This document shows positions 1 to 64,000 of a DNA stretch of 64,000 nucleotides, in pieces (the first letter of the stretch is position 1; the number at the start of each line of letters is the position of its first letter). The DNA is taken from the NCBI GenBank assembly GCA_944327225.1, contig CALVGZ010000001.1, forward strand, positions 62,001 through 126,000. Reading direction: 5' to 3'. Position numbers and translations under genes: made by a program. The notes under the pieces were generated by a model. That model saw only the letters and a list, made by a program, of their open reading frames with translations, was not told the DNA's origin and ran no database searches. This stretch comes from Candidatus Gastranaerophilales bacterium (GTDB lineage: Bacteria; Cyanobacteriota; Vampirovibrionia; Gastranaerophilales; Gastranaerophilaceae).

Positions 1-663
1 TTATTGTCATTCTGTGTTATTTTTGCAAGTTGGATTATCGCTATTCCGCTTGGAATATTGGCGGCACTATATTATAATTCTTTTTTTGATAGAATATTGA
101 CACTTTTTTCTAGTGTTGGTATGGCAATTCCTTCGTTCTTTTTTGCTATATTGATGTTGCTTTTTGCCCAGCGTACAGGTTGGTTTCCACCGGGCGGCTT
201 AACAAGCTCCAATTTTGATGAACTTAGTTTTGTTTCTAAGTTTTTTGATATTTCCAGACATTTATTTCTTCCGGTATTTGTTTTGACTACAATTTCATTG
301 TCATCTTTAATGAGACAAATGAGGGCTAATCTGCTTGATATTTTAAGTTCTGAATATATACGATTTGCTTATGCAAAAGGCCTTAGTAAATCAAAAATTA
401 TTTTAAAACATGCCCTCAGGAATGCAATTAATCCTATTATTACGCTTTTGGGATTTGAATTTGCAGGCTTGCTTTCGGGTGCTGCTTTAACAGAATATGT
501 TTTTCAATATCCGGGTCTTGGAAAGTTGATATTGGAAGCTGTAATGCAGTCTGATATAAATCTTGTTATGGCAAGTCTTATGATTGGTGCGATTATGTTG
601 ATTGTTGGCAATTTAATTGCAGATATATTACTAAAGATTACAGACCCGAGGGTGAGGATTTAA
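1..663 (+). CDS. Peptide/nickel ABC transporter permease, DppB/OppB type (5' partial)
   Basis: Inner-membrane permease half of a peptide-type ABC importer; the reading frame is already open at base 1, so the N-terminus lies outside the window. The visible 220 residues hold several hydrophobic membrane segments. They include the binding-protein-dependent permease loop around residues 115-150, with the sequence RFAYAKGLSKSKIILKHALR, which corresponds to the EAA loop contacting the ATPase. The end, with DPRVRI, is typical of the DppB/OppB family. The stop TAA overlaps the ATG of the next permease by one base, so translation is coupled. The substrate cannot be read from sequence. The binding protein and ATPases are not in the window and may lie to the left. 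Confidence 0.9.
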   Translation, partial: LLSFCVIFASWIIAIPLGILAALYYNSFFDRILTLFSSVGMAIPSFFFAILMLLFAQRTGWFPPGGLTSSNFDELSFVSKFFDISRHLFLPVFVLTTISLSSLMRQMRANLLDILSSEYIRFAYAKGLSKSKIILKHALRNAINPIITLLGFEFAGLLSGAALTEYVFQYPGLGKLILEAVMQSDINLVMASLMIGAIMLIVGNLIADILLKITDPRVRI

Positions 664-1724
664 TGCTTAATTTTTTTAAAATTATAAAAAAAGATAAAAT
701 TCCTTTTATTGCATTAGTTTCTCTACTTTTAATGTATTTTTTGATTATATTTGCAGATTTTTTTGCAATTTATCCTTCAACTTATGCAAACAGAAAGCTT
801 GCTTATCAGCCCCCCAGTAATTTATATATTATTACGCCTGAAAATAAACTTGTTTTTCCATATACTTATAATTTTGAAAAATATTTTAATGAAGAAACTT
901 TATCTGTTGAATATAAGCAATTAAGAGATAAAAAATATAAAATAAAATTTTTTTCAAAAGGATATGAATATAAAGTTTTAGGTTTGTTTAAAACGAATAT
1001 ACATTTAATTTCAAAGCCTGATGATTGCAATTTGTTTCTTTTGGGTACGGATATAAACGGGCATGACGTGTATTCGAGATTGTTTTTTGGCGGTAGAATT
1101 TCTCTTACTATTGGCTTTTTAGCTTTATTAATTTCGTTTCCTATTGGTGCTGTATATGGTGGTATATCAGGATATTTGGGTGGTTGGGCAGATAAAATTT
1201 TAATGAGAGTTGCTGAAGCTATTATGTCTATTCCAAGTTTTTATTTATTAATTATTTTAGCTTCAATATTACCTTCTAATATGACATCTATTCAGCGTTT
1301 TGCTTTAATTACCGCAATTTTGGCTTTCATTGGCTGGGCAGGATTTTCAAGGGTTATAAGAGGTATGGTCTTATCTATAAAAAATCAGGAATATATTAAA
1401 TCTATAGAAACTATCGGTGCTTCCAAAAAAAGAATTATATTAAAGCACATTTTACCTCAGACATCAAGCTATGTGGTCATTGCAATAACATTATCTGTCC
1501 CGTCATATATATTAGCGGAGTCGGGATTAAGTTTTTTGGGTCTTGGAATTCAGCTACCTGATGCAAGTTGGGGAAATATGTTAAGGGAAGCACAAGAGTT
1601 TGCAAATATAATATACAGACCGTGGTTGTTGATGCCGGGTTTTTTAATTTTTATTGCAGTTTTGTCTTTTAATGTTTTAGGAGATAAAATTAGAGATATC
1701 CTTGACCCAAAAACAATCAAGTAA
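663..1724 (+). CDS. Peptide ABC transporter permease, DppC/OppC type
   Basis: Second permease subunit, 353 aa, paired with the preceding DppB-type gene through a 1-nt TAATG overlap. One membrane segment near residues 15-35 is followed by a periplasmic stretch of about 100 residues. Then comes the family signature LLGTDINGHDVYSRLFFGGR, five more membrane segments and an EAA loop (IGASKKRIILKHILPQ). The sequence GLSFLGLGIQLPDASWGNML near residue 290 is a strong OppC/DppC hallmark. The enlarged N-terminal loop is common in the OppC subgroup. Peptide versus nickel or other substrates cannot be decided here. Confidence 0.93.
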   Translation: MLNFFKIIKKDKIPFIALVSLLLMYFLIIFADFFAIYPSTYANRKLAYQPPSNLYIITPENKLVFPYTYNFEKYFNEETLSVEYKQLRDKKYKIKFFSKGYEYKVLGLFKTNIHLISKPDDCNLFLLGTDINGHDVYSRLFFGGRISLTIGFLALLISFPIGAVYGGISGYLGGWADKILMRVAEAIMSIPSFYLLIILASILPSNMTSIQRFALITAILAFIGWAGFSRVIRGMVLSIKNQEYIKSIETIGASKKRIILKHILPQTSSYVVIAITLSVPSYILAESGLSFLGLGIQLPDASWGNMLREAQEFANIIYRPWLLMPGFLIFIAVLSFNVLGDKIRDILDPKTIK

Positions 1725-1750
1725 TCATTATAAAAAAGGAATTAGTTAAG

Positions 1751-2443
1751 TTGGAAAATGTAGATCAAAATTTAGTAATTATATTTAGAGTATTTTTGGC
1801 TGTTGCTCTTTCTTTCATTCCCGGTATTGAAAGAGAACTTACCGGTAAATTTGCGGGGCTTAGAACACATATATTAGTTTGTTTGGGTGCTTGCGTATTT
1901 ACAATTTTATCTATTTACGGTTTTGAGATGCGAATGAGTCCGGATATAATCGGAACAAATGATCCTGCAAGAATTGCAGCTCAAATTATTACAGGTATAG
2001 GCTTTATCGGTGCGGGTACGGTCATGCGCCATGGAAGCAGCGTATTTGGAATAACGACAGCTGCAACATTGTGGGTGTGTGCTGCAATCGGTATGTGTTG
2101 CGGATGTGGTCAATATTTGGTTGCTATAATAACTTCTATTGCAACATTATCTGTCTTAATTTTAATTAGAAGGCTCGAAAAGAATGTTTTATCCAAAAAG
2201 AAAAAAGCCTATGCCTTATATGAAATTTCAATTTCTGCTTCATTAAAGGATTGTGATACAATTCAAAATATTTTTGAAAATAATTTTCATAAAGTATATA
2301 AATTTAATAAAAAATTGGTTAACCATGAAGAACTTAGATTTGCCGGTGTTATTTCAACGAAAAAAAGCTTAACCGAGCTTAACGATATTTTTAAAAAAGT
2401 TATAGGCATAGAATCAATCGAAATAAGAGAGTACTATGAATAA
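1751..2443 (+). CDS. MgtC/SapB family membrane protein
   Basis: MgtC-like inner-membrane protein, 230 aa. The N-terminal half has about four membrane segments with family motifs (PGIERELTGKFAGLRTHILV near residue 25 and GFIGAGTVMRHG near 84). The C-terminal cytosolic half (about 145-230) looks like the small ACT-like domain of the family. MgtC homologues are linked to Mg2+ limitation and regulation of the F-ATPase; the role here is not shown. The start is TTG at 1751, preceded by an AAGGA box about 10 nt upstream; no in-frame ATG fits better. It overlaps the next gene by 8 nt. Confidence 0.85.
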   Translation: MENVDQNLVIIFRVFLAVALSFIPGIERELTGKFAGLRTHILVCLGACVFTILSIYGFEMRMSPDIIGTNDPARIAAQIITGIGFIGAGTVMRHGSSVFGITTAATLWVCAAIGMCCGCGQYLVAIITSIATLSVLILIRRLEKNVLSKKKKAYALYEISISASLKDCDTIQNIFENNFHKVYKFNKKLVNHEELRFAGVISTKKSLTELNDIFKKVIGIESIEIREYYE

Positions 2444-3701
2444 AAATATACTTGTATTTTTAAAAGAATTGTTTGTAACTTTTGTTGTTACTTGTATTCT
2501 TGTTTTTTCTTTGTGCCTTTGTTTTGAATTGGAATTATTGTTTCGTTGCGAAGATAATGTAAATCGTGAAGAACTTAACATGAAAAATCTTGTTGAGTTT
2601 TGTACGATTGAGCAGCTTGAAAAGTACTTAAACAAAGACTCTACTAATTATTTTGTAAAAATAAAACTTGCACAAATTTATGAAAGTCTTGAGGAATATG
2701 ATAGTGCAGAAAGTTATTATAAAGATGCACTTAAATCTTCGGAAAATTCTAACTTTTCGATATATTCTTATGCAATTTTTTGTGCAAAGGTTGGTTATTA
2801 TGGTGAAGCTGCCAAGTTAGCCGAACAATTGGCTGATTCAGATAAAAAAGCCTTAATATACAAAACCAAGATATATGAACAGTTGGCAATTACATTTTCG
2901 AAAAATAAACAGTATGATGCTGCAGTAAAAGCGTACCAAATTGCATATAAATATGCAAAAAATTTGAATGATAAAGCATATCTTAAGAAGATTCGTGATC
3001 AATATAGTTTAAGTTATATTGATTTGGCGGATGAGAATATAGGAAATGATAGAATCTTGGAAGCGGTTTCCAATCTTAAAAATTCGCTTGCTATAAAATA
3101 CAGTGATGTTGCAATGTATAAACTCGGTTTGGTTAATTTGGATTTGGATAAGTTTTCTGCCGAAAAAAATATTTCAACAGTATTTAAAAACAATCCCTTT
3201 ATGGTTAATCCATACATTTATAACAAACTTTTGGTTGAATTGGTTGAGAAATCAAAGTTTTCATCCGGTATGAACAGTTCCGATTTTTATACGGTTAAGT
3301 TAAACATGTTTAAGGAAACATTATCTAAAATTTATTTGTATAAAAATGATATTTTAATTGAAAATTCTTTTATTGGATATAAGAAATCATTGTTTAGCAA
3401 GAATAAAAAATATTTTTTAGTTTTTGATGTTGAAAATAATACTAAATTAAAAATTAATTCTTTAATATTTCGGATAGAAATATTTGTCGAAAACAAAAAA
3501 TATACTGTTGAAAAACATCTTTTTTCTGTCGCCCATCCGCTTGATTTTTATGATAAAGCGACTTATAACAAAGTGTTTTTGCCAAAGGAATTTCAATTAA
3601 ATGATTTAAAGTCTAAAAATAATATTATAATTAAATATTATGCGAAGAAGCTAGAAAATGCTCCTTGGACTTTAATAAAAATCGATTCATTGAATATTTA
3701 A
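2436..3701 (+). CDS. Membrane-anchored TPR protein
   Basis: 421-aa protein of unknown function. Residues 9-35 form one hydrophobic segment (signal anchor). Residues about 60-240 hold repeated helix pairs of TPR type, for example YESLEEYDSAESYYKDALKS and KNKQYDAAVKAYQIAYKYA. The C-terminal third (about 310-421) is predicted beta-rich with no family I recognise. The ATG lies inside the end of the MgtC-like gene (8-nt overlap), so the two are probably cotranslated. A scaffold role at the inner membrane is plausible but is inference. Confidence 0.7.
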   Translation: MNKNILVFLKELFVTFVVTCILVFSLCLCFELELLFRCEDNVNREELNMKNLVEFCTIEQLEKYLNKDSTNYFVKIKLAQIYESLEEYDSAESYYKDALKSSENSNFSIYSYAIFCAKVGYYGEAAKLAEQLADSDKKALIYKTKIYEQLAITFSKNKQYDAAVKAYQIAYKYAKNLNDKAYLKKIRDQYSLSYIDLADENIGNDRILEAVSNLKNSLAIKYSDVAMYKLGLVNLDLDKFSAEKNISTVFKNNPFMVNPYIYNKLLVELVEKSKFSSGMNSSDFYTVKLNMFKETLSKIYLYKNDILIENSFIGYKKSLFSKNKKYFLVFDVENNTKLKINSLIFRIEIFVENKKYTVEKHLFSVAHPLDFYDKATYNKVFLPKEFQLNDLKSKNNIIIKYYAKKLENAPWTLIKIDSLNI

Positions 3702-3721
3702 TGCTGTACTTATAAGTTTTC

Positions 3722-3751
3722 TTGTGTTATTTTAATGATATAAATTATTAT
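3722..3751 (+). promoter_or_regulatory. Candidate promoter for infB operon
   Basis: TTGTGT (3722-3727), an 18-bp spacer and TATTAT (3746-3751) precede infB. They leave a short leader with a clear AGGAGA ribosome site. Both hexamers are imperfect, so this is only a candidate. Confidence 0.4.
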
Positions 3752-3771
3752 TCTATGCAAATAGGAGAAAC

Positions 3772-6282
3772 ATGAGAGTACACGAATTAGCAAAAGAACT
3801 TAATATTACTTCTAAAGAATTAATTGAAAATGTAAATGAAAAATTGAATTTATCTTTAAGGTCTCACAGTTCGACTGTTGGGGATGTTTATATAGATAAA
3901 ATTAAGGCATTGTATAAAAAGGATGTCAAGCCTTCTATTAAGCCTAAAGCGTTCGTCGTAAAAAAACAAAAAACTTCTGATGTGCAATCTGACAGTCAAG
4001 AGGAAAAAACTCCTAAGGTTATTAAAACCGTATCAAAGTTACAGGTTGTAAGACCTGCAAATAAACAGGATTTGTCTCGACCGATTAAGAAAGAGCAGTT
4101 TGCAAAAAACAATGCAGAAGATAAAAAACCAGAAAATCAACCTGTCAAAGAAAAAATTATTGAAGTTAAAAAATCTCCCATTCAAAATTCAACCGATAAA
4201 CTTTCAACTTTGCCTTCCATGACAAGGCGGAATTTTGAAAAATCAAATCCGGAAGTCGTTTCAAAAGAAAAAACTTCAAGACTGACGTCCGATAAGAAAA
4301 TCGCCCCTTCTGTTCAGCCTATAAAAAGACATATTATTTCTCAAGATATATATGCTAATCAACAAAGAGGTGCAAAGAAAAAACGAAAAGATCACGAATA
4401 TAGTAATAAACGTGAAGAGCAGGAAAGAATCAGCCTCGAAAAAGCGGTTCAGAATAAGCATAAAAAGCATACTCAAGAGGTTGCCGCCGTTGAAGAAGTA
4501 AAATCCGTCGTAATAGACAGGCCAATGACCGTTGGTGAACTTAGTGATAAAATTAAAAAGACTCCTGCTGAAATAATTAAATTTCTTATGCTTGAAGGGG
4601 TTATGGTTACTGTTAATGCTCCAATAGATACGGAAACCGCAAAAAAAGTTGCAAAATATTTTAATCTCGAGATATTGGATGAAGACATAGAAGCATTTAT
4701 TGAACAAGAGGAAGAAAAAGAGGGTGTTAATAAATATCTTGTTAATGCAAAAAAAGAAGATATAGTCAAAAGAGCTCCTGTTGTTACTGTAATGGGACAT
4801 GTTGATCATGGCAAAACTACTCTTCTTGATTCAATTAGAGCGTCTAAACACAAAATAGTTCATACTGAAGTAGGTGGAATAACTCAAAGTATCGGTGCAT
4901 ATACTGTTTGGTTGGACAAAAGAAAAATTGTATTTATTGATACTCCCGGTCATGAAGCCTTTACTCAAATGCGTTTAAGGGGAGCTCAATCCACAGATAT
5001 TGCTGTTTTGGTTGTTGCGGCTGATGATGGTGTTATGCCTCAGACTATTGAGAGTATTTCCCATGCTAAATCTGCAGGCGTTCCAATAATAGTTGCAGTA
5101 AATAAAATTGACAAGCCTGACGCCAATCCGGATAAAGTTATGCAGGAATTAACCGAACATGGACTTGTACCTGAGAAGTGGGGCGGAGATACTATTTGTG
5201 TCCCTGTTTCCGCTCTTCAAAAAACCGGAATTGACGAACTTCTTGAATATATATTGTTAGTTGCCGATATGCAGGAACTTAAGGCAGTTGAAAAATGCCC
5301 TGCAACGGGTGTTATAATTGAGGCTAATCTTGATAAGGGTAAGGGGCCCGTTGCTACAATGCTTGTTCAAAACGGTACTTTAAAAGTTGGTGATTCTATA
5401 GTTGCCGGAACTGTCGGAGGCAAAGTTCGTGCTTTGCTGGATGATTCAGGTAGAAGAGTTCGGTCTGCTGGTCCTTCGACTCCTGTTGAAATACTTGGTT
5501 TAAATGAAGTTCCGCAAGCTGGTGATATTTTTGAAGTTGTCGCTAATGAAAAATTAATGAAATCAATTGTGCAGGAAAGAAAACAAAAGGAACGTTCTAC
5601 AAGACTTGAGGCTATGACAGCTGCACATGTACAAAAAGAAGCTATGTCGGGGGCTGATGAAGTTACTAATTTAAACTTAATTATAAAAGCTAATACTAAT
5701 GGCTCTGCTGAGGCAGTTTCAAGTGCAATTCAAAATGTAAAATCTTTAAAAGTGGTTCCCAAAATTGTTCATGTTGGTGTTGGTGACATTTCAGAAGCTG
5801 ATGTGATGCTTGCGTCTGCGTCTAATGCTATAATTCTGGGTTTCACTGTTAAAGAAGATTCAAATGCCTTACTTTCTGCCCAGAGAGAAGGTGTTAAAAT
5901 TAAAAAATATGATATTATCTATCAAGTTTTGGAAGATATTGAAAAAACGATGCTTTCTTTGCTTTCACCCGAGATAGAAGATGTCGAGCTTGGTAAAGCT
6001 GAAGTCAGGGCTGTATTTACAATTGGTAAGACAACTAAAATTGCTGGTTGCTATGTTACTGAAGGTAAAATAGTCCGCTCCAAGACTGCTCGATTAATAA
6101 GAAATGGCGAAGAAATATTTAAAGGTGAAATAAATCAATTAAAACGATTTAAAGATGATGTAAAAGAAGTTAAAGAAGGCTTTGAATGCGGTATTTCCTT
6201 TGCTAAATTCAATGATATTCAAGAAGGTGATATTATTGAAGTATCCACAACAAAAGAAGTTGAACCACAAACACTGGTTTAG
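3772..6282 (+). CDS. infB: Translation initiation factor IF-2
   Basis: GTPase that delivers initiator fMet-tRNA to the 30S subunit and promotes subunit joining. It is 836 aa. An IF2_N helical domain sits at the N-terminus (MRVHELAKELNITSKELIE), then a long charged low-complexity linker (about 60-240), then a second IF2_N module (about 250-300). The G domain has G1 GHVDHGKTT (about 342), G3 DTPGHEAF (about 391) and G4 NKID (about 443), followed by domains II-IV. An AGGAGA box sits just before the ATG. The downstream order infB-rbfA-truB is a common bacterial arrangement. Confidence 0.98.
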   Translation: MRVHELAKELNITSKELIENVNEKLNLSLRSHSSTVGDVYIDKIKALYKKDVKPSIKPKAFVVKKQKTSDVQSDSQEEKTPKVIKTVSKLQVVRPANKQDLSRPIKKEQFAKNNAEDKKPENQPVKEKIIEVKKSPIQNSTDKLSTLPSMTRRNFEKSNPEVVSKEKTSRLTSDKKIAPSVQPIKRHIISQDIYANQQRGAKKKRKDHEYSNKREEQERISLEKAVQNKHKKHTQEVAAVEEVKSVVIDRPMTVGELSDKIKKTPAEIIKFLMLEGVMVTVNAPIDTETAKKVAKYFNLEILDEDIEAFIEQEEEKEGVNKYLVNAKKEDIVKRAPVVTVMGHVDHGKTTLLDSIRASKHKIVHTEVGGITQSIGAYTVWLDKRKIVFIDTPGHEAFTQMRLRGAQSTDIAVLVVAADDGVMPQTIESISHAKSAGVPIIVAVNKIDKPDANPDKVMQELTEHGLVPEKWGGDTICVPVSALQKTGIDELLEYILLVADMQELKAVEKCPATGVIIEANLDKGKGPVATMLVQNGTLKVGDSIVAGTVGGKVRALLDDSGRRVRSAGPSTPVEILGLNEVPQAGDIFEVVANEKLMKSIVQERKQKERSTRLEAMTAAHVQKEAMSGADEVTNLNLIIKANTNGSAEAVSSAIQNVKSLKVVPKIVHVGVGDISEADVMLASASNAIILGFTVKEDSNALLSAQREGVKIKKYDIIYQVLEDIEKTMLSLLSPEIEDVELGKAEVRAVFTIGKTTKIAGCYVTEGKIVRSKTARLIRNGEEIFKGEINQLKRFKDDVKEVKEGFECGISFAKFNDIQEGDIIEVSTTKEVEPQTLV

Positions 6283-6294
6283 GTTGAGATTATT

Positions 6295-6645
6295 ATGTCA
6301 TTAAGAAATGAAAGAGTTAGAAAAGCTTTAATCAGAGAGATATCTGATATTATTTTTAGAGAAATAAAAGACAGGGATATATGCGGCATGGTTTCAATTA
6401 CCGATGTCGATGTTTCTTCTGATAACTCTGCAGCAAGAGTATTTTATAGTGTATATGGTGATAATGACGTCAAAATAAAAACTTCCAAGGCACTTGAGCG
6501 TCATGTGGGTCAAATCAGACATGAAGTCGGAAAACGAATAAGACTTAGAAAAACCCCGACTTTGTTATTTATTCTTGATGAATCTCTTGAAAAGGGTGCT
6601 AAGATGACTGAACTTATAAATAAAATTGAACGTGGTGAAATATAG
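6295..6645 (+). CDS. rbfA: Ribosome-binding factor A
   Basis: 116-aa KH-fold protein that binds the 30S subunit during late 16S rRNA maturation. The N-terminal helix (RNERVRKALIREISDIIFRE) and the ending LRKTPTLLFILDESLEKGAK match the family, and the length is typical. It lies 12 nt after infB and is followed 2 nt later by truB, so it is almost certainly in the same transcript. Confidence 0.96.
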   Translation: MSLRNERVRKALIREISDIIFREIKDRDICGMVSITDVDVSSDNSAARVFYSVYGDNDVKIKTSKALERHVGQIRHEVGKRIRLRKTPTLLFILDESLEKGAKMTELINKIERGEI

Positions 6646-6647
6646 CC

Positions 6648-7490
6648 ATGTATTTCTTAAATATTAATAAGCCAAAAGGTATCAGTTCTTTTGATGTTGT
6701 GAGAATTTTAAGAAAAAAATTGGGCATCAAACAGATTGGACATTCCGGCACGCTTGATCCTTTAGCTTCCGGTGTGATGCAAGTTGGCGTTGGTGGGTGT
6801 ACAAAGTTGTTAGATTATCTTCAATCAGATAAAACTTATATTGCAAAAATTAAATTTGGTTATATAACAGCTACATTTGATGATGAGGGTGAAAAAATAT
6901 TTGTAAAGGAGCCTGATTTTACTTTTTTTCAGTTAAGAGCTACAATAAAAAATTTTTTGGGTATTTCTAAACAAATACCCCCCAAGTATAGTGCTGTAAA
7001 ATTAAGCGGAAAGCGTGCATGCGATATTGTTCGAAATTCCGATTCTTTTGATATATTCTTGCCGGAGCGAGAAATTGAAATATATAAAATTGATATTTTG
7101 AATTTCTCTAACGATACGGCAGAGCTATTTGTGCATTGCAAAAAGGGTGTTTATATTCGTTCTTTAGTTAATGACATTGGAAGAATTCTTGGATGTGGTG
7201 CGTATATTACTGATTTAAAAAGAGTAAAAGCTGGTTGTTTTGATGTAGATAAATCTGATAATCTTGATTCTATAAAGTTCAATGAAATCAGCCCTTTGGA
7301 AGTTCTTCCTTTTGAACAATATGAACTTAATGATAATGAATATTTAAAGATTTCTAATGGTAATTTCATTAGTCCCGATAAAAATATTATCTCAGATAAA
7401 GTTTTATTAACAAAAAATAACAAACTTGTTTCGTTTGCAATTTTATCAGATAATTTGATTAAGCCAAAAAGACTTTTTAGGGGTATGTAG
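6648..7490 (+). CDS. truB: tRNA pseudouridine(55) synthase
   Basis: 280-aa enzyme converting U55 of the tRNA T-loop to pseudouridine. The start motif NKPKGISSFDVV and the catalytic-Asp motif GHSGTLDPLASGV (about residues 32-44) are intact. The later motif KKGVYIRSLVNDIG (about residue 165) is also present. The length is usual for short TruB forms. It sits 2 nt after rbfA, and its stop directly abuts the ATG of the next gene (TAGATG). Confidence 0.97.
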   Translation: MYFLNINKPKGISSFDVVRILRKKLGIKQIGHSGTLDPLASGVMQVGVGGCTKLLDYLQSDKTYIAKIKFGYITATFDDEGEKIFVKEPDFTFFQLRATIKNFLGISKQIPPKYSAVKLSGKRACDIVRNSDSFDIFLPEREIEIYKIDILNFSNDTAELFVHCKKGVYIRSLVNDIGRILGCGAYITDLKRVKAGCFDVDKSDNLDSIKFNEISPLEVLPFEQYELNDNEYLKISNGNFISPDKNIISDKVLLTKNNKLVSFAILSDNLIKPKRLFRGM

Positions 7491-8102
7491 ATGGGTACTT
7501 TTTTTAAAACTTTTTTTATATGTTTGATACTTACATTCGGATTTTTAGGTTATAAGTATTTCTCTACCGAAAGTTATAATTCCGATTTGTTTGTTTCAAA
7601 AGAAAGTCCTGTATTTGGAACTCACGAGAACTTTAAGGAAAGTAAACCGCAAGAAAAACTTGATGATACAAGTAAGGTTGAAAAGCAAAAAGATGTAAAA
7701 AAACAAGAGAAATATACTCATACTTGTTATTTTTATTCAGCTGACGGTAAGTTAATTCCAATTAAAAGAGAACTCGCTTCCAGACCATCTTTGGAAAGCA
7801 CAATTCTTTTACTTTTGAAAGGTCCGACTATTCCTGAGACAAAAAAAGGTATATATTCTGAAATTCCGGCAAATGTTGATTTAATTTCGGTTAAAAGTAT
7901 TAATGATAATGGTCTCATTGTTGACTTGTCTTCAAATTTTGGTAACGGTGGAGGTACTCAAAGTATTGAAAACAGAGTTAAACAACTTTCAAAAACCATT
8001 AAATCTTATGCTCCAAACAAGCTAATATATTTGTATATCAATGGCAAAGAAGTTGAGTATTTAGGCGGAGATGGGGTTTTTATAAAGCAGCCTCTTGAGT
8101 AG
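7491..8102 (+). CDS. GerMN-domain membrane-anchored protein
   Basis: 203 aa with an N-terminal hydrophobic anchor (about 4-22), a charged Lys-rich linker (about 40-75) and a C-terminal GerMN domain (about 78-195). Visible features include VDLSSNFGNGGGTQSIENRV and the ending LIYLYINGKEVEYLGG. GerMN occurs in sporulation protein GerM and in cell-envelope lipoproteins, also in Cyanobacteria; it is thought to bind envelope components. No spore genes are nearby, so a cell-wall or periplasmic role is more likely. The start abuts truB. The stop abuts, with no spacing, the stop of the convergent gene at 8103. Confidence 0.8.
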   Translation: MGTFFKTFFICLILTFGFLGYKYFSTESYNSDLFVSKESPVFGTHENFKESKPQEKLDDTSKVEKQKDVKKQEKYTHTCYFYSADGKLIPIKRELASRPSLESTILLLLKGPTIPETKKGIYSEIPANVDLISVKSINDNGLIVDLSSNFGNGGGTQSIENRVKQLSKTIKSYAPNKLIYLYINGKEVEYLGGDGVFIKQPLE

Positions 8103-8879
8103 TTATATTCCTATCCAATTTTTATATTTTTTATTTGGTTTTAGTTTTTTATCAAAAATGTTGATTGCGTAGTCTTTTTGATTTATTATTGCAGCCCAAA
8201 AACCTTCTGAATATGAGTTTTTTGCATTGAGTATTATTTTATGTTTACAATTTGTTAAAAAGTAAAATTCTTCTCTCCAATCCGAAAGATTTACTATTTC
8301 ATATTTTATATATGAATTAATATTTTTAATTTTCTTTCTTGAAAATATGTAAAGTTTTGGCTGTTTAATATATTTATTTAGTCTTTTAGTAGCTTCAAAT
8401 ATGTACTTGTTATCTAACTTATCGATATCTTTTTCACTTATGTATAAACCGATTGATTGATTGTTTTGTATATTTTCAAGTATATCGTAATTAATTAAAA
8501 AGTCGTATTTGGCAAATTTAATCATATTTTTGATGTTTTCAGATATCAAATCAATATCTGAAATTCTGAAATGTGCCAAATTTATAATTCTGTTTTTTGG
8601 ATTTTTATTATTAATAATTTTTTTTATTTTATTGTCGTTTATATATAGTTTATTTTTAAGAAAAGCTGATTCGGTTAACTTTTTAATTTTGGATGTGGAA
8701 ATGAAATCGTAATCAATATTAAAGCTTGACATAAAGTGTTCAAAAGCTTTTCTTTTTTTTGTGTCATTTTCATAGTAACAATGTGTATTTGTGTTATTTT
8801 CTAAAATTTTTCCATAAGCCAGCGAGCTTAAATTATCTGCAAAATTTTCCTGATACTCCAGTACTATTATATTTTCCAA
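8103..8879 (-). CDS. Probable divergent GT11-like (alpha-1,2-fucosyltransferase-type) protein
   Basis: About 258 aa, only distantly recognisable. The N-terminus (IIVLEYQENFADNLSSLAYG) is positioned like the donor-binding start of family GT11, although the usual GG-GNQ-FQYA motif is degraded. The region near the C-terminus (FYFLTNCKHKIILNAKNSYS) resembles the GT11 block in which CKH-II-NSSFSWW is usual. I prefer the TTG start at 8879, which has a GAGG box 7 nt upstream. An ATG at 8909 in the same frame has no ribosome site. It is isolated between plus-strand genes. Function is inference from weak motifs. Confidence 0.5.
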   Translation of the reverse strand: MENIIVLEYQENFADNLSSLAYGKILENNTNTHCYYENDTKKRKAFEHFMSSFNIDYDFISTSKIKKLTESAFLKNKLYINDNKIKKIINNKNPKNRIINLAHFRISDIDLISENIKNMIKFAKYDFLINYDILENIQNNQSIGLYISEKDIDKLDNKYIFEATKRLNKYIKQPKLYIFSRKKIKNINSYIKYEIVNLSDWREEFYFLTNCKHKIILNAKNSYSEGFWAAIINQKDYAINIFDKKLKPNKKYKNWIGI

Positions 8880-8998
8880 TTTTAATACCTCGATGAAAAA
8901 ATTAATCATTTGTATGATTTACAATTAAATGTATCACAAATATTCTTATAAAATAGAGTTAAATTTAAATCTTAATAAATTTTTTATAAGGTATATTT

Positions 8999-9574
8999 AT
9001 GAGAAAATTATTGTCTTTTGTTGTTATATTGTTCTTTGCAGTTATTTCGGGTGCATGTATTAATACTTTTGCGGTTCATGAGTTAAATGAGTACGCTATT
9101 AAATATATGCAATCCGGAGATTATCATTCTGCTATTTCAAGACTTGAATCTTCTATTGATTTAGATGGTGCAATTTATGAATCAAGATATAATTTAGCAG
9201 TTGCATATTTGAGAATTAATGAATGCAAGAAAGCTTATGAACAAATTGTTGAGGCTCAAAAATTAATTAGTGATGAACCTGCAGTATTTTATACAACAGG
9301 TGTGGCTGCAAATTGTGTTGCAGATAATATTTATGAAAAAAAATTAAGTAACGGTGAAGTTGAAAAAATTACTTATAATGATCCTATTGTCGCATATAAG
9401 AAAGCTAAAGAATATGTTGAATATTTAAATATTGCAAATAATGCTTTTGATAAGTATGCTACTTTGGTTCCTAATGCTGAGGATGTTAATAGTGTAATTC
9501 AATTAATGAATGAAAATAAGGATAAGATTGCTCAAACGCAGGCTACTTACGAATTAAAAAATGAGTCAAAATGA
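8999..9574 (+). CDS. Secreted TPR-repeat protein
   Basis: 191 aa with an N-terminal signal peptide (hydrophobic about 4-24). It is then helical with at least two TPR units, for example YAIKYMQSGDYHSAISRLES and SRYNLAVAYLRINECKKAYE. There is no proper lipobox around the Cys near residue 20, so lipidation is doubtful even though lgt follows. An AAGG box lies 7 nt before the ATG. The stop overlaps the lgt start (ATGA), implying translational coupling. The role is unknown. Confidence 0.65.
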   Translation: MRKLLSFVVILFFAVISGACINTFAVHELNEYAIKYMQSGDYHSAISRLESSIDLDGAIYESRYNLAVAYLRINECKKAYEQIVEAQKLISDEPAVFYTTGVAANCVADNIYEKKLSNGEVEKITYNDPIVAYKKAKEYVEYLNIANNAFDKYATLVPNAEDVNSVIQLMNENKDKIAQTQATYELKNESK

Positions 9575-10368
9575 TTACTATTTATCCGATAAATAACCCT
9601 GTTGCTTTTTTTGTTTTTGATTTTCCAATCAGATGGTATGGAATTACTTTATGTTTTTCTATATTTACTGGAATTTTTTTGGGAAATTACTTTGTTTTAA
9701 AAAAATACAATAAGATTGATGCGGATATATTTACTGATAGTATTTTTCCTGTTGTTATATTTTCTATAATTGGTGCAAGGCTATTCTATGTATTGGGTGA
9801 TTTTAGTTTTTATCTTAAAAATCCAATTGAAATTATTATGATAAATCATGGTGGATTATCAATATTTGGTGCAATTTTGTTTGGAATTTTAACTTTATTT
9901 TTTTATTTATATTTAATAAAAGCCGATATTTTAAAATATTTTGATATTTATGCTCTTGTTATGCCCTTGTGTCAATCTGTCGGCAGATTAGGAAATTATT
10001 TCAATCAGGAAGCTTTTGGTTTGCCAAGTCATGGCTTTTTTAAATTGTTTGTTGATGATATATATAGACCCGAAAAGTTTGTCGATATTAAATTTTTTCA
10101 TCCGACTTTTTTATATGAAAGCATTTTAAATTTGATATTATTTTTATTATTGTTATATGTATTTTTTGAATTTAAAAGTTATAAAAAAGGATTAGTTTTT
10201 TCTTTGTATTTAATTTTTTACTCAATAATCAGACTTTTTGTTGAAAATTTAAGAATAGACAGTGTATTAAATATTTGTAATGTTCCTGTTGCCGATATAT
10301 TAAGTGTTATAACTTTATTGGGCGGTTTTTTAATTTTATTCTATATAAAAAAACATCCTGTTAGTTAA
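9571..10368 (+). CDS. lgt: Prolipoprotein diacylglyceryl transferase
   Basis: 265-aa inner-membrane enzyme that transfers diacylglycerol from phosphatidylglycerol to the lipobox Cys of prolipoproteins. It has about seven membrane segments. The motif NHGGLSIFGAI (about 90-100) and the Lgt signature GRLGNYFNQEAFG (about 138-150) are intact. The start overlaps the TPR gene by 4 nt. The stop codon lies inside the 5' part of a strong hairpin terminator. Confidence 0.96.
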   Translation: MITIYPINNPVAFFVFDFPIRWYGITLCFSIFTGIFLGNYFVLKKYNKIDADIFTDSIFPVVIFSIIGARLFYVLGDFSFYLKNPIEIIMINHGGLSIFGAILFGILTLFFYLYLIKADILKYFDIYALVMPLCQSVGRLGNYFNQEAFGLPSHGFFKLFVDDIYRPEKFVDIKFFHPTFLYESILNLILFLLLLYVFFEFKSYKKGLVFSLYLIFYSIIRLFVENLRIDSVLNICNVPVADILSVITLLGGFLILFYIKKHPVS

Positions 10369-10378
10369 CAGGATGTTT
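10351..10378. terminator. Bidirectional intrinsic terminator between lgt and gpmI
   Basis: Perfect 12-bp stem (10351-10362 with 10367-10378) with an AGTT loop. It is flanked by an A-run on the left and a T-rich stretch on the right, so it can act on both strands. It contains the lgt stop codon. Confidence 0.85.
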
Positions 10379-10381
10379 AAT

Positions 10382-11920
10382 TTATTTTTTAACTAATGCT
10401 TTTATCATTGATTTTCCGGTCATTTCATGAGGTTTATTTATTCCCATAAGTTCAAGAATTGTTGGAGCGATATCGCATAATGCACCTGTATCATTTAATT
10501 CAAATTTATCTTTTGAAACAATTATAAATGGCACAACATTGGTTGTGTGTGCAGTTTGAGGTGCATGGGTCTCTTCATTATACATCCATTCAGCGTTTCC
10601 GTGATCTGCAGTTATAATCATCGTAACATCATTTTCCAGTGCTTTTGTTGCAATTTTGCCTACACACTCATCAACCGCTTCGCAGGCTTTTATTGCGGCT
10701 TCCATGACACCAGTGTGACCGACCATATCAGGATTTGCAAAGTTAACTAAAATAAAGCCGTATTCTTCATCATCAAGTGCCTTTAAAACGTTGTCGCATA
10801 CTTCATAAGCACTCATTTCAGGCTTTAAATCATAGGTAGCAACTTTTGGTGAATTAACTAAAGCTCTTGTTTCCAATTTGCCCGATTTTTCAACTCCACC
10901 ATTGAAGAAAAATGTTATATGAGCATATTTTTCAGTTTCCGCAGTTCTAAATTGTTTAATGTTATTATCATCCAAAACATCGCCTAAAATATTGTGAAGA
11001 CTTTGTGGTTTGAATGCAACGGGAACTTTGAATGTTTCATCATATTGTGTCATACAAACATAATATAGATTTTTAATTACTTTTTTTCTGTTAAAGCCGT
11101 CAAAGTTCTCATCGTTAAATGCTCGTGTAATTTCTCTTGCTCTATCCGGTCTATAATTAAAGAAAATTATTGCGTCGTTATCTTCTACTCTTCTTTTAGA
11201 GATTACTGTCGGTTTCACAAATTCATCAGTTACATCGTTTTTATATGAATTTTGAATTGCGTCTTTAGAATTTTCTTCTTTTATCCCTTCGCCCAATGTC
11301 AGGCAATCGTATGCTTTTTCGACCCTTTCCCATCTTTTATCACGATCCATTGCCCAATATCTGCCAATAATTGATGCAATTGGGGGAAGATTGTATTTTT
11401 TTAATTCTTGTTCTATTTCATTTAGATAAATATATGCTGATTTTGGGGGCGTATCTCTGCCATCTAAAAAGGCATGTATATAAACTTCTTTTAGATTATT
11501 ATCCGCAACCATTTTTATAAGGGCTTTTAGATGTTTCATTGAACTGTGGACTCCGCCGGTAGAAACAAGTCCCCAGATGTGAAGTGCTGAATTATATTTT
11601 TTAACATGATTAATTGCTGATAGAAACTCATCATTTTGAAAGAAGTCGTTTTCATCGATTGATTTATTTATTCTGGTTAATTCTTGATAGACAATTCTTC
11701 CGGCACCTATATTTAAATGCCCTACTTCGGAATTACCCATCTGCCCTTCAGGCAATCCAACGGACAAGCCGTCGGCATGTATTGTAGTTGATGGCATTTG
11801 TGCCATAAACTTATCGAAATTTGGTGTCTTTGCATTATATATTGCATTGTATTTTGTATCTTTTGATATTCCCCATCCGTCCAATATGCAAAGCAGGGTT
11901 CTTTTTTTAGTATTTGACAT
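10382..11920 (-). CDS. gpmI: 2,3-bisphosphoglycerate-independent phosphoglycerate mutase
   Basis: 512-aa Mn-dependent enzyme interconverting 3- and 2-phosphoglycerate in glycolysis. Metal ligand D14 lies in CILDGWG. The catalytic Ser (S64) is in GQMGNSEVGHLN, and the C-terminal metal site ITADHGNAE is present. Length is typical of the long iPGM form. A GAGAGG box lies 8 nt before the ATG. It converges with lgt across a shared terminator. Confidence 0.97.
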   Translation of the reverse strand: MSNTKKRTLLCILDGWGISKDTKYNAIYNAKTPNFDKFMAQMPSTTIHADGLSVGLPEGQMGNSEVGHLNIGAGRIVYQELTRINKSIDENDFFQNDEFLSAINHVKKYNSALHIWGLVSTGGVHSSMKHLKALIKMVADNNLKEVYIHAFLDGRDTPPKSAYIYLNEIEQELKKYNLPPIASIIGRYWAMDRDKRWERVEKAYDCLTLGEGIKEENSKDAIQNSYKNDVTDEFVKPTVISKRRVEDNDAIIFFNYRPDRAREITRAFNDENFDGFNRKKVIKNLYYVCMTQYDETFKVPVAFKPQSLHNILGDVLDDNNIKQFRTAETEKYAHITFFFNGGVEKSGKLETRALVNSPKVATYDLKPEMSAYEVCDNVLKALDDEEYGFILVNFANPDMVGHTGVMEAAIKACEAVDECVGKIATKALENDVTMIITADHGNAEWMYNEETHAPQTAHTTNVVPFIIVSKDKFELNDTGALCDIAPTILELMGINKPHEMTGKSMIKALVKK

Positions 11921-12039
11921 ATATTACCTCTCTTTTTTCGTGTTTCATTTTACCATGGAAAAAACACTTTATACATACAAGTTTTGTTTAGCATAATTTA
12001 TTTGTTTATTGTATTATTAAGTTGATTAAGGAAATAATA

Positions 12040-13677
12040 ATGAGATATTCTAAATATAATGTAGTAATAATTGGAAGCGGTATAAGCGGATTATTTCTTG
12101 CAAACAAGCTTTCGGAAAACAAAAATTGTTCGGATGGAATTTTATTAATAACAAAGGATGAATTATTTTCTGGTTCTTCCTCGTTGGCACAAGGCGGCAT
12201 AGTTTCTGTTATTCCTGAAATAAATAAATCGGATTCTTTTGAATCTCACATCAAGGATACATTGAGGGCTGGCTGTGGATTAAATAATATTGCTACAGTT
12301 GAGTATGTTTCAAAAAATTCTTCTTTGGCAATTGATGAATTAATTCGCTATGGTGTTGTTTTTGATAAAACAGATAAAAATACCTTAGATTTTACTTTGG
12401 AAGGTGCTCATAGTCATCCCAGAATACTTCATTCACATGGTGATTCAACCGGTAAAGTTATAGAAAAAGCTTTATGTGAGCGTTTAAAATCTGCCAGTAA
12501 TGTTGAATTATATGATAATACAATGGCTGTTGAACTTCTTGTTGATAATTCAAAAAGTTGCAAGGGTTTAGTCGCCTATAATTGGAAAAATGATTACTAT
12601 GAAGCCATATATGCTGGCAGTATTGTTATAGCTACCGGTGGAATAGGGCAAATTTATAAAAATACGACAAATCCTTCCGTTTCGACCGGTGATGGTATTT
12701 CGCTTGCTTATAATGCAGGAGCTGACGTTTGCGATATGGAATTTGTTCAATTTCACCCGACCGCACTTTATTGTAAGGATAAGTTAACCATGCCTCTTGT
12801 TTCTGAATCAGTTCGTGGTGAAGGAGGAAAGTTGGTCGATTTAGACGGTGAATATTTTGCCAAAAATTATCATCATCAGGCGGATTTAGCTCCAAGGGAT
12901 GTTGTTGCAAGAGCAATTGTTGAACAAACTAAACAAACTGAAGTCAACTATGTTAATTTAGACATCTCTCAAATAGGAATTGAAAAATTTAAACAAAGAT
13001 TTCCTACAATTACTCAATTATGTTGTGAAAATAATATAGATATTAATTCGGGTTTGATTCCTGTTGTACCTGCTGAACATTATTTTATGGGCGGTATTAA
13101 GGTTGATTTAAACTCAAGAACTTCTATAAAAAATTTGTATGCAATCGGCGAATGTGCTTGCAGTGGTTTGCATGGTGCAAACAGACTTGCATCCAATTCC
13201 TTATTGGAATGTGTTGTATTCGCCGATAATTTATCTAAGTATATTTCTAATAATTTTAATAACCCACCGAAAAAAAATGACGGGAAAATTAAAAATACAG
13301 TTGAAAAATACTTAAATCAAGATTCTGTTTCTAATAAGCAGGAAGATTTTGTTGAAGTGTTATTTGGCGAGCTTAAAGAAATTATGTCTTCTGATGTCGG
13401 TATTATTAGAACTGCCAAGTCATTAAAAGATGCACTCGCAAAGATTGATATTTTAAAATTGCGTTTAGAAAATGTAAGGGTGAAATCTAAAGCAAGATAT
13501 GAATTTGAAAATGCTTTATGCGTTTCAAGGCTTATAATAAGAGCTGCTTTGTTGCGTGAAAATTCTGTTGGTGCTCATTATAGAGCCGATTTTCCTCATA
13601 GAGCTTTGGAAGTTACGAATGATACTGTTATAAATGATGATATAAAGGTAAACTATGACAAAATTTTTATTAAATAG
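12040..13677 (+). CDS. nadB: L-aspartate oxidase
   Basis: 545-aa flavoenzyme oxidising L-aspartate to iminoaspartate, the first step of de novo NAD synthesis. The N-terminal FAD-binding motif (VVIIGSGISGL), SSLAQGGI and the SVRGEGGKLVD block mark NadB. Later motifs EHYFMGGIKVD and GLHGANRLASNSLLE match the succinate-dehydrogenase/aspartate-oxidase flavoprotein family. I chose the ATG at 12040 because AAGGA sits 7 nt upstream; an in-frame TTG at 12022 has no such site. No nadA is in the window. Confidence 0.96.
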   Translation: MRYSKYNVVIIGSGISGLFLANKLSENKNCSDGILLITKDELFSGSSSLAQGGIVSVIPEINKSDSFESHIKDTLRAGCGLNNIATVEYVSKNSSLAIDELIRYGVVFDKTDKNTLDFTLEGAHSHPRILHSHGDSTGKVIEKALCERLKSASNVELYDNTMAVELLVDNSKSCKGLVAYNWKNDYYEAIYAGSIVIATGGIGQIYKNTTNPSVSTGDGISLAYNAGADVCDMEFVQFHPTALYCKDKLTMPLVSESVRGEGGKLVDLDGEYFAKNYHHQADLAPRDVVARAIVEQTKQTEVNYVNLDISQIGIEKFKQRFPTITQLCCENNIDINSGLIPVVPAEHYFMGGIKVDLNSRTSIKNLYAIGECACSGLHGANRLASNSLLECVVFADNLSKYISNNFNNPPKKNDGKIKNTVEKYLNQDSVSNKQEDFVEVLFGELKEIMSSDVGIIRTAKSLKDALAKIDILKLRLENVRVKSKARYEFENALCVSRLIIRAALLRENSVGAHYRADFPHRALEVTNDTVINDDIKVNYDKIFIK

Positions 13678-14515
13678 GTTTGTTATTGAAGATTTTATTA
13701 AATCTGCACTAAAAGAAGATTTATATTATGGCGATATCACAACAGATGCTGTGTGTGCAAATTTGCCAAATCCGCAATTTGAGGTTTATTTAACAACCAG
13801 AGCAGATGGGGTTTTATGCGGCAGACAAATTTTTGAAATGGTTTTTGAGATTCTTGCAGATAGTGAGATTAATATTGACTTTTATTTTTCTGACGGTGAT
13901 GAAATTAGAAAGGGCGATAAGATTGCTAAAATCATAGGTGATGCAAGATTTATTTTAATAGGGGAAAGACTTGCCTTGAATTTTGTTCAAAAACTCTCGG
14001 GCATTGCTACTTATACTAGAAAATTTCAATCCGTTGTTGATAAATATAATGTTAGGGTTGTTGACACAAGAAAAAATACGCCAAATTTTCGAATATTTGA
14101 AAAATATGCTGTTAAGGTGGGTGGAAACTATTTGCATCGTTTTAATTTGTCTGATTGTGTCATGTTAAAAGATAATCATATCGCCCTTCTTGGTGGTTCT
14201 ATTACAAATGCTGTCAAAGAAGTCAGAAAAAATCTTTCTCATGCTCATAAAATTGAAGTTGAGTGTGATACAATCGAACAGGTGAAAGAGGCCTTATTGA
14301 ATGATGTTGATATTATTATGCTTGATAATATGAGTTGCGAAGATATGAAAAAATGTTGCAATTTGATAAATAAAAAAGCTATTGTTGAGGCTTCCGGTTG
14401 TGTGACATTAAATAATATTGAAGAAATTGCAAAAACCGGGGTAGATATTATATCAACAAGTGCAATTGTTATGAAAGCTCCGACCTTGGATTTAGCTTTT
14501 GATTATAATCCTTAA
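13655..14515 (+). CDS. nadC: Nicotinate-nucleotide pyrophosphorylase (quinolinate phosphoribosyltransferase)
   Basis: 286-aa enzyme that condenses quinolinate with PRPP to nicotinate mononucleotide. Motifs include GDITTDAV near the start, VVDTRKNTPNFRIFEKYAV (about 130-148), the HRFNLSDCVMLKDNH block and DIIMLDNM near residue 223. The ATG lies 23 nt inside the end of nadB, so the two are tightly coupled. In most homologues the residue after the TRKT motif is Thr; here it reads TRKN, a mild deviation. It ends in a shared terminator with gltX. Confidence 0.95.
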   Translation: MTKFLLNRFVIEDFIKSALKEDLYYGDITTDAVCANLPNPQFEVYLTTRADGVLCGRQIFEMVFEILADSEINIDFYFSDGDEIRKGDKIAKIIGDARFILIGERLALNFVQKLSGIATYTRKFQSVVDKYNVRVVDTRKNTPNFRIFEKYAVKVGGNYLHRFNLSDCVMLKDNHIALLGGSITNAVKEVRKNLSHAHKIEVECDTIEQVKEALLNDVDIIMLDNMSCEDMKKCCNLINKKAIVEASGCVTLNNIEEIAKTGVDIISTSAIVMKAPTLDLAFDYNP

Positions 14516-14538
14516 AAAAGAGGCGTTTGCCTCTTTTT
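14515..14538. terminator. Bidirectional terminator between nadC and gltX
   Basis: 10-bp stem (14515-14524 with 14529-14538), GTTT loop, GAGGC core. A-rich and T-rich outer arms supply U-tracts in both directions. It overlaps the end of gltX. Confidence 0.8.
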
Positions 14539-15979
14539 ATATATTATTTAGTCTTTTTAGAACTTCGTCTTTACCAAGAATTTGAATTATTGCAACCATA
14601 TTGGCCCCTCTTGTCCTTCCTGTAAGTGCTGCTCTTATTGCCCACATCGTTTCTTTTGGCTTGTATCCTTTATTTTCCTTAAAGAAGGTTCTGAATTCGG
14701 CTAATTTATCGTGGATATCCTGCTCGTTTTTAAAATCGTAATTTTTTATATCTTCTTTGAATTTTGATAAAACCTCTTGCGAAAGTTCGCTGTTAAGAAG
14801 ATCTTTAACTTCCGTATAATCTGGTTCTTCAAAGAAATATTGTGTATCAAATTCTAAGTCTTTCAAAAGAGTTATTGGTTCGCGGGTAACTTCTATTATA
14901 TGTTCTAATTGCTTTCTTGAATATTTAGAGGTATTGTATTTGTTCAAAAATGGCAGTGCTAAATCTGTTAGTTTGGATATGTCCATTTTTTTAATATACT
15001 GACCGTTCATCCAGTTTAATTTTTCGTATTCAAAAATAGAATTAGAGCTTGATACTTCGTTTATTCTAAAATCAGCAGCTATTTCATCTACATTTTTAAT
15101 TTCTACTCCGTCCGAGGGAGCCCAGCCTAATAGTGCAACGAAATTTAGCAAGGCATCTGTTAAATATCCTTCTTTTATGAAATCTGAAACAGCTGTTGCT
15201 CCATGTCTTTTTGAAAGTTTGCTTCTATCAGGTGCAAGTATCATACCTAAATGACCAAATTTGGGTACTTTTGCACCGAGTGCTTCGTATATTAATATTT
15301 GTTTCGGAGTGTTTGAGATATGATCTTCGCCTCTTATAACATGAGTGATTTCCATAAGCATATCGTCTACAACTACGGCAAAATTATATGTTGGAGTGCC
15401 GTTTGATTTCATGATTGCAAAATCACCGATAAGACCTGTATCAAATTTCAATTCACCTTTTACAAGGTCGTTAAATATAAGTTCTTTAGCTTCAACCTTG
15501 AATCTTATAGAAGGAACTATACCTTTTGCTTTTAGGGCGTCTTTTTCTTCTTTTGTTAAGTTTAAACATTTTCTTGAGTATTTATATGGTATTTTCTTTT
15601 GTTCGGCAATTCTGTGTTCTTCATCTAAATCTTCATTTGAACAAAAACATTCATACGCATATCCTTTGTCAATAAGCATCTGGGCAAATTTAGGATATAT
15701 ATCAAATCTTTCTGATTGTTTATATGGGCCGTAATTACCTCCTACATCGGGTCCTTCATCCCAATTTAATCCTAGAGCCTTCAGGGAATCGAAAATATTT
15801 TGTTTATACGCTTCCGAACTTCTGTCTAAATCTGTATCTTCGATTCTTAAGACATATTTTCCGCCTGTTTTTTTTGCAAACAGATAATTAAAAAGAGCAG
15901 TTCTTGCGGTTCCTATATGTAAATTGCCCGATGGAGACGGTGCTATTCTAACTCTGACTTTTTCTTCCGTATTATTCAT
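14537..15979 (-). CDS. gltX: Glutamyl-tRNA synthetase
   Basis: 480-aa class I aminoacyl-tRNA synthetase. The HIGH-type motif PSPSGNLHIGTARTAL begins at about residue 13, and the KMSKS-type motif KLSKRHGA lies near 255. The GluRS anticodon-binding C-terminus (about 330-480) is complete. Whether it is discriminating or also charges tRNA-Gln cannot be read from sequence. A GAGGA box precedes the ATG. It faces away from hom across 69 bp. Confidence 0.97.
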   Translation of the reverse strand: MNNTEEKVRVRIAPSPSGNLHIGTARTALFNYLFAKKTGGKYVLRIEDTDLDRSSEAYKQNIFDSLKALGLNWDEGPDVGGNYGPYKQSERFDIYPKFAQMLIDKGYAYECFCSNEDLDEEHRIAEQKKIPYKYSRKCLNLTKEEKDALKAKGIVPSIRFKVEAKELIFNDLVKGELKFDTGLIGDFAIMKSNGTPTYNFAVVVDDMLMEITHVIRGEDHISNTPKQILIYEALGAKVPKFGHLGMILAPDRSKLSKRHGATAVSDFIKEGYLTDALLNFVALLGWAPSDGVEIKNVDEIAADFRINEVSSSNSIFEYEKLNWMNGQYIKKMDISKLTDLALPFLNKYNTSKYSRKQLEHIIEVTREPITLLKDLEFDTQYFFEEPDYTEVKDLLNSELSQEVLSKFKEDIKNYDFKNEQDIHDKLAEFRTFFKENKGYKPKETMWAIRAALTGRTRGANMVAIIQILGKDEVLKRLNNI

Positions 15980-16033
15980 ATTGATTTCCTCATAAATAAC
16001 TTTTTACTTTATGTTACTACAAAAACAAATTTA

Positions 16034-16042
16034 TGTTATTAT
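16034..16042 (+). promoter_or_regulatory. Extended -10 promoter of hom (leaderless geometry)
   Basis: TG-T-TATTAT, an extended -10 element with the hexamer at 16037-16042, ends 7 nt before the ATG at 16049. Transcription would begin at or next to the start codon, and no Shine-Dalgarno sequence is present. The -35 region (TTACTA) is weak. Confidence 0.5.
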
Positions 16043-16048
16043 TTTTCT

Positions 16049-17317
16049 ATGGATGAAAAATTAAAAATAGGAATTGTTGGTCTTGGTACCGTCGGACAGG
16101 GTGTAGTTAAGGTATTATCTAAATTTGATGATATTGAAATTGTTGCTGTTGCAGTCAAAAATCTTACTAAAAAACGTGATGTTCAAATTTCTAATTTGAC
16201 GTCTGATATATATGAGTTGGTTAATAATCCTGAAATTGATGTTATTGTTGAAGTCGCAGGTGGTCTTGGGGTATATGAATATTTAAGGACGGCTATATTA
16301 AATAAAAAACATATAGTTACGGCAAATAAAGAACTTTTAGCCCGATATGGATCTGAGCTTTTTGATTTGGCAAGACAAAATAATGTTGTAATTATGTACG
16401 AAGCTGCTGTTGCAGGCGGAATACCGATAATATATCCTATTAAAACAAGTCTTAGTGCGAACTCATTTGTCGGTGTTGCGGGCATTTTGAACGGTACTAC
16501 AAATTATATTCTAACGAAAATGGAAGAAGAGAACCTGAGCTATGAGGATTGTCTTTTAAAAGCTCAGCAACTTGGATATGCAGAAACTGACCCTGTCGGT
16601 GATGTTGAAGGATATGATGCAATGTATAAGATTGCAATTTTATCTAATATCGTATTTAATAAGAGAATTGACTTATCAAAGATTTATCACGAAGGTATCA
16701 CCAATATTTCTTCCTTAGATTTAAAACTTGCTGATGAGTTTGGTTATAAAATTAAGCTTGTTGCTATGGCAAAAAAAATGTCGGATTTATCCGGTAATGA
16801 TTGCCTTGATATTAGGGTACATCCTGTCTTGGTTTCTAAGGATGAATCATTGGCAGATATTAAAAATGCTACAAATGCTGTTAAGTTAAAGGGCTTTCCT
16901 GTCGGGGAAGTTATGTTCGTTGGTGCAGGAGCGGGCGAATTTCCTACTACGAGTTCCGTTGTTGGTGATATCTTAACTATAAAATCCGAAATAAGTAAAC
17001 AAGACAAAGTTTTACCCATGACTGTATGTCACCATACCGATTATGCAAATCAAATTCATATCGATGATACTCAAAATTGCTATTATTTAAGAATAAATGC
17101 TTCAAATACTCCTGGAACAATTGGTAAGATTGGCTTAGCATGTGGTAAATTTAATATCAATCTTTCTTGTATATTACAGAAAGGAGTTAATGAAGACAGA
17201 AGTGCCACAATAATTGTAATAACAGAAGAGTGTTTTGAAAGAGATATAAATAATATGATAAAAGAATTTGAAGAAACCTCCGAAGTTAGAGTATTGAACA
17301 GAATAAGGGTCATGTAG
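16049..17317 (+). CDS. hom: Homoserine dehydrogenase
   Basis: 422-aa enzyme reducing aspartate semialdehyde to homoserine. The N-terminal nucleotide-binding motif is GIVGLGTVGQGV, followed by the catalytic domain with ILNGTTNYIL (about 147-156) and AETDPVGDVEGYDA (about 184-197). The C-terminal ACT domain (about 345-420) suggests threonine feedback control. Its stop directly abuts thrC, giving a threonine pathway unit. The gene has no ribosome site, but an extended -10 at the leaderless position. Confidence 0.97.
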   Translation: MDEKLKIGIVGLGTVGQGVVKVLSKFDDIEIVAVAVKNLTKKRDVQISNLTSDIYELVNNPEIDVIVEVAGGLGVYEYLRTAILNKKHIVTANKELLARYGSELFDLARQNNVVIMYEAAVAGGIPIIYPIKTSLSANSFVGVAGILNGTTNYILTKMEEENLSYEDCLLKAQQLGYAETDPVGDVEGYDAMYKIAILSNIVFNKRIDLSKIYHEGITNISSLDLKLADEFGYKIKLVAMAKKMSDLSGNDCLDIRVHPVLVSKDESLADIKNATNAVKLKGFPVGEVMFVGAGAGEFPTTSSVVGDILTIKSEISKQDKVLPMTVCHHTDYANQIHIDDTQNCYYLRINASNTPGTIGKIGLACGKFNINLSCILQKGVNEDRSATIIVITEECFERDINNMIKEFEETSEVRVLNRIRVM

Positions 17318-18370
17318 ATGAAATATCAAGGTTTAATTGAAAAATACAGAGCATATCTTCCTGTTAGCAAGGAAACGCCAATCGTTTCTCTTTGCGAAGG
17401 GGCTACACCTTTAATTAAAGCTGATAATTTGGCTAAAAGTATTGGTTTAAAAATAAATTTGTATCTCAAATATGAAGGATTAAATCCGACCGGAAGTTTT
17501 AAAGATAGAGGCATGACTATGGCAGTAACCAAGGCAAAAGAAGAAGGCTCAAAAGCTGTTATTTGTGCTTCTACCGGCAATACATCTGCTTCTGCTGCTG
17601 CCTATGCTGCAAGAGCAAATATGAAATGTTGCGTATTAATACCTGACGGACATATTGCCATGGGTAAGCTTTCTCAGGCTATGATGTATGGTGCTGATAT
17701 TATTGCAATTGACGGTAATTTTGATGAAGCACTTGATGCCGTTCGTGAGATTTCAACAAATTTTCCCATTACTTTGGTAAATTCGGTTAATCCGTATAGG
17801 ATTGAAGGTCAAAAAACAGGTGCATTTGAAATTGTTGATGATTTGAATGATTCTCCTGATTATCATTTTATTCCCGTTGGAAATGCGGGAAATATCACTG
17901 CATATTGGAAAGGATATAAAGAGTATTTTGCACAAAATAAATGTTCCAAACTTCCAAAAATGATGGGGATTCAAGCTTGTGGTGCTGCCCCTATTGTTTT
18001 GGGACACAAGGTTGATAATCCTGAAACTATTGCTACTGCTATTAGGATTGGAAATCCGGCAAGCTGGGATAAGGCATTGAAGGCCTTGGATGAATCTTCA
18101 GGTAAGATTGATATGGTAACAGACAATGAAATTTTAGATGCTTATGTTCTTTTGACCAGAACTGAGGGTGTTTTTTGCGAACCTGCTTCCGCTTCAAGTG
18201 TTGCCGGTCTTATTAAATTAAAAGGATTAATTAAAGAAAATTCTACTGTTGTTTGTATTTTAACAGGTAACGGCTTAAAAGATCCCAATAATGCTATTGA
18301 ATATTCAAATAACGAAATCCATAAGGCCGCCGCAGATATAAAGGAAATTGTAAAAATAATTAAATTATAG
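17318..18370 (+). CDS. thrC: Threonine synthase
   Basis: 350-aa PLP enzyme converting O-phosphohomoserine to threonine. The PLP lysine is K62 in [11 protein letters not shown]. The cofactor phosphate loop [11 protein letters not shown] and the later TGNGLKDPN match the short (type I-like) threonine synthases of Gram-positive bacteria and Cyanobacteria. It directly follows hom (TAGATG), and leuS begins 9 nt after its stop. No thrB (homoserine kinase) is in this cluster. Confidence 0.96.
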
Positions 18371-18379
18371 GAAAAAAGT

Positions 18380-20848
18380 ATGTTAGAAAAAGAATATTAC
18401 CCACAGAAAATTGAAAAGAAATGGTTTGATATTTGGGAGAATGAAAAACCCTATAAGGTTGATGATTATTCACCTAAGCCTAAGTATTTTGCTTTATCTA
18501 TGTTTCCGTATCCTTCCGGTAAGTTACATATGGGTCATGTTAGAAATTATACTATAACTGATGTTGTAGCCAGATTTAAAAAGGCTCAGGGGTATAATGT
18601 TTTGCATCCAATGGGTTGGGATAGTTTTGGATTGCCTGCAGAAAACGCAGCAATTCAACATGGTGCAAATCCCGAAAAATGGACCTTGGATAATATTGAA
18701 TATATGAAAAAACAACTTAAAATGCTTGGTCTTTCTGTTGATTGGGATAGAGAAGTTACAACTTGTCTGCCGGATTATTATAAATGGACTCAATGGCTTT
18801 TTATTCAGTTATTTAAAAAGGGGTTGGCGTACAAAAAAACTGCTCCGGTTAATTGGTGTGAAAGCTGCCATACTGTTCTTGCTAATGAACAGGTTATAGA
18901 GGGAAAATGTTGGAGATGTGATTCTGAAGTTACCAAAAAGAATTTATCTCAATGGTTTTTTAAGATTACTGAATATTCAGAAGAACTTTTGGATGATTTA
19001 AAATTGCTTTCAGGTTGGGGCGATAATGTAAAGACTATGCAATCCAATTGGATAGGTAAATCAAACGGTGCAATATTAAAATTTAAAGTCAAGGAAATAG
19101 ACGGGCTTGAAATTCCTGTATATACTACACGTGCCGATACTGCATACGGAATTACTTATTTGGTTGTTGCTCCTGAATATAAAGATATTGAAAAGTTAAC
19201 AACTCCTGAAAATAAAGCAAAAGTTGATGAATATCGCAATAATGCCAAAAAGCTTTCTGAGATTGAACGTTTGTCAACTCAAAGGGTTAAAACAGGTGTT
19301 GCTTTGGGTACTCATATTATTAATCCTTTTACAGGAAGGGTTTGTCCAATTTGGGTTGCAGATTATGCACTTGTAGATTATGGTACGGGTGCTGTAATGG
19401 CCGTTCCGTATCATGATGAAAGAGACTTCGAGTTTGCAAAAAAATATAATTTACCTATGGTTCAGGTAATCACAGGTGATGATTTTATTGAAGGGCAACC
19501 TTATACAAATAAACAGGGAAAACTTGTAAATAGTTTTGAATTTAACGGCTTGCGTGCAGATGATGCTCGAGATAAAATTACTCAGTTTGCAATAGATCAT
19601 GGATTTGGTGAATTTAAAACACAATATAGATTAAGAGATTGGTTGATTTCCCGCCAAAGATATTGGGGTGCTCCAATTCCTGTCGTGTATTGTCCAAAAT
19701 GCGGTACTGTTCCGGTAAAAGAAGAGGATTTGCCCGTATTACTTCCAAAAGATGTAGATTTTTCTGTTAGAGGTAAATCTCCTGTCGAAACGAGTCCTTC
19801 ATTTAAAGAAACTGTTTGTCCGATTTGTGGTGCTAAAGCAACTAGAGAAACGGACACCATGGATACTTTTGTATGTTCAAGCTGGTATTATATGAGATAT
19901 GCGGATGCAAGAAATGATAATCAATGTTTTAAAAAAGAGCTTGTAAATAAATGGTTGCCTGTTGATCAGTACATAGGCGGGATAGAACATGCTATACTAC
20001 ATCTTTTGTATTCCAGATTTTTTACAAAAGCTTTACGTGATATCGGGTTGTTGGATTTTGATGAACCGTTTAAGAATCTCTTAACCCAAGGTATGGTTTT
20101 AAAGGACGGTTCAAAGATGTCTAAATCAAAAGGCAATACAGTTGATCCCGATGATATTTATAAGAACTACGGTGCCGATACTGCGAGATTGTTTATTTTG
20201 TCTGATTCTCCCCCAGCTCGTGATTTTGATTGGACTGACGCGGGAGTTGACGGATGTTATAAGTTCATTTGCAGACTTTATCGCTTATATTCTAAATTTG
20301 AAAATAAAATTAATAAAAATTATTCATTTGATTTTTCAAAATTGACAAAAAAAGATGCCGATATAGTAAGGCAAACTCATATTGCGATTAAAAAAATAAC
20401 TAAAGATATAGAAACTGAATTTCAGTTTAATACTGTTATTTCGAGATATCGTGAATTTGTTAATTTTATATATGATTATACAAAAGACGAAAATTCCGTT
20501 AATTACGATGTTTTAAGCTTTGTTCTTTTGACATTGCTTAAATTGGTTTCGCCGGTTTTGGTCTTCATGTCTCAGGAAATATATTCTTCGCTTGGTTTTA
20601 GCGGTTCAATACATGATCTGCCTTGGTGTGATTATGATAATGATTTAGCTAAAACAGCAAATATCACTTTAATTGTTCAAGTTAATGGTAAGATTAAAGA
20701 TAAGCTCGAAGTTGAATCTGATTTGTCAAATGAAGAACTAGAAAATTTGGCAAAAAATGCACCTAAAACACAAGAATTTATTAAAGACAAAACGATTGTT
20801 AAAACGATTGTTGTTCCAAATAAATTAGTTAATATTGTTGTTAAATAA
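18380..20848 (+). CDS. leuS: Leucyl-tRNA synthetase
   Basis: 822-aa class I synthetase. The HIGH motif HMGHVRNY is within YPSGKLHMGHVRNY at about residue 45. Zn-ribbon-like CxxC pairs appear in WCESCHTVLAN and CWRCDS. The CP1 editing domain (about 220-410) includes TTRADTAYGITYLVVAPE. The KMSKS motif is DGSKMSKSKGNTV (about 575-587). The anticodon-binding and C-terminal domains are complete. It follows thrC by 9 nt with an AGGA box. Confidence 0.98.
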   Translation: MLEKEYYPQKIEKKWFDIWENEKPYKVDDYSPKPKYFALSMFPYPSGKLHMGHVRNYTITDVVARFKKAQGYNVLHPMGWDSFGLPAENAAIQHGANPEKWTLDNIEYMKKQLKMLGLSVDWDREVTTCLPDYYKWTQWLFIQLFKKGLAYKKTAPVNWCESCHTVLANEQVIEGKCWRCDSEVTKKNLSQWFFKITEYSEELLDDLKLLSGWGDNVKTMQSNWIGKSNGAILKFKVKEIDGLEIPVYTTRADTAYGITYLVVAPEYKDIEKLTTPENKAKVDEYRNNAKKLSEIERLSTQRVKTGVALGTHIINPFTGRVCPIWVADYALVDYGTGAVMAVPYHDERDFEFAKKYNLPMVQVITGDDFIEGQPYTNKQGKLVNSFEFNGLRADDARDKITQFAIDHGFGEFKTQYRLRDWLISRQRYWGAPIPVVYCPKCGTVPVKEEDLPVLLPKDVDFSVRGKSPVETSPSFKETVCPICGAKATRETDTMDTFVCSSWYYMRYADARNDNQCFKKELVNKWLPVDQYIGGIEHAILHLLYSRFFTKALRDIGLLDFDEPFKNLLTQGMVLKDGSKMSKSKGNTVDPDDIYKNYGADTARLFILSDSPPARDFDWTDAGVDGCYKFICRLYRLYSKFENKINKNYSFDFSKLTKKDADIVRQTHIAIKKITKDIETEFQFNTVISRYREFVNFIYDYTKDENSVNYDVLSFVLLTLLKLVSPVLVFMSQEIYSSLGFSGSIHDLPWCDYDNDLAKTANITLIVQVNGKIKDKLEVESDLSNEELENLAKNAPKTQEFIKDKTIVKTIVVPNKLVNIVVK

Positions 20849-20852
20849 AATC

Positions 20853-20870
20853 GAGAGGAGCTTTTCTCTT
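20853..20870. terminator. Weak hairpin between leuS and deoB
   Basis: GAGAGGA-type arm pairs with TTTCTCTT including two G-U pairs. It is the only structure in the 20 bp between the convergent stops, and its U-tract is poor, so termination activity is uncertain. Confidence 0.3.
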
Positions 20871-21999
20871 ATTGTAATAGATGTTTTTTGATAGTTTCAC
20901 TTACATAAGTGAAACTATTTTTTATCCCTATGTTTTTGCCTTCATAATTGTGCTTGTACATTAAATATGGTACGCATTCTCTAGTATGGTCGCTGCCTTT
21001 GTATGTTGGGTCGCAGCCATGATCAGCGGTAATTATTAATATATCATCATTTGTCATTGCATTTATAAAATCCGGCAGATATGAATCAATTTCCTCAATA
21101 GCTTTTTTGTACCCTAAACTATCTCTTCTGTGTCCATATAGCATATCTGTATCAACAAGGTTGGTAAAAATTAAATCACATTTTGAAGTTTTGATTGCAT
21201 GTAATGTTTGATTTAATCCGTCTGTATTTCCTTTTGTTAAAATCTTTTCTGTCACACCGCTTCCGGTAAATATATCGTATATTTTGCCTATTCCAAGAAC
21301 TTTTTTTCCGTTTTTTTCAAGTGTATTCAAGACAGTGTCTTTTGGTGGTTTAACAGAATAATCATGTCTAAGAGAACCTATTCTTGTTGGTTTATCATTA
21401 ATTATTTTATATGGTCTTGCAATTACTCTTGATATGCCGGCTTTGTTGGCGTCTAAAATTTTTCTTGCAGTTTTGCACCATTCATATAATGTTTCAATAG
21501 GTATCAAATTTATATCTGAAGCAATTTGGAATACACTGTCCGCAGAGGTGTATATGATGGGATATTTTGTTTTTTGATGTTGTTCGTTTAAATCTTCAAT
21601 TATTTTTGTACCTGATGCGGGATAATTTCCAAGTATTCCGCCACATTTTGTTTCGAATATAAATTCATTTATTATTTTTTCATCAAATTTCACATACGTT
21701 TTAAAAGGATTTTCTAAAACCAGTCCCATAAGCTCCCAGTGTCCGGTTGTTGTGTCTTTTCCTTTTGATTTCATTTTTAAAATTCCAAAATCGGCTGTTG
21801 GCGTATTTGTTTTATTTACGCCTTTGATATCTTTTATATTGCCAAGACCCATTTTTTCAAAGTTGGGTATGTCTAAACCGTTTTGTTTTATAGCAATATT
21901 ACATAATGTATTTACTGATAAATCGTCATTAAATTCTTCTGCATCGGGCATGGCCCCGATACCCATTGAATCTATTACTATAACAATCGCTCTTTTCAT
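20869..21999 (-). CDS. deoB: Phosphopentomutase
   Basis: 376-aa alkaline-phosphatase-superfamily enzyme interconverting ribose-1-P/ribose-5-P and the deoxy forms in nucleoside salvage. The N-terminal metal motif VIVIDSMGIGAMPDA, the central TTTGHWELMGL (about 80-90) and the C-terminal ITADHGCDPTYKGSDHTRE are intact. A GTAGAGG ribosome site lies inside the end of the upstream decarboxylase gene, whose stop abuts this ATG. Confidence 0.96.
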   Translation of the reverse strand: MKRAIVIVIDSMGIGAMPDAEEFNDDLSVNTLCNIAIKQNGLDIPNFEKMGLGNIKDIKGVNKTNTPTADFGILKMKSKGKDTTTGHWELMGLVLENPFKTYVKFDEKIINEFIFETKCGGILGNYPASGTKIIEDLNEQHQKTKYPIIYTSADSVFQIASDINLIPIETLYEWCKTARKILDANKAGISRVIARPYKIINDKPTRIGSLRHDYSVKPPKDTVLNTLEKNGKKVLGIGKIYDIFTGSGVTEKILTKGNTDGLNQTLHAIKTSKCDLIFTNLVDTDMLYGHRRDSLGYKKAIEEIDSYLPDFINAMTNDDILIITADHGCDPTYKGSDHTRECVPYLMYKHNYEGKNIGIKNSFTYVSETIKKHLLQ

Positions 22000-23325
22000 T
22001 TATATGATTACCTCTACATCATTATTTAAATAATCTAAATGCCATTTCTGTATTGCCTCGCCTGGATATAATAACCCAATTCCGGGGGGATAAGGCATAA
22101 TCATTTTGTTTGAAATTTTTAAAAGTGAATCTTGTTTGTTTACAAAAATAAAATCACGATTGAATGTATCAACCGGTTGAATTTTAACGAGTGGATAAGG
22201 TTGAAAATCAACATTTAATGGCTCAAATGAAGGATTGGTTTGGACTTTTTTTAGTGCATTTTTTAGCTTGTCTAATTTTTGCTTCGTTGTTCCGACTCCA
22301 CATAAATATAAGCACCCTATAGCATTGTTTAATTCATCTTCAATTTTGAAATCATCATACATAAAATCAGATAAATCAAACCCGCTTAAGCCGTCTTTTT
22401 TTAAGAATAGTTTGGTAGAATCATGAAATTCATCTTCGTAAAATTCGACACCAAATCTTCTTAATTCATTTTTTAATTTGTCAATTTCAAGGAGTAAATT
22501 TTGTATTTCGTCGTATCCTGCTTTTGAACTCAGGTAATTTAGACATGCTTCAATATTTGCTAAAAGTGGGTATGAGGGGGAAGTTGTTTGAAAAATATTT
22601 ACTGCTTTTTGAAATATTTGTGTGTCAATGTTTCTGATTTCTTTATTTATATTTAAAAGTGCTGTCTGGTTGAGAGCACCTGCGGTTTTGTGAAGTGAGT
22701 TAATGGAAATATCTGCACCTTGATTAATTGCTGTCTCGGGTAGAATATCAGAAAAGTTATAAAGTGAACCATGGGCTTCGTCGACAATTAAATAGGTATT
22801 ATATTTTTTGCAGATTTCTGAAATTTTTTTTATGTTTGAATTTATACCTTCATAAGTTGGGCTGGTCATTATGAAAACTTTATAATTATTTAGTTGCAGA
22901 GTGGATTCTAATTTTTTAGGGTCAATTTTTGTATATATACCCCAATTTTTGTCTGTTTCTGGCATAAACCAGTCAACATATCCTGCTGTTAAAATAAGTC
23001 CGCTAAAGATGGATTTATGACAGTTTCTTGCAACAAGAACTTTGTCTGCAGGGTTGATTAAAGCTTTCATGGCTGCATGAATTGCAGTTGTCGCTCCTTG
23101 CGTTATAAAATATGTATTTTTTGTGTTTAATATATCCGACGCTTTACCTTGGGCCATTAATATAGAGCTTTTCGGGTCAGATAAGTTATCAAAACCTTCA
23201 ATTTCTGAGAAATCATTTTTGTAAAAACAATCATAATTTTGATTAAAAATTGCTTTTTGGTTGTGTGTTGGCGTGGTAAAGATTGTTCTTTCGAGTTTTT
23301 TGCTTAATAATTTGATTATGCTCAT
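22000..23325 (-). CDS. Orn/Lys/Arg decarboxylase family protein
   Basis: 441-aa fold-type I PLP decarboxylase. Motifs include ITQGATTAIHAAM (about 74-86), the cofactor Asp region IVDEAHGSLYNF (D182, H185) and the PLP lysine K213 in SINSLHKTAGALNQ. The C-terminal small domain ends with PPGIGLLYPGE, typical of the short Gram-positive/cyanobacterial arginine/lysine/ornithine decarboxylases. Arginine decarboxylation for polyamine synthesis is a likely but unproven role. It is transcribed away from ligA across only 23 bp with no ribosome site. Confidence 0.88.
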   Translation of the reverse strand: MSIIKLLSKKLERTIFTTPTHNQKAIFNQNYDCFYKNDFSEIEGFDNLSDPKSSILMAQGKASDILNTKNTYFITQGATTAIHAAMKALINPADKVLVARNCHKSIFSGLILTAGYVDWFMPETDKNWGIYTKIDPKKLESTLQLNNYKVFIMTSPTYEGINSNIKKISEICKKYNTYLIVDEAHGSLYNFSDILPETAINQGADISINSLHKTAGALNQTALLNINKEIRNIDTQIFQKAVNIFQTTSPSYPLLANIEACLNYLSSKAGYDEIQNLLLEIDKLKNELRRFGVEFYEDEFHDSTKLFLKKDGLSGFDLSDFMYDDFKIEDELNNAIGCLYLCGVGTTKQKLDKLKNALKKVQTNPSFEPLNVDFQPYPLVKIQPVDTFNRDFIFVNKQDSLLKISNKMIMPYPPGIGLLYPGEAIQKWHLDYLNNDVEVII

Positions 23326-23327
23326 AA

Positions 23328-26082
<2,755 letters not shown>

Positions 26083-26190
26083 TTGCTTGCTTTTTTTCTG
26101 TGATGATGATATTTTTATATTGTTAGCACCGCATGGAATTATTTTCAGATTTTTGGTGCTCTTATGTGAGTAGTTTGTCACGGATAATTT

Positions 26191-29100
26191 GTGAAGTATA
26201 CATTTAACAATAAATTTTTAAAAGACAATTCTAAACCGGGTTCTTTTCGAAGAGGCTATGAGACTTTTCAAAAAGGTTTGGTTGAAGATGTTAAATTTAA
26301 TGAAAATATTGTAAGAGCAAAGGTCAAAGGAAATTATAAGTCTCATTATGATGTCGGAATTAAATTTACAAAATCGGATGTTCGTCCGACTTGCAATTGT
26401 CCTTTAGAAGAGCCATGGTGTAAACATGCAATTGCACTTGGATTTCATTCCCTTAAAAATCATTTTTGGGAAGAATTTTTATATGAAAAATTAAATATAG
26501 AGCCAAATTTAATTGATGAAGATTTACCTATGAATGAAAATCCTGAGGGTGATTTTATTTTTCATTTTAATCCAAAACGCAGGCAAAATTTCTTTTCAAT
26601 ACTTGTTATGAACAGACACACTAAGAAAGTTATCAGAGACCTTGAGGCTGTTTTTAAACAAATTATTGCAAGACAAAAAGAAGAAGAAAATTTTGAGCTT
26701 ACCAATTCTCAAAAACTTGAAGTGGTCATGTTTAAAATGCTTTTAGATAAGTCCAGGCTAGATAAAAAGTCTGGTTGGTATGATGTACAGATAAACAAGT
26801 TTGATGAATTTTTTAAGATGTTATCTAAATTAGATGACGTTATTGATGCTAAAACTCATAAAAAAATTAGATTTGCTGATGATATTTGGAATTTATGTTT
26901 AGATGTAAACGTTTCTTATGTTGGAAATGTGCTTTTGAGTTTATATTGGAAGCGACCGGATATAGATGAAATATATCCTTTTGAAGAGGTAAGATATTTT
27001 TCACGACAGTTAAAATGGGGCAGATATAAAGACGTAATATTTCAAACTGATGCGTCGGTTAGTGTTATACCGCAATATCTTACAAAAGCAAGTTTTTCCG
27101 ATATTAAAGACGCTGATGGCGGTAAGTTCGTATATGAAGAATTGCCAAAATTGCGTGAGGTGATGACCGTAAACTTGTCTGAACAAATGGAAAAACTTTC
27201 TTTTGAAAAGCGTCCGCCCAAATGTGTAGTGGAACTCGGGGTGGATTATGACCAGTCTTTAAAAGCGTCTTTAGAGTTTGAATATGATGGTGTTCGAGTT
27301 CCTTATCAAAAACAATATAAGAGTCCTTATGTTACAATAAAAGATCCTGACAAAGACTTATTATATTGGATCAAACGTGATATGCAATTTGAACAATCTG
27401 CATACCAGATGTTGTTGGCATGCCGATTTGCACCTGTCCAATCAAATAATCTTGCTTTAGATAAAGAGTTTGCAATTGATTTTTATAACTACTATATTTC
27501 AAAAGCTGGAAAGAATTGGGAATTTATTGAAAAAGACGATTTGTCTTTTTATAAATTAAATAAAAAAGGTTTAAAACTTGTTGCCGAGATTGATTTTTTA
27601 CCGGATAGCATCGATAAATTTTATATAAATTTAAAAGGTTTGGCTGACGATAAGGAATTGGATTTTGAAAAAATCGTTGATATGACTTATGAAGGTTCTA
27701 AATATTTTAATATTCCTTCAGGCGGGCAGGTTTCCATTCCTACAGATGATATTTTGTCTTTGTTAAAATCTTTCAATACTTATGATGTATATAAAAATGA
27801 CGAAGATAAATATATTGTGAGAACTTATCGTGCAGGTGTTGTTTCTGAAATGGAAAAAATGGGCATAACTTTGAAAATGAGCCGTAAATTTTCAATGTTT
27901 TGGAAAGAAATTTCAACTTTTTCTACAATGGATACAACTTCTCTTCCAAAGGCGGTTAGAGCCGAGCTTCGTGAATATCAATTGAAAGGATATACTTGGC
28001 TTTGGTTTTTGTATAAATATGGTCTAAATGGCGTTTTGGCAGATGATATGGGGCTTGGTAAAACATTACAAACACTAACTCTTTTACAAAAAGCTAAAGA
28101 AAAAGACGGAAAAGAACCCACTTTGGTTGTTTGCCCAACATCGGTTGTTTTCAATTGGGAAAAAGAAATTGATAAATTTGCTTCAAATTTAAAATATCTT
28201 ACATTAACCGGTGTGGACAGAAAAAGTAAATTTAAAGAAATTCCTAATTACGATGTAATAATTACAAGTTATGCTCTTGTAAGACGTGATATTGATTGCC
28301 TTAAAAAACATAATTTCAGATACGTTATTCTTGATGAATCTCAAAATATTAAAAATTCCACAAGTCAAACATCAAAAGCCTGTAAAATGCTTAAATCCTC
28401 ACATAGATTAGCTCTTTCGGGTACGCCGATTGAAAATAAATTGGAAGAGCTTTGGAGCGTTTTTGATTTTCTTATGCCAGGATTCTTATTTGATTCTAAC
28501 GAATTTAATCATAGATTTGTAAATCCTATTGTTGAAAATGAAGACACTGAAGTCCAAAAACGTTTAAAATCCCAAATATATCCTTTTATTTTACGCAGAA
28601 TGAAAAGAGATGTTGCAAAAGACTTGCCTGATAAAATTGAATCGGTTGCATATTGCGAACTTACATCTGATCAAAAAGATTTATATTTGCAAGTTCTTGA
28701 TTCTACGAAAGAAGAATTATTTAAATCAATTGAAACTGTCGGTCTTGAAAAATCAAGAATGTCAATTTTCTCAGCACTTTTACGTTTGCGGCAGATATGC
28801 TGTCATCCGAGGTTGTACGACAAAGAAGGCAAGCTTGGAATTAATGAATCAGGTAAATTTGAACAGTTGCAATCAATGCTTGAGGAAATTATTGCGGAAA
28901 AGCATAGAATATTACTTTTCTCTCAATTTGTCGGCATGCTAGATATAATTAAGTCTTGGCTTGAAGAAAAAGGAATTAAGCACGAGTATCTGTCAGGTAA
29001 AACAAAAGATAGGGAAGCTGTCGTTGATAGATTTAATAACGATCCTACTATTCCCGTTTTCCTTGTTTCTCTTAAAGCCGGCGGTACGGGTTTAAACTTA

Positions 29101-29358
29101 ACCGGAGCAGATTATGTAATACATTATGACCCTTGGTGGAATCCTGCTGTTGAAGATCAGGCTACAGATAGAGCGTATCGTATCGGACAAACCAAAAAAG
29201 TGTTTGTATATAGATTGATTACTAAAAATACCGTTGAAGAAAAAATACAGGCACTTAAATCCAAAAAGCGTTCACTTGTTGATAGTGTAATTTCGATTGA
29301 CCGTAATATAGTAAAATCCCTTACATATCAGGATATAAAAGACATATTCTCAATTTAA
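26191..29358 (+). CDS. SWIM zinc-finger SNF2/RapA-type helicase
   Basis: 1055-aa Swi2/Snf2 ATPase. A SWIM zinc finger lies at residues 68-79 (C68, C70, C77, H79 in TCNCPLEEPWCKH). A long middle region (about 130-580) follows, then the helicase core. The core has motif I ADDMGLGKTLQTL (about 622-634), motif II as DESQ instead of DEAQ, motif III LALSGTPIENKLEELWS and motif V/VI with GGTGLNLTGADYVIHYDPWW and QATDRAYRIGQ. These proteins remodel nucleoprotein or recycle RNA polymerase; the exact role here is unknown. The start is GTG at 26191, the only start placing the SWIM domain correctly; no clear ribosome site is seen. Confidence 0.92.
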   Translation: MKYTFNNKFLKDNSKPGSFRRGYETFQKGLVEDVKFNENIVRAKVKGNYKSHYDVGIKFTKSDVRPTCNCPLEEPWCKHAIALGFHSLKNHFWEEFLYEKLNIEPNLIDEDLPMNENPEGDFIFHFNPKRRQNFFSILVMNRHTKKVIRDLEAVFKQIIARQKEEENFELTNSQKLEVVMFKMLLDKSRLDKKSGWYDVQINKFDEFFKMLSKLDDVIDAKTHKKIRFADDIWNLCLDVNVSYVGNVLLSLYWKRPDIDEIYPFEEVRYFSRQLKWGRYKDVIFQTDASVSVIPQYLTKASFSDIKDADGGKFVYEELPKLREVMTVNLSEQMEKLSFEKRPPKCVVELGVDYDQSLKASLEFEYDGVRVPYQKQYKSPYVTIKDPDKDLLYWIKRDMQFEQSAYQMLLACRFAPVQSNNLALDKEFAIDFYNYYISKAGKNWEFIEKDDLSFYKLNKKGLKLVAEIDFLPDSIDKFYINLKGLADDKELDFEKIVDMTYEGSKYFNIPSGGQVSIPTDDILSLLKSFNTYDVYKNDEDKYIVRTYRAGVVSEMEKMGITLKMSRKFSMFWKEISTFSTMDTTSLPKAVRAELREYQLKGYTWLWFLYKYGLNGVLADDMGLGKTLQTLTLLQKAKEKDGKEPTLVVCPTSVVFNWEKEIDKFASNLKYLTLTGVDRKSKFKEIPNYDVIITSYALVRRDIDCLKKHNFRYVILDESQNIKNSTSQTSKACKMLKSSHRLALSGTPIENKLEELWSVFDFLMPGFLFDSNEFNHRFVNPIVENEDTEVQKRLKSQIYPFILRRMKRDVAKDLPDKIESVAYCELTSDQKDLYLQVLDSTKEELFKSIETVGLEKSRMSIFSALLRLRQICCHPRLYDKEGKLGINESGKFEQLQSMLEEIIAEKHRILLFSQFVGMLDIIKSWLEEKGIKHEYLSGKTKDREAVVDRFNNDPTIPVFLVSLKAGGTGLNLTGADYVIHYDPWWNPAVEDQATDRAYRIGQTKKVFVYRLITKNTVEEKIQALKSKKRSLVDSVISIDRNIVKSLTYQDIKDIFSI

Positions 29359-29359
29359 A

Positions 29360-30451
29360 TTATTCTTCGATTTCTGCCAATTTTTCTAATTTCAATTTTT
29401 GGTCATATTCAATGAGCATGTTGATAAGTTTGTCTAAATTTCCTTCAATTATTTCCCATACATCAAGATTTTGACCTATTCTGTGGTCAGTTAATCTGCC
29501 TTGGGGGAAATTATAAGTTCTAATTCTTTCCGATCTGTCTCCTGTTCCCACCTGAGAACGACGCAGGTCAGTAACTTCCTGCATTTGCTTTTGAACTTCC
29601 ATATCATAAAGTTTTGCTTTTAAAATTTGAAGAGCCCGTTCTTTGTTTTGCAGTTGCGAGCGTTCTTCGGTGCAAAAAATCATAATTCCAGTTGGTTTAT
29701 GAAAGACTCGGGCTGCCGTTTCGACTTTATTTACATTTTGTCCACCCGCACCACCGGAGCGAGCAGTTGTAATTTCGATATCATTCATATTTAGCTCTAT
29801 TTCGACATCATCAACTTCCGGCATAACTGCAACTGTTGCTGTTGATGTGTGGACTCTGCCTTGGGACTCTGTTTGAGGAACTCTTTGGACCCTGTGTACT
29901 CCAGATTCGTATTTTAATTGGGAATAGATATTGTCTCCACCTTTAATTGATATTACAACCTCTGAGACTCCGCCGGCCTCACATTCGTTAATTGATAGAA
30001 TTTTAGTTTGCCATCCTTTGCTTTGAGCATACCTTAAATACATTCTCATAAGGTCCCCTGCAAATATATTTGCTTCATCGCCACCTGCAGAACCCCTTAT
30101 TTCAAGCATAATATCTTTATCGTCCATAGGATCTTTCGGTAACAGTAAAACCTTTAATCTGTGTTCATATTCCTCGATTTTGGCTTCATTTGTTGAAATT
30201 TCGTTATTTAAAAATTCACGCATTGAGGAATCTTTTTCACTGTGAAGCATCTCTTTTGCTTCATTTATGGCATTTACGGCATCTTTATATTTATAATAAA
30301 TATCAACCGTTTCTTCCATTGTTTTTCTTTGTTTTGATAAATCGCGGAATTTTTCATAGTCTTGGATTACTTCAGGTTTGGATAGGGTTATACCCAACTC
30401 CTGATATTTTTTTTCAATTTTTTCAACTTTTTCAAACATTGAATTATCCAT
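29360..30451 (-). CDS. prfA: Peptide chain release factor 1
   Basis: 363-aa class I release factor recognising UAA/UAG. The catalytic GGQ lies in [17 protein letters not shown] (about 228-244). The region before it contains the recognition domain, with [18 protein letters not shown] typical of RF1. Length is standard. Its ATG lies inside the end of thyX (8-nt overlap); an AAGGATG box is slightly distant. It converges with the SNF2 gene with a single base between stops. Confidence 0.97.
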
Positions 30452-31139
30452 TTTTAGTTTTCATCCTTCCGCATGAATTATCTTCATCGCAATATCCAAG
30501 TCTTTCACATTTTGGAACAAGATGTTCACTGAGCCAAGGCTCTTTTTCTTCAACTAAAGCACACATTTTTTTAACTGCCATTCTTATTTCCAACTGTGCT
30601 CTTGTGCATAATCTCAAATTAGCAAGGTGTATAAGTTCCCTTAAGTTTAAACTTGTAACCAAAGAGCTTACCGTTGCATTTGGTAATATAGAACGTGCAT
30701 CTTCGCCTTTTATTCCGCTTTGCAGGAATTCCTGATATAAAATTGCCGTTTTTTGCATGTGTTCTACAAATTTTTTATACAATTCTTTATTTGCTTCTAT
30801 AGCAGGCGGCACAACAAAGTCAAATTCACCTTTTTCTTTTACATATCTCTGAGATTTTTGAGAAAAGCTCATGTGTCTGTGTCTAACCAGTTGATGGGTA
30901 GCCGCTCTTGAAATATTATTTATTGCAAATGTTAGTTGGATATGCTCAATTGTAGAGTAATGACCCGAAGAAATAACTTTTTTAATTAAGGATAGCATCT
31001 TTTCTTTGTCTGATGTGTGGTTTTCATACACTTCTACCGCACCTTCCGCACTATAACAAGTTCTGCAGGCAGTATATACAACATCCAGCAGATTATCTGG
31101 TATTGAAATTAATTTAACTTCTAATTCTTTTTTAGCCAT
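30444..31139 (-). CDS. thyX: Flavin-dependent thymidylate synthase
   Basis: About 231-aa FAD enzyme methylating dUMP with methylenetetrahydrofolate and NADPH. The ThyX signature RHRxxSxxxxSxR is present as [14 protein letters not shown]. Other blocks include [19 protein letters not shown] and [15 protein letters not shown], a variant of the R-LxxFxxLR region. I prefer the ATG at 31139 (MAKKELEV), which has a weak GGGG box; an in-frame ATG at 31151 adds only MGFD. It lies between rpmE and prfA on the same strand. No thyA is in the window. Confidence 0.93.
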
Positions 31140-31160
31140 ATCAAACCCCATATATAAATT

Positions 31161-31185
31161 TTTGGCTGGTTTTTAGCCAGCCAAA
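31161..31185 (-). promoter_or_regulatory. Stable hairpin between rpmE and thyX
   Basis: Perfect 9-bp stem (31161-31169 with 31177-31185) around a 7-nt loop, GGCTGG core. It follows the rpmE stop on the minus strand but is not followed by a proper U-tract, so attenuation or mRNA processing is as likely as full termination. Confidence 0.55.
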
Positions 31186-31198
31186 ATACTTTTTGCAA

Positions 31199-31399
31199 CT
31201 ATTTTTTTTCGTAACGTTTTTTAAATCTTTCAACCCTACCTTCTGAGTCAAGAATTTTTTGATTGCCTGTATAAAACGGATGGCAAGCGTTACAAATTTC
31301 AACCGTAATGTTTTCTTCAACCGAACCTGTTTCGATTTCATTACCGCAAACACATTTTATAGTTGTTTTTTTGTAATCGGGATGGATACCTTTTTTCAT
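31199..31399 (-). CDS. rpmE: 50S ribosomal protein L31 (zinc-binding type)
   Basis: 66-aa ribosomal protein. The start [12 protein letters not shown] and zinc ligands in [12 protein letters not shown] and [13 protein letters not shown] mark the zinc-containing L31 form, with a CxC rather than CxxC first half. An AAGGA box precedes the ATG. It leads the minus-strand unit rpmE-thyX-prfA, an order also seen in other bacteria as rpmE-prfA. Confidence 0.96.
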
Positions 31400-31501
31400 T
31401 ACTTTTTCCTTTAAACGATAATATCTGATAATTTAATTGTATTTAATCAAAAAAAATTTTCAAGTTATTAATAAAAAATTATTATATTCTTCTGTTTATT
31501 G

Positions 31502-31507
31502 TATAAT
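31502..31507 (+). promoter_or_regulatory. Consensus -10 of lepA (near-leaderless)
   Basis: A perfect TATAAT ends 8 nt before the lepA ATG (31515). The spacer TTGAGTT contains no ribosome site, and the -35 (TTATTA at 31479-31484) is weak. Confidence 0.55.
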
Positions 31508-31514
31508 TTGAGTT

Positions 31515-33317
31515 ATGAAAAAATTGGAACATATCAGGAATTTTAGCATAATAGCTCATATAGACCATGGAAAATCTACTTTGGCAGATAGGTTGTTGGA
31601 AAAAACGGGTACAGTTTCTAAGCGTGAAATGCAGGATCAGCTGTTAGATACCATGGATATTGAACGTGAACGCGGTATTACCATTAAATTAAATGCAGCC
31701 AAGATGAATTATCGAGCATCTGATGGCAAAGAATATATTTTAAATTTAATAGATACTCCCGGTCACGTTGATTTCTCCTATGAGGTTTCTCGTTCCTTGG
31801 CTGCTTGCGAAGGTGCATTATTGATTGTAGATGCAACGCAAGGTGTTGAAGCTCAGACATTAGCTAATGTTTATCTTGCGATGGAACAAAATTTAGAGAT
31901 TATACCCGTAATTAATAAGATTGACTTACCTTCTGCCGATGTCGAAAGAGTAAAAAAAGAAATAGAGGATGTATTAGGAATTGATGCAAGTATGGCAATA
32001 CCTGTGAGTGCTAAAACAGGTGTTGGAATAGAAAATGTGCTTGAAGCGATTGTTAATTATATTCCGGCTCCTGTTGATACGTCTGATAAGCCACTAAGAG
32101 CATTGGTGTTTGATAGTGCCTATGATGCTTATTTGGGTACAATTTGTTTTTTTAAGGTGGTAGATGGTTCTATTAAGCTTGGTGATAGAATTAAATTTAT
32201 GGCAACTGGCAGAGAATTTGAAGTTATTGAATTGGGTTTTTTAAATCCTGCTCGTAATCAGGTTAATGAATTAAAAACAGGAGAAGTAGGTTATTTTGCA
32301 GGTTCAATTAAGGAAATCACTAGATTTGTGGGAGATACTATAACTCATGTAGAAAATCCGGCAGAAGAACCGCTAGAAGGTTATAAAGAAGCTAAGCCTA
32401 TGGTATTTTCTGGTTTATATCCGGTGAATAATGAGGATTACCATGAATTGAAAGAAGCTTTGGAAAAATTAAAACTTTCGGATAGTTCTATAACATACGA
32501 GCCTGAAACTTCAAATGCTTTGGGTTTTGGTTTCAGATGCGGTTTTTTAGGAATGCTTCACATGGAAATAGCTCAAGAACGGCTTGAAAGGGAGTATGAT
32601 TTGTCGTTGATTACTACTGCTCCATCCGTAATTTATAAAGTCTATAAAACCGATGGAACTGTAGTCGAAATTGATAATCCTGCTGAACTTCCTTCTGCTC
32701 AATATCGTGAATATATCGAAGAGCCTTATGTTCGAGTCAATATTTTTACTCCAAATGATTTTGTCGGCACTTTAATGGAGTTATGCCAAGATAAACGTGG
32801 CATATTTGTCAATATGCAATACATTGATGACATAAGAGTTAATCTTGAGTATCAATTACCGTTGTCGGAAGTAATAACAGATTTTTACGATCAGTTAAAA
32901 TCTCGTTCAAAAGGATATGCTTCTCTTGATTATGAATTTTGCGATTATAAAAAATCAGATTTAGTTAAAATGGACATATTGCTTGCAAATGAGGTTGTTG
33001 ACGCATTATCGGTTATTTGTCATAAGGATAGTGCATATAACATTGGTCAAAAATTAACAAATAAATTGAAAGAAATAATACCAAGACAACTGTTTGAAGT
33101 TGCAATACAAGCTGCAATTGGTGGTAGAGTTATTGCAAGAACAAATATTAAGGCTTTACGTAAATCCGTACTTGATAAATGCTACGGTGGTGATATTTCA
33201 CGTAAAAGAAAACTTTTAGAAAAGCAAAAAAGAGGTAAGAAGCGAATGAAGTCAATTGGTAGAGTTGAGATACCCCAGGAGGCTTTTATGGCTGTTTTAT
33301 CATTAAATGAAGAGTAA
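31515..33317 (+). CDS. lepA: Elongation factor 4 (LepA)
   Basis: 600-aa ribosomal GTPase linked to back-translocation and translation initiation. G1 is [16 protein letters not shown] (about 14), G2 lies in [12 protein letters not shown]3 DTPGHVDF (about 80) and G4 NKIDLP (about 135). The domain order and the C-terminal LepA-specific region (about 490-600, [17 protein letters not shown]) are complete. It stands alone and converges with the nudix gene across 2 bp. Confidence 0.98.
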
Positions 33318-33319
33318 TA

Positions 33320-33895
33320 TTAATTTATTCTGTTTAGTGCAAAATAAATTCCGCATACAGTAGCCGTTGCAACCGATAATTCCTTCGATGTTTCTAAAAG
33401 AAATTGTCTTACTTTGCTTGCAGGCACGTATGTTCTTGCTTCAATTATTCCGCCGTCCGAAACAGGATCTTTTAAAATCCTATCTTCATCAATTACAGCG
33501 GTAACATAGCTAATGGTTTCGGATGAAAGTCCAGCTGATGTTGAGCTATTTAAAAGTTCTACATATATATTTTCGGCAGCATGACCTGTTTCTTCCAGTA
33601 ATTCTTTTTTAGCACATTTAATTAATGTTTCATTGCAATCGATATCTCCTATCAGACCGGCAGGCGATTCCAAGCAAAATTCAGCTTTATCTTCCGCATA
33701 TATGGGAGGTCTTTTTGTTTTAAGAAACAAAAAATTATATTCATCTTTTTTCTTTATCAAGGTTGTGATGACTACGGCACTGTCTTTTTCATTAGAATCA
33801 TTTGTTCTTTTGACATAGTACCATTCATTACCTGAAGGTGAAACAGTTGATTTTAATTGAAGAAATTTTGTTTCATATAAAATTTTATTTTCCAT
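33320..33895 (-). CDS. Nudix hydrolase (ADP-ribose pyrophosphatase-like)
   Basis: 191 aa. A Nudix box GX5EX7REXXEEXG is recognisable as GDIDCNETLIKCAKKELLEETG (split here at GDIDCNE and KELLEETG) around residues 82-103, with Arg replaced by Lys. The sequence SPAGLIG directly before it resembles ADP-ribose/NDP-sugar hydrolases. The substrate is not certain. A GGAGG box lies inside the end of thiE, and the two overlap by 11 nt, so they form a unit. Confidence 0.85.
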   Translation of the reverse strand: MENKILYETKFLQLKSTVSPSGNEWYYVKRTNDSNEKDSAVVITTLIKKKDEYNFLFLKTKRPPIYAEDKAEFCLESPAGLIGDIDCNETLIKCAKKELLEETGHAAENIYVELLNSSTSAGLSSETISYVTAVIDEDRILKDPVSDGGIIEARTYVPASKVRQFLLETSKELSVATATVCGIYFALNRIN

Positions 33896-34910
33896 TATTT
33901 ATTTCCTCCATAAATTTTTTAATAATTATATCTGGATTTTGTGCGTTCATTAATGCTCTGATTACGGCTATTCTGTTTGCACCCGCAGATAGAACTTTTT
34001 GAACATTATTTATATCAATAGAACCTATTGCATAAAACGGTATTTTAATATTTTTACTAACCCACTTAACATATTCAAGCCCTACTGGTGTTGCATTTGG
34101 TTTTGTCGGTGTTTTAAAAACCGGTCCGACTCCAATGTAATCTGCTCCGGCTTTTTGTGCTTCAAGAGCATCGTTGGGTTTGTGAGTCGATATTCCTATA
34201 ATTTTATCATTACCTAATATTTTTCTTGCTTCATTGATTGGTATATCATCTTGTCCAAGGTGAACACCGTCAGCATCAAGAATTTTAGCAATATCTATTC
34301 TGTCATTTACTATAAATAAAGCACCGTAAATTGAACATAGTTGTCTTATTTTCATGCCTGTTTTAATTATTTCCTTTGCAGGTTTATTTTTTTCTCGATA
34401 TTGTATAATTTTTACGCCGCATTTTAGTATTTGAGCTATTTTATCTAAAAATTCATCACCAGAATTAAAATTATCGGATGAAGTTATTAGATAAATATTT
34501 TTATCTTTTAGCAAAGTTTGCTTGATATTTGTACATTTGTTTTTACTAATTATTTCCATTATTTCCTTTTCAATTGTATATGTTTGATATCTGTATTTTT
34601 CGTCAAGACCGCTATATTCTGTTAGCACCCTGAGTCCTTCCTGTATTCTTTTAAGATTTGCAATAATAACATCAGAGGAATTCGTTTCTTTAAAAATATT
34701 TTTTATATTTGTGCCAACATCACTTGTGGTGTTTCTTGCTGAAATTAAATTTTCATAGTATTTGTTGTAATAAATTGATATTTCGTGCCTGATATTTTTT
34801 AATTTTGTTGTAATTTCTTCATTATTTAAAACAAATCTTGTGTATTCTTCAATACACCTTAGTCCTTCATTAACTCTATTGATATTTGCGTCAATTATTC
34901 GATAGTTCAT
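33885..34910 (-). CDS. thiE: Thiamine-phosphate synthase with N-terminal ThiD2-like domain
   Basis: 341 aa, longer than ordinary ThiE (about 210). Residues 1-125 form a helical ThiD2-like domain (DANINRVNEGLRCIEEYTRF and RIQEGLRVLTEYSG, two related helices). Residues about 130-341 are ThiE, joining HMP-PP with thiazole phosphate: IIQYREKN, DADGVHLGQDD, IGISTHKPNDALEA and GADYIGVGPVF. This fusion is the form found in Cyanobacteria. The ATG is preceded only by a weak GGTAA. It is cotranscribed with the nudix gene. Confidence 0.93.
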   Translation of the reverse strand: MNYRIIDANINRVNEGLRCIEEYTRFVLNNEEITTKLKNIRHEISIYYNKYYENLISARNTTSDVGTNIKNIFKETNSSDVIIANLKRIQEGLRVLTEYSGLDEKYRYQTYTIEKEIMEIISKNKCTNIKQTLLKDKNIYLITSSDNFNSGDEFLDKIAQILKCGVKIIQYREKNKPAKEIIKTGMKIRQLCSIYGALFIVNDRIDIAKILDADGVHLGQDDIPINEARKILGNDKIIGISTHKPNDALEAQKAGADYIGVGPVFKTPTKPNATPVGLEYVKWVSKNIKIPFYAIGSIDINNVQKVLSAGANRIAVIRALMNAQNPDIIIKKFMEEINNGK

Positions 34911-34981
34911 AAAAAATTACCACTACGACTATATATTTATGATTATAGCGAATTTTCATAAAATTTAATAGTCTTGTTTTT

Positions 34982-35548
34982 ATGAAAGAAACTTTAGAAA
35001 ATTTAATTTTAAAAGCTCAAAGGGGAGATGAAATTGCACTTGAAACAATAATTAAGCAAGAGCAAAATAATATTTATACGACTTTATTTTATTTAAAAAA
35101 GGATGATTCGGATTTATCCGATATTATGCAGGATGTGTTAATCAAATTAGTAAAAAGAATCCGTCAATTAAAAAATCCTAATTATTTTAAAACCTGGCTA
35201 AATCAAATAATTATTAACTCTTATTATGATTACTTAAGAAAGAATAAGAAAAAAATCGTTATTTTTGATCCTTTTAAACAAAATGAAGATGTAGAATTTG
35301 AAATTCCCGATCATTCTACAAATCCGCAAAACAGACTATTATATAGCGAGCTTGATTTAATAATAAAAAATGCAATTGAAAATCTACCTTTACAATATAA
35401 AATCCCGATTGCTTTGAGAGAAATTCAAGGATTGTCTTATGATGAGATATCATCAATAACAAAAACATCTATTGGAACGGTTAAATCAAGAATTTCGAGA
35501 GCCAGAGCTAAAATCAAAAATGATATTGATAGATATACAAGGGGGTAA
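34982..35548 (+). CDS. RNA polymerase sigma-70 family factor (ECF-like)
   Basis: 188-aa short sigma factor with regions 2 and 4 only. Region 2 (about 15-85) has LSDIMQDVLIKLVKRI and YFKTWLNQIIINSYYDYLRK. Region 4 (about 125-180) has ALREIQGLSYDEISSITKTS and TVKSRISRARAKI, a clear helix-turn-helix. The next gene, 2 nt later, looks like its anti-sigma partner. There is no ribosome site before the ATG; a TTTAAT at 34964-34969 would give a leader of about 6 nt. Confidence 0.9.
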   Translation: MKETLENLILKAQRGDEIALETIIKQEQNNIYTTLFYLKKDDSDLSDIMQDVLIKLVKRIRQLKNPNYFKTWLNQIIINSYYDYLRKNKKKIVIFDPFKQNEDVEFEIPDHSTNPQNRLLYSELDLIIKNAIENLPLQYKIPIALREIQGLSYDEISSITKTSIGTVKSRISRARAKIKNDIDRYTRG

Positions 35549-35550
35549 AA

Positions 35551-35880
35551 ATGTTAGGACTCGATTCTTTAGATGAACAGATAAATACTTATTTTGACGA
35601 TGAAATTGCAGATAATGAATTGGTTGGATTAGAAGCCCGAATGGTTAAATCTGATTATGTAAAAAATTATGTTGATGAAAAGTGTTTTGGGTATTTTAAA
35701 ATAACTAATTCGATTAAAATTGTAAAAATTCGCAGTAATGAAGTTGCAGGCAGAATTGCTGATGATTTTATTGAAAATAAATTGAATCGTTTATTTTTTA
35801 AGTTCAATCCCGTTAGCTTTAAGGGTTTCAATAAAATTTTGAGCCGTTTTCTTTTGAATGTCCATAGGAACGATTCTTAA
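35551..35880 (+). CDS. Putative short anti-sigma factor
   Basis: 109 aa, encoded 2 nt after the sigma factor with a strong GGGGG box. The N-terminal part (DEQINTYFDDEIADNELVGL, then a helical stretch to about residue 80) resembles the sigma-binding domain of anti-sigma factors such as RseA. It lacks a zinc Cys-His motif and a membrane segment. The last 30 codons overlap the convergent gene at 35791 antisense, so its C-terminus may have been extended by chance. The assignment rests mainly on context. Confidence 0.55.
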   Translation: MLGLDSLDEQINTYFDDEIADNELVGLEARMVKSDYVKNYVDEKCFGYFKITNSIKIVKIRSNEVAGRIADDFIENKLNRLFFKFNPVSFKGFNKILSRFLLNVHRNDS

Positions 35881-36114
35881 CAGTTCAACTGTTTTTGATA
35901 TAACATCATCGTTGTCATACCAGCGATTACCCCCGTTTATGGGTTTAACTGTTTGAAAAAATCTTTCAATTGTTTCCTTTGAGACTTTTTGCTCAATACT
36001 ATTCAAGAATATTTCCGCCTGTTCGTGAAGTTCATCTTTATAGTCTTTCAACATATTAATTACATCGAGTAATAAGGGGTCGTGGTCGTACCATCGTTTA
36101 AATTTTTGTGTCAT
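35791..36114 (-). CDS. Two-repeat RWYD protein of unknown function
   Basis: 107 aa, highly charged, no signal or membrane segment. It contains two copies of a 34-35-residue unit, starting RWYDHDPLLLDVI (residue 7) and RWYDNDDVISKTV (residue 64). Each ends in a helix (AEIFLNSI / AQNFIETL). The conserved RWYD-[HN]-D start suggests a binding surface. A clear AGGAG box precedes the ATG. It lies just downstream of murA on the same strand (20 nt). I do not recognise the family by name. Confidence 0.7.
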   Translation of the reverse strand: MTQKFKRWYDHDPLLLDVINMLKDYKDELHEQAEIFLNSIEQKVSKETIERFFQTVKPINGGNRWYDNDDVISKTVELLRIVPMDIQKKTAQNFIETLKANGIELKK

Positions 36115-36134
36115 TTTTTTTCTCCTAAATGTTG

Positions 36135-37418
36135 CTATTTAATTTCAATATCATTTATTCTTGTTGCATTGATATTAAGTCCCTGAAGTTTTTCAACAAA
36201 ATTTTCATAGCCTCTGTCAATATGATTTAAAGAGCCAATTTCTGTTTCACCCCTTGCCATAACGGCAGCAGTAACCAGAGCTGCACCTGCCCTTAAATCA
36301 GTTGATTCAACTTGTGTTCCAACCAAATAATCAACCCCTTTGATAATGGCATGTTTTTTGTTTATTATAATATTTGCTCCCATTTTCCAGAATTCGGGTA
36401 TGTGCATAAATCTGTTTTCGTATAGACTTTCGGTTACTACGGAAATTCCATCCGCACAACATAAAAGTGCCATAGCTAGTGCCTGTAAATCTGTGGGAAA
36501 ACCGGGATATGGCTGAGTTATAAAGTTCATTGCTTTCAATCTTTTTTCATTTGAAACTTCCAACGTATTCGGGTCAATTAATTTTATATTGGCACCCATC
36601 TCGAGTAATTTACCCGTAAATAATGTAAGATGATTTGGGAAAATATTTTTAATTATTGCTTTACCTTTTGAAGCAATAATTATACTCATATAAGTGCCTG
36701 CTTCTATTCTATCGGGAATTGTAGTGTATTCTGCACCTTTTAAATTAGATTGCTTAACTCCTGTTATAATAATCTGGTTTGTACCTGCACCTTCGATATT
36801 TGCACCCATTGACTTTAAAAAGTTTGCCAAATCGACAATTTCTGGCTCTTGTGCCGCATTTTGAATTACGGTTACTCCATCGGCAAGCACTGATGCCATC
36901 ATCACATTTTCAGTGGCTCCAACAGACGGAATATCAAAACATATTGTAGCACCTTTAAGTTCTTTTGCTTTTGCAAATACGTAGCCATCTTTTATTAAAC
37001 ATTCGCAACCGAGTGCTTCAAGACCTTTGATATGAAAATTTACACGTCTTTCACCGATTTTACAACCACCCGGAAGTGCAACTTGTGCACATTTCAATCT
37101 TCCAACCAATGCACCCAATACTACAAAACTTGCTCTCATTTTAGAAACATATTCTTGTTTTGCTATACAGTTTGTAAGATTAGATGAATCAATCTCGATT
37201 TTTTTCAATTTTTTATCATAAAGAGTTTTTGCACCTAAACCATTTATAACTTCGAGCATTATTTCAACGTCTGTTAATTCTGGTACATTGTGAATTATAC
37301 ATTTATCTTTAGCCAAAAGGGAAGCTGCCATCAGTTTTAAAACGGAATTTTTAGCACCGCTTACCGTAACTTCGCCACTCGCCGGATTTAAACCTTTTAT
37401 TATTAATTTTTCGCTCAA
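36135..37418 (-). CDS. murA: UDP-N-acetylglucosamine 1-carboxyvinyltransferase
   Basis: 427-aa enzyme adding enolpyruvate from PEP to UDP-GlcNAc, the first committed step of peptidoglycan synthesis. The catalytic Cys is C119 in LPGGCKIGERRVNFH, so fosfomycin-type modification would be possible. The N-terminal SGAKNSVLKLMAASLL and C-terminal RAGAALVTAAVMARGETEI are typical. The start is TTG at 37418 with an AAAGGA box 7 nt upstream. Confidence 0.97.
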   Translation of the reverse strand: MSEKLIIKGLNPASGEVTVSGAKNSVLKLMAASLLAKDKCIIHNVPELTDVEIMLEVINGLGAKTLYDKKLKKIEIDSSNLTNCIAKQEYVSKMRASFVVLGALVGRLKCAQVALPGGCKIGERRVNFHIKGLEALGCECLIKDGYVFAKAKELKGATICFDIPSVGATENVMMASVLADGVTVIQNAAQEPEIVDLANFLKSMGANIEGAGTNQIIITGVKQSNLKGAEYTTIPDRIEAGTYMSIIIASKGKAIIKNIFPNHLTLFTGKLLEMGANIKLIDPNTLEVSNEKRLKAMNFITQPYPGFPTDLQALAMALLCCADGISVVTESLYENRFMHIPEFWKMGANIIINKKHAIIKGVDYLVGTQVESTDLRAGAALVTAAVMARGETEIGSLNHIDRGYENFVEKLQGLNINATRINDIEIK

Positions 37419-37503
37419 GTTAATATCCTTTTCTAACTGATTTTAGTATATTTTTGCTTATTTTTAAACCATAAGCGGCAAAAATAAAATTTTTGTAGGA
37501 TAT

Positions 37504-38601
37504 TTATTTGTCAATTATTTTTGCATCTATCACTTTTGCATCAATAATCCTTTCTTTATCGGAAGATTTTTCTGCTTTTTTGCTTTCTTCTATTTCTAAT
37601 TGCTTATTTATAACAATTGTTTGAATTATTTGAAATATATTACTTGTTACTAGGTATAATAATGCTCCTGCGGGAATTGGTATAAATACAAAAGTCAGGA
37701 TAATCATAACCGGCATAATAGTTCCCATTGATTTTTGTATAGCAGCTTGGGTTGCATCTTGATTTTTCGATTGAGTTGTAGCCATCATTACTTTTTGCGA
37801 CAACCAAATTGTTAGTCCAAATAATGCAACAAGCAGAATTACATCATAGTGAATTTGATTTTGAGCCGGTATTGTGGGGACAACAGCTGCAAGGATATCT
37901 CCTCTTCGGTTGAATGTGATATTTTCTGTTTCTTTTGTCATTATATTCATAATGGATAAATCAGCTTTTTCTACTTTATCAAGTTGCGAAAATTTTAAAT
38001 TTAGGTTATCAAGTGATATTTTTAATTCAATCGGTTTATCTGTTTCTATTTCGCCTTGTACACTTACGGCTTTTTGAGGCTTTTCAATTTTTACATTATC
38101 GATTATACTTCCGTTCGAAAGGTAAACTTTTGCCGATTTTCCCGCTTGAAATTGTGCATTTCTGGATATTGAGAATTTCCCATCAAGCGATACGCCCGCA
38201 TTTGATTTAATAGTTGAATCCAGTCTGTTTATAAAAAGGAAATGCGTGTTTCCTGCCATTTGTATAAAAGATGGACTCATTAAGGCACTATACAACATTA
38301 TGAAAACAGGAATTTGAATTAACATTGGCAGGCAACCTGCAGTAGGGTTAAAATTATGCTCTTTATAAAACTCCATCATTTTTTGTTGCATTAGCTGAGG
38401 ATTATTTTTGTATTTTTCTTGTATCATTTTCATTTTTGGAGTTAGCTGTTGCATATTTTTCATTGAACGCTGTTGAGAAACGTTCATTGGCCACAAGCAA
38501 ATACGCATTAGTATCGTAAAAATTATGATTGCCATGCCATAACTGCCTGCAAAATGTGCCAGTTTTCCAAGTATATTTATTGTTAACGTAACAAAATCCA
38601 T
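37504..38601 (-). CDS. yidC: Membrane protein insertase YidC (cyanobacterial-like form)
   Basis: 365-aa insertase. It lacks the long periplasmic domain of proteobacteria. Membrane segments lie at about 19-38 (with groove Arg R33), 92-112, 254-270 and two more before 335. Typical blocks are NMQQLTPKMKMIQEKYKNNP and FNPTAGCLPMLIQIPVFIMLY. About 120 residues (128-250) are inserted between the second and third conserved segments. The insert ends in IHYDVILL, like the IHWDIL junction I recall for cyanobacterial YidC. A GAGGAGA box precedes the ATG. Confidence 0.95.
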   Translation of the reverse strand: MDFVTLTINILGKLAHFAGSYGMAIIIFTILMRICLWPMNVSQQRSMKNMQQLTPKMKMIQEKYKNNPQLMQQKMMEFYKEHNFNPTAGCLPMLIQIPVFIMLYSALMSPSFIQMAGNTHFLFINRLDSTIKSNAGVSLDGKFSISRNAQFQAGKSAKVYLSNGSIIDNVKIEKPQKAVSVQGEIETDKPIELKISLDNLNLKFSQLDKVEKADLSIMNIMTKETENITFNRRGDILAAVVPTIPAQNQIHYDVILLVALFGLTIWLSQKVMMATTQSKNQDATQAAIQKSMGTIMPVMIILTFVFIPIPAGALLYLVTSNIFQIIQTIVINKQLEIEESKKAEKSSDKERIIDAKVIDAKIIDK

Positions 38602-38651
38602 TATTATCTCCTCGTATGTGAATTAATTATATATAAATTTTACTATAAACA

Positions 38652-38660
38652 TGATAAAAT
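38652..38660 (+). promoter_or_regulatory. Extended -10 promoter of mnmE (leaderless geometry)
   Basis: TG-A-TAAAAT, with the hexamer at 38655-38660, ends 7 nt before the ATG at 38667. No ribosome site lies between, so the mRNA probably starts at the start codon. Confidence 0.5.
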
Positions 38661-38666
38661 CAATTT

Positions 38667-39998
38667 ATGGATAATAATTTTGATACAATTGTTGCAATTG
38701 CTACTCCCCTTGCACAAAGTGCTGTTGGTATTGTTAGAATTTCAGGGAGTTGTGCTTATAATGTAGTTCAATCAATATTTTCAAAAAAAATAAAACCAAA
38801 ATATATTAATTATGGTTATATCGTTAATGGCACCGAAAAAATAGACGAGGTTATATTGTTGCCTTTTTTAGCACCTCACAGTTTTACCGGTGAAGACGTA
38901 ATTGAAATTCAAACACATGGTTCTGTTACTGTTATTAATTCTATTATTGAATTAATTATGTCTAAAGGGGTTAGATTGGCACAAAAGGGTGAATTTTCGA
39001 AACGTGCTTTTTTAAATCACAGAATTGATTTGTCTCAAGCTGAGGCTATAAACGATTTAATAACATCAAAAAATTCTAAGTCAGCTCATAATGCTTTGAA
39101 TAATCTTGAAGGTTACTTAAAGAATGAAATAAACATCATTAAAAATAATCTGAGCAATTTATATTCAAGAATTATTGCTTCTATAGATTTTCCTGAAGAT
39201 GTAGCAGAATTGGATTCAGAATATATCGTTTCGATATGTAATGATAATATTCATAAAATTAATAAAATTTTAAAAAACTCCTCAAGCCATGATTTTATAA
39301 GAGACGGGCTGAAGGCATGTTTAATTGGTAAGCCAAATGTGGGCAAAAGTTCATTATTTAATTCAATATTAAATTATACAAGAGCCATTGTTACTCCCAT
39401 AGAAGGAACAACAAGAGATACTATAATAGAATCCATAAATTTAAATGGTTATATGATTAATTTCATTGACACTGCAGGCATCAGAAATAAGGATGATGCC
39501 GATTTTGTCGAAAAAATAGGAATTGAAAATTCAATTAAAGCAATTGAAAATTCTAATATTATTATTTTTCTATTTGAAAAATCAAAAGAAGAAATTGACC
39601 TAAATTTGTTGAATTATGCAAAAAATAAAGAAATTATTTTTGTTAAAACAAAGTGTGATTTATACGGCATACAATTTGATAATACTGACGAGTTTATTGA
39701 AATTAGCTCATTAACTGGTTTTGGTATTGATAAATTAAAAGATTGTATATATAAGAAAATCATAAAATTTATCCCCGATGATGTAAGTTATACTGCAAAT
39801 AAAAGACAGCAATGCTGTTTAATTAATGCTAAAAATGCTCTTAATAATGTTATTCAAACATCCGAATTTAACTGCGACGCAGATTTATTTGCCATGGATT
39901 TAAAAAGTGCCGTTTTGGCACTCGGAGAAATAACGGGAGAAGTATTTACTGATACAATATTGGATGATATTTTTAGTAATTTTTGCATAGGAAAATAG
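38667..39998 (+). CDS. mnmE: tRNA modification GTPase MnmE (TrmE)
   Basis: 443-aa GTPase that with MnmG modifies U34 of certain tRNAs. The N-terminal tetrahydrofolate-binding domain has TIVAIATPLAQSAVGIVRISG. The G domain has GKPNVGKSSLFNSIL (about 222), DTAGIR and TKCD. The C-terminal FCIGK, which carries the formyl-transfer Cys, is intact. Its stop abuts the stop of the convergent FAD oxidoreductase (TAG/CTA). Confidence 0.97.
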   Translation: MDNNFDTIVAIATPLAQSAVGIVRISGSCAYNVVQSIFSKKIKPKYINYGYIVNGTEKIDEVILLPFLAPHSFTGEDVIEIQTHGSVTVINSIIELIMSKGVRLAQKGEFSKRAFLNHRIDLSQAEAINDLITSKNSKSAHNALNNLEGYLKNEINIIKNNLSNLYSRIIASIDFPEDVAELDSEYIVSICNDNIHKINKILKNSSSHDFIRDGLKACLIGKPNVGKSSLFNSILNYTRAIVTPIEGTTRDTIIESINLNGYMINFIDTAGIRNKDDADFVEKIGIENSIKAIENSNIIIFLFEKSKEEIDLNLLNYAKNKEIIFVKTKCDLYGIQFDNTDEFIEISSLTGFGIDKLKDCIYKKIIKFIPDDVSYTANKRQQCCLINAKNALNNVIQTSEFNCDADLFAMDLKSAVLALGEITGEVFTDTILDDIFSNFCIGK

Positions 39999-41279
39999 CT
40001 ATTTTTTAATTTTTGCAATGTATTTAGCAACCCCTTCCCCCATTGACATGCAACTTTTTTGAACTCTTAAAGCACTATGTGCATAAAAATCCGCACCTAT
40101 TGGTTTCCCAATTATAAATAGATTATCATAATCATAACTCATTAATGTTTCAATTGGGAGCTGATAAGATTGTGAAACTTGTATAATTGATGATTTTTTG
40201 TCATTTGTGTGAACATCGATACCGTAGTTTGCTTCAAGTACGTTATTTTCGAACTTTTTACCTGAAATTAAATCGTTTTTTGTATAATGATATTTTGTTT
40301 TAATTCTGTTTTGCTCTCTTATTCCTGTTTGTGTGGCTATATTGGATATTTGAGAGTTTTCAAAGCCCGGAAATGTTTTTTTGACGAAATTATATATTCT
40401 CCAGATGGCTTTTTTTGCTTCTATAAGTTCATTAGAGGCCATATATGGGTTATTTGCATAATTGCTTATTCTGGGACAATTGAAGGCAACCTTGCTGTTT
40501 GTGCCTGCAACGGAAAATATTTGAAAATATGATCTGTCGTTTGGTAACAGCAAGCCGTTTTCAACGCCGCTTTTTAAAAATTTATCAAGTTTCCAAAAGG
40601 TGTTTTCGTCCCAAGTTGAAGCAGTTGTAAAATTTACGTCAGAATTTATTTCGTTTCGATAGATATTGGTAATATTCTCATCATCGTCCAAATTTATTAA
40701 GAAGTCTGAAAATTCACTAAAATTTACATTGTCTAGTATAAATCGAAGAGAATTTTGTTGGTGCTCACTTTTATCATTCAATATGGAACATCCAGCCAAA
40801 ATTGAAAATTCGCCAGAGCCAGTTGCATCAACATAATATGTCGACACGATTGGTAATGATAATAAATTTGAATTTAAGACTATATCTTTAATTAATGAAT
40901 TATTTTTGTTTACAGAAAAAATTTGAGTTTCAAGGAGTATATCAAGATTTTTTTTAATCTCATTTTCGGTTAAAATATCTTCAATAACTATTTTTAAAAT
41001 CTCCGGATTGAACCATCCGTCATTATTATCTTTGTATGTTATTTGTGCGTTAAATTTTTTTGCAGTTTTGACTAATTTATTGTAGTAATCGCAGTTTAAA
41101 TTATTGCTTGACGATTTCATAACGGGAACAACCAATCCACCTGTCATTAATCCGCCTAAAAAATTATTTTTTTCAATAAGTAATGTTTTTAATCCAAATT
41201 TCGCACAACTATATGCACATGCACAACCTGAAGTACCCCCACCACATATAATTACATCATAATTAATTCTATTTGTCAT
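39999..41279 (-). CDS. FAD-dependent oxidoreductase (FAD_oxidored family)
   Basis: About 426 aa. The N-terminal Rossmann motif is YDVIICGGGTSGCACAYSCA, followed by LIEKNNFLGGLMTGGLVVP, typical of the FAD_oxidored group. Near residue 155, YVDATGSGEFSILAGC is a second family block. The C-terminus (GKPIGADFYAHSALRVQ) closes the FAD site. The substrate is unknown. I place the start at 41279 (MTNRINYD), where TATAAT sits at the leaderless position; a further upstream ATG at 41315 would put that promoter inside the gene. Confidence 0.85.
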   Translation of the reverse strand: MTNRINYDVIICGGGTSGCACAYSCAKFGLKTLLIEKNNFLGGLMTGGLVVPVMKSSSNNLNCDYYNKLVKTAKKFNAQITYKDNNDGWFNPEILKIVIEDILTENEIKKNLDILLETQIFSVNKNNSLIKDIVLNSNLLSLPIVSTYYVDATGSGEFSILAGCSILNDKSEHQQNSLRFILDNVNFSEFSDFLINLDDDENITNIYRNEINSDVNFTTASTWDENTFWKLDKFLKSGVENGLLLPNDRSYFQIFSVAGTNSKVAFNCPRISNYANNPYMASNELIEAKKAIWRIYNFVKKTFPGFENSQISNIATQTGIREQNRIKTKYHYTKNDLISGKKFENNVLEANYGIDVHTNDKKSSIIQVSQSYQLPIETLMSYDYDNLFIIGKPIGADFYAHSALRVQKSCMSMGEGVAKYIAKIKK

Positions 41280-41285
41280 AATTTT

Positions 41286-41291
41286 ATTATA
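41286..41291 (-). promoter_or_regulatory. Consensus -10 of FAD oxidoreductase gene (leaderless)
   Basis: On the minus strand a perfect TATAAT occupies exactly -12 to -7 relative to the ATG at 41279. No ribosome site is present and the -35 is weak. Confidence 0.55.
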
Positions 41292-41605
41292 GTTCAAATT
41301 TGTGGTTAATACCATAAAAATATATCTTGCGTAATGACGGTATTTTCACATCAATATTAAATATATTCGATTGGTTTTGATAATGTATATTATGTAACCA
41401 GACAAATTAATTTTCTACATGTATAAGTTATATATTTAATATAAATACTAGGCCTTAAAAGGCAATTTGAAGCTTGTATAAATTAGAAGTATTATTATAT
41501 TTCAAATAAATCTTTTTTTTATAACTGTGCTTTTGTTTGTATGGCGTTATAATGTGCAAAATCATTTTGCTTGATTAAATTATAACGTATACTAAGGAGA
41601 TTATA
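41292..41605. other. AT-rich intergenic region before the response regulator
   Basis: About 310 bp without a supported gene. It contains a short GCCTT-AA-AAGGC hairpin near 41455, TATAAT at 41548-41553 and TATACT at 41588-41593. Either hexamer could serve the response regulator, but no matching -35 was found. AAGGAGA follows just before its ATG. Confidence 0.4.
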
Positions 41606-42298
41606 ATGGAAAATACAATAACAAATACAAAAAATACAGATAAAGTAAGACTTATGTTGGTTGATGACCATAAGCTTTTCAGATGTGGTATCAAATCATT
41701 ATTTGATACTTCTAGCAGTGTTTGTGTCGTTGCAGAAGCATCAAACGGAAAAGAAGGTATATCTAAAATCGTTGCACAAAATCCCGATGTTGTATTATTA
41801 GATTTAGAGCTTGGCGATATAAACGGGCTTGATTTGATAGAAAAAGTTTTAGCACAAAAACCTGATGTTAAATTTATTATATTAACTTCGCATATTAATG
41901 AACACGTGATAAATAAAGCCATGAAAATGGGTATATATGGCTATATTTTGAAAGATATAAATGCGGAGTTTCTCGATATGATTGTAAAATCGGTTTCAAC
42001 AGGTGCTATGTGGATAGATAAAAAAGTTGTGCAAATTTTAAGAGAATTAAATCCAAATGTAATTCCTGCGACTCAAGTAAGTCGTTCCAGCTTTAAATCA
42101 ACGCATGCAAATTTAACAGCTAGAGAATATGAAGTTTTAAAGCTTGTTGTGGATGGAAAATCAAATCAACAAATTGCTGCCGCATTGAATATATCGGAGC
42201 ATACTTCAAAAGCTCACGTGTGTAATATTATCCAAAAGCTTGTTGTAGATGACAGAACACAAGCTGCAGTTAAAGCAATTCGTGAAGGTATTGTCTAA
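41606..42298 (+). CDS. NarL/FixJ-type response regulator
   Basis: 230-aa two-component transcription regulator. The receiver domain (about 13-130) has acidic residues D20-D21, the phosphoacceptor D66 in VVLLDLELGD, and the KD pair in GYILKDIN. The LuxR-type helix-turn-helix (about 167-225) is LTAREYEVLKLVVDGKSNQQ followed by IAAALNISEHTSKAHV. No histidine kinase is nearby, so the signal is unknown. A strong AAGGAGA box precedes the ATG. A 22-bp direct repeat begins at its stop. Confidence 0.95.
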   Translation: MENTITNTKNTDKVRLMLVDDHKLFRCGIKSLFDTSSSVCVVAEASNGKEGISKIVAQNPDVVLLDLELGDINGLDLIEKVLAQKPDVKFIILTSHINEHVINKAMKMGIYGYILKDINAEFLDMIVKSVSTGAMWIDKKVVQILRELNPNVIPATQVSRSSFKSTHANLTAREYEVLKLVVDGKSNQQIAAALNISEHTSKAHVCNIIQKLVVDDRTQAAVKAIREGIV

Positions 42299-42355
42299 TA
42301 TTATCATTATCAATCGAAGCGATATAAATAAGAATATTATAATTATCAATCGAAT
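42298..42355. repeat. Direct repeat pair, 22 bp, 36-bp period
   Basis: Copies at 42298-42319 and 42334-42355 agree at 20 of 22 positions, sharing the core ATTATCAATCGAA. The pair fills most of the gap between the response regulator and the rhodanese gene, just upstream of the latter's ribosome site. Confidence 0.7.
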
Positions 42356-42371
42356 AGAAAGGATTATAAAG

Positions 42372-42764
42372 ATGAAAGAAAATTTAACATTTGATTTTCA
42401 AAAAGCAAAGGAGTTTTTTCTTGAGGAAATTTCTTTTATTGCCAGTATTTATGAATTGAAAAAATTAATTGAAAATGAGATTGAAAGCATCAATATTGTT
42501 GATGTTAGAAAATACGATGATTATATTGACGGACATATACCCTATGCCATTCATATTCCATATGAATCATTGGAAGAACATTTGGTTATGTTAGAAAAAC
42601 ACAAAGTCAACATCGTATATTGCTATGACTATAATTGTAAGCTAGCTCACAAAGCGGCTTATAAAATTGCTGAAAATAGTTATCCTGTAAAGGTTTTAAA
42701 TGGGGGCTTCCATGCATGGAAAAAAATGAATTATGACACCATAAAGACCTCATCTGATGATTAA
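42372..42764 (+). CDS. Rhodanese-domain protein
   Basis: 130-aa single-domain rhodanese with a 30-residue helical extension. VDVRKYDDYIDGHIPYAIHI (about 43-62) and the active-site loop VYCYDYNCKLAHKAA are visible, with Cys84 as the likely persulfide carrier. The loop is one residue longer than the usual CxxxxR form and has Lys for Arg. LNGGFHAW closes the fold. The start at 42372 has AAAGGA 9 nt upstream. It may be cotranscribed with the response regulator. Confidence 0.85.
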   Translation: MKENLTFDFQKAKEFFLEEISFIASIYELKKLIENEIESINIVDVRKYDDYIDGHIPYAIHIPYESLEEHLVMLEKHKVNIVYCYDYNCKLAHKAAYKIAENSYPVKVLNGGFHAWKKMNYDTIKTSSDD

Positions 42765-42874
42765 TATTAAAATATACTATCCTGTTGGGCTATAATTCCT
42801 TATAGTTATAAATAGTATAAAAGTAGTATTTCTATATTTGTAGAATATTGTATAATGTAGAACATAATAAAAAA

Positions 42875-42892
42875 AAGCCCATATTTGGGCTT
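42875..42892 (-). terminator. Intrinsic terminator on the minus strand downstream of rex
   Basis: AAGCCCA pairs with TGGGCTT around a 4-nt loop. Read on the minus strand it is followed by a long T-run, the classic terminator form, about 160 bp after the rex stop. Confidence 0.65.
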
Positions 42893-42925
42893 CAAGATTT
42901 ACTAACGATACAAGACTCATTATAT

Positions 42926-42962
42926 AACCGGCTTTGAAATTATATCAAATTCGGTTTTTTTT
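42926..42962 (+). terminator. Plus-strand terminator-like hairpin
   Basis: AACCG (42926-42930) pairs with CGGTT (42952-42956), with an inner TTTGA/TCAAA stem and a GC/TT internal loop, followed by T-run 42955-42962. It would end the rhodanese transcript or the candidate small RNA. Confidence 0.55.
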
Positions 42963-43050
42963 ATCCCCATTTAAGGTGCATTATCTATGATATAGGAAAA
43001 ATTTTTTTTTGCAACAAATAATTTTTAAAAATTAATTTTTCTTAATGCAA

Positions 43051-43674
43051 TTATGAAATATTTTCAATTGCACAAAACTGCAGAAAACTTCCTATTAAAT
43101 TTTCGTGCCATACATGCACATTTTCAGGTACACAAAGAATGGTTGGTGCAAAATTCCAAATATATTTTATTCCCGATTTTACTAAGAAATCTGCTACTTC
43201 TTGTGCTACTTTATTTGGAGTTGTTAATATTGCAATGTTAATTCCGGTTTTATCTATATGGCTTTTAATTGAATTCAAATTGTATACGTATTTGTCACCG
43301 ATTTTGTTTCCAATTTTTGATTTATCAATGTCAAATAATGCACATATTTCCAGTCCGTAATCGTTAAATTTTGAATATTTGGATAACGCTGTCCCTAAAT
43401 TGCCTGCACCGATAACATAAGCTTTTTTTATTACTTTATAGTCCAATACATCTTCAATTATTTTTTTTAAATCAAAAACTTCATATCCTACTTTGCATTT
43501 TCCTTTACAATTAATGCTTTTAATGTCTTTTCTTACTTGGGTTTCATCTATTTCAAGAAGTTTTGATATTTGAGATGAGGTAATGTTTTTGATATTTTTT
43601 TTAAAGTAGTCTCTTAAAATAGTGTGATATTGTGTTAATCTGACTATAGCTCTTTGGGATAAATTATTTTTCAT
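43051..43674 (-). CDS. rex: Redox-sensing transcriptional repressor Rex
   Basis: 207-aa NADH-responsive repressor. The N-terminal winged helix (about 8-75) contains ITSSQISKLLEIDETQVRKD. The NAD-binding Rossmann domain starts with AYVIGAGNLGTAL (about 85-97). It lies 55 nt downstream of adhE on the same strand, fitting NADH/NAD control of fermentation. No strong ribosome site (GAGAAAG only). A 14-bp hairpin lies between adhE and rex. Confidence 0.94.
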   Translation of the reverse strand: MKNNLSQRAIVRLTQYHTILRDYFKKNIKNITSSQISKLLEIDETQVRKDIKSINCKGKCKVGYEVFDLKKIIEDVLDYKVIKKAYVIGAGNLGTALSKYSKFNDYGLEICALFDIDKSKIGNKIGDKYVYNLNSIKSHIDKTGINIAILTTPNKVAQEVADFLVKSGIKYIWNFAPTILCVPENVHVWHENLIGSFLQFCAIENIS

Positions 43675-43688
43675 AAACTTTCTCTATA

Positions 43689-43721
43689 TTAATAATCGGG
43701 GCTAAAAGCCCCGATTATTAA
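43689..43721 (-). terminator. Strong hairpin between adhE and rex
   Basis: A 14-bp perfect stem (43689-43702 with 43708-43721), CGGGGC core, 5-nt loop. There is no U-tract after it on the minus strand, so partial termination or 3'-end protection of adhE mRNA is plausible. Confidence 0.55.
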
Positions 43722-43729
43722 AACTATAA

Positions 43730-46354
43730 TTAAACTACACCGTTGAATGCGTCAATATACAGTTGTTTCATGTCTTCCATTATAGGATAAACAGGGTTTG
43801 CTCCTGTACATTGGTCGTCAAATGCTAATTCAACCATTTCATCTAATTTAGCGTAGAAGTCTTCTTCTGAAACACCAAAGTCTTTGATAGATCTTGGTAG
43901 TTCTATATCAGCCATCAAATCGTCAATCGCTTTTAGAAGAAGTTGTGTTTTTTCTTCATTGGTATTTCCGCCTAATTTTAATTCGTCCGCAATCTGGGCA
44001 TATCTTTCTACAGCACATGGATATTTGTATTGCGGGAAGGTTGCTTGTTTCTTAGGGCAATCTGTAGCATTATATTTAATTACTTGTCTAATTAATAATG
44101 CATTAGCAACACCATGAGGAATATGGAACATTGCACCTAATTTATGTGCCATCGAGTGGCACAATCCTAAGAATGAATTAGCAAATGCCATAGCTGCAAT
44201 TGTAGCTGCATAGTGCATTTTTTCCCTTGCTATAGGATCATTTGCACCTTCGTGATATGAACGGCTTAAGTATTTAAATACCAATTTAACTGCTTCAAGA
44301 GCATTTGAATTTGTAAAATTGGTTGCCATACAAGAAACATAAGCTTCAACAGCATGAACAAGTGCATCTATACCTGATGCAGATGTCAGTCCTTTTGGCA
44401 TACCATCTACAAAGTTAGGATCAACTATTGCCATTGATGGTGTAAGAGCATAGTCTGCTATAGCATATTTTACTCCTGATTTATCGTCTGTAATAATTGA
44501 AAATGGGGTAACTTCAGAACCTGTACCCGAAGTAGTTGGAATTGCTACCATTAATGCCTTTTTACCGAGTTCCGGAAGTTGACAAATTCTCTTTCTGATA
44601 TCCATAAATCTCATAGCGATATCTTCAAATACAGTATCAGGTTGTTCATATTTTAACCACAATATTTTAGCTGCATCCATTGGAGAACCGCCACCTAATG
44701 CAATAATTACATCGGGTTCAAATGGTTTCATTATTGCATAAGCTTCTTCAATTGTTGATAATGTCGGGTCAGGTTTTACATCAAAGAATATTTCATGATC
44801 AATTCCGATTTCATCCAGAACCTTAGTAATTTTTTCGGCTGCACCCGAATTGAACAAGAATCTGTCGGTTACAATGAATGCTTTTTTTCTGCCTTGTAAT
44901 TCACGTAAAGCCAAATCTGTTGCACCACGTTTGAAGTAAACTTTTTGAGGAACCTTAAACCAAAGCATATTTTCTCTCCTTTCAGCAACTCGTTTGTAGT
45001 TTAAGAGGTTTTCAACTCCAACATTTCCGGAAACAGAGTTTTTACCCCAAGAACCGCATCCAAGAGTTAATGACGGTTCCATACGGAAGTTATATAAATC
45101 ACCAATACCGCCTTGGCTTGATGGTTGATTAATAAGAACTCTGCAAGAAGGCATTTTTTGTGCATAGGCATTAATTCTGTCAGATTTTCTGTCGTCAGTA
45201 TATAAAACAGATGTATGACCTGCTCCGCCTTTAGAAACTAGTGTATAAGCCATTTCTGTAGCATGTTCAAAGCTATCTGCTTTATACATAGCCAAGATTG
45301 GTGATAATTTTTCTCTTGAAAAAGGATCATCCCAGTTTACTTCGGGTCTTTGTGCTAACAATATTTTTGCATTTTCGGGAATATCAAAACCTGCCAATTG
45401 AGCAATTGTGTGTGCACTTTGTCCAACTATTTTAGGATGTGCAGTTCCTCTTGCGGGGTCAATAAACCCAAAATCTATAAGCTTTTGCATTTCTTTGTCG
45501 TTTAAAATATATGCACCTCTGTAGGCAAATTCGTTTTTAACTTCTTCATAAATGCTATCAATTACTATAACTGATTGTTCAGAAGCACATATCATGCCAT
45601 TATCAAAGGTTTTGGACATTAATATTGATGAAACCGCCATTTTTATATCAGCTGTCTCATCAATGACAGCAGAAGTATTTCCAGGGCCAACACCAAGTGC
45701 GGGGTTTCCTGATGAATATGCAGCAGTAACCATTCCAGGTCCGCCTGTTGCCAATATGCAAGAAATTTTCTTGTGCTTCATTAATTGTCCCGAAAGTTCA
45801 ATAGAAGGAACATCAATCCATCCGATAATATCTTTTGGGGCACCGGCTTTAACGGCAGCATCTAAAACGATTTTTGCAGCTTCAATCGTGCATTTTTTAG
45901 CTCTTGGATGCGGTGAAAAAATTATACCATTTCTTGTTTTAAGCGAAATTAATGATTTAAATATTGCAGTAGAAGTTGGGTTGGTAGTTGGAACAACGCC
46001 AGCCAAAACTCCTAATGGTTCTGCTACAATTTTAATTCCATTTGGTTTATCTTCTTCTATAACACCGCAAGTTTTAGTATTTTTATGCTTGTTATAAATG
46101 TATTCTGATGCGTAGTGATTTTTGATTATTTTATCTTCTACAACTCCCATTCCTGTTTCTTCGTGTGCCATCTTTGCAAGTGGTATACGAGCTTTGTCTG
46201 CTGCAGTTGCGGCCGCTTTAAAGATTTTATCTACTTGTTCTTGTGAAAAAGTAGCATATTCTTTTTGTGCAGCAACAACTCTGTCAATAAGAGCTTCGAG
46301 TTGTTCAGCAGTTTCAACTGTTTCGCCCATTTTGATTTCCTCAGTTGTTGTCAT
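43730..46354 (-). CDS. adhE: Bifunctional aldehyde-alcohol dehydrogenase AdhE
   Basis: 874-aa fermentation enzyme reducing acetyl-CoA to ethanol while oxidising two NADH. The N-terminal CoA-acylating aldehyde dehydrogenase (about 15-440) has the catalytic Cys in FDNGMICASEQSVIV. The C-terminal Fe-dependent alcohol dehydrogenase (about 460-874) has GGGSPMDAAKILWL, PTTSGTGSEVTPFSII and the metal region CHSMAHKLGAMFHIPHG. Full length. AAGGAGA precedes the ATG, and a TTGACA promoter with an adjoining palindrome lies upstream. Confidence 0.98.
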   Translation of the reverse strand: MTTTEEIKMGETVETAEQLEALIDRVVAAQKEYATFSQEQVDKIFKAAATAADKARIPLAKMAHEETGMGVVEDKIIKNHYASEYIYNKHKNTKTCGVIEEDKPNGIKIVAEPLGVLAGVVPTTNPTSTAIFKSLISLKTRNGIIFSPHPRAKKCTIEAAKIVLDAAVKAGAPKDIIGWIDVPSIELSGQLMKHKKISCILATGGPGMVTAAYSSGNPALGVGPGNTSAVIDETADIKMAVSSILMSKTFDNGMICASEQSVIVIDSIYEEVKNEFAYRGAYILNDKEMQKLIDFGFIDPARGTAHPKIVGQSAHTIAQLAGFDIPENAKILLAQRPEVNWDDPFSREKLSPILAMYKADSFEHATEMAYTLVSKGGAGHTSVLYTDDRKSDRINAYAQKMPSCRVLINQPSSQGGIGDLYNFRMEPSLTLGCGSWGKNSVSGNVGVENLLNYKRVAERRENMLWFKVPQKVYFKRGATDLALRELQGRKKAFIVTDRFLFNSGAAEKITKVLDEIGIDHEIFFDVKPDPTLSTIEEAYAIMKPFEPDVIIALGGGSPMDAAKILWLKYEQPDTVFEDIAMRFMDIRKRICQLPELGKKALMVAIPTTSGTGSEVTPFSIITDDKSGVKYAIADYALTPSMAIVDPNFVDGMPKGLTSASGIDALVHAVEAYVSCMATNFTNSNALEAVKLVFKYLSRSYHEGANDPIAREKMHYAATIAAMAFANSFLGLCHSMAHKLGAMFHIPHGVANALLIRQVIKYNATDCPKKQATFPQYKYPCAVERYAQIADELKLGGNTNEEKTQLLLKAIDDLMADIELPRSIKDFGVSEEDFYAKLDEMVELAFDDQCTGANPVYPIMEDMKQLYIDAFNGVV

Positions 46355-46391
46355 ATATGTTCTCCTTTTCGTGAAAAAAATCTCTATTTAA

Positions 46392-46419
46392 ATGTTACTA
46401 CATAATTATTAAATGTCAA
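46392..46419 (-). promoter_or_regulatory. adhE promoter
   Basis: On the minus strand a perfect TTGACA (46414-46419), a 16-bp spacer and TAACAT (46392-46397) lie about 40 bp before the adhE ATG. The leader carries the AAGGAGA ribosome site. Confidence 0.6.
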
Positions 46420-46420
46420 G

Positions 46421-46446
46421 ATTACACTTTATGATTTTAGTGTAAT
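46421..46446. promoter_or_regulatory. Palindromic operator candidate upstream of adhE
   Basis: ATTACACT (46421-46428) and AGTGTAAT (46439-46446) form perfect 8-bp arms around 10 bp. It sits one base upstream of the adhE -35, an activator-like position. It does not match the known Rex consensus (TTGTGA-N6-TCACAA), whose half-sites face the other way. Confidence 0.55.
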
Positions 46447-46494
46447 TTAGTTGTAAAAAATAATTTATATGTTAATATGAGTTTGGAGAAATTT

Positions 46495-46770
46495 ATGCTA
46501 ATTTTAAATTGTAATTCCAGAAATAAAAATTCTAATTTATTTAATTCATCAGTTAGAACAGCACTTTTTGGCGGAGTGCTTGGAGCAGGTCTTCAGAGTG
46601 CATGTTTACTAAAAAATTATGCTCAATATAAGGATACTTTCAAATTATCTTTTAAAGAAGGAGCGGCTATTGTTGCAAAAAATGCTGGGTATTGTGCTAT
46701 TGTTAGCGGATTATTAACTTTTGGTGTTAATTTTATTTTATCAATGTGCAAAAAGAAAAATGAAATATAA
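46495..46770 (+). CDS. Small two-segment membrane protein
   Basis: About 91 aa. Two hydrophobic stretches (about 22-39 and 66-85) flank a Lys-rich helical loop (YAQYKDTFKLSFKEGAAIVA). The second ends in a basic tail (CKKKNEI). I use the ATG at 46495, which has GGAGA 6 nt upstream; an in-frame ATG at 46477 has none. It overlaps the Toprim gene by 11 nt, so the two are probably made together. The family is not recognised. Confidence 0.55.
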   Translation: MLILNCNSRNKNSNLFNSSVRTALFGGVLGAGLQSACLLKNYAQYKDTFKLSFKEGAAIVAKNAGYCAIVSGLLTFGVNFILSMCKKKNEI

Positions 46771-47746
46771 AAAAATTCCCAATGATTATTTTCCTACTAT
46801 ATTAGATAGAATTTCGCGATTTGAGCCTGCTTATATTAGATATGGACGTGTTGTTGATGATATAATTAACAAATTTTGTCTTGAAAATAAAAAAAATTTT
46901 TTTAATATTGAAGATAAAATTGCTATTTCTCAAGATATTTTAAATGATTCATTAAAAAATAACTCATATAATGATTATTTAAATAATATCCTGTTCGAGT
47001 TAGAAAATAAATATTTTCTTTTTAATAAATTATCTTATCAATACCTATCGGCTCGATTTAATATTCAGCAAATGTTGTGCGAAGTAAATATTTCTAACAA
47101 CTTGCCTCTAAATGTTATTTGGTTAAAAAATGTTTGCAATTCAAATATTGACCCTGCCATACTTCGATATGAAAATTCTTTATTATTTCCGATTGAAAAA
47201 ATTATTTTATGCGAAGGACAGACAGAAGAACTTTTGCTTGAAAATTTATGTAAAATATTTGGTTTAGACTTTAAAAAATCAGGTATTAAAGTAATTGCTG
47301 CAGGGGGTAAAAATCAAGTTGCACGCAAATATTATCAAATGATTGAATATACAAAACTTCCTTTCTTTATTTTACTCGATAGAGATGCCTATAAAACAGA
47401 GGAATTGATTGCAACTAAATTGAGAAAAATTGACAGACTATATTTGCTGAAATCGGGCGAATTTGAGGATTTATTCCCCAAAATAGTTTTATTTAATGCT
47501 CTAAATTCTTTTCATAGTAATGAGTTTCAATGTTGCATTGATGATTTTTGTGATAATTTATCAATGGTTAAAAATCTTGAAAATATATATAAAAAATACG
47601 GGTATGGAGATTTTAAAAAAGCAGAATTTGCTGGACTTATGGCTGACCATATTAAAACATTAAATTCTGATATATTTCAATCTTCAGAAATAATTAATAT
47701 TGTTGAAAATATTAAAGAAGGTTTAAATTCCTTTACAACAATATAA
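46760..47746 (+). CDS. Standalone OLD-like Toprim-domain protein
   Basis: 328 aa. Residues 1-140 are helical and unassigned. Residues about 145-240 form a Toprim fold: E152 in IILCEGQTEELLL and the acidic pair D207/D209 in FILLDRDAYKTEE. This is the arrangement seen in OLD-family nucleases and related proteins. The usual N-terminal ABC ATPase is absent. The start at 46760 overlaps the small membrane-protein gene, and no ribosome site is evident, suggesting coupling. Nuclease activity is inference. Confidence 0.7.
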   Translation: MKYKKIPNDYFPTILDRISRFEPAYIRYGRVVDDIINKFCLENKKNFFNIEDKIAISQDILNDSLKNNSYNDYLNNILFELENKYFLFNKLSYQYLSARFNIQQMLCEVNISNNLPLNVIWLKNVCNSNIDPAILRYENSLLFPIEKIILCEGQTEELLLENLCKIFGLDFKKSGIKVIAAGGKNQVARKYYQMIEYTKLPFFILLDRDAYKTEELIATKLRKIDRLYLLKSGEFEDLFPKIVLFNALNSFHSNEFQCCIDDFCDNLSMVKNLENIYKKYGYGDFKKAEFAGLMADHIKTLNSDIFQSSEIINIVENIKEGLNSFTTI

Positions 47747-47754
47747 AAACTAAT

Positions 47755-47760
47755 TAAAAT
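47755..47760 (+). promoter_or_regulatory. Candidate -10 of SDR gene (leaderless geometry)
   Basis: TAAAAT occupies -12 to -7 relative to the ATG at 47767 with no ribosome site; it lies in the 20 bp after the Toprim gene. Confidence 0.45.
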
Positions 47761-47766
47761 TATTGT

Positions 47767-48645
47767 ATGAATAGAATTTTAATAAGCGGAGTTGCAGGTT
47801 TTCTTGGTGTTAATTTAGCATTAAAGCTGCTAGAAAACGAAAATAACTTAGTATTTGGTATAGATAATTTTTCAAATTCTTCAATATCAAATATTTACAG
47901 AATTTTAAAATGCGACAGATTTAATTTTCTACAACAAGATATAAAAGATAGAATTTCTGTTAATGTCGATCAGATTTTTCATTTTGTCGGTTGTGGTGAT
48001 TTGAAAGAATATTATAATGATAAATTTTTATATTGTATACAATATATTGAAAATATTAAATTAATTCTTGAATATTCAAGGCTTTCTGGTGCAAAAATAC
48101 TTTTTGTAACTGGTTATATCGAAAATAGTGCCGAGGATGATTTAAAATTATATTTTGAACTTCTTCAATTTGTTAATGAATTGATTCTTGAATATTCTTC
48201 AAAATATAAAATTAATGCCAAAATAGCAAGAATTGATAAAGTATATGGTCCAAATGTTGTCAAATCGGATTGCAGATTTATTCCAAGTACCATAATAAAA
48301 GCGTTTAATAATGATAATATTATCTTAAAATCTGATAAAAGTTATTATTACACATATTGCGAGGATGTTGTTTGCGGTTTTGTCAAGCTTATGAATAGTT
48401 ACCTTGACGATAAAATTATTGATGTTGTTTTTCCTAATTTGTCTTTTGATTCCGATATTGCAAAACTTATCATAAATTTTACCAAATCTAAATCAAAAAT
48501 AATTATTGAAAATAATATTCAACAAAACCCTTGCTATGTCCCTGATACACATATTTTAAATGATATTGATTTTAGATGTAAAACTCCCATATTAGAGGGA
48601 ATATCAAAAACTATCGATTATATAAAGCTTATGTTCTTTACATAA
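47767..48645 (+). CDS. Extended-SDR epimerase/dehydratase-like protein lacking catalytic Lys
   Basis: 292 aa, related to NAD-dependent nucleotide-sugar epimerases/UDP-glucuronate decarboxylases. The NAD-binding motif GVAGFLG (8-14) and IDNFSNSS are intact, and ARIDKVYGPNVV (about 154-165) aligns with the family's R-N-YGP block. The active-site YxxxK reads Y129-F-E-L-L133, so the Lys is replaced by Leu. It may bind a nucleotide sugar without turning it over, or use another chemistry. Confidence 0.75.
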   Translation: MNRILISGVAGFLGVNLALKLLENENNLVFGIDNFSNSSISNIYRILKCDRFNFLQQDIKDRISVNVDQIFHFVGCGDLKEYYNDKFLYCIQYIENIKLILEYSRLSGAKILFVTGYIENSAEDDLKLYFELLQFVNELILEYSSKYKINAKIARIDKVYGPNVVKSDCRFIPSTIIKAFNNDNIILKSDKSYYYTYCEDVVCGFVKLMNSYLDDKIIDVVFPNLSFDSDIAKLIINFTKSKSKIIIENNIQQNPCYVPDTHILNDIDFRCKTPILEGISKTIDYIKLMFFT

Positions 48646-48651
48646 AAAAAG

Positions 48652-48668
48652 CTCCCTTAACAAGGGAG
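48652..48668. terminator. Hairpin after the SDR gene
   Basis: CTCCCTT pairs with AAGGGAG around AAC. On the plus strand it follows the SDR stop but has only a weak T-run. On the minus strand it is followed by a run of seven T and is the stronger terminator. Confidence 0.55.
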
Positions 48669-48961
48669 ATTTCTACTTGGTACATAGAAAGGAAGGAAAG
48701 GTTAGGAAAAATGTAGGTGTGTGTAAATATGATTATCGAGCATAACAGATCTAACAATATATAAAAGATATATAATATTTATATACCATTTTTAATAGAA
48801 ATCTAACTTTGTTTCAAAATTTATTTACCAATTTTACAATTCTTAATGTTAAAATTAACACTTATTATTTATGTATTATTTTTTTTATTTATATATCTAT
48901 ATATTAGAAATGGTAATTTTTACACTATAAAATTAGTCTGAAATTATTGTTATATCAGCAC

Positions 48962-48990
48962 TTGAGACCTTTTTTCTTTTGTGCTAAAAT
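48962..48990 (+). promoter_or_regulatory. Strong sigma-70-type promoter for the glycosidase gene
   Basis: TTGAGA (48962-48967), a 17-bp spacer and TAAAAT (48985-48990) with a TGC extended -10. Transcription would start near 48997, giving a leader of about 30 nt. Confidence 0.6.
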
Positions 48991-49026
48991 ATTAGTAGAG
49001 CATACTATATACAGGCATTAAACAAT

Positions 49027-50328
49027 ATGTTAAATTCGGAAGTTAATGATTACTATCGAAGTTATTTCGGTTCCTATTTTGCTGATTATTTAAAAAACAA
49101 AGAGCAGCAAGACAGCAAATTAAATCTTATTTTATTTATCTTTATAATAAGTATTTTTCTGGCAAGCATAGGACTTTCTAAGCCAATATTTGCAAAAACT
49201 GACCCTAATTTAATCAAAACTGCAAATACAGGTCAGGAGATATATCTTTATAAGAATTTTAAAGAAAATATAGAAAATAAATATGCAGGTTCTTATATAT
49301 CCTTTCCTTATCAAGGCGTAGCACATATTAAAAAAATAAAATATATCAATTCTAAACCAATTAAAATAAACATTATTGAATTAAACACTAAGGTAAATCC
49401 ATATTTAAAAATAAAACCGCAAATAGCGTCAGATAAATTAAATTCAAAAAGAACGGTCAGGAAAATAGCACAAAGAGATCAGGCAATAATTGCAATTAAC
49501 GGAGGATTTTTTAAACCAAGCACAGGTGTACCATTGGGAGCTTTGATGATTGATGGAGAAGTATTAAGCGGGCCAATTTATAACAGAGTGGGAATTGCAA
49601 TTTTTGAGGATGATAATAATACAAGTTTTAAAATGTCTAATATATATTTTGATATGACAGCATATAGCAATAATCATTCATTAAAAATAGACAATATTAA
49701 TCAACCCAGAATGCTTTCTACTTATACACTTTTATATACTTCAATTTGGGGTGAGTATTCTCCGCCACCACCAAAAAACGGATATAATATGTTAGTAAGG
49801 AACGGAAAAGTAATTAAAATTTCAGCAAATCCTGTTAAAATTGAAGGAAATGATTTAGTTATACAATCGAGCAAAGAAAAAATTTCAACAATAGGAAAAG
49901 ATAAGGAAATTAATATTAAAATTGAACTTCCTGATGAATTAAAAGGTGCAAGCCATATAATCGGGGCAGGACCATATTTAGTCAAAGACTCTGAAATTTA
50001 TGTAGATTATAAAGAACAAAAGCTCCAAGCAATTAGTGGAAAAAATCCAAGGAGTGCAATAGGCTATAATTCGGAAGGTGCTTTTATTATCGTAACTGTC
50101 GACGGAAGAGAAAAAGCTTCAGTCGGAATGACTTTATATGAGCTAGCAAAATTAATGAAAAGTTTAGGCTGTGAGTATGCCATGAACTTTGATGGTGGTT
50201 CGTCAAGTGCATTGTATCTAAACGGAAAAATAGTAAATAATGCGGTTAATTCAGAGGGTATCCCTGTTTCAAACGCTTTAGTCGTAAGTCAAATCAATCC
50301 AGATGAATTGCAGTTATCAAGCATTTAA
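49027..50328 (+). CDS. Phosphodiester glycosidase family protein (NAGPA-like)
   Basis: 433 aa. A 30-residue cytosolic start is followed by a membrane anchor (about 36-53, LFIFIISIFLASIGL) and an extracytoplasmic NAGPA domain (about 110-425). Family blocks include IIAINGGFFKPSTGVPLGAL, AIGYNSEGAFIIVTVDGR and the signature MNFDGGSSSALYLNG. Bacterial relatives act on, or bind, wall or exopolysaccharide phosphodiesters. The stop overlaps the convergent nnrD stop by 4 nt. Confidence 0.87.
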   Translation: MLNSEVNDYYRSYFGSYFADYLKNKEQQDSKLNLILFIFIISIFLASIGLSKPIFAKTDPNLIKTANTGQEIYLYKNFKENIENKYAGSYISFPYQGVAHIKKIKYINSKPIKINIIELNTKVNPYLKIKPQIASDKLNSKRTVRKIAQRDQAIIAINGGFFKPSTGVPLGALMIDGEVLSGPIYNRVGIAIFEDDNNTSFKMSNIYFDMTAYSNNHSLKIDNINQPRMLSTYTLLYTSIWGEYSPPPPKNGYNMLVRNGKVIKISANPVKIEGNDLVIQSSKEKISTIGKDKEINIKIELPDELKGASHIIGAGPYLVKDSEIYVDYKEQKLQAISGKNPRSAIGYNSEGAFIIVTVDGREKASVGMTLYELAKLMKSLGCEYAMNFDGGSSSALYLNGKIVNNAVNSEGIPVSNALVVSQINPDELQLSSI

Positions 50329-51224
50329 ATTGCAAATAATGCTTTAAATGCCAGAGGAATATACCTGAGTATATCTGAAGCCAGTACCGAATATTCGCTT
50401 AATGATTTTGAAGCAATTTCCCCTGCAAGTCCATGTAAATATACCGCACAACAGGCAGCATTTTCAAGTTGAATTCCTTGAGCACAAAATCCCGCAATCA
50501 TACCTGTTAAAACATCTCCGCTTCCAGCCTTTGCAAGTGCTGAATTACCGGTATGATTAATAAAAATTTTACCGCTTGGAATTGAAATAACAGTTTCATG
50601 ACCTTTTAAAAGAACTATGCAATCATATTCTCTGCTTGCTTCCCAAGCCCATTTTGCTCTATTTTGCTGTATTTCTTTAACATCAACTCCCATTAATCTT
50701 GATAATTCCATAGGATGGGGTGTTATTATAGAATTTAAAGGAAAGGAATAGTTTTTAGCTGCAGCCATTGCATTAATTGCATCTGCATCAATTATAATCG
50801 GAGTATATGAATTTCTGTTTTTCTTTATAAAATTATTAATTAGTTCGCTTACACCACCAATTTGATTTAATCCGCATCCAATTGCAATTACGTCATAATT
50901 TGCTATAGCACTAAGAAATTTTATTGCATCTTTTGGTATTGTACCGTATGTTGATTGACCTAAATCTAAATATGTAATGTCCGGGGTTTCAGATGCAGTT
51001 ATATTTACAACATCAGAACAGCTTGCAAGCATAGTATATCCGGCACCTACTCTTAATGATGCAATAGAACTTAAATATGCAGCACCTGGATATTGACAAG
51101 AGCCGGCGATATTTAATACATGTCCAAAAGTACCCTTGTGAGAATTTTGAATTCTTTTAGGTAACATATTTAAAATTATTTCTTTTCCTAGAACTTGTAT
51201 GTCTGCTGATTGTTTTTTAGACAT
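50325..51224 (-). CDS. nnrD: ADP-dependent NAD(P)H-hydrate dehydratase
   Basis: 299-aa repair enzyme converting NADHX/NADPHX back to NAD(P)H. Blocks include HKGTFGHVLNIAGSCQYPGA (about 29-48), VITPHPMELSRLMG-type SIITPHPMELSRL and the ATP/ADP site GNSALAKAGSGDVLTGMIAG. Only the dehydratase part is present; the NnrE epimerase domain is not fused. It is the last gene of the minus-strand envelope operon, 9 nt after trmL. Confidence 0.93.
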   Translation of the reverse strand: MSKKQSADIQVLGKEIILNMLPKRIQNSHKGTFGHVLNIAGSCQYPGAAYLSSIASLRVGAGYTMLASCSDVVNITASETPDITYLDLGQSTYGTIPKDAIKFLSAIANYDVIAIGCGLNQIGGVSELINNFIKKNRNSYTPIIIDADAINAMAAAKNYSFPLNSIITPHPMELSRLMGVDVKEIQQNRAKWAWEASREYDCIVLLKGHETVISIPSGKIFINHTGNSALAKAGSGDVLTGMIAGFCAQGIQLENAACCAVYLHGLAGEIASKSLSEYSVLASDILRYIPLAFKALFAI

Positions 51225-51233
51225 TTTTCTCCT

Positions 51234-51695
51234 TTATAAATTAATGTTTAACTGTCTTATGGCTTCATACACTGCTATTGCAACCGAATTTGATAAATTC
51301 AAACTTCTTGTATCTTTTTTCATTGGTATTGTAGCACAATAATTCTTGTTTTTATTTAAAATTTCTTCAGGAATCCCTCGCGTTTCCGGTCCAAATACAA
51401 AAAAATCGCCTTTTTGATATTTAATATCAGTATATTTATTTTTTGTTTTTGTAGTGAAATAATAAAAATTTGCATGTGCATTTCGATTAATTAAATCATC
51501 AAGCGATGGGATTTGTTCTATCTCAAGTTTATCCCAATAATCAAGTCCCGCTCTTTTTAAAAATTTATCAGACAAACTAAAACCCAATCTACCGACTAGA
51601 TATAATTTAGCATCACAACATGCACATAGACGTGCAATGTTTCCGGTATTTTGCGGTATTTCAGGTTCATATAACACAACGTTTATATAACTCAC
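51234..51695 (-). CDS. trmL: tRNA (cytidine(34)-2'-O)-methyltransferase
   Basis: 153-aa SPOUT methyltransferase modifying the wobble base of tRNA-Leu. The start YEPEIPQNTGNIARLCACC, the region KRAGLDYWD, and the knot sequences FVFGPETRGIPEEIL and IPMKKDTRSLNLSNSVAIAV are family hallmarks. It overlaps the phosphatidyltransferase gene by 4 nt. Confidence 0.95.
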   Translation of the reverse strand: MSYINVVLYEPEIPQNTGNIARLCACCDAKLYLVGRLGFSLSDKFLKRAGLDYWDKLEIEQIPSLDDLINRNAHANFYYFTTKTKNKYTDIKYQKGDFFVFGPETRGIPEEILNKNKNYCATIPMKKDTRSLNLSNSVAIAVYEAIRQLNINL

Positions 51696-52315
51696 TCTTT
51701 TTCCTCAACAAAAAAACGTTTTGATTCGATAATAACGGGCAATCCTCTTAATACACAAAAGGCAACAGAAATAAAAACACATATATTTCCGACTAAAAGC
51801 ACGTTTTCTTTAATTGCATATTCCAAAGGAAAATGTCCTGCAATTAAAAAGAAAAAAGCAACAGCCTTGCACACTGCGTATGTAAATCTACAAAAGTTTG
51901 AAGCTACAATAAATTTAGCAATTTTACCTTGCATCATTGTAGTTTTTCCAAAAGCAGTGTATCCTTTTTCAAATGCTAATGTTCTGAGTGAATCTGTTAT
52001 TATACCTCTGGTTAGAACAATAATTGGTACTGCTACATTTACCCAGCCTAATGCACAAAAACTGACCCAAAAAACATTTTCAACAATTCTATCACCCATA
52101 ATATCAAGTAAAGCACCTAGTTTGGATGATATATTTAATTTTCTTGCGAGAAATCCGTCAAGTCCGTCAAACCACATTAAAATAGCGGTTAAAAAAAGTG
52201 CTAGAACATAAGAATATTGACAATCTGAGCAGTATAGTAGGCCAACTACAATAAAAACAAAAAATATACGTGACAGAGTCACAATATTTGCAAGATTTTT
52301 TCTAATATTTTCCAT
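51692..52315 (-). CDS. CDP-alcohol phosphatidyltransferase
   Basis: About 207-aa integral membrane enzyme. The signature DGxxDG/AR...G...D...D is complete as DGLDGFLARKLNISSKLG followed by ALLDIMGD. About five membrane segments. It probably makes phosphatidylglycerophosphate (PgsA-like), but related enzymes use other alcohols. The ATG at 52315 has a GAGGGG box overlapping the end of lpxB; an ATG 12 nt earlier is possible. Confidence 0.85.
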   Translation of the reverse strand: MENIRKNLANIVTLSRIFFVFIVVGLLYCSDCQYSYVLALFLTAILMWFDGLDGFLARKLNISSKLGALLDIMGDRIVENVFWVSFCALGWVNVAVPIIVLTRGIITDSLRTLAFEKGYTAFGKTTMMQGKIAKFIVASNFCRFTYAVCKAVAFFFLIAGHFPLEYAIKENVLLVGNICVFISVAFCVLRGLPVIIESKRFFVEEKE

Positions 52316-52316
52316 A

Positions 52317-53432
52317 TTACCCCTCATTTAGCTCTTTATAAATTATATTTGCTACATTTTTTGCACAGTCATTTGAAGTTAATAATTCTTTTGTTTTTTT
52401 ACAACCCGAAATGATTTTATTTTTCTTTGTTTCATTGTTTAGTATTTCAATTGCACAGTTAGCAATTTTTCTTGAAGTTGCGTCATACATCAGAAATTCA
52501 TCGACATAATCTTCTCCGGTAATTATATTAACCAGGCATGCTTTCTTAATGTTTCTGACGATCAAATATACTATATAAAATAACAGTGGTCCCCTGTATG
52601 CAATCAGCATTGGTTTTTCATACATTGCTGCTTCAAGTGCAACTGTACCTGATGTAAGTAGTAATAAATCGGAATAAGCCAGCAATTCATAGTTTTCATT
52701 TTTTATGGTTTTGTATTTTACCTTGAAGGCGTTGTCATTTAAACTTTTAGCCTTTGAAAAAACAATTTGAATATTCCTCTGTGATTTTTCAATTAAGTAT
52801 GCTGCTTTTTCAAATATTTTTAACATAAATTTTATTTCAAAAATTCTTGAACCTGGAAATATAGCAATTAATTTTTTATTTATATCCAAATTATGTCTTT
52901 TAAAAAATTCTTCTTTGTTGTTACATTGTGGAATTTCTGAAATTATAGGATGTCCAACAAACTCGGCGTTTATATTGGCATCATCATAAAATTTTTTTTC
53001 AAACGGAAAAATGGTTAAGACTTTATCAATATTTTTTTTGATTGTTTTAAGTCTGTATTTCCTTGAAGCCCAAATTTGCGGCGGAATGAAATAAAAAATT
53101 TTAAAACCTTCTTTTTTTAGTGCTTTTGATATTTGCAAATTAAAGGCTCCGTAATCTACTAAAAGAATTAAATCAGGTTTAAATTCATTTTTAAGATAGC
53201 TAACAATTTTTACTCCTAAAGATAAATGGTTGACTATGTTTTTAAATGTCAAACCCACTTCACCCATTTTTTCATGGTTTATTAAAAGCTTAACTCCCTC
53301 GCTTTCAAGGTTTGATTCCCCAACGCCTTCAATTATAATATCCGAATAAAGTTTCTTTATTTCATGCACAACTTTTGCTGCATGAACATCCCCGGAATAC
53401 TCCCCTGTTATAATAAAAATTTTTTTTGTCAT
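52317..53432 (-). CDS. lpxB: Lipid-A-disaccharide synthase
   Basis: 371-aa GT19 enzyme condensing UDP-2,3-diacylglucosamine with lipid X. The start IFIITGEYSGDVHAAKVV, the central FIPPQIWASRKYRLKTIK and LIAIFPGSRIFEI, and LLLLTSGTVALEAAMYEKPM are diagnostic. It abuts lpxI with no spacing, so substrate supply and use are encoded together. Evidence for an LPS-type outer membrane. Confidence 0.96.
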   Translation of the reverse strand: MTKKIFIITGEYSGDVHAAKVVHEIKKLYSDIIIEGVGESNLESEGVKLLINHEKMGEVGLTFKNIVNHLSLGVKIVSYLKNEFKPDLILLVDYGAFNLQISKALKKEGFKIFYFIPPQIWASRKYRLKTIKKNIDKVLTIFPFEKKFYDDANINAEFVGHPIISEIPQCNNKEEFFKRHNLDINKKLIAIFPGSRIFEIKFMLKIFEKAAYLIEKSQRNIQIVFSKAKSLNDNAFKVKYKTIKNENYELLAYSDLLLLTSGTVALEAAMYEKPMLIAYRGPLLFYIVYLIVRNIKKACLVNIITGEDYVDEFLMYDATSRKIANCAIEILNNETKKNKIISGCKKTKELLTSNDCAKNVANIIYKELNEG

Positions 53433-54254
53433 CTATATTGCCACTATTACCATTTTATGCTTATTTGCATATTCAACCATTTTGTCTTGATTGACTATTA
53501 TTGTTTCTCCGCTTTCAAGAGCAAGAACATTAGCACCGTATTTGCGCATGATTTTAATTGTTCTAAGTCCAACAGCTGGTATATCAAAGCGTTTATCCTG
53601 TGCTGGTTTTGAAACTTTAACAACAATTGCATTTTTTCTTCGGGCAAGCTTACATCCTCTTTTAATACACTTGTCTGTACCTTCAATTGCTTCAATAGCC
53701 ATAATCATTCTGTCTTTCATTACAACAGATTGACCAATATCAAGTCCGCCCATTTCTTTTGCTATTTTATAGCCGTATTCTATGTCTGATTTTTGTGTTT
53801 CTGTAGGTTCCAGTTTAGTTAATACACCTCTTTGTATCATTAAATTTTTGATAAATATTGTTTGATCCAATATTGTAATTCCGATTTCTTCCATCTGTTC
53901 TATTATTTTTAGCATTATAGCGTCATCGTTTAGTTTTTTCATTTGCTTTAAAAGACTAATTGCCGTTTTATCAAGTTTAGGTCTTTTAATAAGCATTGTT
54001 TTTGAAACCTTACCGAGAAACGTTAATTGTTTAATGTTTTCATCTTTTAAAAATTTTTTAATTTTTTCGACTTGACCAGGGCCAAAGGAAACAACCTTAG
54101 AACAGTATTTTTTTAATTCCTTACAATTATCTGATGAAAGCGATATACAAACAATTTCAAAACCGTTTTGTAGTGCACTTTTTGCCATTTGTACCGGCAA
54201 AAAACCGTCACCGGCTATTAAACATTGTTTATGCTCTAAAACTATATTTTCCAT
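53433..54254 (-). CDS. lpxI: UDP-2,3-diacylglucosamine pyrophosphatase LpxI
   Basis: 273 aa, the LpxI (DUF1009) type that replaces LpxH in many non-enteric bacteria. Blocks include AGDGFLPVQMAKSALQNG at the start, LTFLGKVSKTMLIKRPKLD (about 99), GLDIGQSVVMKDRMIMAIEA (about 172) and FDIPAVGLRTI near the end. It hydrolyses UDP-diacyl-GlcN to lipid X for LpxB. It abuts lptA upstream and lpxB downstream. Confidence 0.95.
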   Translation of the reverse strand: MENIVLEHKQCLIAGDGFLPVQMAKSALQNGFEIVCISLSSDNCKELKKYCSKVVSFGPGQVEKIKKFLKDENIKQLTFLGKVSKTMLIKRPKLDKTAISLLKQMKKLNDDAIMLKIIEQMEEIGITILDQTIFIKNLMIQRGVLTKLEPTETQKSDIEYGYKIAKEMGGLDIGQSVVMKDRMIMAIEAIEGTDKCIKRGCKLARRKNAIVVKVSKPAQDKRFDIPAVGLRTIKIMRKYGANVLALESGETIIVNQDKMVEYANKHKMVIVAI

Positions 54255-55241
54255 TTATAAACTAAACTCCATTGAATTTTTATTATTTGAATTTGTAGTT
54301 CCTTGTTCAATATTTGTCTTTACATTGCCAACTGCTTCAAATGTTTTCGGGTTAACCGTCATTGTAATTTTATCAGCTTCAACCGAATTTATTCCTTTTT
54401 CAACAATTTTTGATCGCCCGATAAAGATGATTTTTTCTGGTTTATTTGTCGTTGAATTTATGTGCATTATTGCTTTAGGCCCATCTGCAACATAATCTGC
54501 GTATTTAACATTTACTTTCCCTGTTGCCATCATTGTGTTGGATTTTCTGTCATATTGTTGGCTTCTTGCATTAATTATTACCCTGTCGCCATTATCAAAA
54601 GTGACATCCGATAAAGTATTTCCGGAAACTATTATATCTTGTCTTAATTTTGAATATTGAATATTATCACCTTTGATTATGCTCTTACCTTGCTTTATCA
54701 TGGCTCTTGATTGTAATTTGATATTTTTAACATCACCATTTTTATCTGTTAAAGCATAAGCATTGTCCGACGTTGCAACCATATCCTCATAATTAATTAC
54801 AACAGAACCTATAGCCTTCATCAGATTTGTGTTTGTATCATACTCCTGTGTATTGGCTGTAATAATAATTGTTGGTTTTTTATCTTCTAAAACATTAGTT
54901 TGTGAGCTTCCTTGAGCAGTTATAACCTTTTTTATAAGTGAAACCTTAATAATATCAGCCTTTACTTCGTGTTTTTTGTTTCCTTTTATTTGATATGCAT
55001 AAGGTTTATCGAAAAAAGTTGCAAGTGACGGCTTTTTTGTTGCAGGTTCTAAGTCCAATTCTGCTCTTGGAGATTTAACAATCACGTCTCCCACTTGAAC
55101 TTTTACATCACCTGTAAAGTGTCCTTTATTTGAATCCATGTTGATTTCTTGTTTTTTAGATTCTATTGTAATTGCAAGAACATTTGCCGAAAATAAAATT
55201 AATATTGTAAATATGATTATATTTGTATGTATCTTTCTCAT
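54255..55241 (-). CDS. lptA: LptA/OstA-type periplasmic LPS transport protein
   Basis: 328 aa, roughly twice the enteric LptA length. It has a signal peptide (about 6-23, ending ANVLA). The rest is a repeated beta-jellyroll: MDSNKGHFTGDVKVQVGDVI at the start, then blocks such as EYDTNTNLMKAIGSVVINYE and QYDRKSNTMMATGKVNVKYA. These repeats suggest two OstA units. It would bridge LPS across the periplasm. It sits 21 nt after lptC. Confidence 0.87.
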   Translation of the reverse strand: MRKIHTNIIIFTILILFSANVLAITIESKKQEINMDSNKGHFTGDVKVQVGDVIVKSPRAELDLEPATKKPSLATFFDKPYAYQIKGNKKHEVKADIIKVSLIKKVITAQGSSQTNVLEDKKPTIIITANTQEYDTNTNLMKAIGSVVINYEDMVATSDNAYALTDKNGDVKNIKLQSRAMIKQGKSIIKGDNIQYSKLRQDIIVSGNTLSDVTFDNGDRVIINARSQQYDRKSNTMMATGKVNVKYADYVADGPKAIMHINSTTNKPEKIIFIGRSKIVEKGINSVEADKITMTVNPKTFEAVGNVKTNIEQGTTNSNNKNSMEFSL

Positions 55242-55262
55242 AATACCTAATTTAGCATAAAA

Positions 55263-55853
55263 TTAAAATTGTGTATATTTTTTCTTGGCATCATCATCAG
55301 CATACAGCTTAACAATAGCATTTCCGATTATTTTAAAATTGGTTAATGTAGAATTAAAAACAGCTTTCTTTGACTTGGTAACGATTTTATTGTTTTGAAT
55401 ATACTGGACATTTCCGTTTGCGAGTATATCTTGTCCTTGACCTTGCCAAATTAATTCATCAGCATATAATTGCGAACCGTCTCTGCCTACAATTAAATTA
55501 TTTCCGTTTAAAATAACTTTTTTACTTTTTTCATCGTAGGTACCTTTATTTGAGGTAAAGCTGACGGCAACCTGTTCTTTATCGTCATAAAAATTTCCGA
55601 TTACATCGTTTAATTGAACGCTATTATTTTCGGAATTATATTCACCTGATTTAGCGTAAAATTCCCAATATTTTTTTTCGTTTCTTGTTTCGGTTGCAAT
55701 AATATTTTTGACAATTGCATGTTGATTTTTCATTGATTTATTGGAATTGTTTTTTCTTACCGTTCTTGTAATAAACCAAGACCAAACAATTCCCCAGCCA
55801 ATAATAAGTATCAGAATCAAAATTGATAATTTAATTAATTTCTTTTTGCTCAT
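55263..55853 (-). CDS. lptC: LptC-like membrane-anchored LPS export protein
   Basis: 196 aa. One membrane anchor (about 8-27, KLSILILILIIGWGIVWSW) is followed by a periplasmic LptC-type beta domain. KKYWEFYAKSGEYNSENNSV and ISFTSNKGTYDE-like VSFTSNKGTYDEKSKKVI mark the family. LptC links the inner-membrane LptBFG transporter to LptA. lptB, lptF and lptG are not in the window. Confidence 0.87.
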   Translation of the reverse strand: MSKKKLIKLSILILILIIGWGIVWSWFITRTVRKNNSNKSMKNQHAIVKNIIATETRNEKKYWEFYAKSGEYNSENNSVQLNDVIGNFYDDKEQVAVSFTSNKGTYDEKSKKVILNGNNLIVGRDGSQLYADELIWQGQGQDILANGNVQYIQNNKIVTKSKKAVFNSTLTNFKIIGNAIVKLYADDDAKKKYTQF

Positions 55854-55899
55854 AAAAAAATAATATCACAAATTGAATTTTGAATTTTATAATTTAACT

Positions 55900-56706
55900 T
55901 TATAAATAGCATTTTTTATCGCAATCAGCGACTCCTGCATACAATTCAACGTATTGTTTAGCAGGACTTGAATCAATTTTTGTTAACAAGACTTCTTCAA
56001 CTTGGAAAAAGCCAACTTCTGCAGACATTTCAACTTCAATTCTGATTGGTTTTCTTTCACCTTTACAAATACTGATTCTATTTATGGCATTTGCGGAATA
56101 TTTATGTATATCACCTACTTTTGGGCTGCTACTTATGGCAAGGGGAATTCTTGCTCTGCCCTTTGTCATATCGCATCCGTCTGCAATAAGAACAATTCCG
56201 GCTTCTATTGAATGAATTTTTCTGGATGACATGTGTCCAACTATTGATTCAATTGTTAGAGCTTTTATAACGGTTCTTCTTTGTAAATCATCGGGAAATA
56301 TATTCAATAGAGTTCTTTCAATTATCGGTTGAGCCAAAATTACAGACATATCTTCATGTCCCTGTCTTGAAATAGCCATTCCAAGATCATGCATTGAACC
56401 GGCTAAAATAACTGCACACATACTGTCATCAAAATTTCCCGCCTCTTCTTTTTCTAGAGATGTTTTAATTTCTGATTTTTTTAATATATTTAACATTTTG
56501 ATTGCGTTGAGAGCAACCTGCCTCATATGTACCGGCCCATGATCATTAAAGCCAAGTCTTTTAATTGATACAATGTTTGCATATTCTTGAAGATATTGCA
56601 GTTCTTCATCTGCAAACAAAATTTTTACAAGTTTTGTACAGGTTTCATTATCTTCAAGTCTTTTTAAAATTTTATTTTCAATAGAAATTTCTTTTGCTGA
56701 TTTCAT
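55900..56706 (-). CDS. HD-domain phosphohydrolase
   Basis: 268-aa soluble metal-dependent HD protein. Ligands are visible as H56/H60 in NDHGPVHMRQV, H106-D107 in GSMHDLGMAIS and H117 in RQGHEDM. Later ADGCDMTKGRAR probably closes the site. Many such proteins cleave phosphate from nucleotides or act on cyclic dinucleotides; the substrate is unknown here. It heads the minus-strand LPS operon, 46 nt before lptC, with an AGGGT box. Confidence 0.82.
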   Translation of the reverse strand: MKSAKEISIENKILKRLEDNETCTKLVKILFADEELQYLQEYANIVSIKRLGFNDHGPVHMRQVALNAIKMLNILKKSEIKTSLEKEEAGNFDDSMCAVILAGSMHDLGMAISRQGHEDMSVILAQPIIERTLLNIFPDDLQRRTVIKALTIESIVGHMSSRKIHSIEAGIVLIADGCDMTKGRARIPLAISSSPKVGDIHKYSANAINRISICKGERKPIRIEVEMSAEVGFFQVEEVLLTKIDSSPAKQYVELYAGVADCDKKCYL

Positions 56707-56866
56707 ATTTACCCTATATACCTTTGTTTATATGATAACACATTTATTGAAAATTTGATGTTATGTAATTTATTAAGTTTTATAAAGTATAATTTTTGAT
56801 AAATATCAATTATATATTCTATATATTTTTTATATATATAGGATAAGAGAAATAAGAATGTAATCT

Positions 56867-58972
56867 ATGAATTTTAGTGATTTAAAAATTGAATTTACTG
56901 AATATTTAATCAGTCAAGGTATTATTTCAGAAAAAGAATATTTTTATAAAGATAACACTGCTAGTGTTTTTATGTATGCACAGGAATTTAAAGATTATCT
57001 CCATAATGAGCTTAAATGTGACACGTCTATTTATCAGGAAAGCATTTTTGATATATTAGAAATGCAGGTTATTGACGGTAAATTGGTCAACCCGGACGAA
57101 GTCGAGCAGCCAGATAGTGATGATAGCGAGGCTGGTTTAGGTCAAGTTATAGAAGGCGATGACTTTTCTTCAAGCGATTTAGATATCAATAGTACATCCG
57201 AAACAGAACAAAATCTGCAAATCGAAGAAACAGATGACAATTCAGAGATATCTATTACAACAGATGAGAATGTTTCCGCACAAGCTTCTGATGTTGATAA
57301 AAACAGTAAAGCAAATAATGATGTTTCATTATTAATGCAAAATGAATTAGGAGCTAATACAGAAGAAAATCAACTTCTTGTTGAAATATTTAACGACCTA
57401 ATCAAAGATGAGAAATTCTTAAGTGTTATTGACTTGGATTCTAGTGGTGACTTGAGTTCCGATGAACTGACTAATTTCTTTAATACTGTTAAGGATTTTG
57501 ATTCTGACGGTTCAAATGTTTCTTTGGATGATATGCTGCAAGCGATTGAAAAAATTAATGACGGGACATTTGAGTTATTGTCTGATGCAATTGAACCAAA
57601 TGATGAAATTGAAGAAACCGAAGAAATGCATCCTAATAATCAAATATCGGCTACCGGCGGTTCTGGAGGCGGTGGCGGTGGCGGAAATTATAATACAACA
57701 CCGCAAGAAAAAACACTTGATAATATGACAAAAGAAGAACTTAATGCTGAATTATCAAAAGCTCAAACCGATTATGATGAAAAAAAGAGTGTAGTTGATT
57801 CTATTTTAGACGGTTCAAACCCCGAATTAAAAGAACTCGAAAATAATATTGATACTGCTTACGAGTTATTTCAATCAGAACTTAAAAATGTAGATGAAGA
57901 AATGGCACAAAACTTAGATACCCTGAAAAAATCAATTGAAGCCAAAGAGGACGAAATAGATAAGGCTGAACAAAATATAATTAATCAGGAAGTTGTCGTT
58001 TCTGAAGCCCAAAATGCTTATGACAATGCAGTGGCTACAAGGCAGGTTTTAGAAAGTACGCTGTCATCTCTTCAACAGGTTGATACTTCAGATTTAGATT
58101 CATCGCAAAAATCAGAAATAGCCGAAAAAATAAGTACAGTTCAGACTAAGATTGAAGAAGCTAAAGAAGCGGAAGATGCTGCAAATACTACGTTGGAAAA
58201 TGAACAAGAAAATCTTGAAGAACTAAAAGAACAAAAAGAACAATTAAAAACCGGCGAAGGTGGGTTAGATGAGCTTAATGAGCAAATGACCGATTTGCAG
58301 ACACAAATTGAAGAAAAATATCCTGAAATAAAACAATATATGGATGATTATAACACTGCAAAAGAAACTTATAAAACAGAAAAGGAATCTGCTTTATCTA
58401 CTGCAAAAGCTGATATGGAAAAATCTCTTGAATATGTTAATGAAGTTCAAAGTGCAATAAATAATTCTGATAATCGAGATTTAGCTTTGAAGTACAGTTT
58501 TGACGGATTGACCGAACTAACAAGAAAAGCCGTTGAATTAGCTTATACTCAAATCGGAGTGTCCGAAACTGAAGGAAATAACAGAGGTGATAATGAAAAA
58601 TACGGTGCAGGAGCTGGTGTTGCATGGTGTGCCGCATTTGTTTCCTGGTTGTACGGAAATGGTCAAGGTAATAGCGGAAATAATCCGTTAAAATTTACGA
58701 CAAGCGTCTCTGGATTGCGTGATCAAGCTAAAGCAGCGGGCTATTATTCTGCAGTAGGAACATACACTCCTAAACCCGGAGATATCATGATTCAAAAGAG
58801 CAATGGTGCTTCACATACCGGAATAGTAGTGAAAGTAGAAGGCAATACTATATATACTATTGAGGGCAACTCCGGTAATACAGTCCGAGAAAGACATTAT
58901 ACAATTGGAGATTCAAATTACGGTAAAATTTCAGGTTGGATCAGAATGAATGAATGGAGTGCTGCAACTTAA
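56867..58972 (+). CDS. EF-hand, coiled-coil, CHAP-domain protein
   Basis: 701-aa modular protein. Residues 1-75 form a helical unit and about 80-160 an acidic low-complexity stretch. Two EF-hand loops follow (DLDSSGDLSSDE at 189-200 and DFDSDGSNVSLDD at 210-222). Then come a Gly-rich linker (about 262-275) and a long coiled coil (about 285-530). The C-terminal CHAP hydrolase (about 545-701) has likely catalytic C588 (AWCAAFVSW), H650 (SHTGIV) and N668 (IEGNSG). CHAP enzymes cut peptidoglycan peptides or amides. There is no signal peptide, so the export route is unclear. Confidence 0.82.
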   Translation: MNFSDLKIEFTEYLISQGIISEKEYFYKDNTASVFMYAQEFKDYLHNELKCDTSIYQESIFDILEMQVIDGKLVNPDEVEQPDSDDSEAGLGQVIEGDDFSSSDLDINSTSETEQNLQIEETDDNSEISITTDENVSAQASDVDKNSKANNDVSLLMQNELGANTEENQLLVEIFNDLIKDEKFLSVIDLDSSGDLSSDELTNFFNTVKDFDSDGSNVSLDDMLQAIEKINDGTFELLSDAIEPNDEIEETEEMHPNNQISATGGSGGGGGGGNYNTTPQEKTLDNMTKEELNAELSKAQTDYDEKKSVVDSILDGSNPELKELENNIDTAYELFQSELKNVDEEMAQNLDTLKKSIEAKEDEIDKAEQNIINQEVVVSEAQNAYDNAVATRQVLESTLSSLQQVDTSDLDSSQKSEIAEKISTVQTKIEEAKEAEDAANTTLENEQENLEELKEQKEQLKTGEGGLDELNEQMTDLQTQIEEKYPEIKQYMDDYNTAKETYKTEKESALSTAKADMEKSLEYVNEVQSAINNSDNRDLALKYSFDGLTELTRKAVELAYTQIGVSETEGNNRGDNEKYGAGAGVAWCAAFVSWLYGNGQGNSGNNPLKFTTSVSGLRDQAKAAGYYSAVGTYTPKPGDIMIQKSNGASHTGIVVKVEGNTIYTIEGNSGNTVRERHYTIGDSNYGKISGWIRMNEWSAAT

Positions 58973-58974
58973 AT

Positions 58975-60273
58975 TTAAAAACTTGATCCAATATATTCAA
59001 ATCCGTATTTTGTAAGCTCATTTTTATCATATAAATTTCTACCGTCAAATATAATTGGGTTTTTTAGTAATGACTTAATTTTATTAAAATCCGGAGTACG
59101 AAATTCGTTCCATTCTGTAAATATAATAAGAGCATCAGAATTTTTTAAAACCGCTAATGAGTTATTTTTATATTCAATCTGTTTTTTAAAAATATTTTTT
59201 GCAGTACTTATCGCCATCGGATCAAATGCTTTTATTTTTGCACCTTTTGCTATTAATTCATTAATAATATCTATAGATGGAGCTTCTCTCATATCATTTG
59301 TTCCTGGTTTAAAAGACAATCCCCATACAGAAAATATTTTGCCCGATATATTTTGATTAAATCTGTTGTAAATTTTTTTAAGAAATAATTTTCTTTGAAG
59401 TAAATTAACTTTCTTTACTGAATTTATAATTTCAAGATTACAATTTTGTTCTTTACCCATTTTAATTAGAGCATTAATATCTTTTGGAAAGCAACTTCCT
59501 CCAAAACCAATTCCAAAATTTAAAAATTTATCACCTATTCTTAAGTCGGAAGCAATGCCTTGTTTTACTTTGTGCATATCGGCACCAAATTTTTCACATA
59601 AATTTGCAATCTCGTTTATAAAAGATATTTTTGATGCCAGAAAGGCATTTGAAGCATATTTTGCAAGTTCTGCTGATTTTGTATCCATGGTAATTAGCTT
59701 ATCAGACTCAAATAAAAATGGACCGTATATATCTTTCATGATTTTGATAGCTTTTTGTGAATCCGTACCAATGATAATTCTGTCAGGATTTAAAAAATTT
59801 CTTATCGCACTTCCTTGACTCAAAAACTCAGGGTTTGAAACAATATCGAATTCAACAGATGTAATAGATTTAATAAAAGTCTTTATTTTGTATGTAGTTC
59901 CGACAGGTGTCGTAGATTTATTTACAATCACCTTGTAATCTTTTATTGAATTGGCAATTAGTTCCGCAACAGCGAACAAATGGCTCAAATCACAGTTTCC
60001 ATCTTTTTTTTGCGGTGTACCAACAGTTATAAAACATACATTTGATTTTTGTATTGCATTTTTTATATCAGTTGTAAAAAATAATCGTTTTTTGATTAAA
60101 TTAGAATTTACAATTTCAGAAATTCCGGGTTCAAATATTGATATTATACCTTTAGATAGATTATTTATTTTTGCTGAATCTATATCGCAACAATATACTT
60201 CATGACCAATATCCGCAAAACATGCACCAATCGTAAGCCCGACATAACCAGTTCCAATTACGCAAATTTTCAT
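58975..60273 (-). CDS. ugd: UDP-glucose 6-dehydrogenase
   Basis: 432-aa NAD enzyme oxidising UDP-glucose to UDP-glucuronate for capsule or LPS sugars. The N-terminal CVIGTGYVGLTIGACFADIG, the middle KSTTPVGT (about 120) and the catalytic-Cys motif GIGFGGSCFPKDINALI are intact. WGLSFKPGTNDMREAPS marks the UDP-binding domain. An AGGAG box precedes the ATG. It is in line with the nucleotidyltransferase and GT2 genes upstream. Confidence 0.96.
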   Translation of the reverse strand: MKICVIGTGYVGLTIGACFADIGHEVYCCDIDSAKINNLSKGIISIFEPGISEIVNSNLIKKRLFFTTDIKNAIQKSNVCFITVGTPQKKDGNCDLSHLFAVAELIANSIKDYKVIVNKSTTPVGTTYKIKTFIKSITSVEFDIVSNPEFLSQGSAIRNFLNPDRIIIGTDSQKAIKIMKDIYGPFLFESDKLITMDTKSAELAKYASNAFLASKISFINEIANLCEKFGADMHKVKQGIASDLRIGDKFLNFGIGFGGSCFPKDINALIKMGKEQNCNLEIINSVKKVNLLQRKLFLKKIYNRFNQNISGKIFSVWGLSFKPGTNDMREAPSIDIINELIAKGAKIKAFDPMAISTAKNIFKKQIEYKNNSLAVLKNSDALIIFTEWNEFRTPDFNKIKSLLKNPIIFDGRNLYDKNELTKYGFEYIGSSF

Positions 60274-60291
60274 TTGTTTCTCCTGGAATTA

Positions 60292-61422
60292 TTATATGTC
60301 ATATTTCTTATTTTTTAAATCTTTTATAAATAAATTAATTAATTTTGGATATTTTGATATTATTTTTAATAATTGGTATTTTGGTTTTAATTTCATATAA
60401 CTAATTATTTGTTTACGGTTTTTTAGCAAATCTTTTAATTTGATTGCTCTGCATTTATTTCTTAATTCACTTAAATAATAATGTTTGAATAAAACTTTTG
60501 TAAAATAACTTTCATCTATATTATTCAACTCTATAATTTCAAATATATTATCTGGTAATATATTTTTTGAAATATTGTTAATGAATTTTATTGCACTTTT
60601 GATATGTGAGTCCGTTGATGTTTTTTTAATGTTATATTTAACGATACTCCAATCAAAATCGGTTTTTGATTCCAAAAAATATTTGCAATCAAATAATGAA
60701 TATAATATTGCCGACTTACTGGTTGATTCTCTAAGATTTCTAGATAAATTTATCAGAGTAATAAACATTAAATCTTCAAAGCATGGTACCAGAGATTTTA
60801 CACCAAAAACATTTTTAATTGTTGCTCTTTTAAATAAATCATCTAAAAAATTTTGTTCATTTTTTGTTCCCATGCTAATAAATCTATGTATATCAATAGC
60901 ATTGCGGCCAGTTTTTTTATCGTGTAAATCAACAGAATGATAATCAATTTTTTCGTAATAATAGCCAAGGGGCATAATTAAATTAATTGCTTTCATAAAG
61001 TCTCTTTTTTGCAATAAAAAATCTACATCACCCATTATTCTTGGCATATCTTGTCTAAGATACTTCATTGCCAGACCTTTTAATATAAGCGGATAAATTC
61101 CATTTTCGTTAAGGACTTTCCCTGCCTTAATAAACGGTGTAATTATGACAAGATTATTTATTCTGTATTTGTTGCATATTTCTTTTAATTTCGAATTCAA
61201 ATTTGTGTTAATAAATAAATCAGGACAGACTTTTTGCAAATATATTAATAATAGTATTTTAGAATCATCACAATCATATTTATTCCAATTATTTATTAAT
61301 AAATCAACGTCATTTTTAGTAGTGTTATTTAAGAAAGCATACTCAATTAGTTTTTTTTCATCTTTAGATATAAATTCATTGCAATAATTTTCCGTTAAGA
61401 TATTACTTGCAGTATTTAACAT
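60292..61422 (-). CDS. Nucleotidyltransferase of NTP_transf_5 family (intact active site)
   Basis: 376 aa. The polymerase-beta-type active site is complete: K115-G116 in PLILKGLAM, D132 and D134 in MGDVDFLL, and D177 in NAIDIHRF. The second half is helical and ends in a basic tail. NTP_transf_5 proteins occur in polysaccharide and RiPP gene sets, where some add nucleotides or phosphates; the substrate is unknown. A GGGGTGAG site precedes the ATG. It is a paralogue of the plus-strand protein at 62206. Confidence 0.83.
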   Translation of the reverse strand: MLNTASNILTENYCNEFISKDEKKLIEYAFLNNTTKNDVDLLINNWNKYDCDDSKILLLIYLQKVCPDLFINTNLNSKLKEICNKYRINNLVIITPFIKAGKVLNENGIYPLILKGLAMKYLRQDMPRIMGDVDFLLQKRDFMKAINLIMPLGYYYEKIDYHSVDLHDKKTGRNAIDIHRFISMGTKNEQNFLDDLFKRATIKNVFGVKSLVPCFEDLMFITLINLSRNLRESTSKSAILYSLFDCKYFLESKTDFDWSIVKYNIKKTSTDSHIKSAIKFINNISKNILPDNIFEIIELNNIDESYFTKVLFKHYYLSELRNKCRAIKLKDLLKNRKQIISYMKLKPKYQLLKIISKYPKLINLFIKDLKNKKYDI

Positions 61423-61458
61423 CTCACCCCGCTTATATTTATCAAAGTGTATTTATAA

Positions 61459-62118
61459 TTATCTTTTTATTAATTTGTCTCTTAATATTTTTGCATAGTC
61501 TTTGTATTCATCTTTTTGGTTTGTTATCCCAAAGTTATTATCATGGATTCTTCGATTGCATGTAATAAAATCAGCTCGATGAATTGATAAACCATGAATA
61601 TCTAATCTTTGAATTAAATCTATTACATCGCCTGTAATCGTGTCTTCTCTGAATAAACCGATTATATCAAAAATTTCTTTTTTAAATAATGTTGAACCTG
61701 TTAGAATATTAGAAAAAGGTTCCGGATTTGTAAATTTTTTTCTGTGCGGAGTATCAGGAGAGCAAAAATTTTTTATTTTTGCCATGACAATTTTATATTC
61801 TTCATTTTTTTGCATTTCATCGTATAGCATTTCTAAAGCATTATCGACCAATAAATCATCTTGATCAATTGTTAACCAATAATTGCCTTTAGATAAATTT
61901 ATGCCTCTGTTTTTTCCCGCCATTTGACCTTTTTGAGCTTCATTTATATATACCCTGCATCCCATTGACGCTGCAATTTTTGCAGTATTATCACTACTTA
62001 AATCATCTATAACAATAATTTCATGATTAAAATTTTGCTTTTGAATACTGCAAATTGTTTCTTCTATATATTTTTCGCCGTTGAATGTCGGTATTGTAAT
62101 TGATATTAAATCATTCAT
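61459..62118 (-). CDS. Family 2 glycosyltransferase
   Basis: 219-aa GT-A-fold transferase. The start ITIPTFNGEKYIEETICSIQ, the donor region IIVIDDLSSDNTAKIAASMG and the DXD-type metal motif DQDDLL (about 84-89) are all present. It lacks a membrane segment and any acceptor domain beyond the core. Only weak ribosome-site sequence (AAAGAAAGAA) precedes the ATG. It is the first gene of the minus-strand group GT2, nucleotidyltransferase, ugd. Confidence 0.9.
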   Translation of the reverse strand: MNDLISITIPTFNGEKYIEETICSIQKQNFNHEIIVIDDLSSDNTAKIAASMGCRVYINEAQKGQMAGKNRGINLSKGNYWLTIDQDDLLVDNALEMLYDEMQKNEEYKIVMAKIKNFCSPDTPHRKKFTNPEPFSNILTGSTLFKKEIFDIIGLFREDTITGDVIDLIQRLDIHGLSIHRADFITCNRRIHDNNFGITNQKDEYKDYAKILRDKLIKR

Positions 62119-62205
62119 AGTATTCTTTCTTTTAAATTAAATTAGCATATAAATTAAATTTATATTTTTATTATATAATAAAAATACAGTTACAAAAAAA
62201 TAATC

Positions 62206-63396
62206 ATGAAACAAGAAATTTTATATAAAAAAGAAATAGAAAATATACATAAAACTGAGTATTTCAAAAAAGATATTAAAATTACGGACGCACTAATTGA
62301 GAATTTTTTTGACAATATTTTGGGCATGGAAGAAAAACTCTTATTAAAATTAATACTGACTAAAACCCCAGCTCAAAAGGATTTAGATAAATTATTGCAA
62401 ATATGGGATATTGAAAAAAAATCCGGAGCAAAATCATTATTGCTTTCTCATCTTTTAAAAACAAACCCTGATTTAAAAGCTACTCAATACGAGGAAGGTC
62501 GTCTAAAGGGATTAATTTTAAATCAAAGATTTATAAATATAAATACTTTTTCTCATTTTAAAAAAATTACTGCTAAATTAAATCAAGAAAACATTGTTCC
62601 GCTTATTTTTAATGAAGCCTTAATCAAAGTCATAAATCCAAATTTTCCAAGATATATAAATTACATTGATTTAATGATTTTAAATAATGATTGCCAAAAA
62701 GTATTAAAAATTATCAAATCATTAAATTACAATGTTAAAAAAGATAATCAAAACAAATTAAATGTTTATGAATCCGAAAATTCAGAAAAGCCGATTTTGA
62801 ATATTCATAATACATTTTTTTTGAATGCAAAAAATCAAAATAAATTAGTTAAAAATATATTTAAAAGGGCAAAAATTACTAATATTTATAATATCAGAAC
62901 TTATACCCCCTGCCTTGAAGATATTTTATTTATTTTATTTATAAATATTTCTGATAATTTGCGTTGCAATAAAAGTTATGCTGATTTATTAAATAAAATT
63001 TTGGATTGTCATTTCATTCTCAATGAAAACAATGACATTAATTGGGATATTATTCTTGAAAACTCTAAATTAACCGGTTTTGAAGTTAAAATTAATATCG
63101 CAGTTAACTTTATAAATAAAATTATAGGAAAAATTATTCCCGATAAATTATTTTTTGAAAAAGAAGCAATTGATTATTCAAATATGGTATTGTTTGAAAA
63201 TTTTTACTATATAAAATTACAAAAAGAATGCAGAAATCTAAAAATTTTAAATGTTATAAAAAAACCGCTTTTAATTAAAAAATATATAATTTTAAAATCA
63301 AAATACAAATTTTTGAAATTGCTGAATAATCATCCAAAATTAATCAAATTATTAATAAAAGACATATCAAAAATATACGACAAACAGGAATTTTAA
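62206..63396 (+). CDS. Degenerate NTP_transf_5 nucleotidyltransferase paralogue
   Basis: 396 aa, clearly related along its length to the 60292 gene: FKRAKITNIYNIRTYTPCLE matches FKRATIKNVFGVKSLVPCFE, and KYKFLKLLNNHPKLIKLLIK matches KYQLLKIISKYPKLINLFIK. Active-site residues are largely lost. PLILKG has become PLIFNE (K to N136), GDVD has become NYID (first Asp to Y153), and IDIH has become LNIH (Asp to N199). It is likely a binding or scaffold pseudoenzyme. It stops one codon before the next ATG. Confidence 0.75.
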   Translation: MKQEILYKKEIENIHKTEYFKKDIKITDALIENFFDNILGMEEKLLLKLILTKTPAQKDLDKLLQIWDIEKKSGAKSLLLSHLLKTNPDLKATQYEEGRLKGLILNQRFININTFSHFKKITAKLNQENIVPLIFNEALIKVINPNFPRYINYIDLMILNNDCQKVLKIIKSLNYNVKKDNQNKLNVYESENSEKPILNIHNTFFLNAKNQNKLVKNIFKRAKITNIYNIRTYTPCLEDILFILFINISDNLRCNKSYADLLNKILDCHFILNENNDINWDIILENSKLTGFEVKINIAVNFINKIIGKIIPDKLFFEKEAIDYSNMVLFENFYYIKLQKECRNLKILNVIKKPLLIKKYIILKSKYKFLKLLNNHPKLIKLLIKDISKIYDKQEF

Positions 63397-64000
63397 ATGA
63401 GGATTACAAATTTAGATAAAATTGAGATAGTAGAAGTTTTTAAAAGCATAAATAAATATGCTTTTTCTCGAGATATTAGATGGATTAAATACGTTGATTT
63501 AGGAATAAAGGTAATAAGAATAATTAGTTTTAGCGATGAATTTTTACCTTTAGTTGAAAAACAACTAACATTGGTATTAAAAGATTACTCGGATAGCTAT
63601 GATGATACGATAGTTTTATTAAATGAACAAAATTATCTTCCCTTTCTAAAAGAAATTATAGAAAACAATCAAAAGATAAACACAAGAATAAAATTTGAAA
63701 AAATATATAAAAAAGCAAACGGTGTAAAGGATGTAAACGAAAATACCTTATACGATATACAAATTATAGATAAGGACTTTTCAAATTTAAAACCTATAAT
63801 AGATTTTCAATCGACACGTGGTTTTTTTGTTGCAAATGATATTGAAAATAACATATATTACTATAATGCACCTGATTTATCGCCTGAAGAATTTATAAAA
63901 GAAGGACACATATTTGTTCAAATTTTTTATAACATTTTAAAAACAAAGACCTCAAATTTGGTGCATGGTGCGGTAATAGGCTGCAAAAATAATGGTATAT
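63397..64000 (+). CDS. HPr kinase-like protein (3' partial)
   Basis: 201 codons are open to the window end; the gene continues beyond it. The sequence NLVHGAVIGCKNNGI at the very end matches the strand just before the P-loop in HprK-related kinases (form HxAAVxxxGxGVLF). The Walker A itself would lie outside. The preceding 185 residues (starting MRITNLDKIE, with IDFQSTRGFFVANDI) form an N-terminal domain. It starts directly after the degenerate nucleotidyltransferase (TAAATG). The kinase call is probable, not proven. Confidence 0.6.
   Translation, partial: MRITNLDKIEIVEVFKSINKYAFSRDIRWIKYVDLGIKVIRIISFSDEFLPLVEKQLTLVLKDYSDSYDDTIVLLNEQNYLPFLKEIIENNQKINTRIKFEKIYKKANGVKDVNENTLYDIQIIDKDFSNLKPIIDFQSTRGFFVANDIENNIYYYNAPDLSPEEFIKEGHIFVQIFYNILKTKTSNLVHGAVIGCKNNGI

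Follow-up and report, generated by a model that had tools for sequence, protein, structure and literature searches.

In the prevailing view, an RRE works by binding the leader on a separate precursor peptide. Two described systems come close to the locus reported here. Paeninodin-like lasso peptides (PadeK) and pseudomycoidin (PsmK/PsmN) share with it a His-Lys-Asp-Asp quartet in the kinase, a nucleotidyltransferase homologue, and a PqqD-type RRE (B1), and PsmN has been linked to the addition of a hexose onto phospho-Ser (PMC9266682). The system of linear polyphosphorylated peptides (LPP), reported from Bacillota, likewise brings together a discrete RRE, an HprK-like kinase, and an NTP transferase within polysaccharide loci, with an MsbA-like exporter in its core set and a separate precursor with the motif YxxPxVLxHQxIxFETxxS (PMC13381572). 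Of the NTP transferases tested in an RRE pathway the closest is LppN, for which no activity was seen in its heterologous host (PMC13381572). Further likenesses are HprK_rel_A/HprK_rel_B and ScmC/ScmD (SynChlorMet), where a distant HprK-like kinase is also found with a PqqD-like chaperone, and Wzx/Wzy or lipid-primed capsule clusters, which have glycosyltransferases, methyltransferases, UDP-glucose dehydrogenase, and dTDP-rhamnose genes in common with our locus. We read the module that we describe as a variant of the paeninodin/LPP-type machinery.

Gene content at the window edge

The window is a stretch of 64,000 nt from a Gastranaerophilales genome (GCA_944327225.1, contig CALVGZ010000001.1, positions 62,001-126,000, forward strand), in which gene starts are longest-ORF calls. 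Profile matches confirmed every gene that the initial annotation had listed at its right end. The flanking UDP-glucose 6-dehydrogenase (58975..60273, minus strand; TIGR03026, 445 bits), a predicted source of nucleotide sugar, also adjoins the cassette in locus L029. It is followed by the active-type NTP_transf_5 nucleotidyltransferase N2 (60292..61422, minus strand; PF14907, 70 bits), which keeps KG, GDVD, and DIH, by a 219-aa GT2 (61459..62118, minus strand; PF00535, 90 bits), by the cassette NTP_transf_5 protein N1 (62206..63396, plus strand; PF14907, 45 bits), whose catalytic motif is lost (NE / Y.D / NIH), and by the N-terminal part of the HprK-like kinase K (63397..64000, plus strand; TIGR04355, E 1e-6). 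Both N1 and N2 exceed the PF14907 gathering score of 31.2 bits; a sequence search gave no solved structure for NTP_transf_5.

The window edge falls three residues short of the kinase P-loop. The contig continues to the right, and in the extended stretch (L003) K is 514 aa long and ends at C1:126941 (window coordinate 64941, beyond the window). The P-loop, on which the kinase assignment had been made to depend, is present in this frame, which has H190, ARGQRGKS(205-212), D228, and D229 and so keeps the His-Lys-Asp-Asp residues of the lasso kinases. The earlier placing of the kinase and nucleotidyltransferase in the paeninodin-like RiPP kind was right. The AF2 model of K (pLDDT 93.8) matches the HprK fold with Z 13.3 over residues 184-384, and the C-terminus is a PqqD-like RRE domain (profile match 1e-20). 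The profile searches suggested at the outset recovered NTP_transf_5 but not HprK: K scored 16.3 bits against PF07475, the HPr(Ser) kinase of the PTS (gathering score 33.3), and no gene in the genome matched that profile at E 0.001. K also falls far under the cut-offs of HprK_rel_A and HprK_rel_B (NCBIfam; 22.1 and 27.7 bits against 200), and the score for ScmC/ScmD was likewise far too low (18.5 against 100 bits).

Directly past the window edge lies the PqqD-like RRE that was to be looked for there, a 156-aa protein, P (L003:8920-9390, window coordinates 64919-65389, wholly outside the window), whose gene overlaps the 3' end of the K gene by 23 bp. To the right of P, the extended contig carries glycosyltransferases, methyltransferases, and dTDP-rhamnose genes, in agreement with the proposed surface-glycan setting. 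The ABC exporter also to be looked for on this side was not seen adjoining the cluster in this genome.

Recurrence of the module beside glycan genes

K, NTP_transf_5, and P are adjacent in nearly every one of some 95 loci, a count that includes some contigs fetched twice. The hosts span Gastranaerophilales, photosynthetic Cyanobacteria, Bacteroidales, Spirochaetes, Desulfovibrio, Planctomycetota, Chloroflexota, and Bacillota, a range of many phyla; LPP, by comparison, has been reported from Bacillota (PMC13381572). Within the genus, 22 genomes were tested for both genes, and NTP_transf_5 occurred in exactly nine of the nine with the kinase and in none of the 13 lacking it (Fisher p 2e-6). The co-localisation of the module genes is not due to chance. 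The 219-aa GT2 belongs to a family of small GT2 proteins (220-235 aa, with the C-terminus RRIH..N.G....EYKDYAKILR..L) that was found in 60 loci and, in a comparison of 54 loci that have at least 5 kb downstream, in 43, and we propose this ~220-aa GT2 as the fourth member of the module.

The module always lies beside glycosyltransferases and nucleotide-sugar genes. This setting favors a reading in which a sugar could be the substrate of K: K would then be a sugar kinase, N a sugar-nucleotide pyrophosphorylase for an unusual capsule NDP-sugar, and P only an assembly factor. However, K and P are members of RiPP-type families, the RRE-binding motif in the tail of P (see below) has no reason in sugar activation, and a pyrophosphorylase would not be expected to come as a dead copy next to an active one; we regard this reading as quite unlikely.

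Although Wzx/Wzy and lipid-primed capsule clusters share many of the neighboring genes, here few polytopic proteins lie near the module, which in addition has a RiPP-type kinase and an RRE. Of the 307 genes that follow P in 54 gut loci, no more than seven code for proteins with at least four predicted TM segments, and all seven are ABC exporters. Such an exporter was seen in some members only (7/54 gut-type loci and a Crinalium plasmid). A recurring 'YYLFGFIP' motif in the cluster enzymes was considered as a docking tag and rejected, as it was not enriched (8/360 downstream versus 9/392 upstream).

The RRE protein, its tail, and the possible acceptor

Profile searches against the PDB matched P to TbiB1 (1e-14), PbaB1 (9x90; 1.5e-9), TfuB1, and LppB (9x8z), and its model resembles TbiB1-leader complexes (Z 11). 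By profile and predicted fold, P is a lasso-type RRE; it thus provides the discrete PqqD-type RRE (B1) of lasso clusters, yet its tail is unlike that of B1. The C-terminal tail of the module RREs reads [YF]xD..xLLxxDPIHxV…GW. In 23 of 24 environmental P proteins, FxxPx[LIV], of a class for which binding to RREs has been shown (PMC13381572), stands exactly 18 residues ahead of DPIH, against a mean of 0.34 in shuffled sequences, a control that ignores the relatedness of the sequences. In environmental members this motif lies inside P itself, where LPP has its YxxPxVLxHQxIxFETxxS motif in a separate precursor, and from the fixed spacing it seems that the RRE brings its leader along. In the gut-type tails, including that of P from this locus, the Pro of the leader motif is lost (0/59 keep it) and only the aromatic residue is kept (F106). 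In the P model, residues 101-110 are confidently placed (pLDDT 94) and a strand at 110-113 would sit in the leader groove; the DPIH...GW stretch, at pLDDT 51-59, is probably free.

The contigs were scanned with the pattern [ED]LL[LAT][AL]DPIH, so conservation of DPIH within the resulting 80 loci is partly due to selection; DPIH-bearing full-length homologues in Cyanobacteria were also obtained by an unselected profile search and by tblastn against plasmids. No description of a DPIH-tailed RRE or of this module was found in the searched open-licence literature, and this peptide-modification-type gene set (kinase, nucleotidyltransferase, and apparently self-leader RRE) at the head of a surface-glycan cluster is widespread and, as it seems, undescribed. 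As a side observation, the invariant Asp of DPIH lies 18 residues from the aromatic residue, as does the phosphorylated Ser in LPP precursors; this count runs through a flexible stretch and was not used.

A lasso cluster, a possibility raised at first for this locus, was ruled out, because no B2 leader peptidase (PF13471, transglutaminase-like) matched in the whole genome, which is 99.8% complete. LPP, whose combination of HprK-like kinase, discrete RRE, and NTP transferase is present here, was ruled out by the absence from the genome of a match to the SipW-like signal peptidase TIGR02228, which was detected in 8 of 14 controls. P and the C-terminal domain of K are the only RREs in the genome. 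With neither peptidase and no other RRE, the system is neither lasso nor LPP. The scan of the right-hand genes recognised no asparagine-synthetase-like macrolactam synthetase, in contrast to paeninodin and pseudomycoidin. The short precursor ORF looked for on that side was likewise missing: no conserved ORF of 20-124 aa was found near the cassette in the approximately 95 loci, and when 1671 short ORFs lying outside large genes were compared all against all, every match was between strains or of the repeat type, by which a hidden precursor beside the cassette was rejected.

We propose a RiPP-derived phospho-glycan tailoring module, to which we give an even chance of being correct. A conserved N + K + P module heads a variable surface-glycan cluster. 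P would have derived from lasso-type RRE proteins. Its C-terminal extension has a leader-like segment of the RRE-binding kind in cis; the tail would thereby fill the protein's own peptide groove, and a separate leader peptide would be unnecessary. The rest of the tail (LLxxDPIHxVxxxxGW) would stick out as a fixed handle to which K and N dock. By analogy with PadeK/PsmK/LppK, K would phosphorylate an acceptor, and by analogy with PsmN, the active N would add a nucleotidyl or hexosyl group to the acceptor phosphate; the small GT2 and the other glycosyltransferases would then lengthen the chain in the cytoplasm, and some members would export it via an MsbA-like ABC exporter. The module and its recurrence, the leader-like tail, the pairing of dead and active N and, in the data searched, the lack of lasso/LPP peptidases and of a precursor stand on sequence; we infer the chemistry, the docking role, and both the existence and the nature of the acceptor. 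Points against the proposal are the lack of an invariant Ser/Thr in P, the lost leader Pro of the gut-type tails, and the absence of activity for LppN.

The acceptor might instead be P itself, a single chain that unites RRE, leader, and core, with K and N modifying DPIHxVxxxxGW; the modified tail would be a protein carrier for the growing glycan or, as for PQQ and mycofactocin, a product with a conserved core. The leader-like motif in cis, the strong conservation of the tail, and the lack of a separate precursor near the cassette are consistent with this, and a soluble carrier is plausible because the clusters have almost no polytopic proteins. On the other hand, the tail has no invariant Ser/Thr among the compared P sequences, and P of L117 has no Ser/Thr/Tyr at all beyond GW, whereas Ser is the target of known kinases of this type; Thr and Tyr variants were left unphosphorylated by LppK (PMC13381572). 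The tail was dropped as a Ser/Thr phospho-acceptor for want of a conserved hydroxyl residue, and we hold P as substrate to be possible but doubtful.

An unlinked peptide or protein from outside the cluster, brought in by P or by the K-fused RRE domain as in an ordinary RiPP-type pathway, seems unlikely. The homology of RRE and kinase to the paeninodin/LPP systems agrees with it, and such a peptide could be bound by the tail-less second RRE, which is fused to K in Gastranaerophilales and a separate gene in L117. It is opposed by the lack of a conserved short ORF near the cassette in the approximately 95 loci and by the 44-kb Crinalium plasmid, where the complete module set has no annotated precursor alongside.

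The presence of this gene set at the head of a surface-glycan cluster hints that glycan chains are built on a phosphorylated carrier and not on the usual lipid. We tentatively extend the proposal as follows: P may be a natural RRE-leader-core fusion that acts as a reusable protein carrier, where the RiPP-type kinase and nucleotidyltransferase prime P or a presented acceptor via phosphate and cytoplasmic glycosyltransferases build the surface glycan, replacing the undecaprenyl-phosphate carrier in many phyla. A widespread RRE with its own leader and an almost invariant tail would show how machinery of peptide natural products can be repurposed as a tool for assembly in general, here apparently of the surface glycans that gut bacteria and cyanobacteria make, and it would account for precursor-less PqqD/HprK/nucleotidyltransferase sets near polysaccharide genes.

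Dead and active nucleotidyltransferases

N1 had been described as a degenerate paralogue. Its motif loss is real; the implied decay is not what comparison suggests. A functionless decaying duplicate would explain the missing catalytic residues, but the N1 frame is open in three species with dN/dS of about 0.2-0.3, like the intact copy, and the arrangement of a dead cassette N with an active N arose separately in Cyanobacteria and Bacillota and also occurs on a closed plasmid; decay is thus very improbable. Catalytically dead cassette N proteins arose three times or more, each time in a separate clade. Of the 19 loci with a dead N, 15 also have an active one; an active N likewise accompanies the half-degenerate copy in L030 and lies within 4-13 kb in the four cyanobacterial genomes searched whole. 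We therefore propose, from these sequence comparisons, that N1 is a recurrent pseudoenzyme or scaffold kept beside K for its place in the complex, and that N2, which groups with intact copies from sister species, is the catalytic partner. Such a pseudoenzyme partner would give a reason for paired active and dead NTP_transf_5 proteins.

The cassette in its locus

The window covers C1:62001-126000, and its genome (29 contigs, 1.73 Mb) belongs to a gut-dwelling, non-photosynthetic relative of cyanobacteria. Gene calls and profile matches recovered every gene named in the initial annotation, and the contig was continued 32 kb beyond the right window edge (extended locus L003). There, the HprK-like kinase K (L003:7398-8942, 514 aa) and the PqqD-like protein P (L003:8920-9390, 156 aa) have reading frames that share 23 bp; together with the NTP_transf_5 nucleotidyltransferase N, they form the cassette. 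Downstream of P lie, in order, genes for an FkbM methyltransferase, three GT2-like proteins, a DUF1796 protein, a methyltransferase, and a DUF4422 protein, followed by two transketolase-like halves, an aldo/keto reductase, and dTDP-rhamnose genes, the last groups of this series being identified by reading translations. Adjoining the glycan cluster is a protein of 701 aa (window 56867-58972) that has a long stretch resembling a coiled coil and, at its C-terminus, a segment resembling CHAP amidase; its homologue holds the same position in locus L029.

Kinase, nucleotidyltransferase pair, and RRE protein

By profile, K is only a distant HprK relative (16 bits against Pfam Hpr_kinase_C; 27.7 bits against NCBIfam HprK_rel_B, with a cut-off of 200). 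Its AlphaFold2 model (pLDDT 93.8) matched the HPr kinase fold at residues 184-384 (Z 13.3, rmsd 2.8, 136 aligned). Across 75 aligned homologues, H190, K211, and D228 never vary and D229 hardly does, corresponding to the His-Lys-Asp-Asp set reported to be essential in lasso-peptide kinases (PMC9266682). The C-terminal 120 residues match the P profile at 1e-20: the Gastranaerophilales kinase carries a second, fused RRE-like domain that lacks the DPIH tail of P. In the spirochaete locus L117, a tail-less PqqD-like gene stands separately, after the kinase gene.

Among 90 NTP_transf_5 sequences from the loci, 70 have the catalytic G and D.D, 19 lack them, and one is half-way. Setting aside a few long-branch cases, dead copies form at least three distinct clades, one of Bacillota, one of Cyanobacteria, and one that joins the window's copy to those of two sister species, and in the window's clade, Bacillota, and many cyanobacterial loci the dead copy is the one nearest K and P. 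An active copy also lies within the fetched stretch in 15 of the 19 dead-copy loci, and likewise at the half-degenerate locus L030. In four cyanobacterial genomes searched whole, an active copy is within 4-13 kb of the dead one; two of the four are the source genomes of L070 and L076, loci where a partner had appeared to be missing. A Crinalium plasmid, examined after the pattern was seen, also has N1 dead and N2 active. The dead copy keeps an open frame with dN/dS of about 0.2-0.3, like the intact copy, at dS near saturation. The initial annotation had called it a degenerate paralogue; given the recurrent pairing and the open frame under this dN/dS, the best reading of this copy is a pseudoenzyme that has been retained alongside an active partner.

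The first 90 residues of P form an RRE of the lasso type: by profile they match TbiB1 (1e-14), PbaB1 (1.5e-9), TfuB1, and LppB, and the best structural matches of the model are leader-bound TbiB1 and TfuB1 (Z 10.6-11.1). The most conserved region among 80 homologues is the C-terminal tail, where L120, D123, P124, I125, H126, and G133 show no variation and F106, D115, V128, and W134 almost none, DPIH conservation being partly due to selection of these loci with the pattern [ED]LL[LAT][AL]DPIH. In 23 of 24 environmental P proteins, FxxPx[LIV] lies exactly 18 residues upstream of DPIH, with a mean of 0.34 expected when 45 residues were shuffled, a control that ignores kinship among the sequences. 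This is the same motif class as [Y/W]xxPx[L/V/I/F/A], which binds the RREs of lasso and linear polyphosphorylated peptides (LPP), as established by biochemistry and crystallography (PMC13381572). Gut-type P proteins, including that of the window, lost the Pro and kept the aromatic residue. The model has a mean pLDDT of 94 in block 101-110, a strand at 110-113, and pLDDT of 51-59 in DPIH...GW. We read this as a groove probably occupied by P's own tail, leaving DPIH...GW free for partner binding. A Ser kinase probably does not use the tail itself as its acceptor, because no Ser/Thr is conserved there in the alignment of homologues.

Spread and exchange of the module

A scan of named genomes yielded 256 confirmed relatives. 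The best 80 of these come from Gastranaerophilales, Bacteroidales, Spirochaetes, Desulfovibrio, Planctomycetota, Verrucomicrobiales, Ruminococcaceae/Saccharofermentans, Chloroflexota, Geobacteraceae, and photosynthetic Cyanobacteria, and N, K, and P are adjacent in nearly all of the roughly 95 loci compared. The order is N-K-P in gut forms and often P-K or N-P-K in environmental forms. A 220-235 aa GT2 with the C-terminus RR[IVL]H..N......YA..LR occurs in 60 loci, including the window (61459-62118). Within the genus, 12 of 28 genomes have the kinase, a patchy distribution that NTP_transf_5 matches exactly in the 22 genomes tested for both (both present in 9, neither in 13).

In the N tree, Bacteroidales and proteobacterial sequences are interspersed with those of Gastranaerophilales, a pattern indicative of horizontal transfer. 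Compared with genome G013, the window's species shows DNA identity of about 65-76% across N and K; from the K/P junction on, and through the first glycan genes, most values are 92-99%. P is 99% identical and K 67%. The jump from about 70% to 92-99% falls at L003:8870-9160, compared with L029 (reverse strand). Two Gastranaerophilales species have recently exchanged the glycan block headed by P, a further sign of modularity.

A compact version of the module, complete with its two NTP_transf_5 copies and an ABC exporter, is carried by the closed 44-kb plasmid pCRI9333.04 of Crinalium epipsammum (L168 = NC_019735.1, 5896-17248): P, N, HPr kinase, FkbM, GT2, oxidoreductase, GT2, SMP-30, TPR, second N, and ABC transporter. 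The plasmid is mobilizable and its host is a cultured cyanobacterium, making it a practical test system. Environmental cyanobacterial loci (for example L073:4092-5501, L077:14023-15492, and L168:12780-14180) repeatedly carry, close to the cassette, a TPR-type protein of 440-490 aa whose C-termini resemble one another (YFL.SF..SEVY).

Peptide and glycan alternatives and a possible mechanism

Whole-genome searches found neither a B2 leader peptidase of the lasso type nor a SipW-type peptidase, and the P-profile search returned P and the K domain as the genome's only RREs. When 1671 short ORFs lying outside large genes in about 95 loci were compared all against all, no conserved precursor emerged. 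In 54 gut-type loci, only 7 of 307 genes downstream of P encode at least four predicted TM segments, and all seven are ABC exporters; over all loci, such proteins are rarer downstream than upstream (15/494 versus 36/403, p 2e-4). The module loci thus differ from Wzx/Wzy-centred clusters in having few polytopic proteins downstream of P, although Wzx/Wzy could lie elsewhere.

We are highly confident of the module and its RiPP ancestry. In known relatives, PadeK, PsmK, and LppK phosphorylate a Ser, singly or multiply, and PsmN either attaches hexose to this phosphoserine or makes the attachment possible (PMC9266682, PMC13381572). By analogy, P would use its tail to hold K and both N proteins while its groove is self-occupied, a docking role that we consider an even call. 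K would phosphorylate an acceptor, and active N would attach a nucleotidyl or sugar unit for the GT2s to extend. Candidate acceptors, each named with low confidence, are a non-conserved position in P, a protein from another locus, or a glycan.

Lasso-type clusters were seen in other genomes. One in G150, of the same class (L085:1227-7032), contains an HprK-like kinase, a short precursor-like ORF, a B2-like gene, and two asparagine-synthetase-like genes. The photosynthetic cyanobacterium G344 (L084:3129-4529) has three near-identical tandem lasso-type precursors (SYTAPKLTVHGNVADITQ), accompanied by HprK-like kinase, PqqD-like, B2-like, and asparagine-synthetase-like genes.
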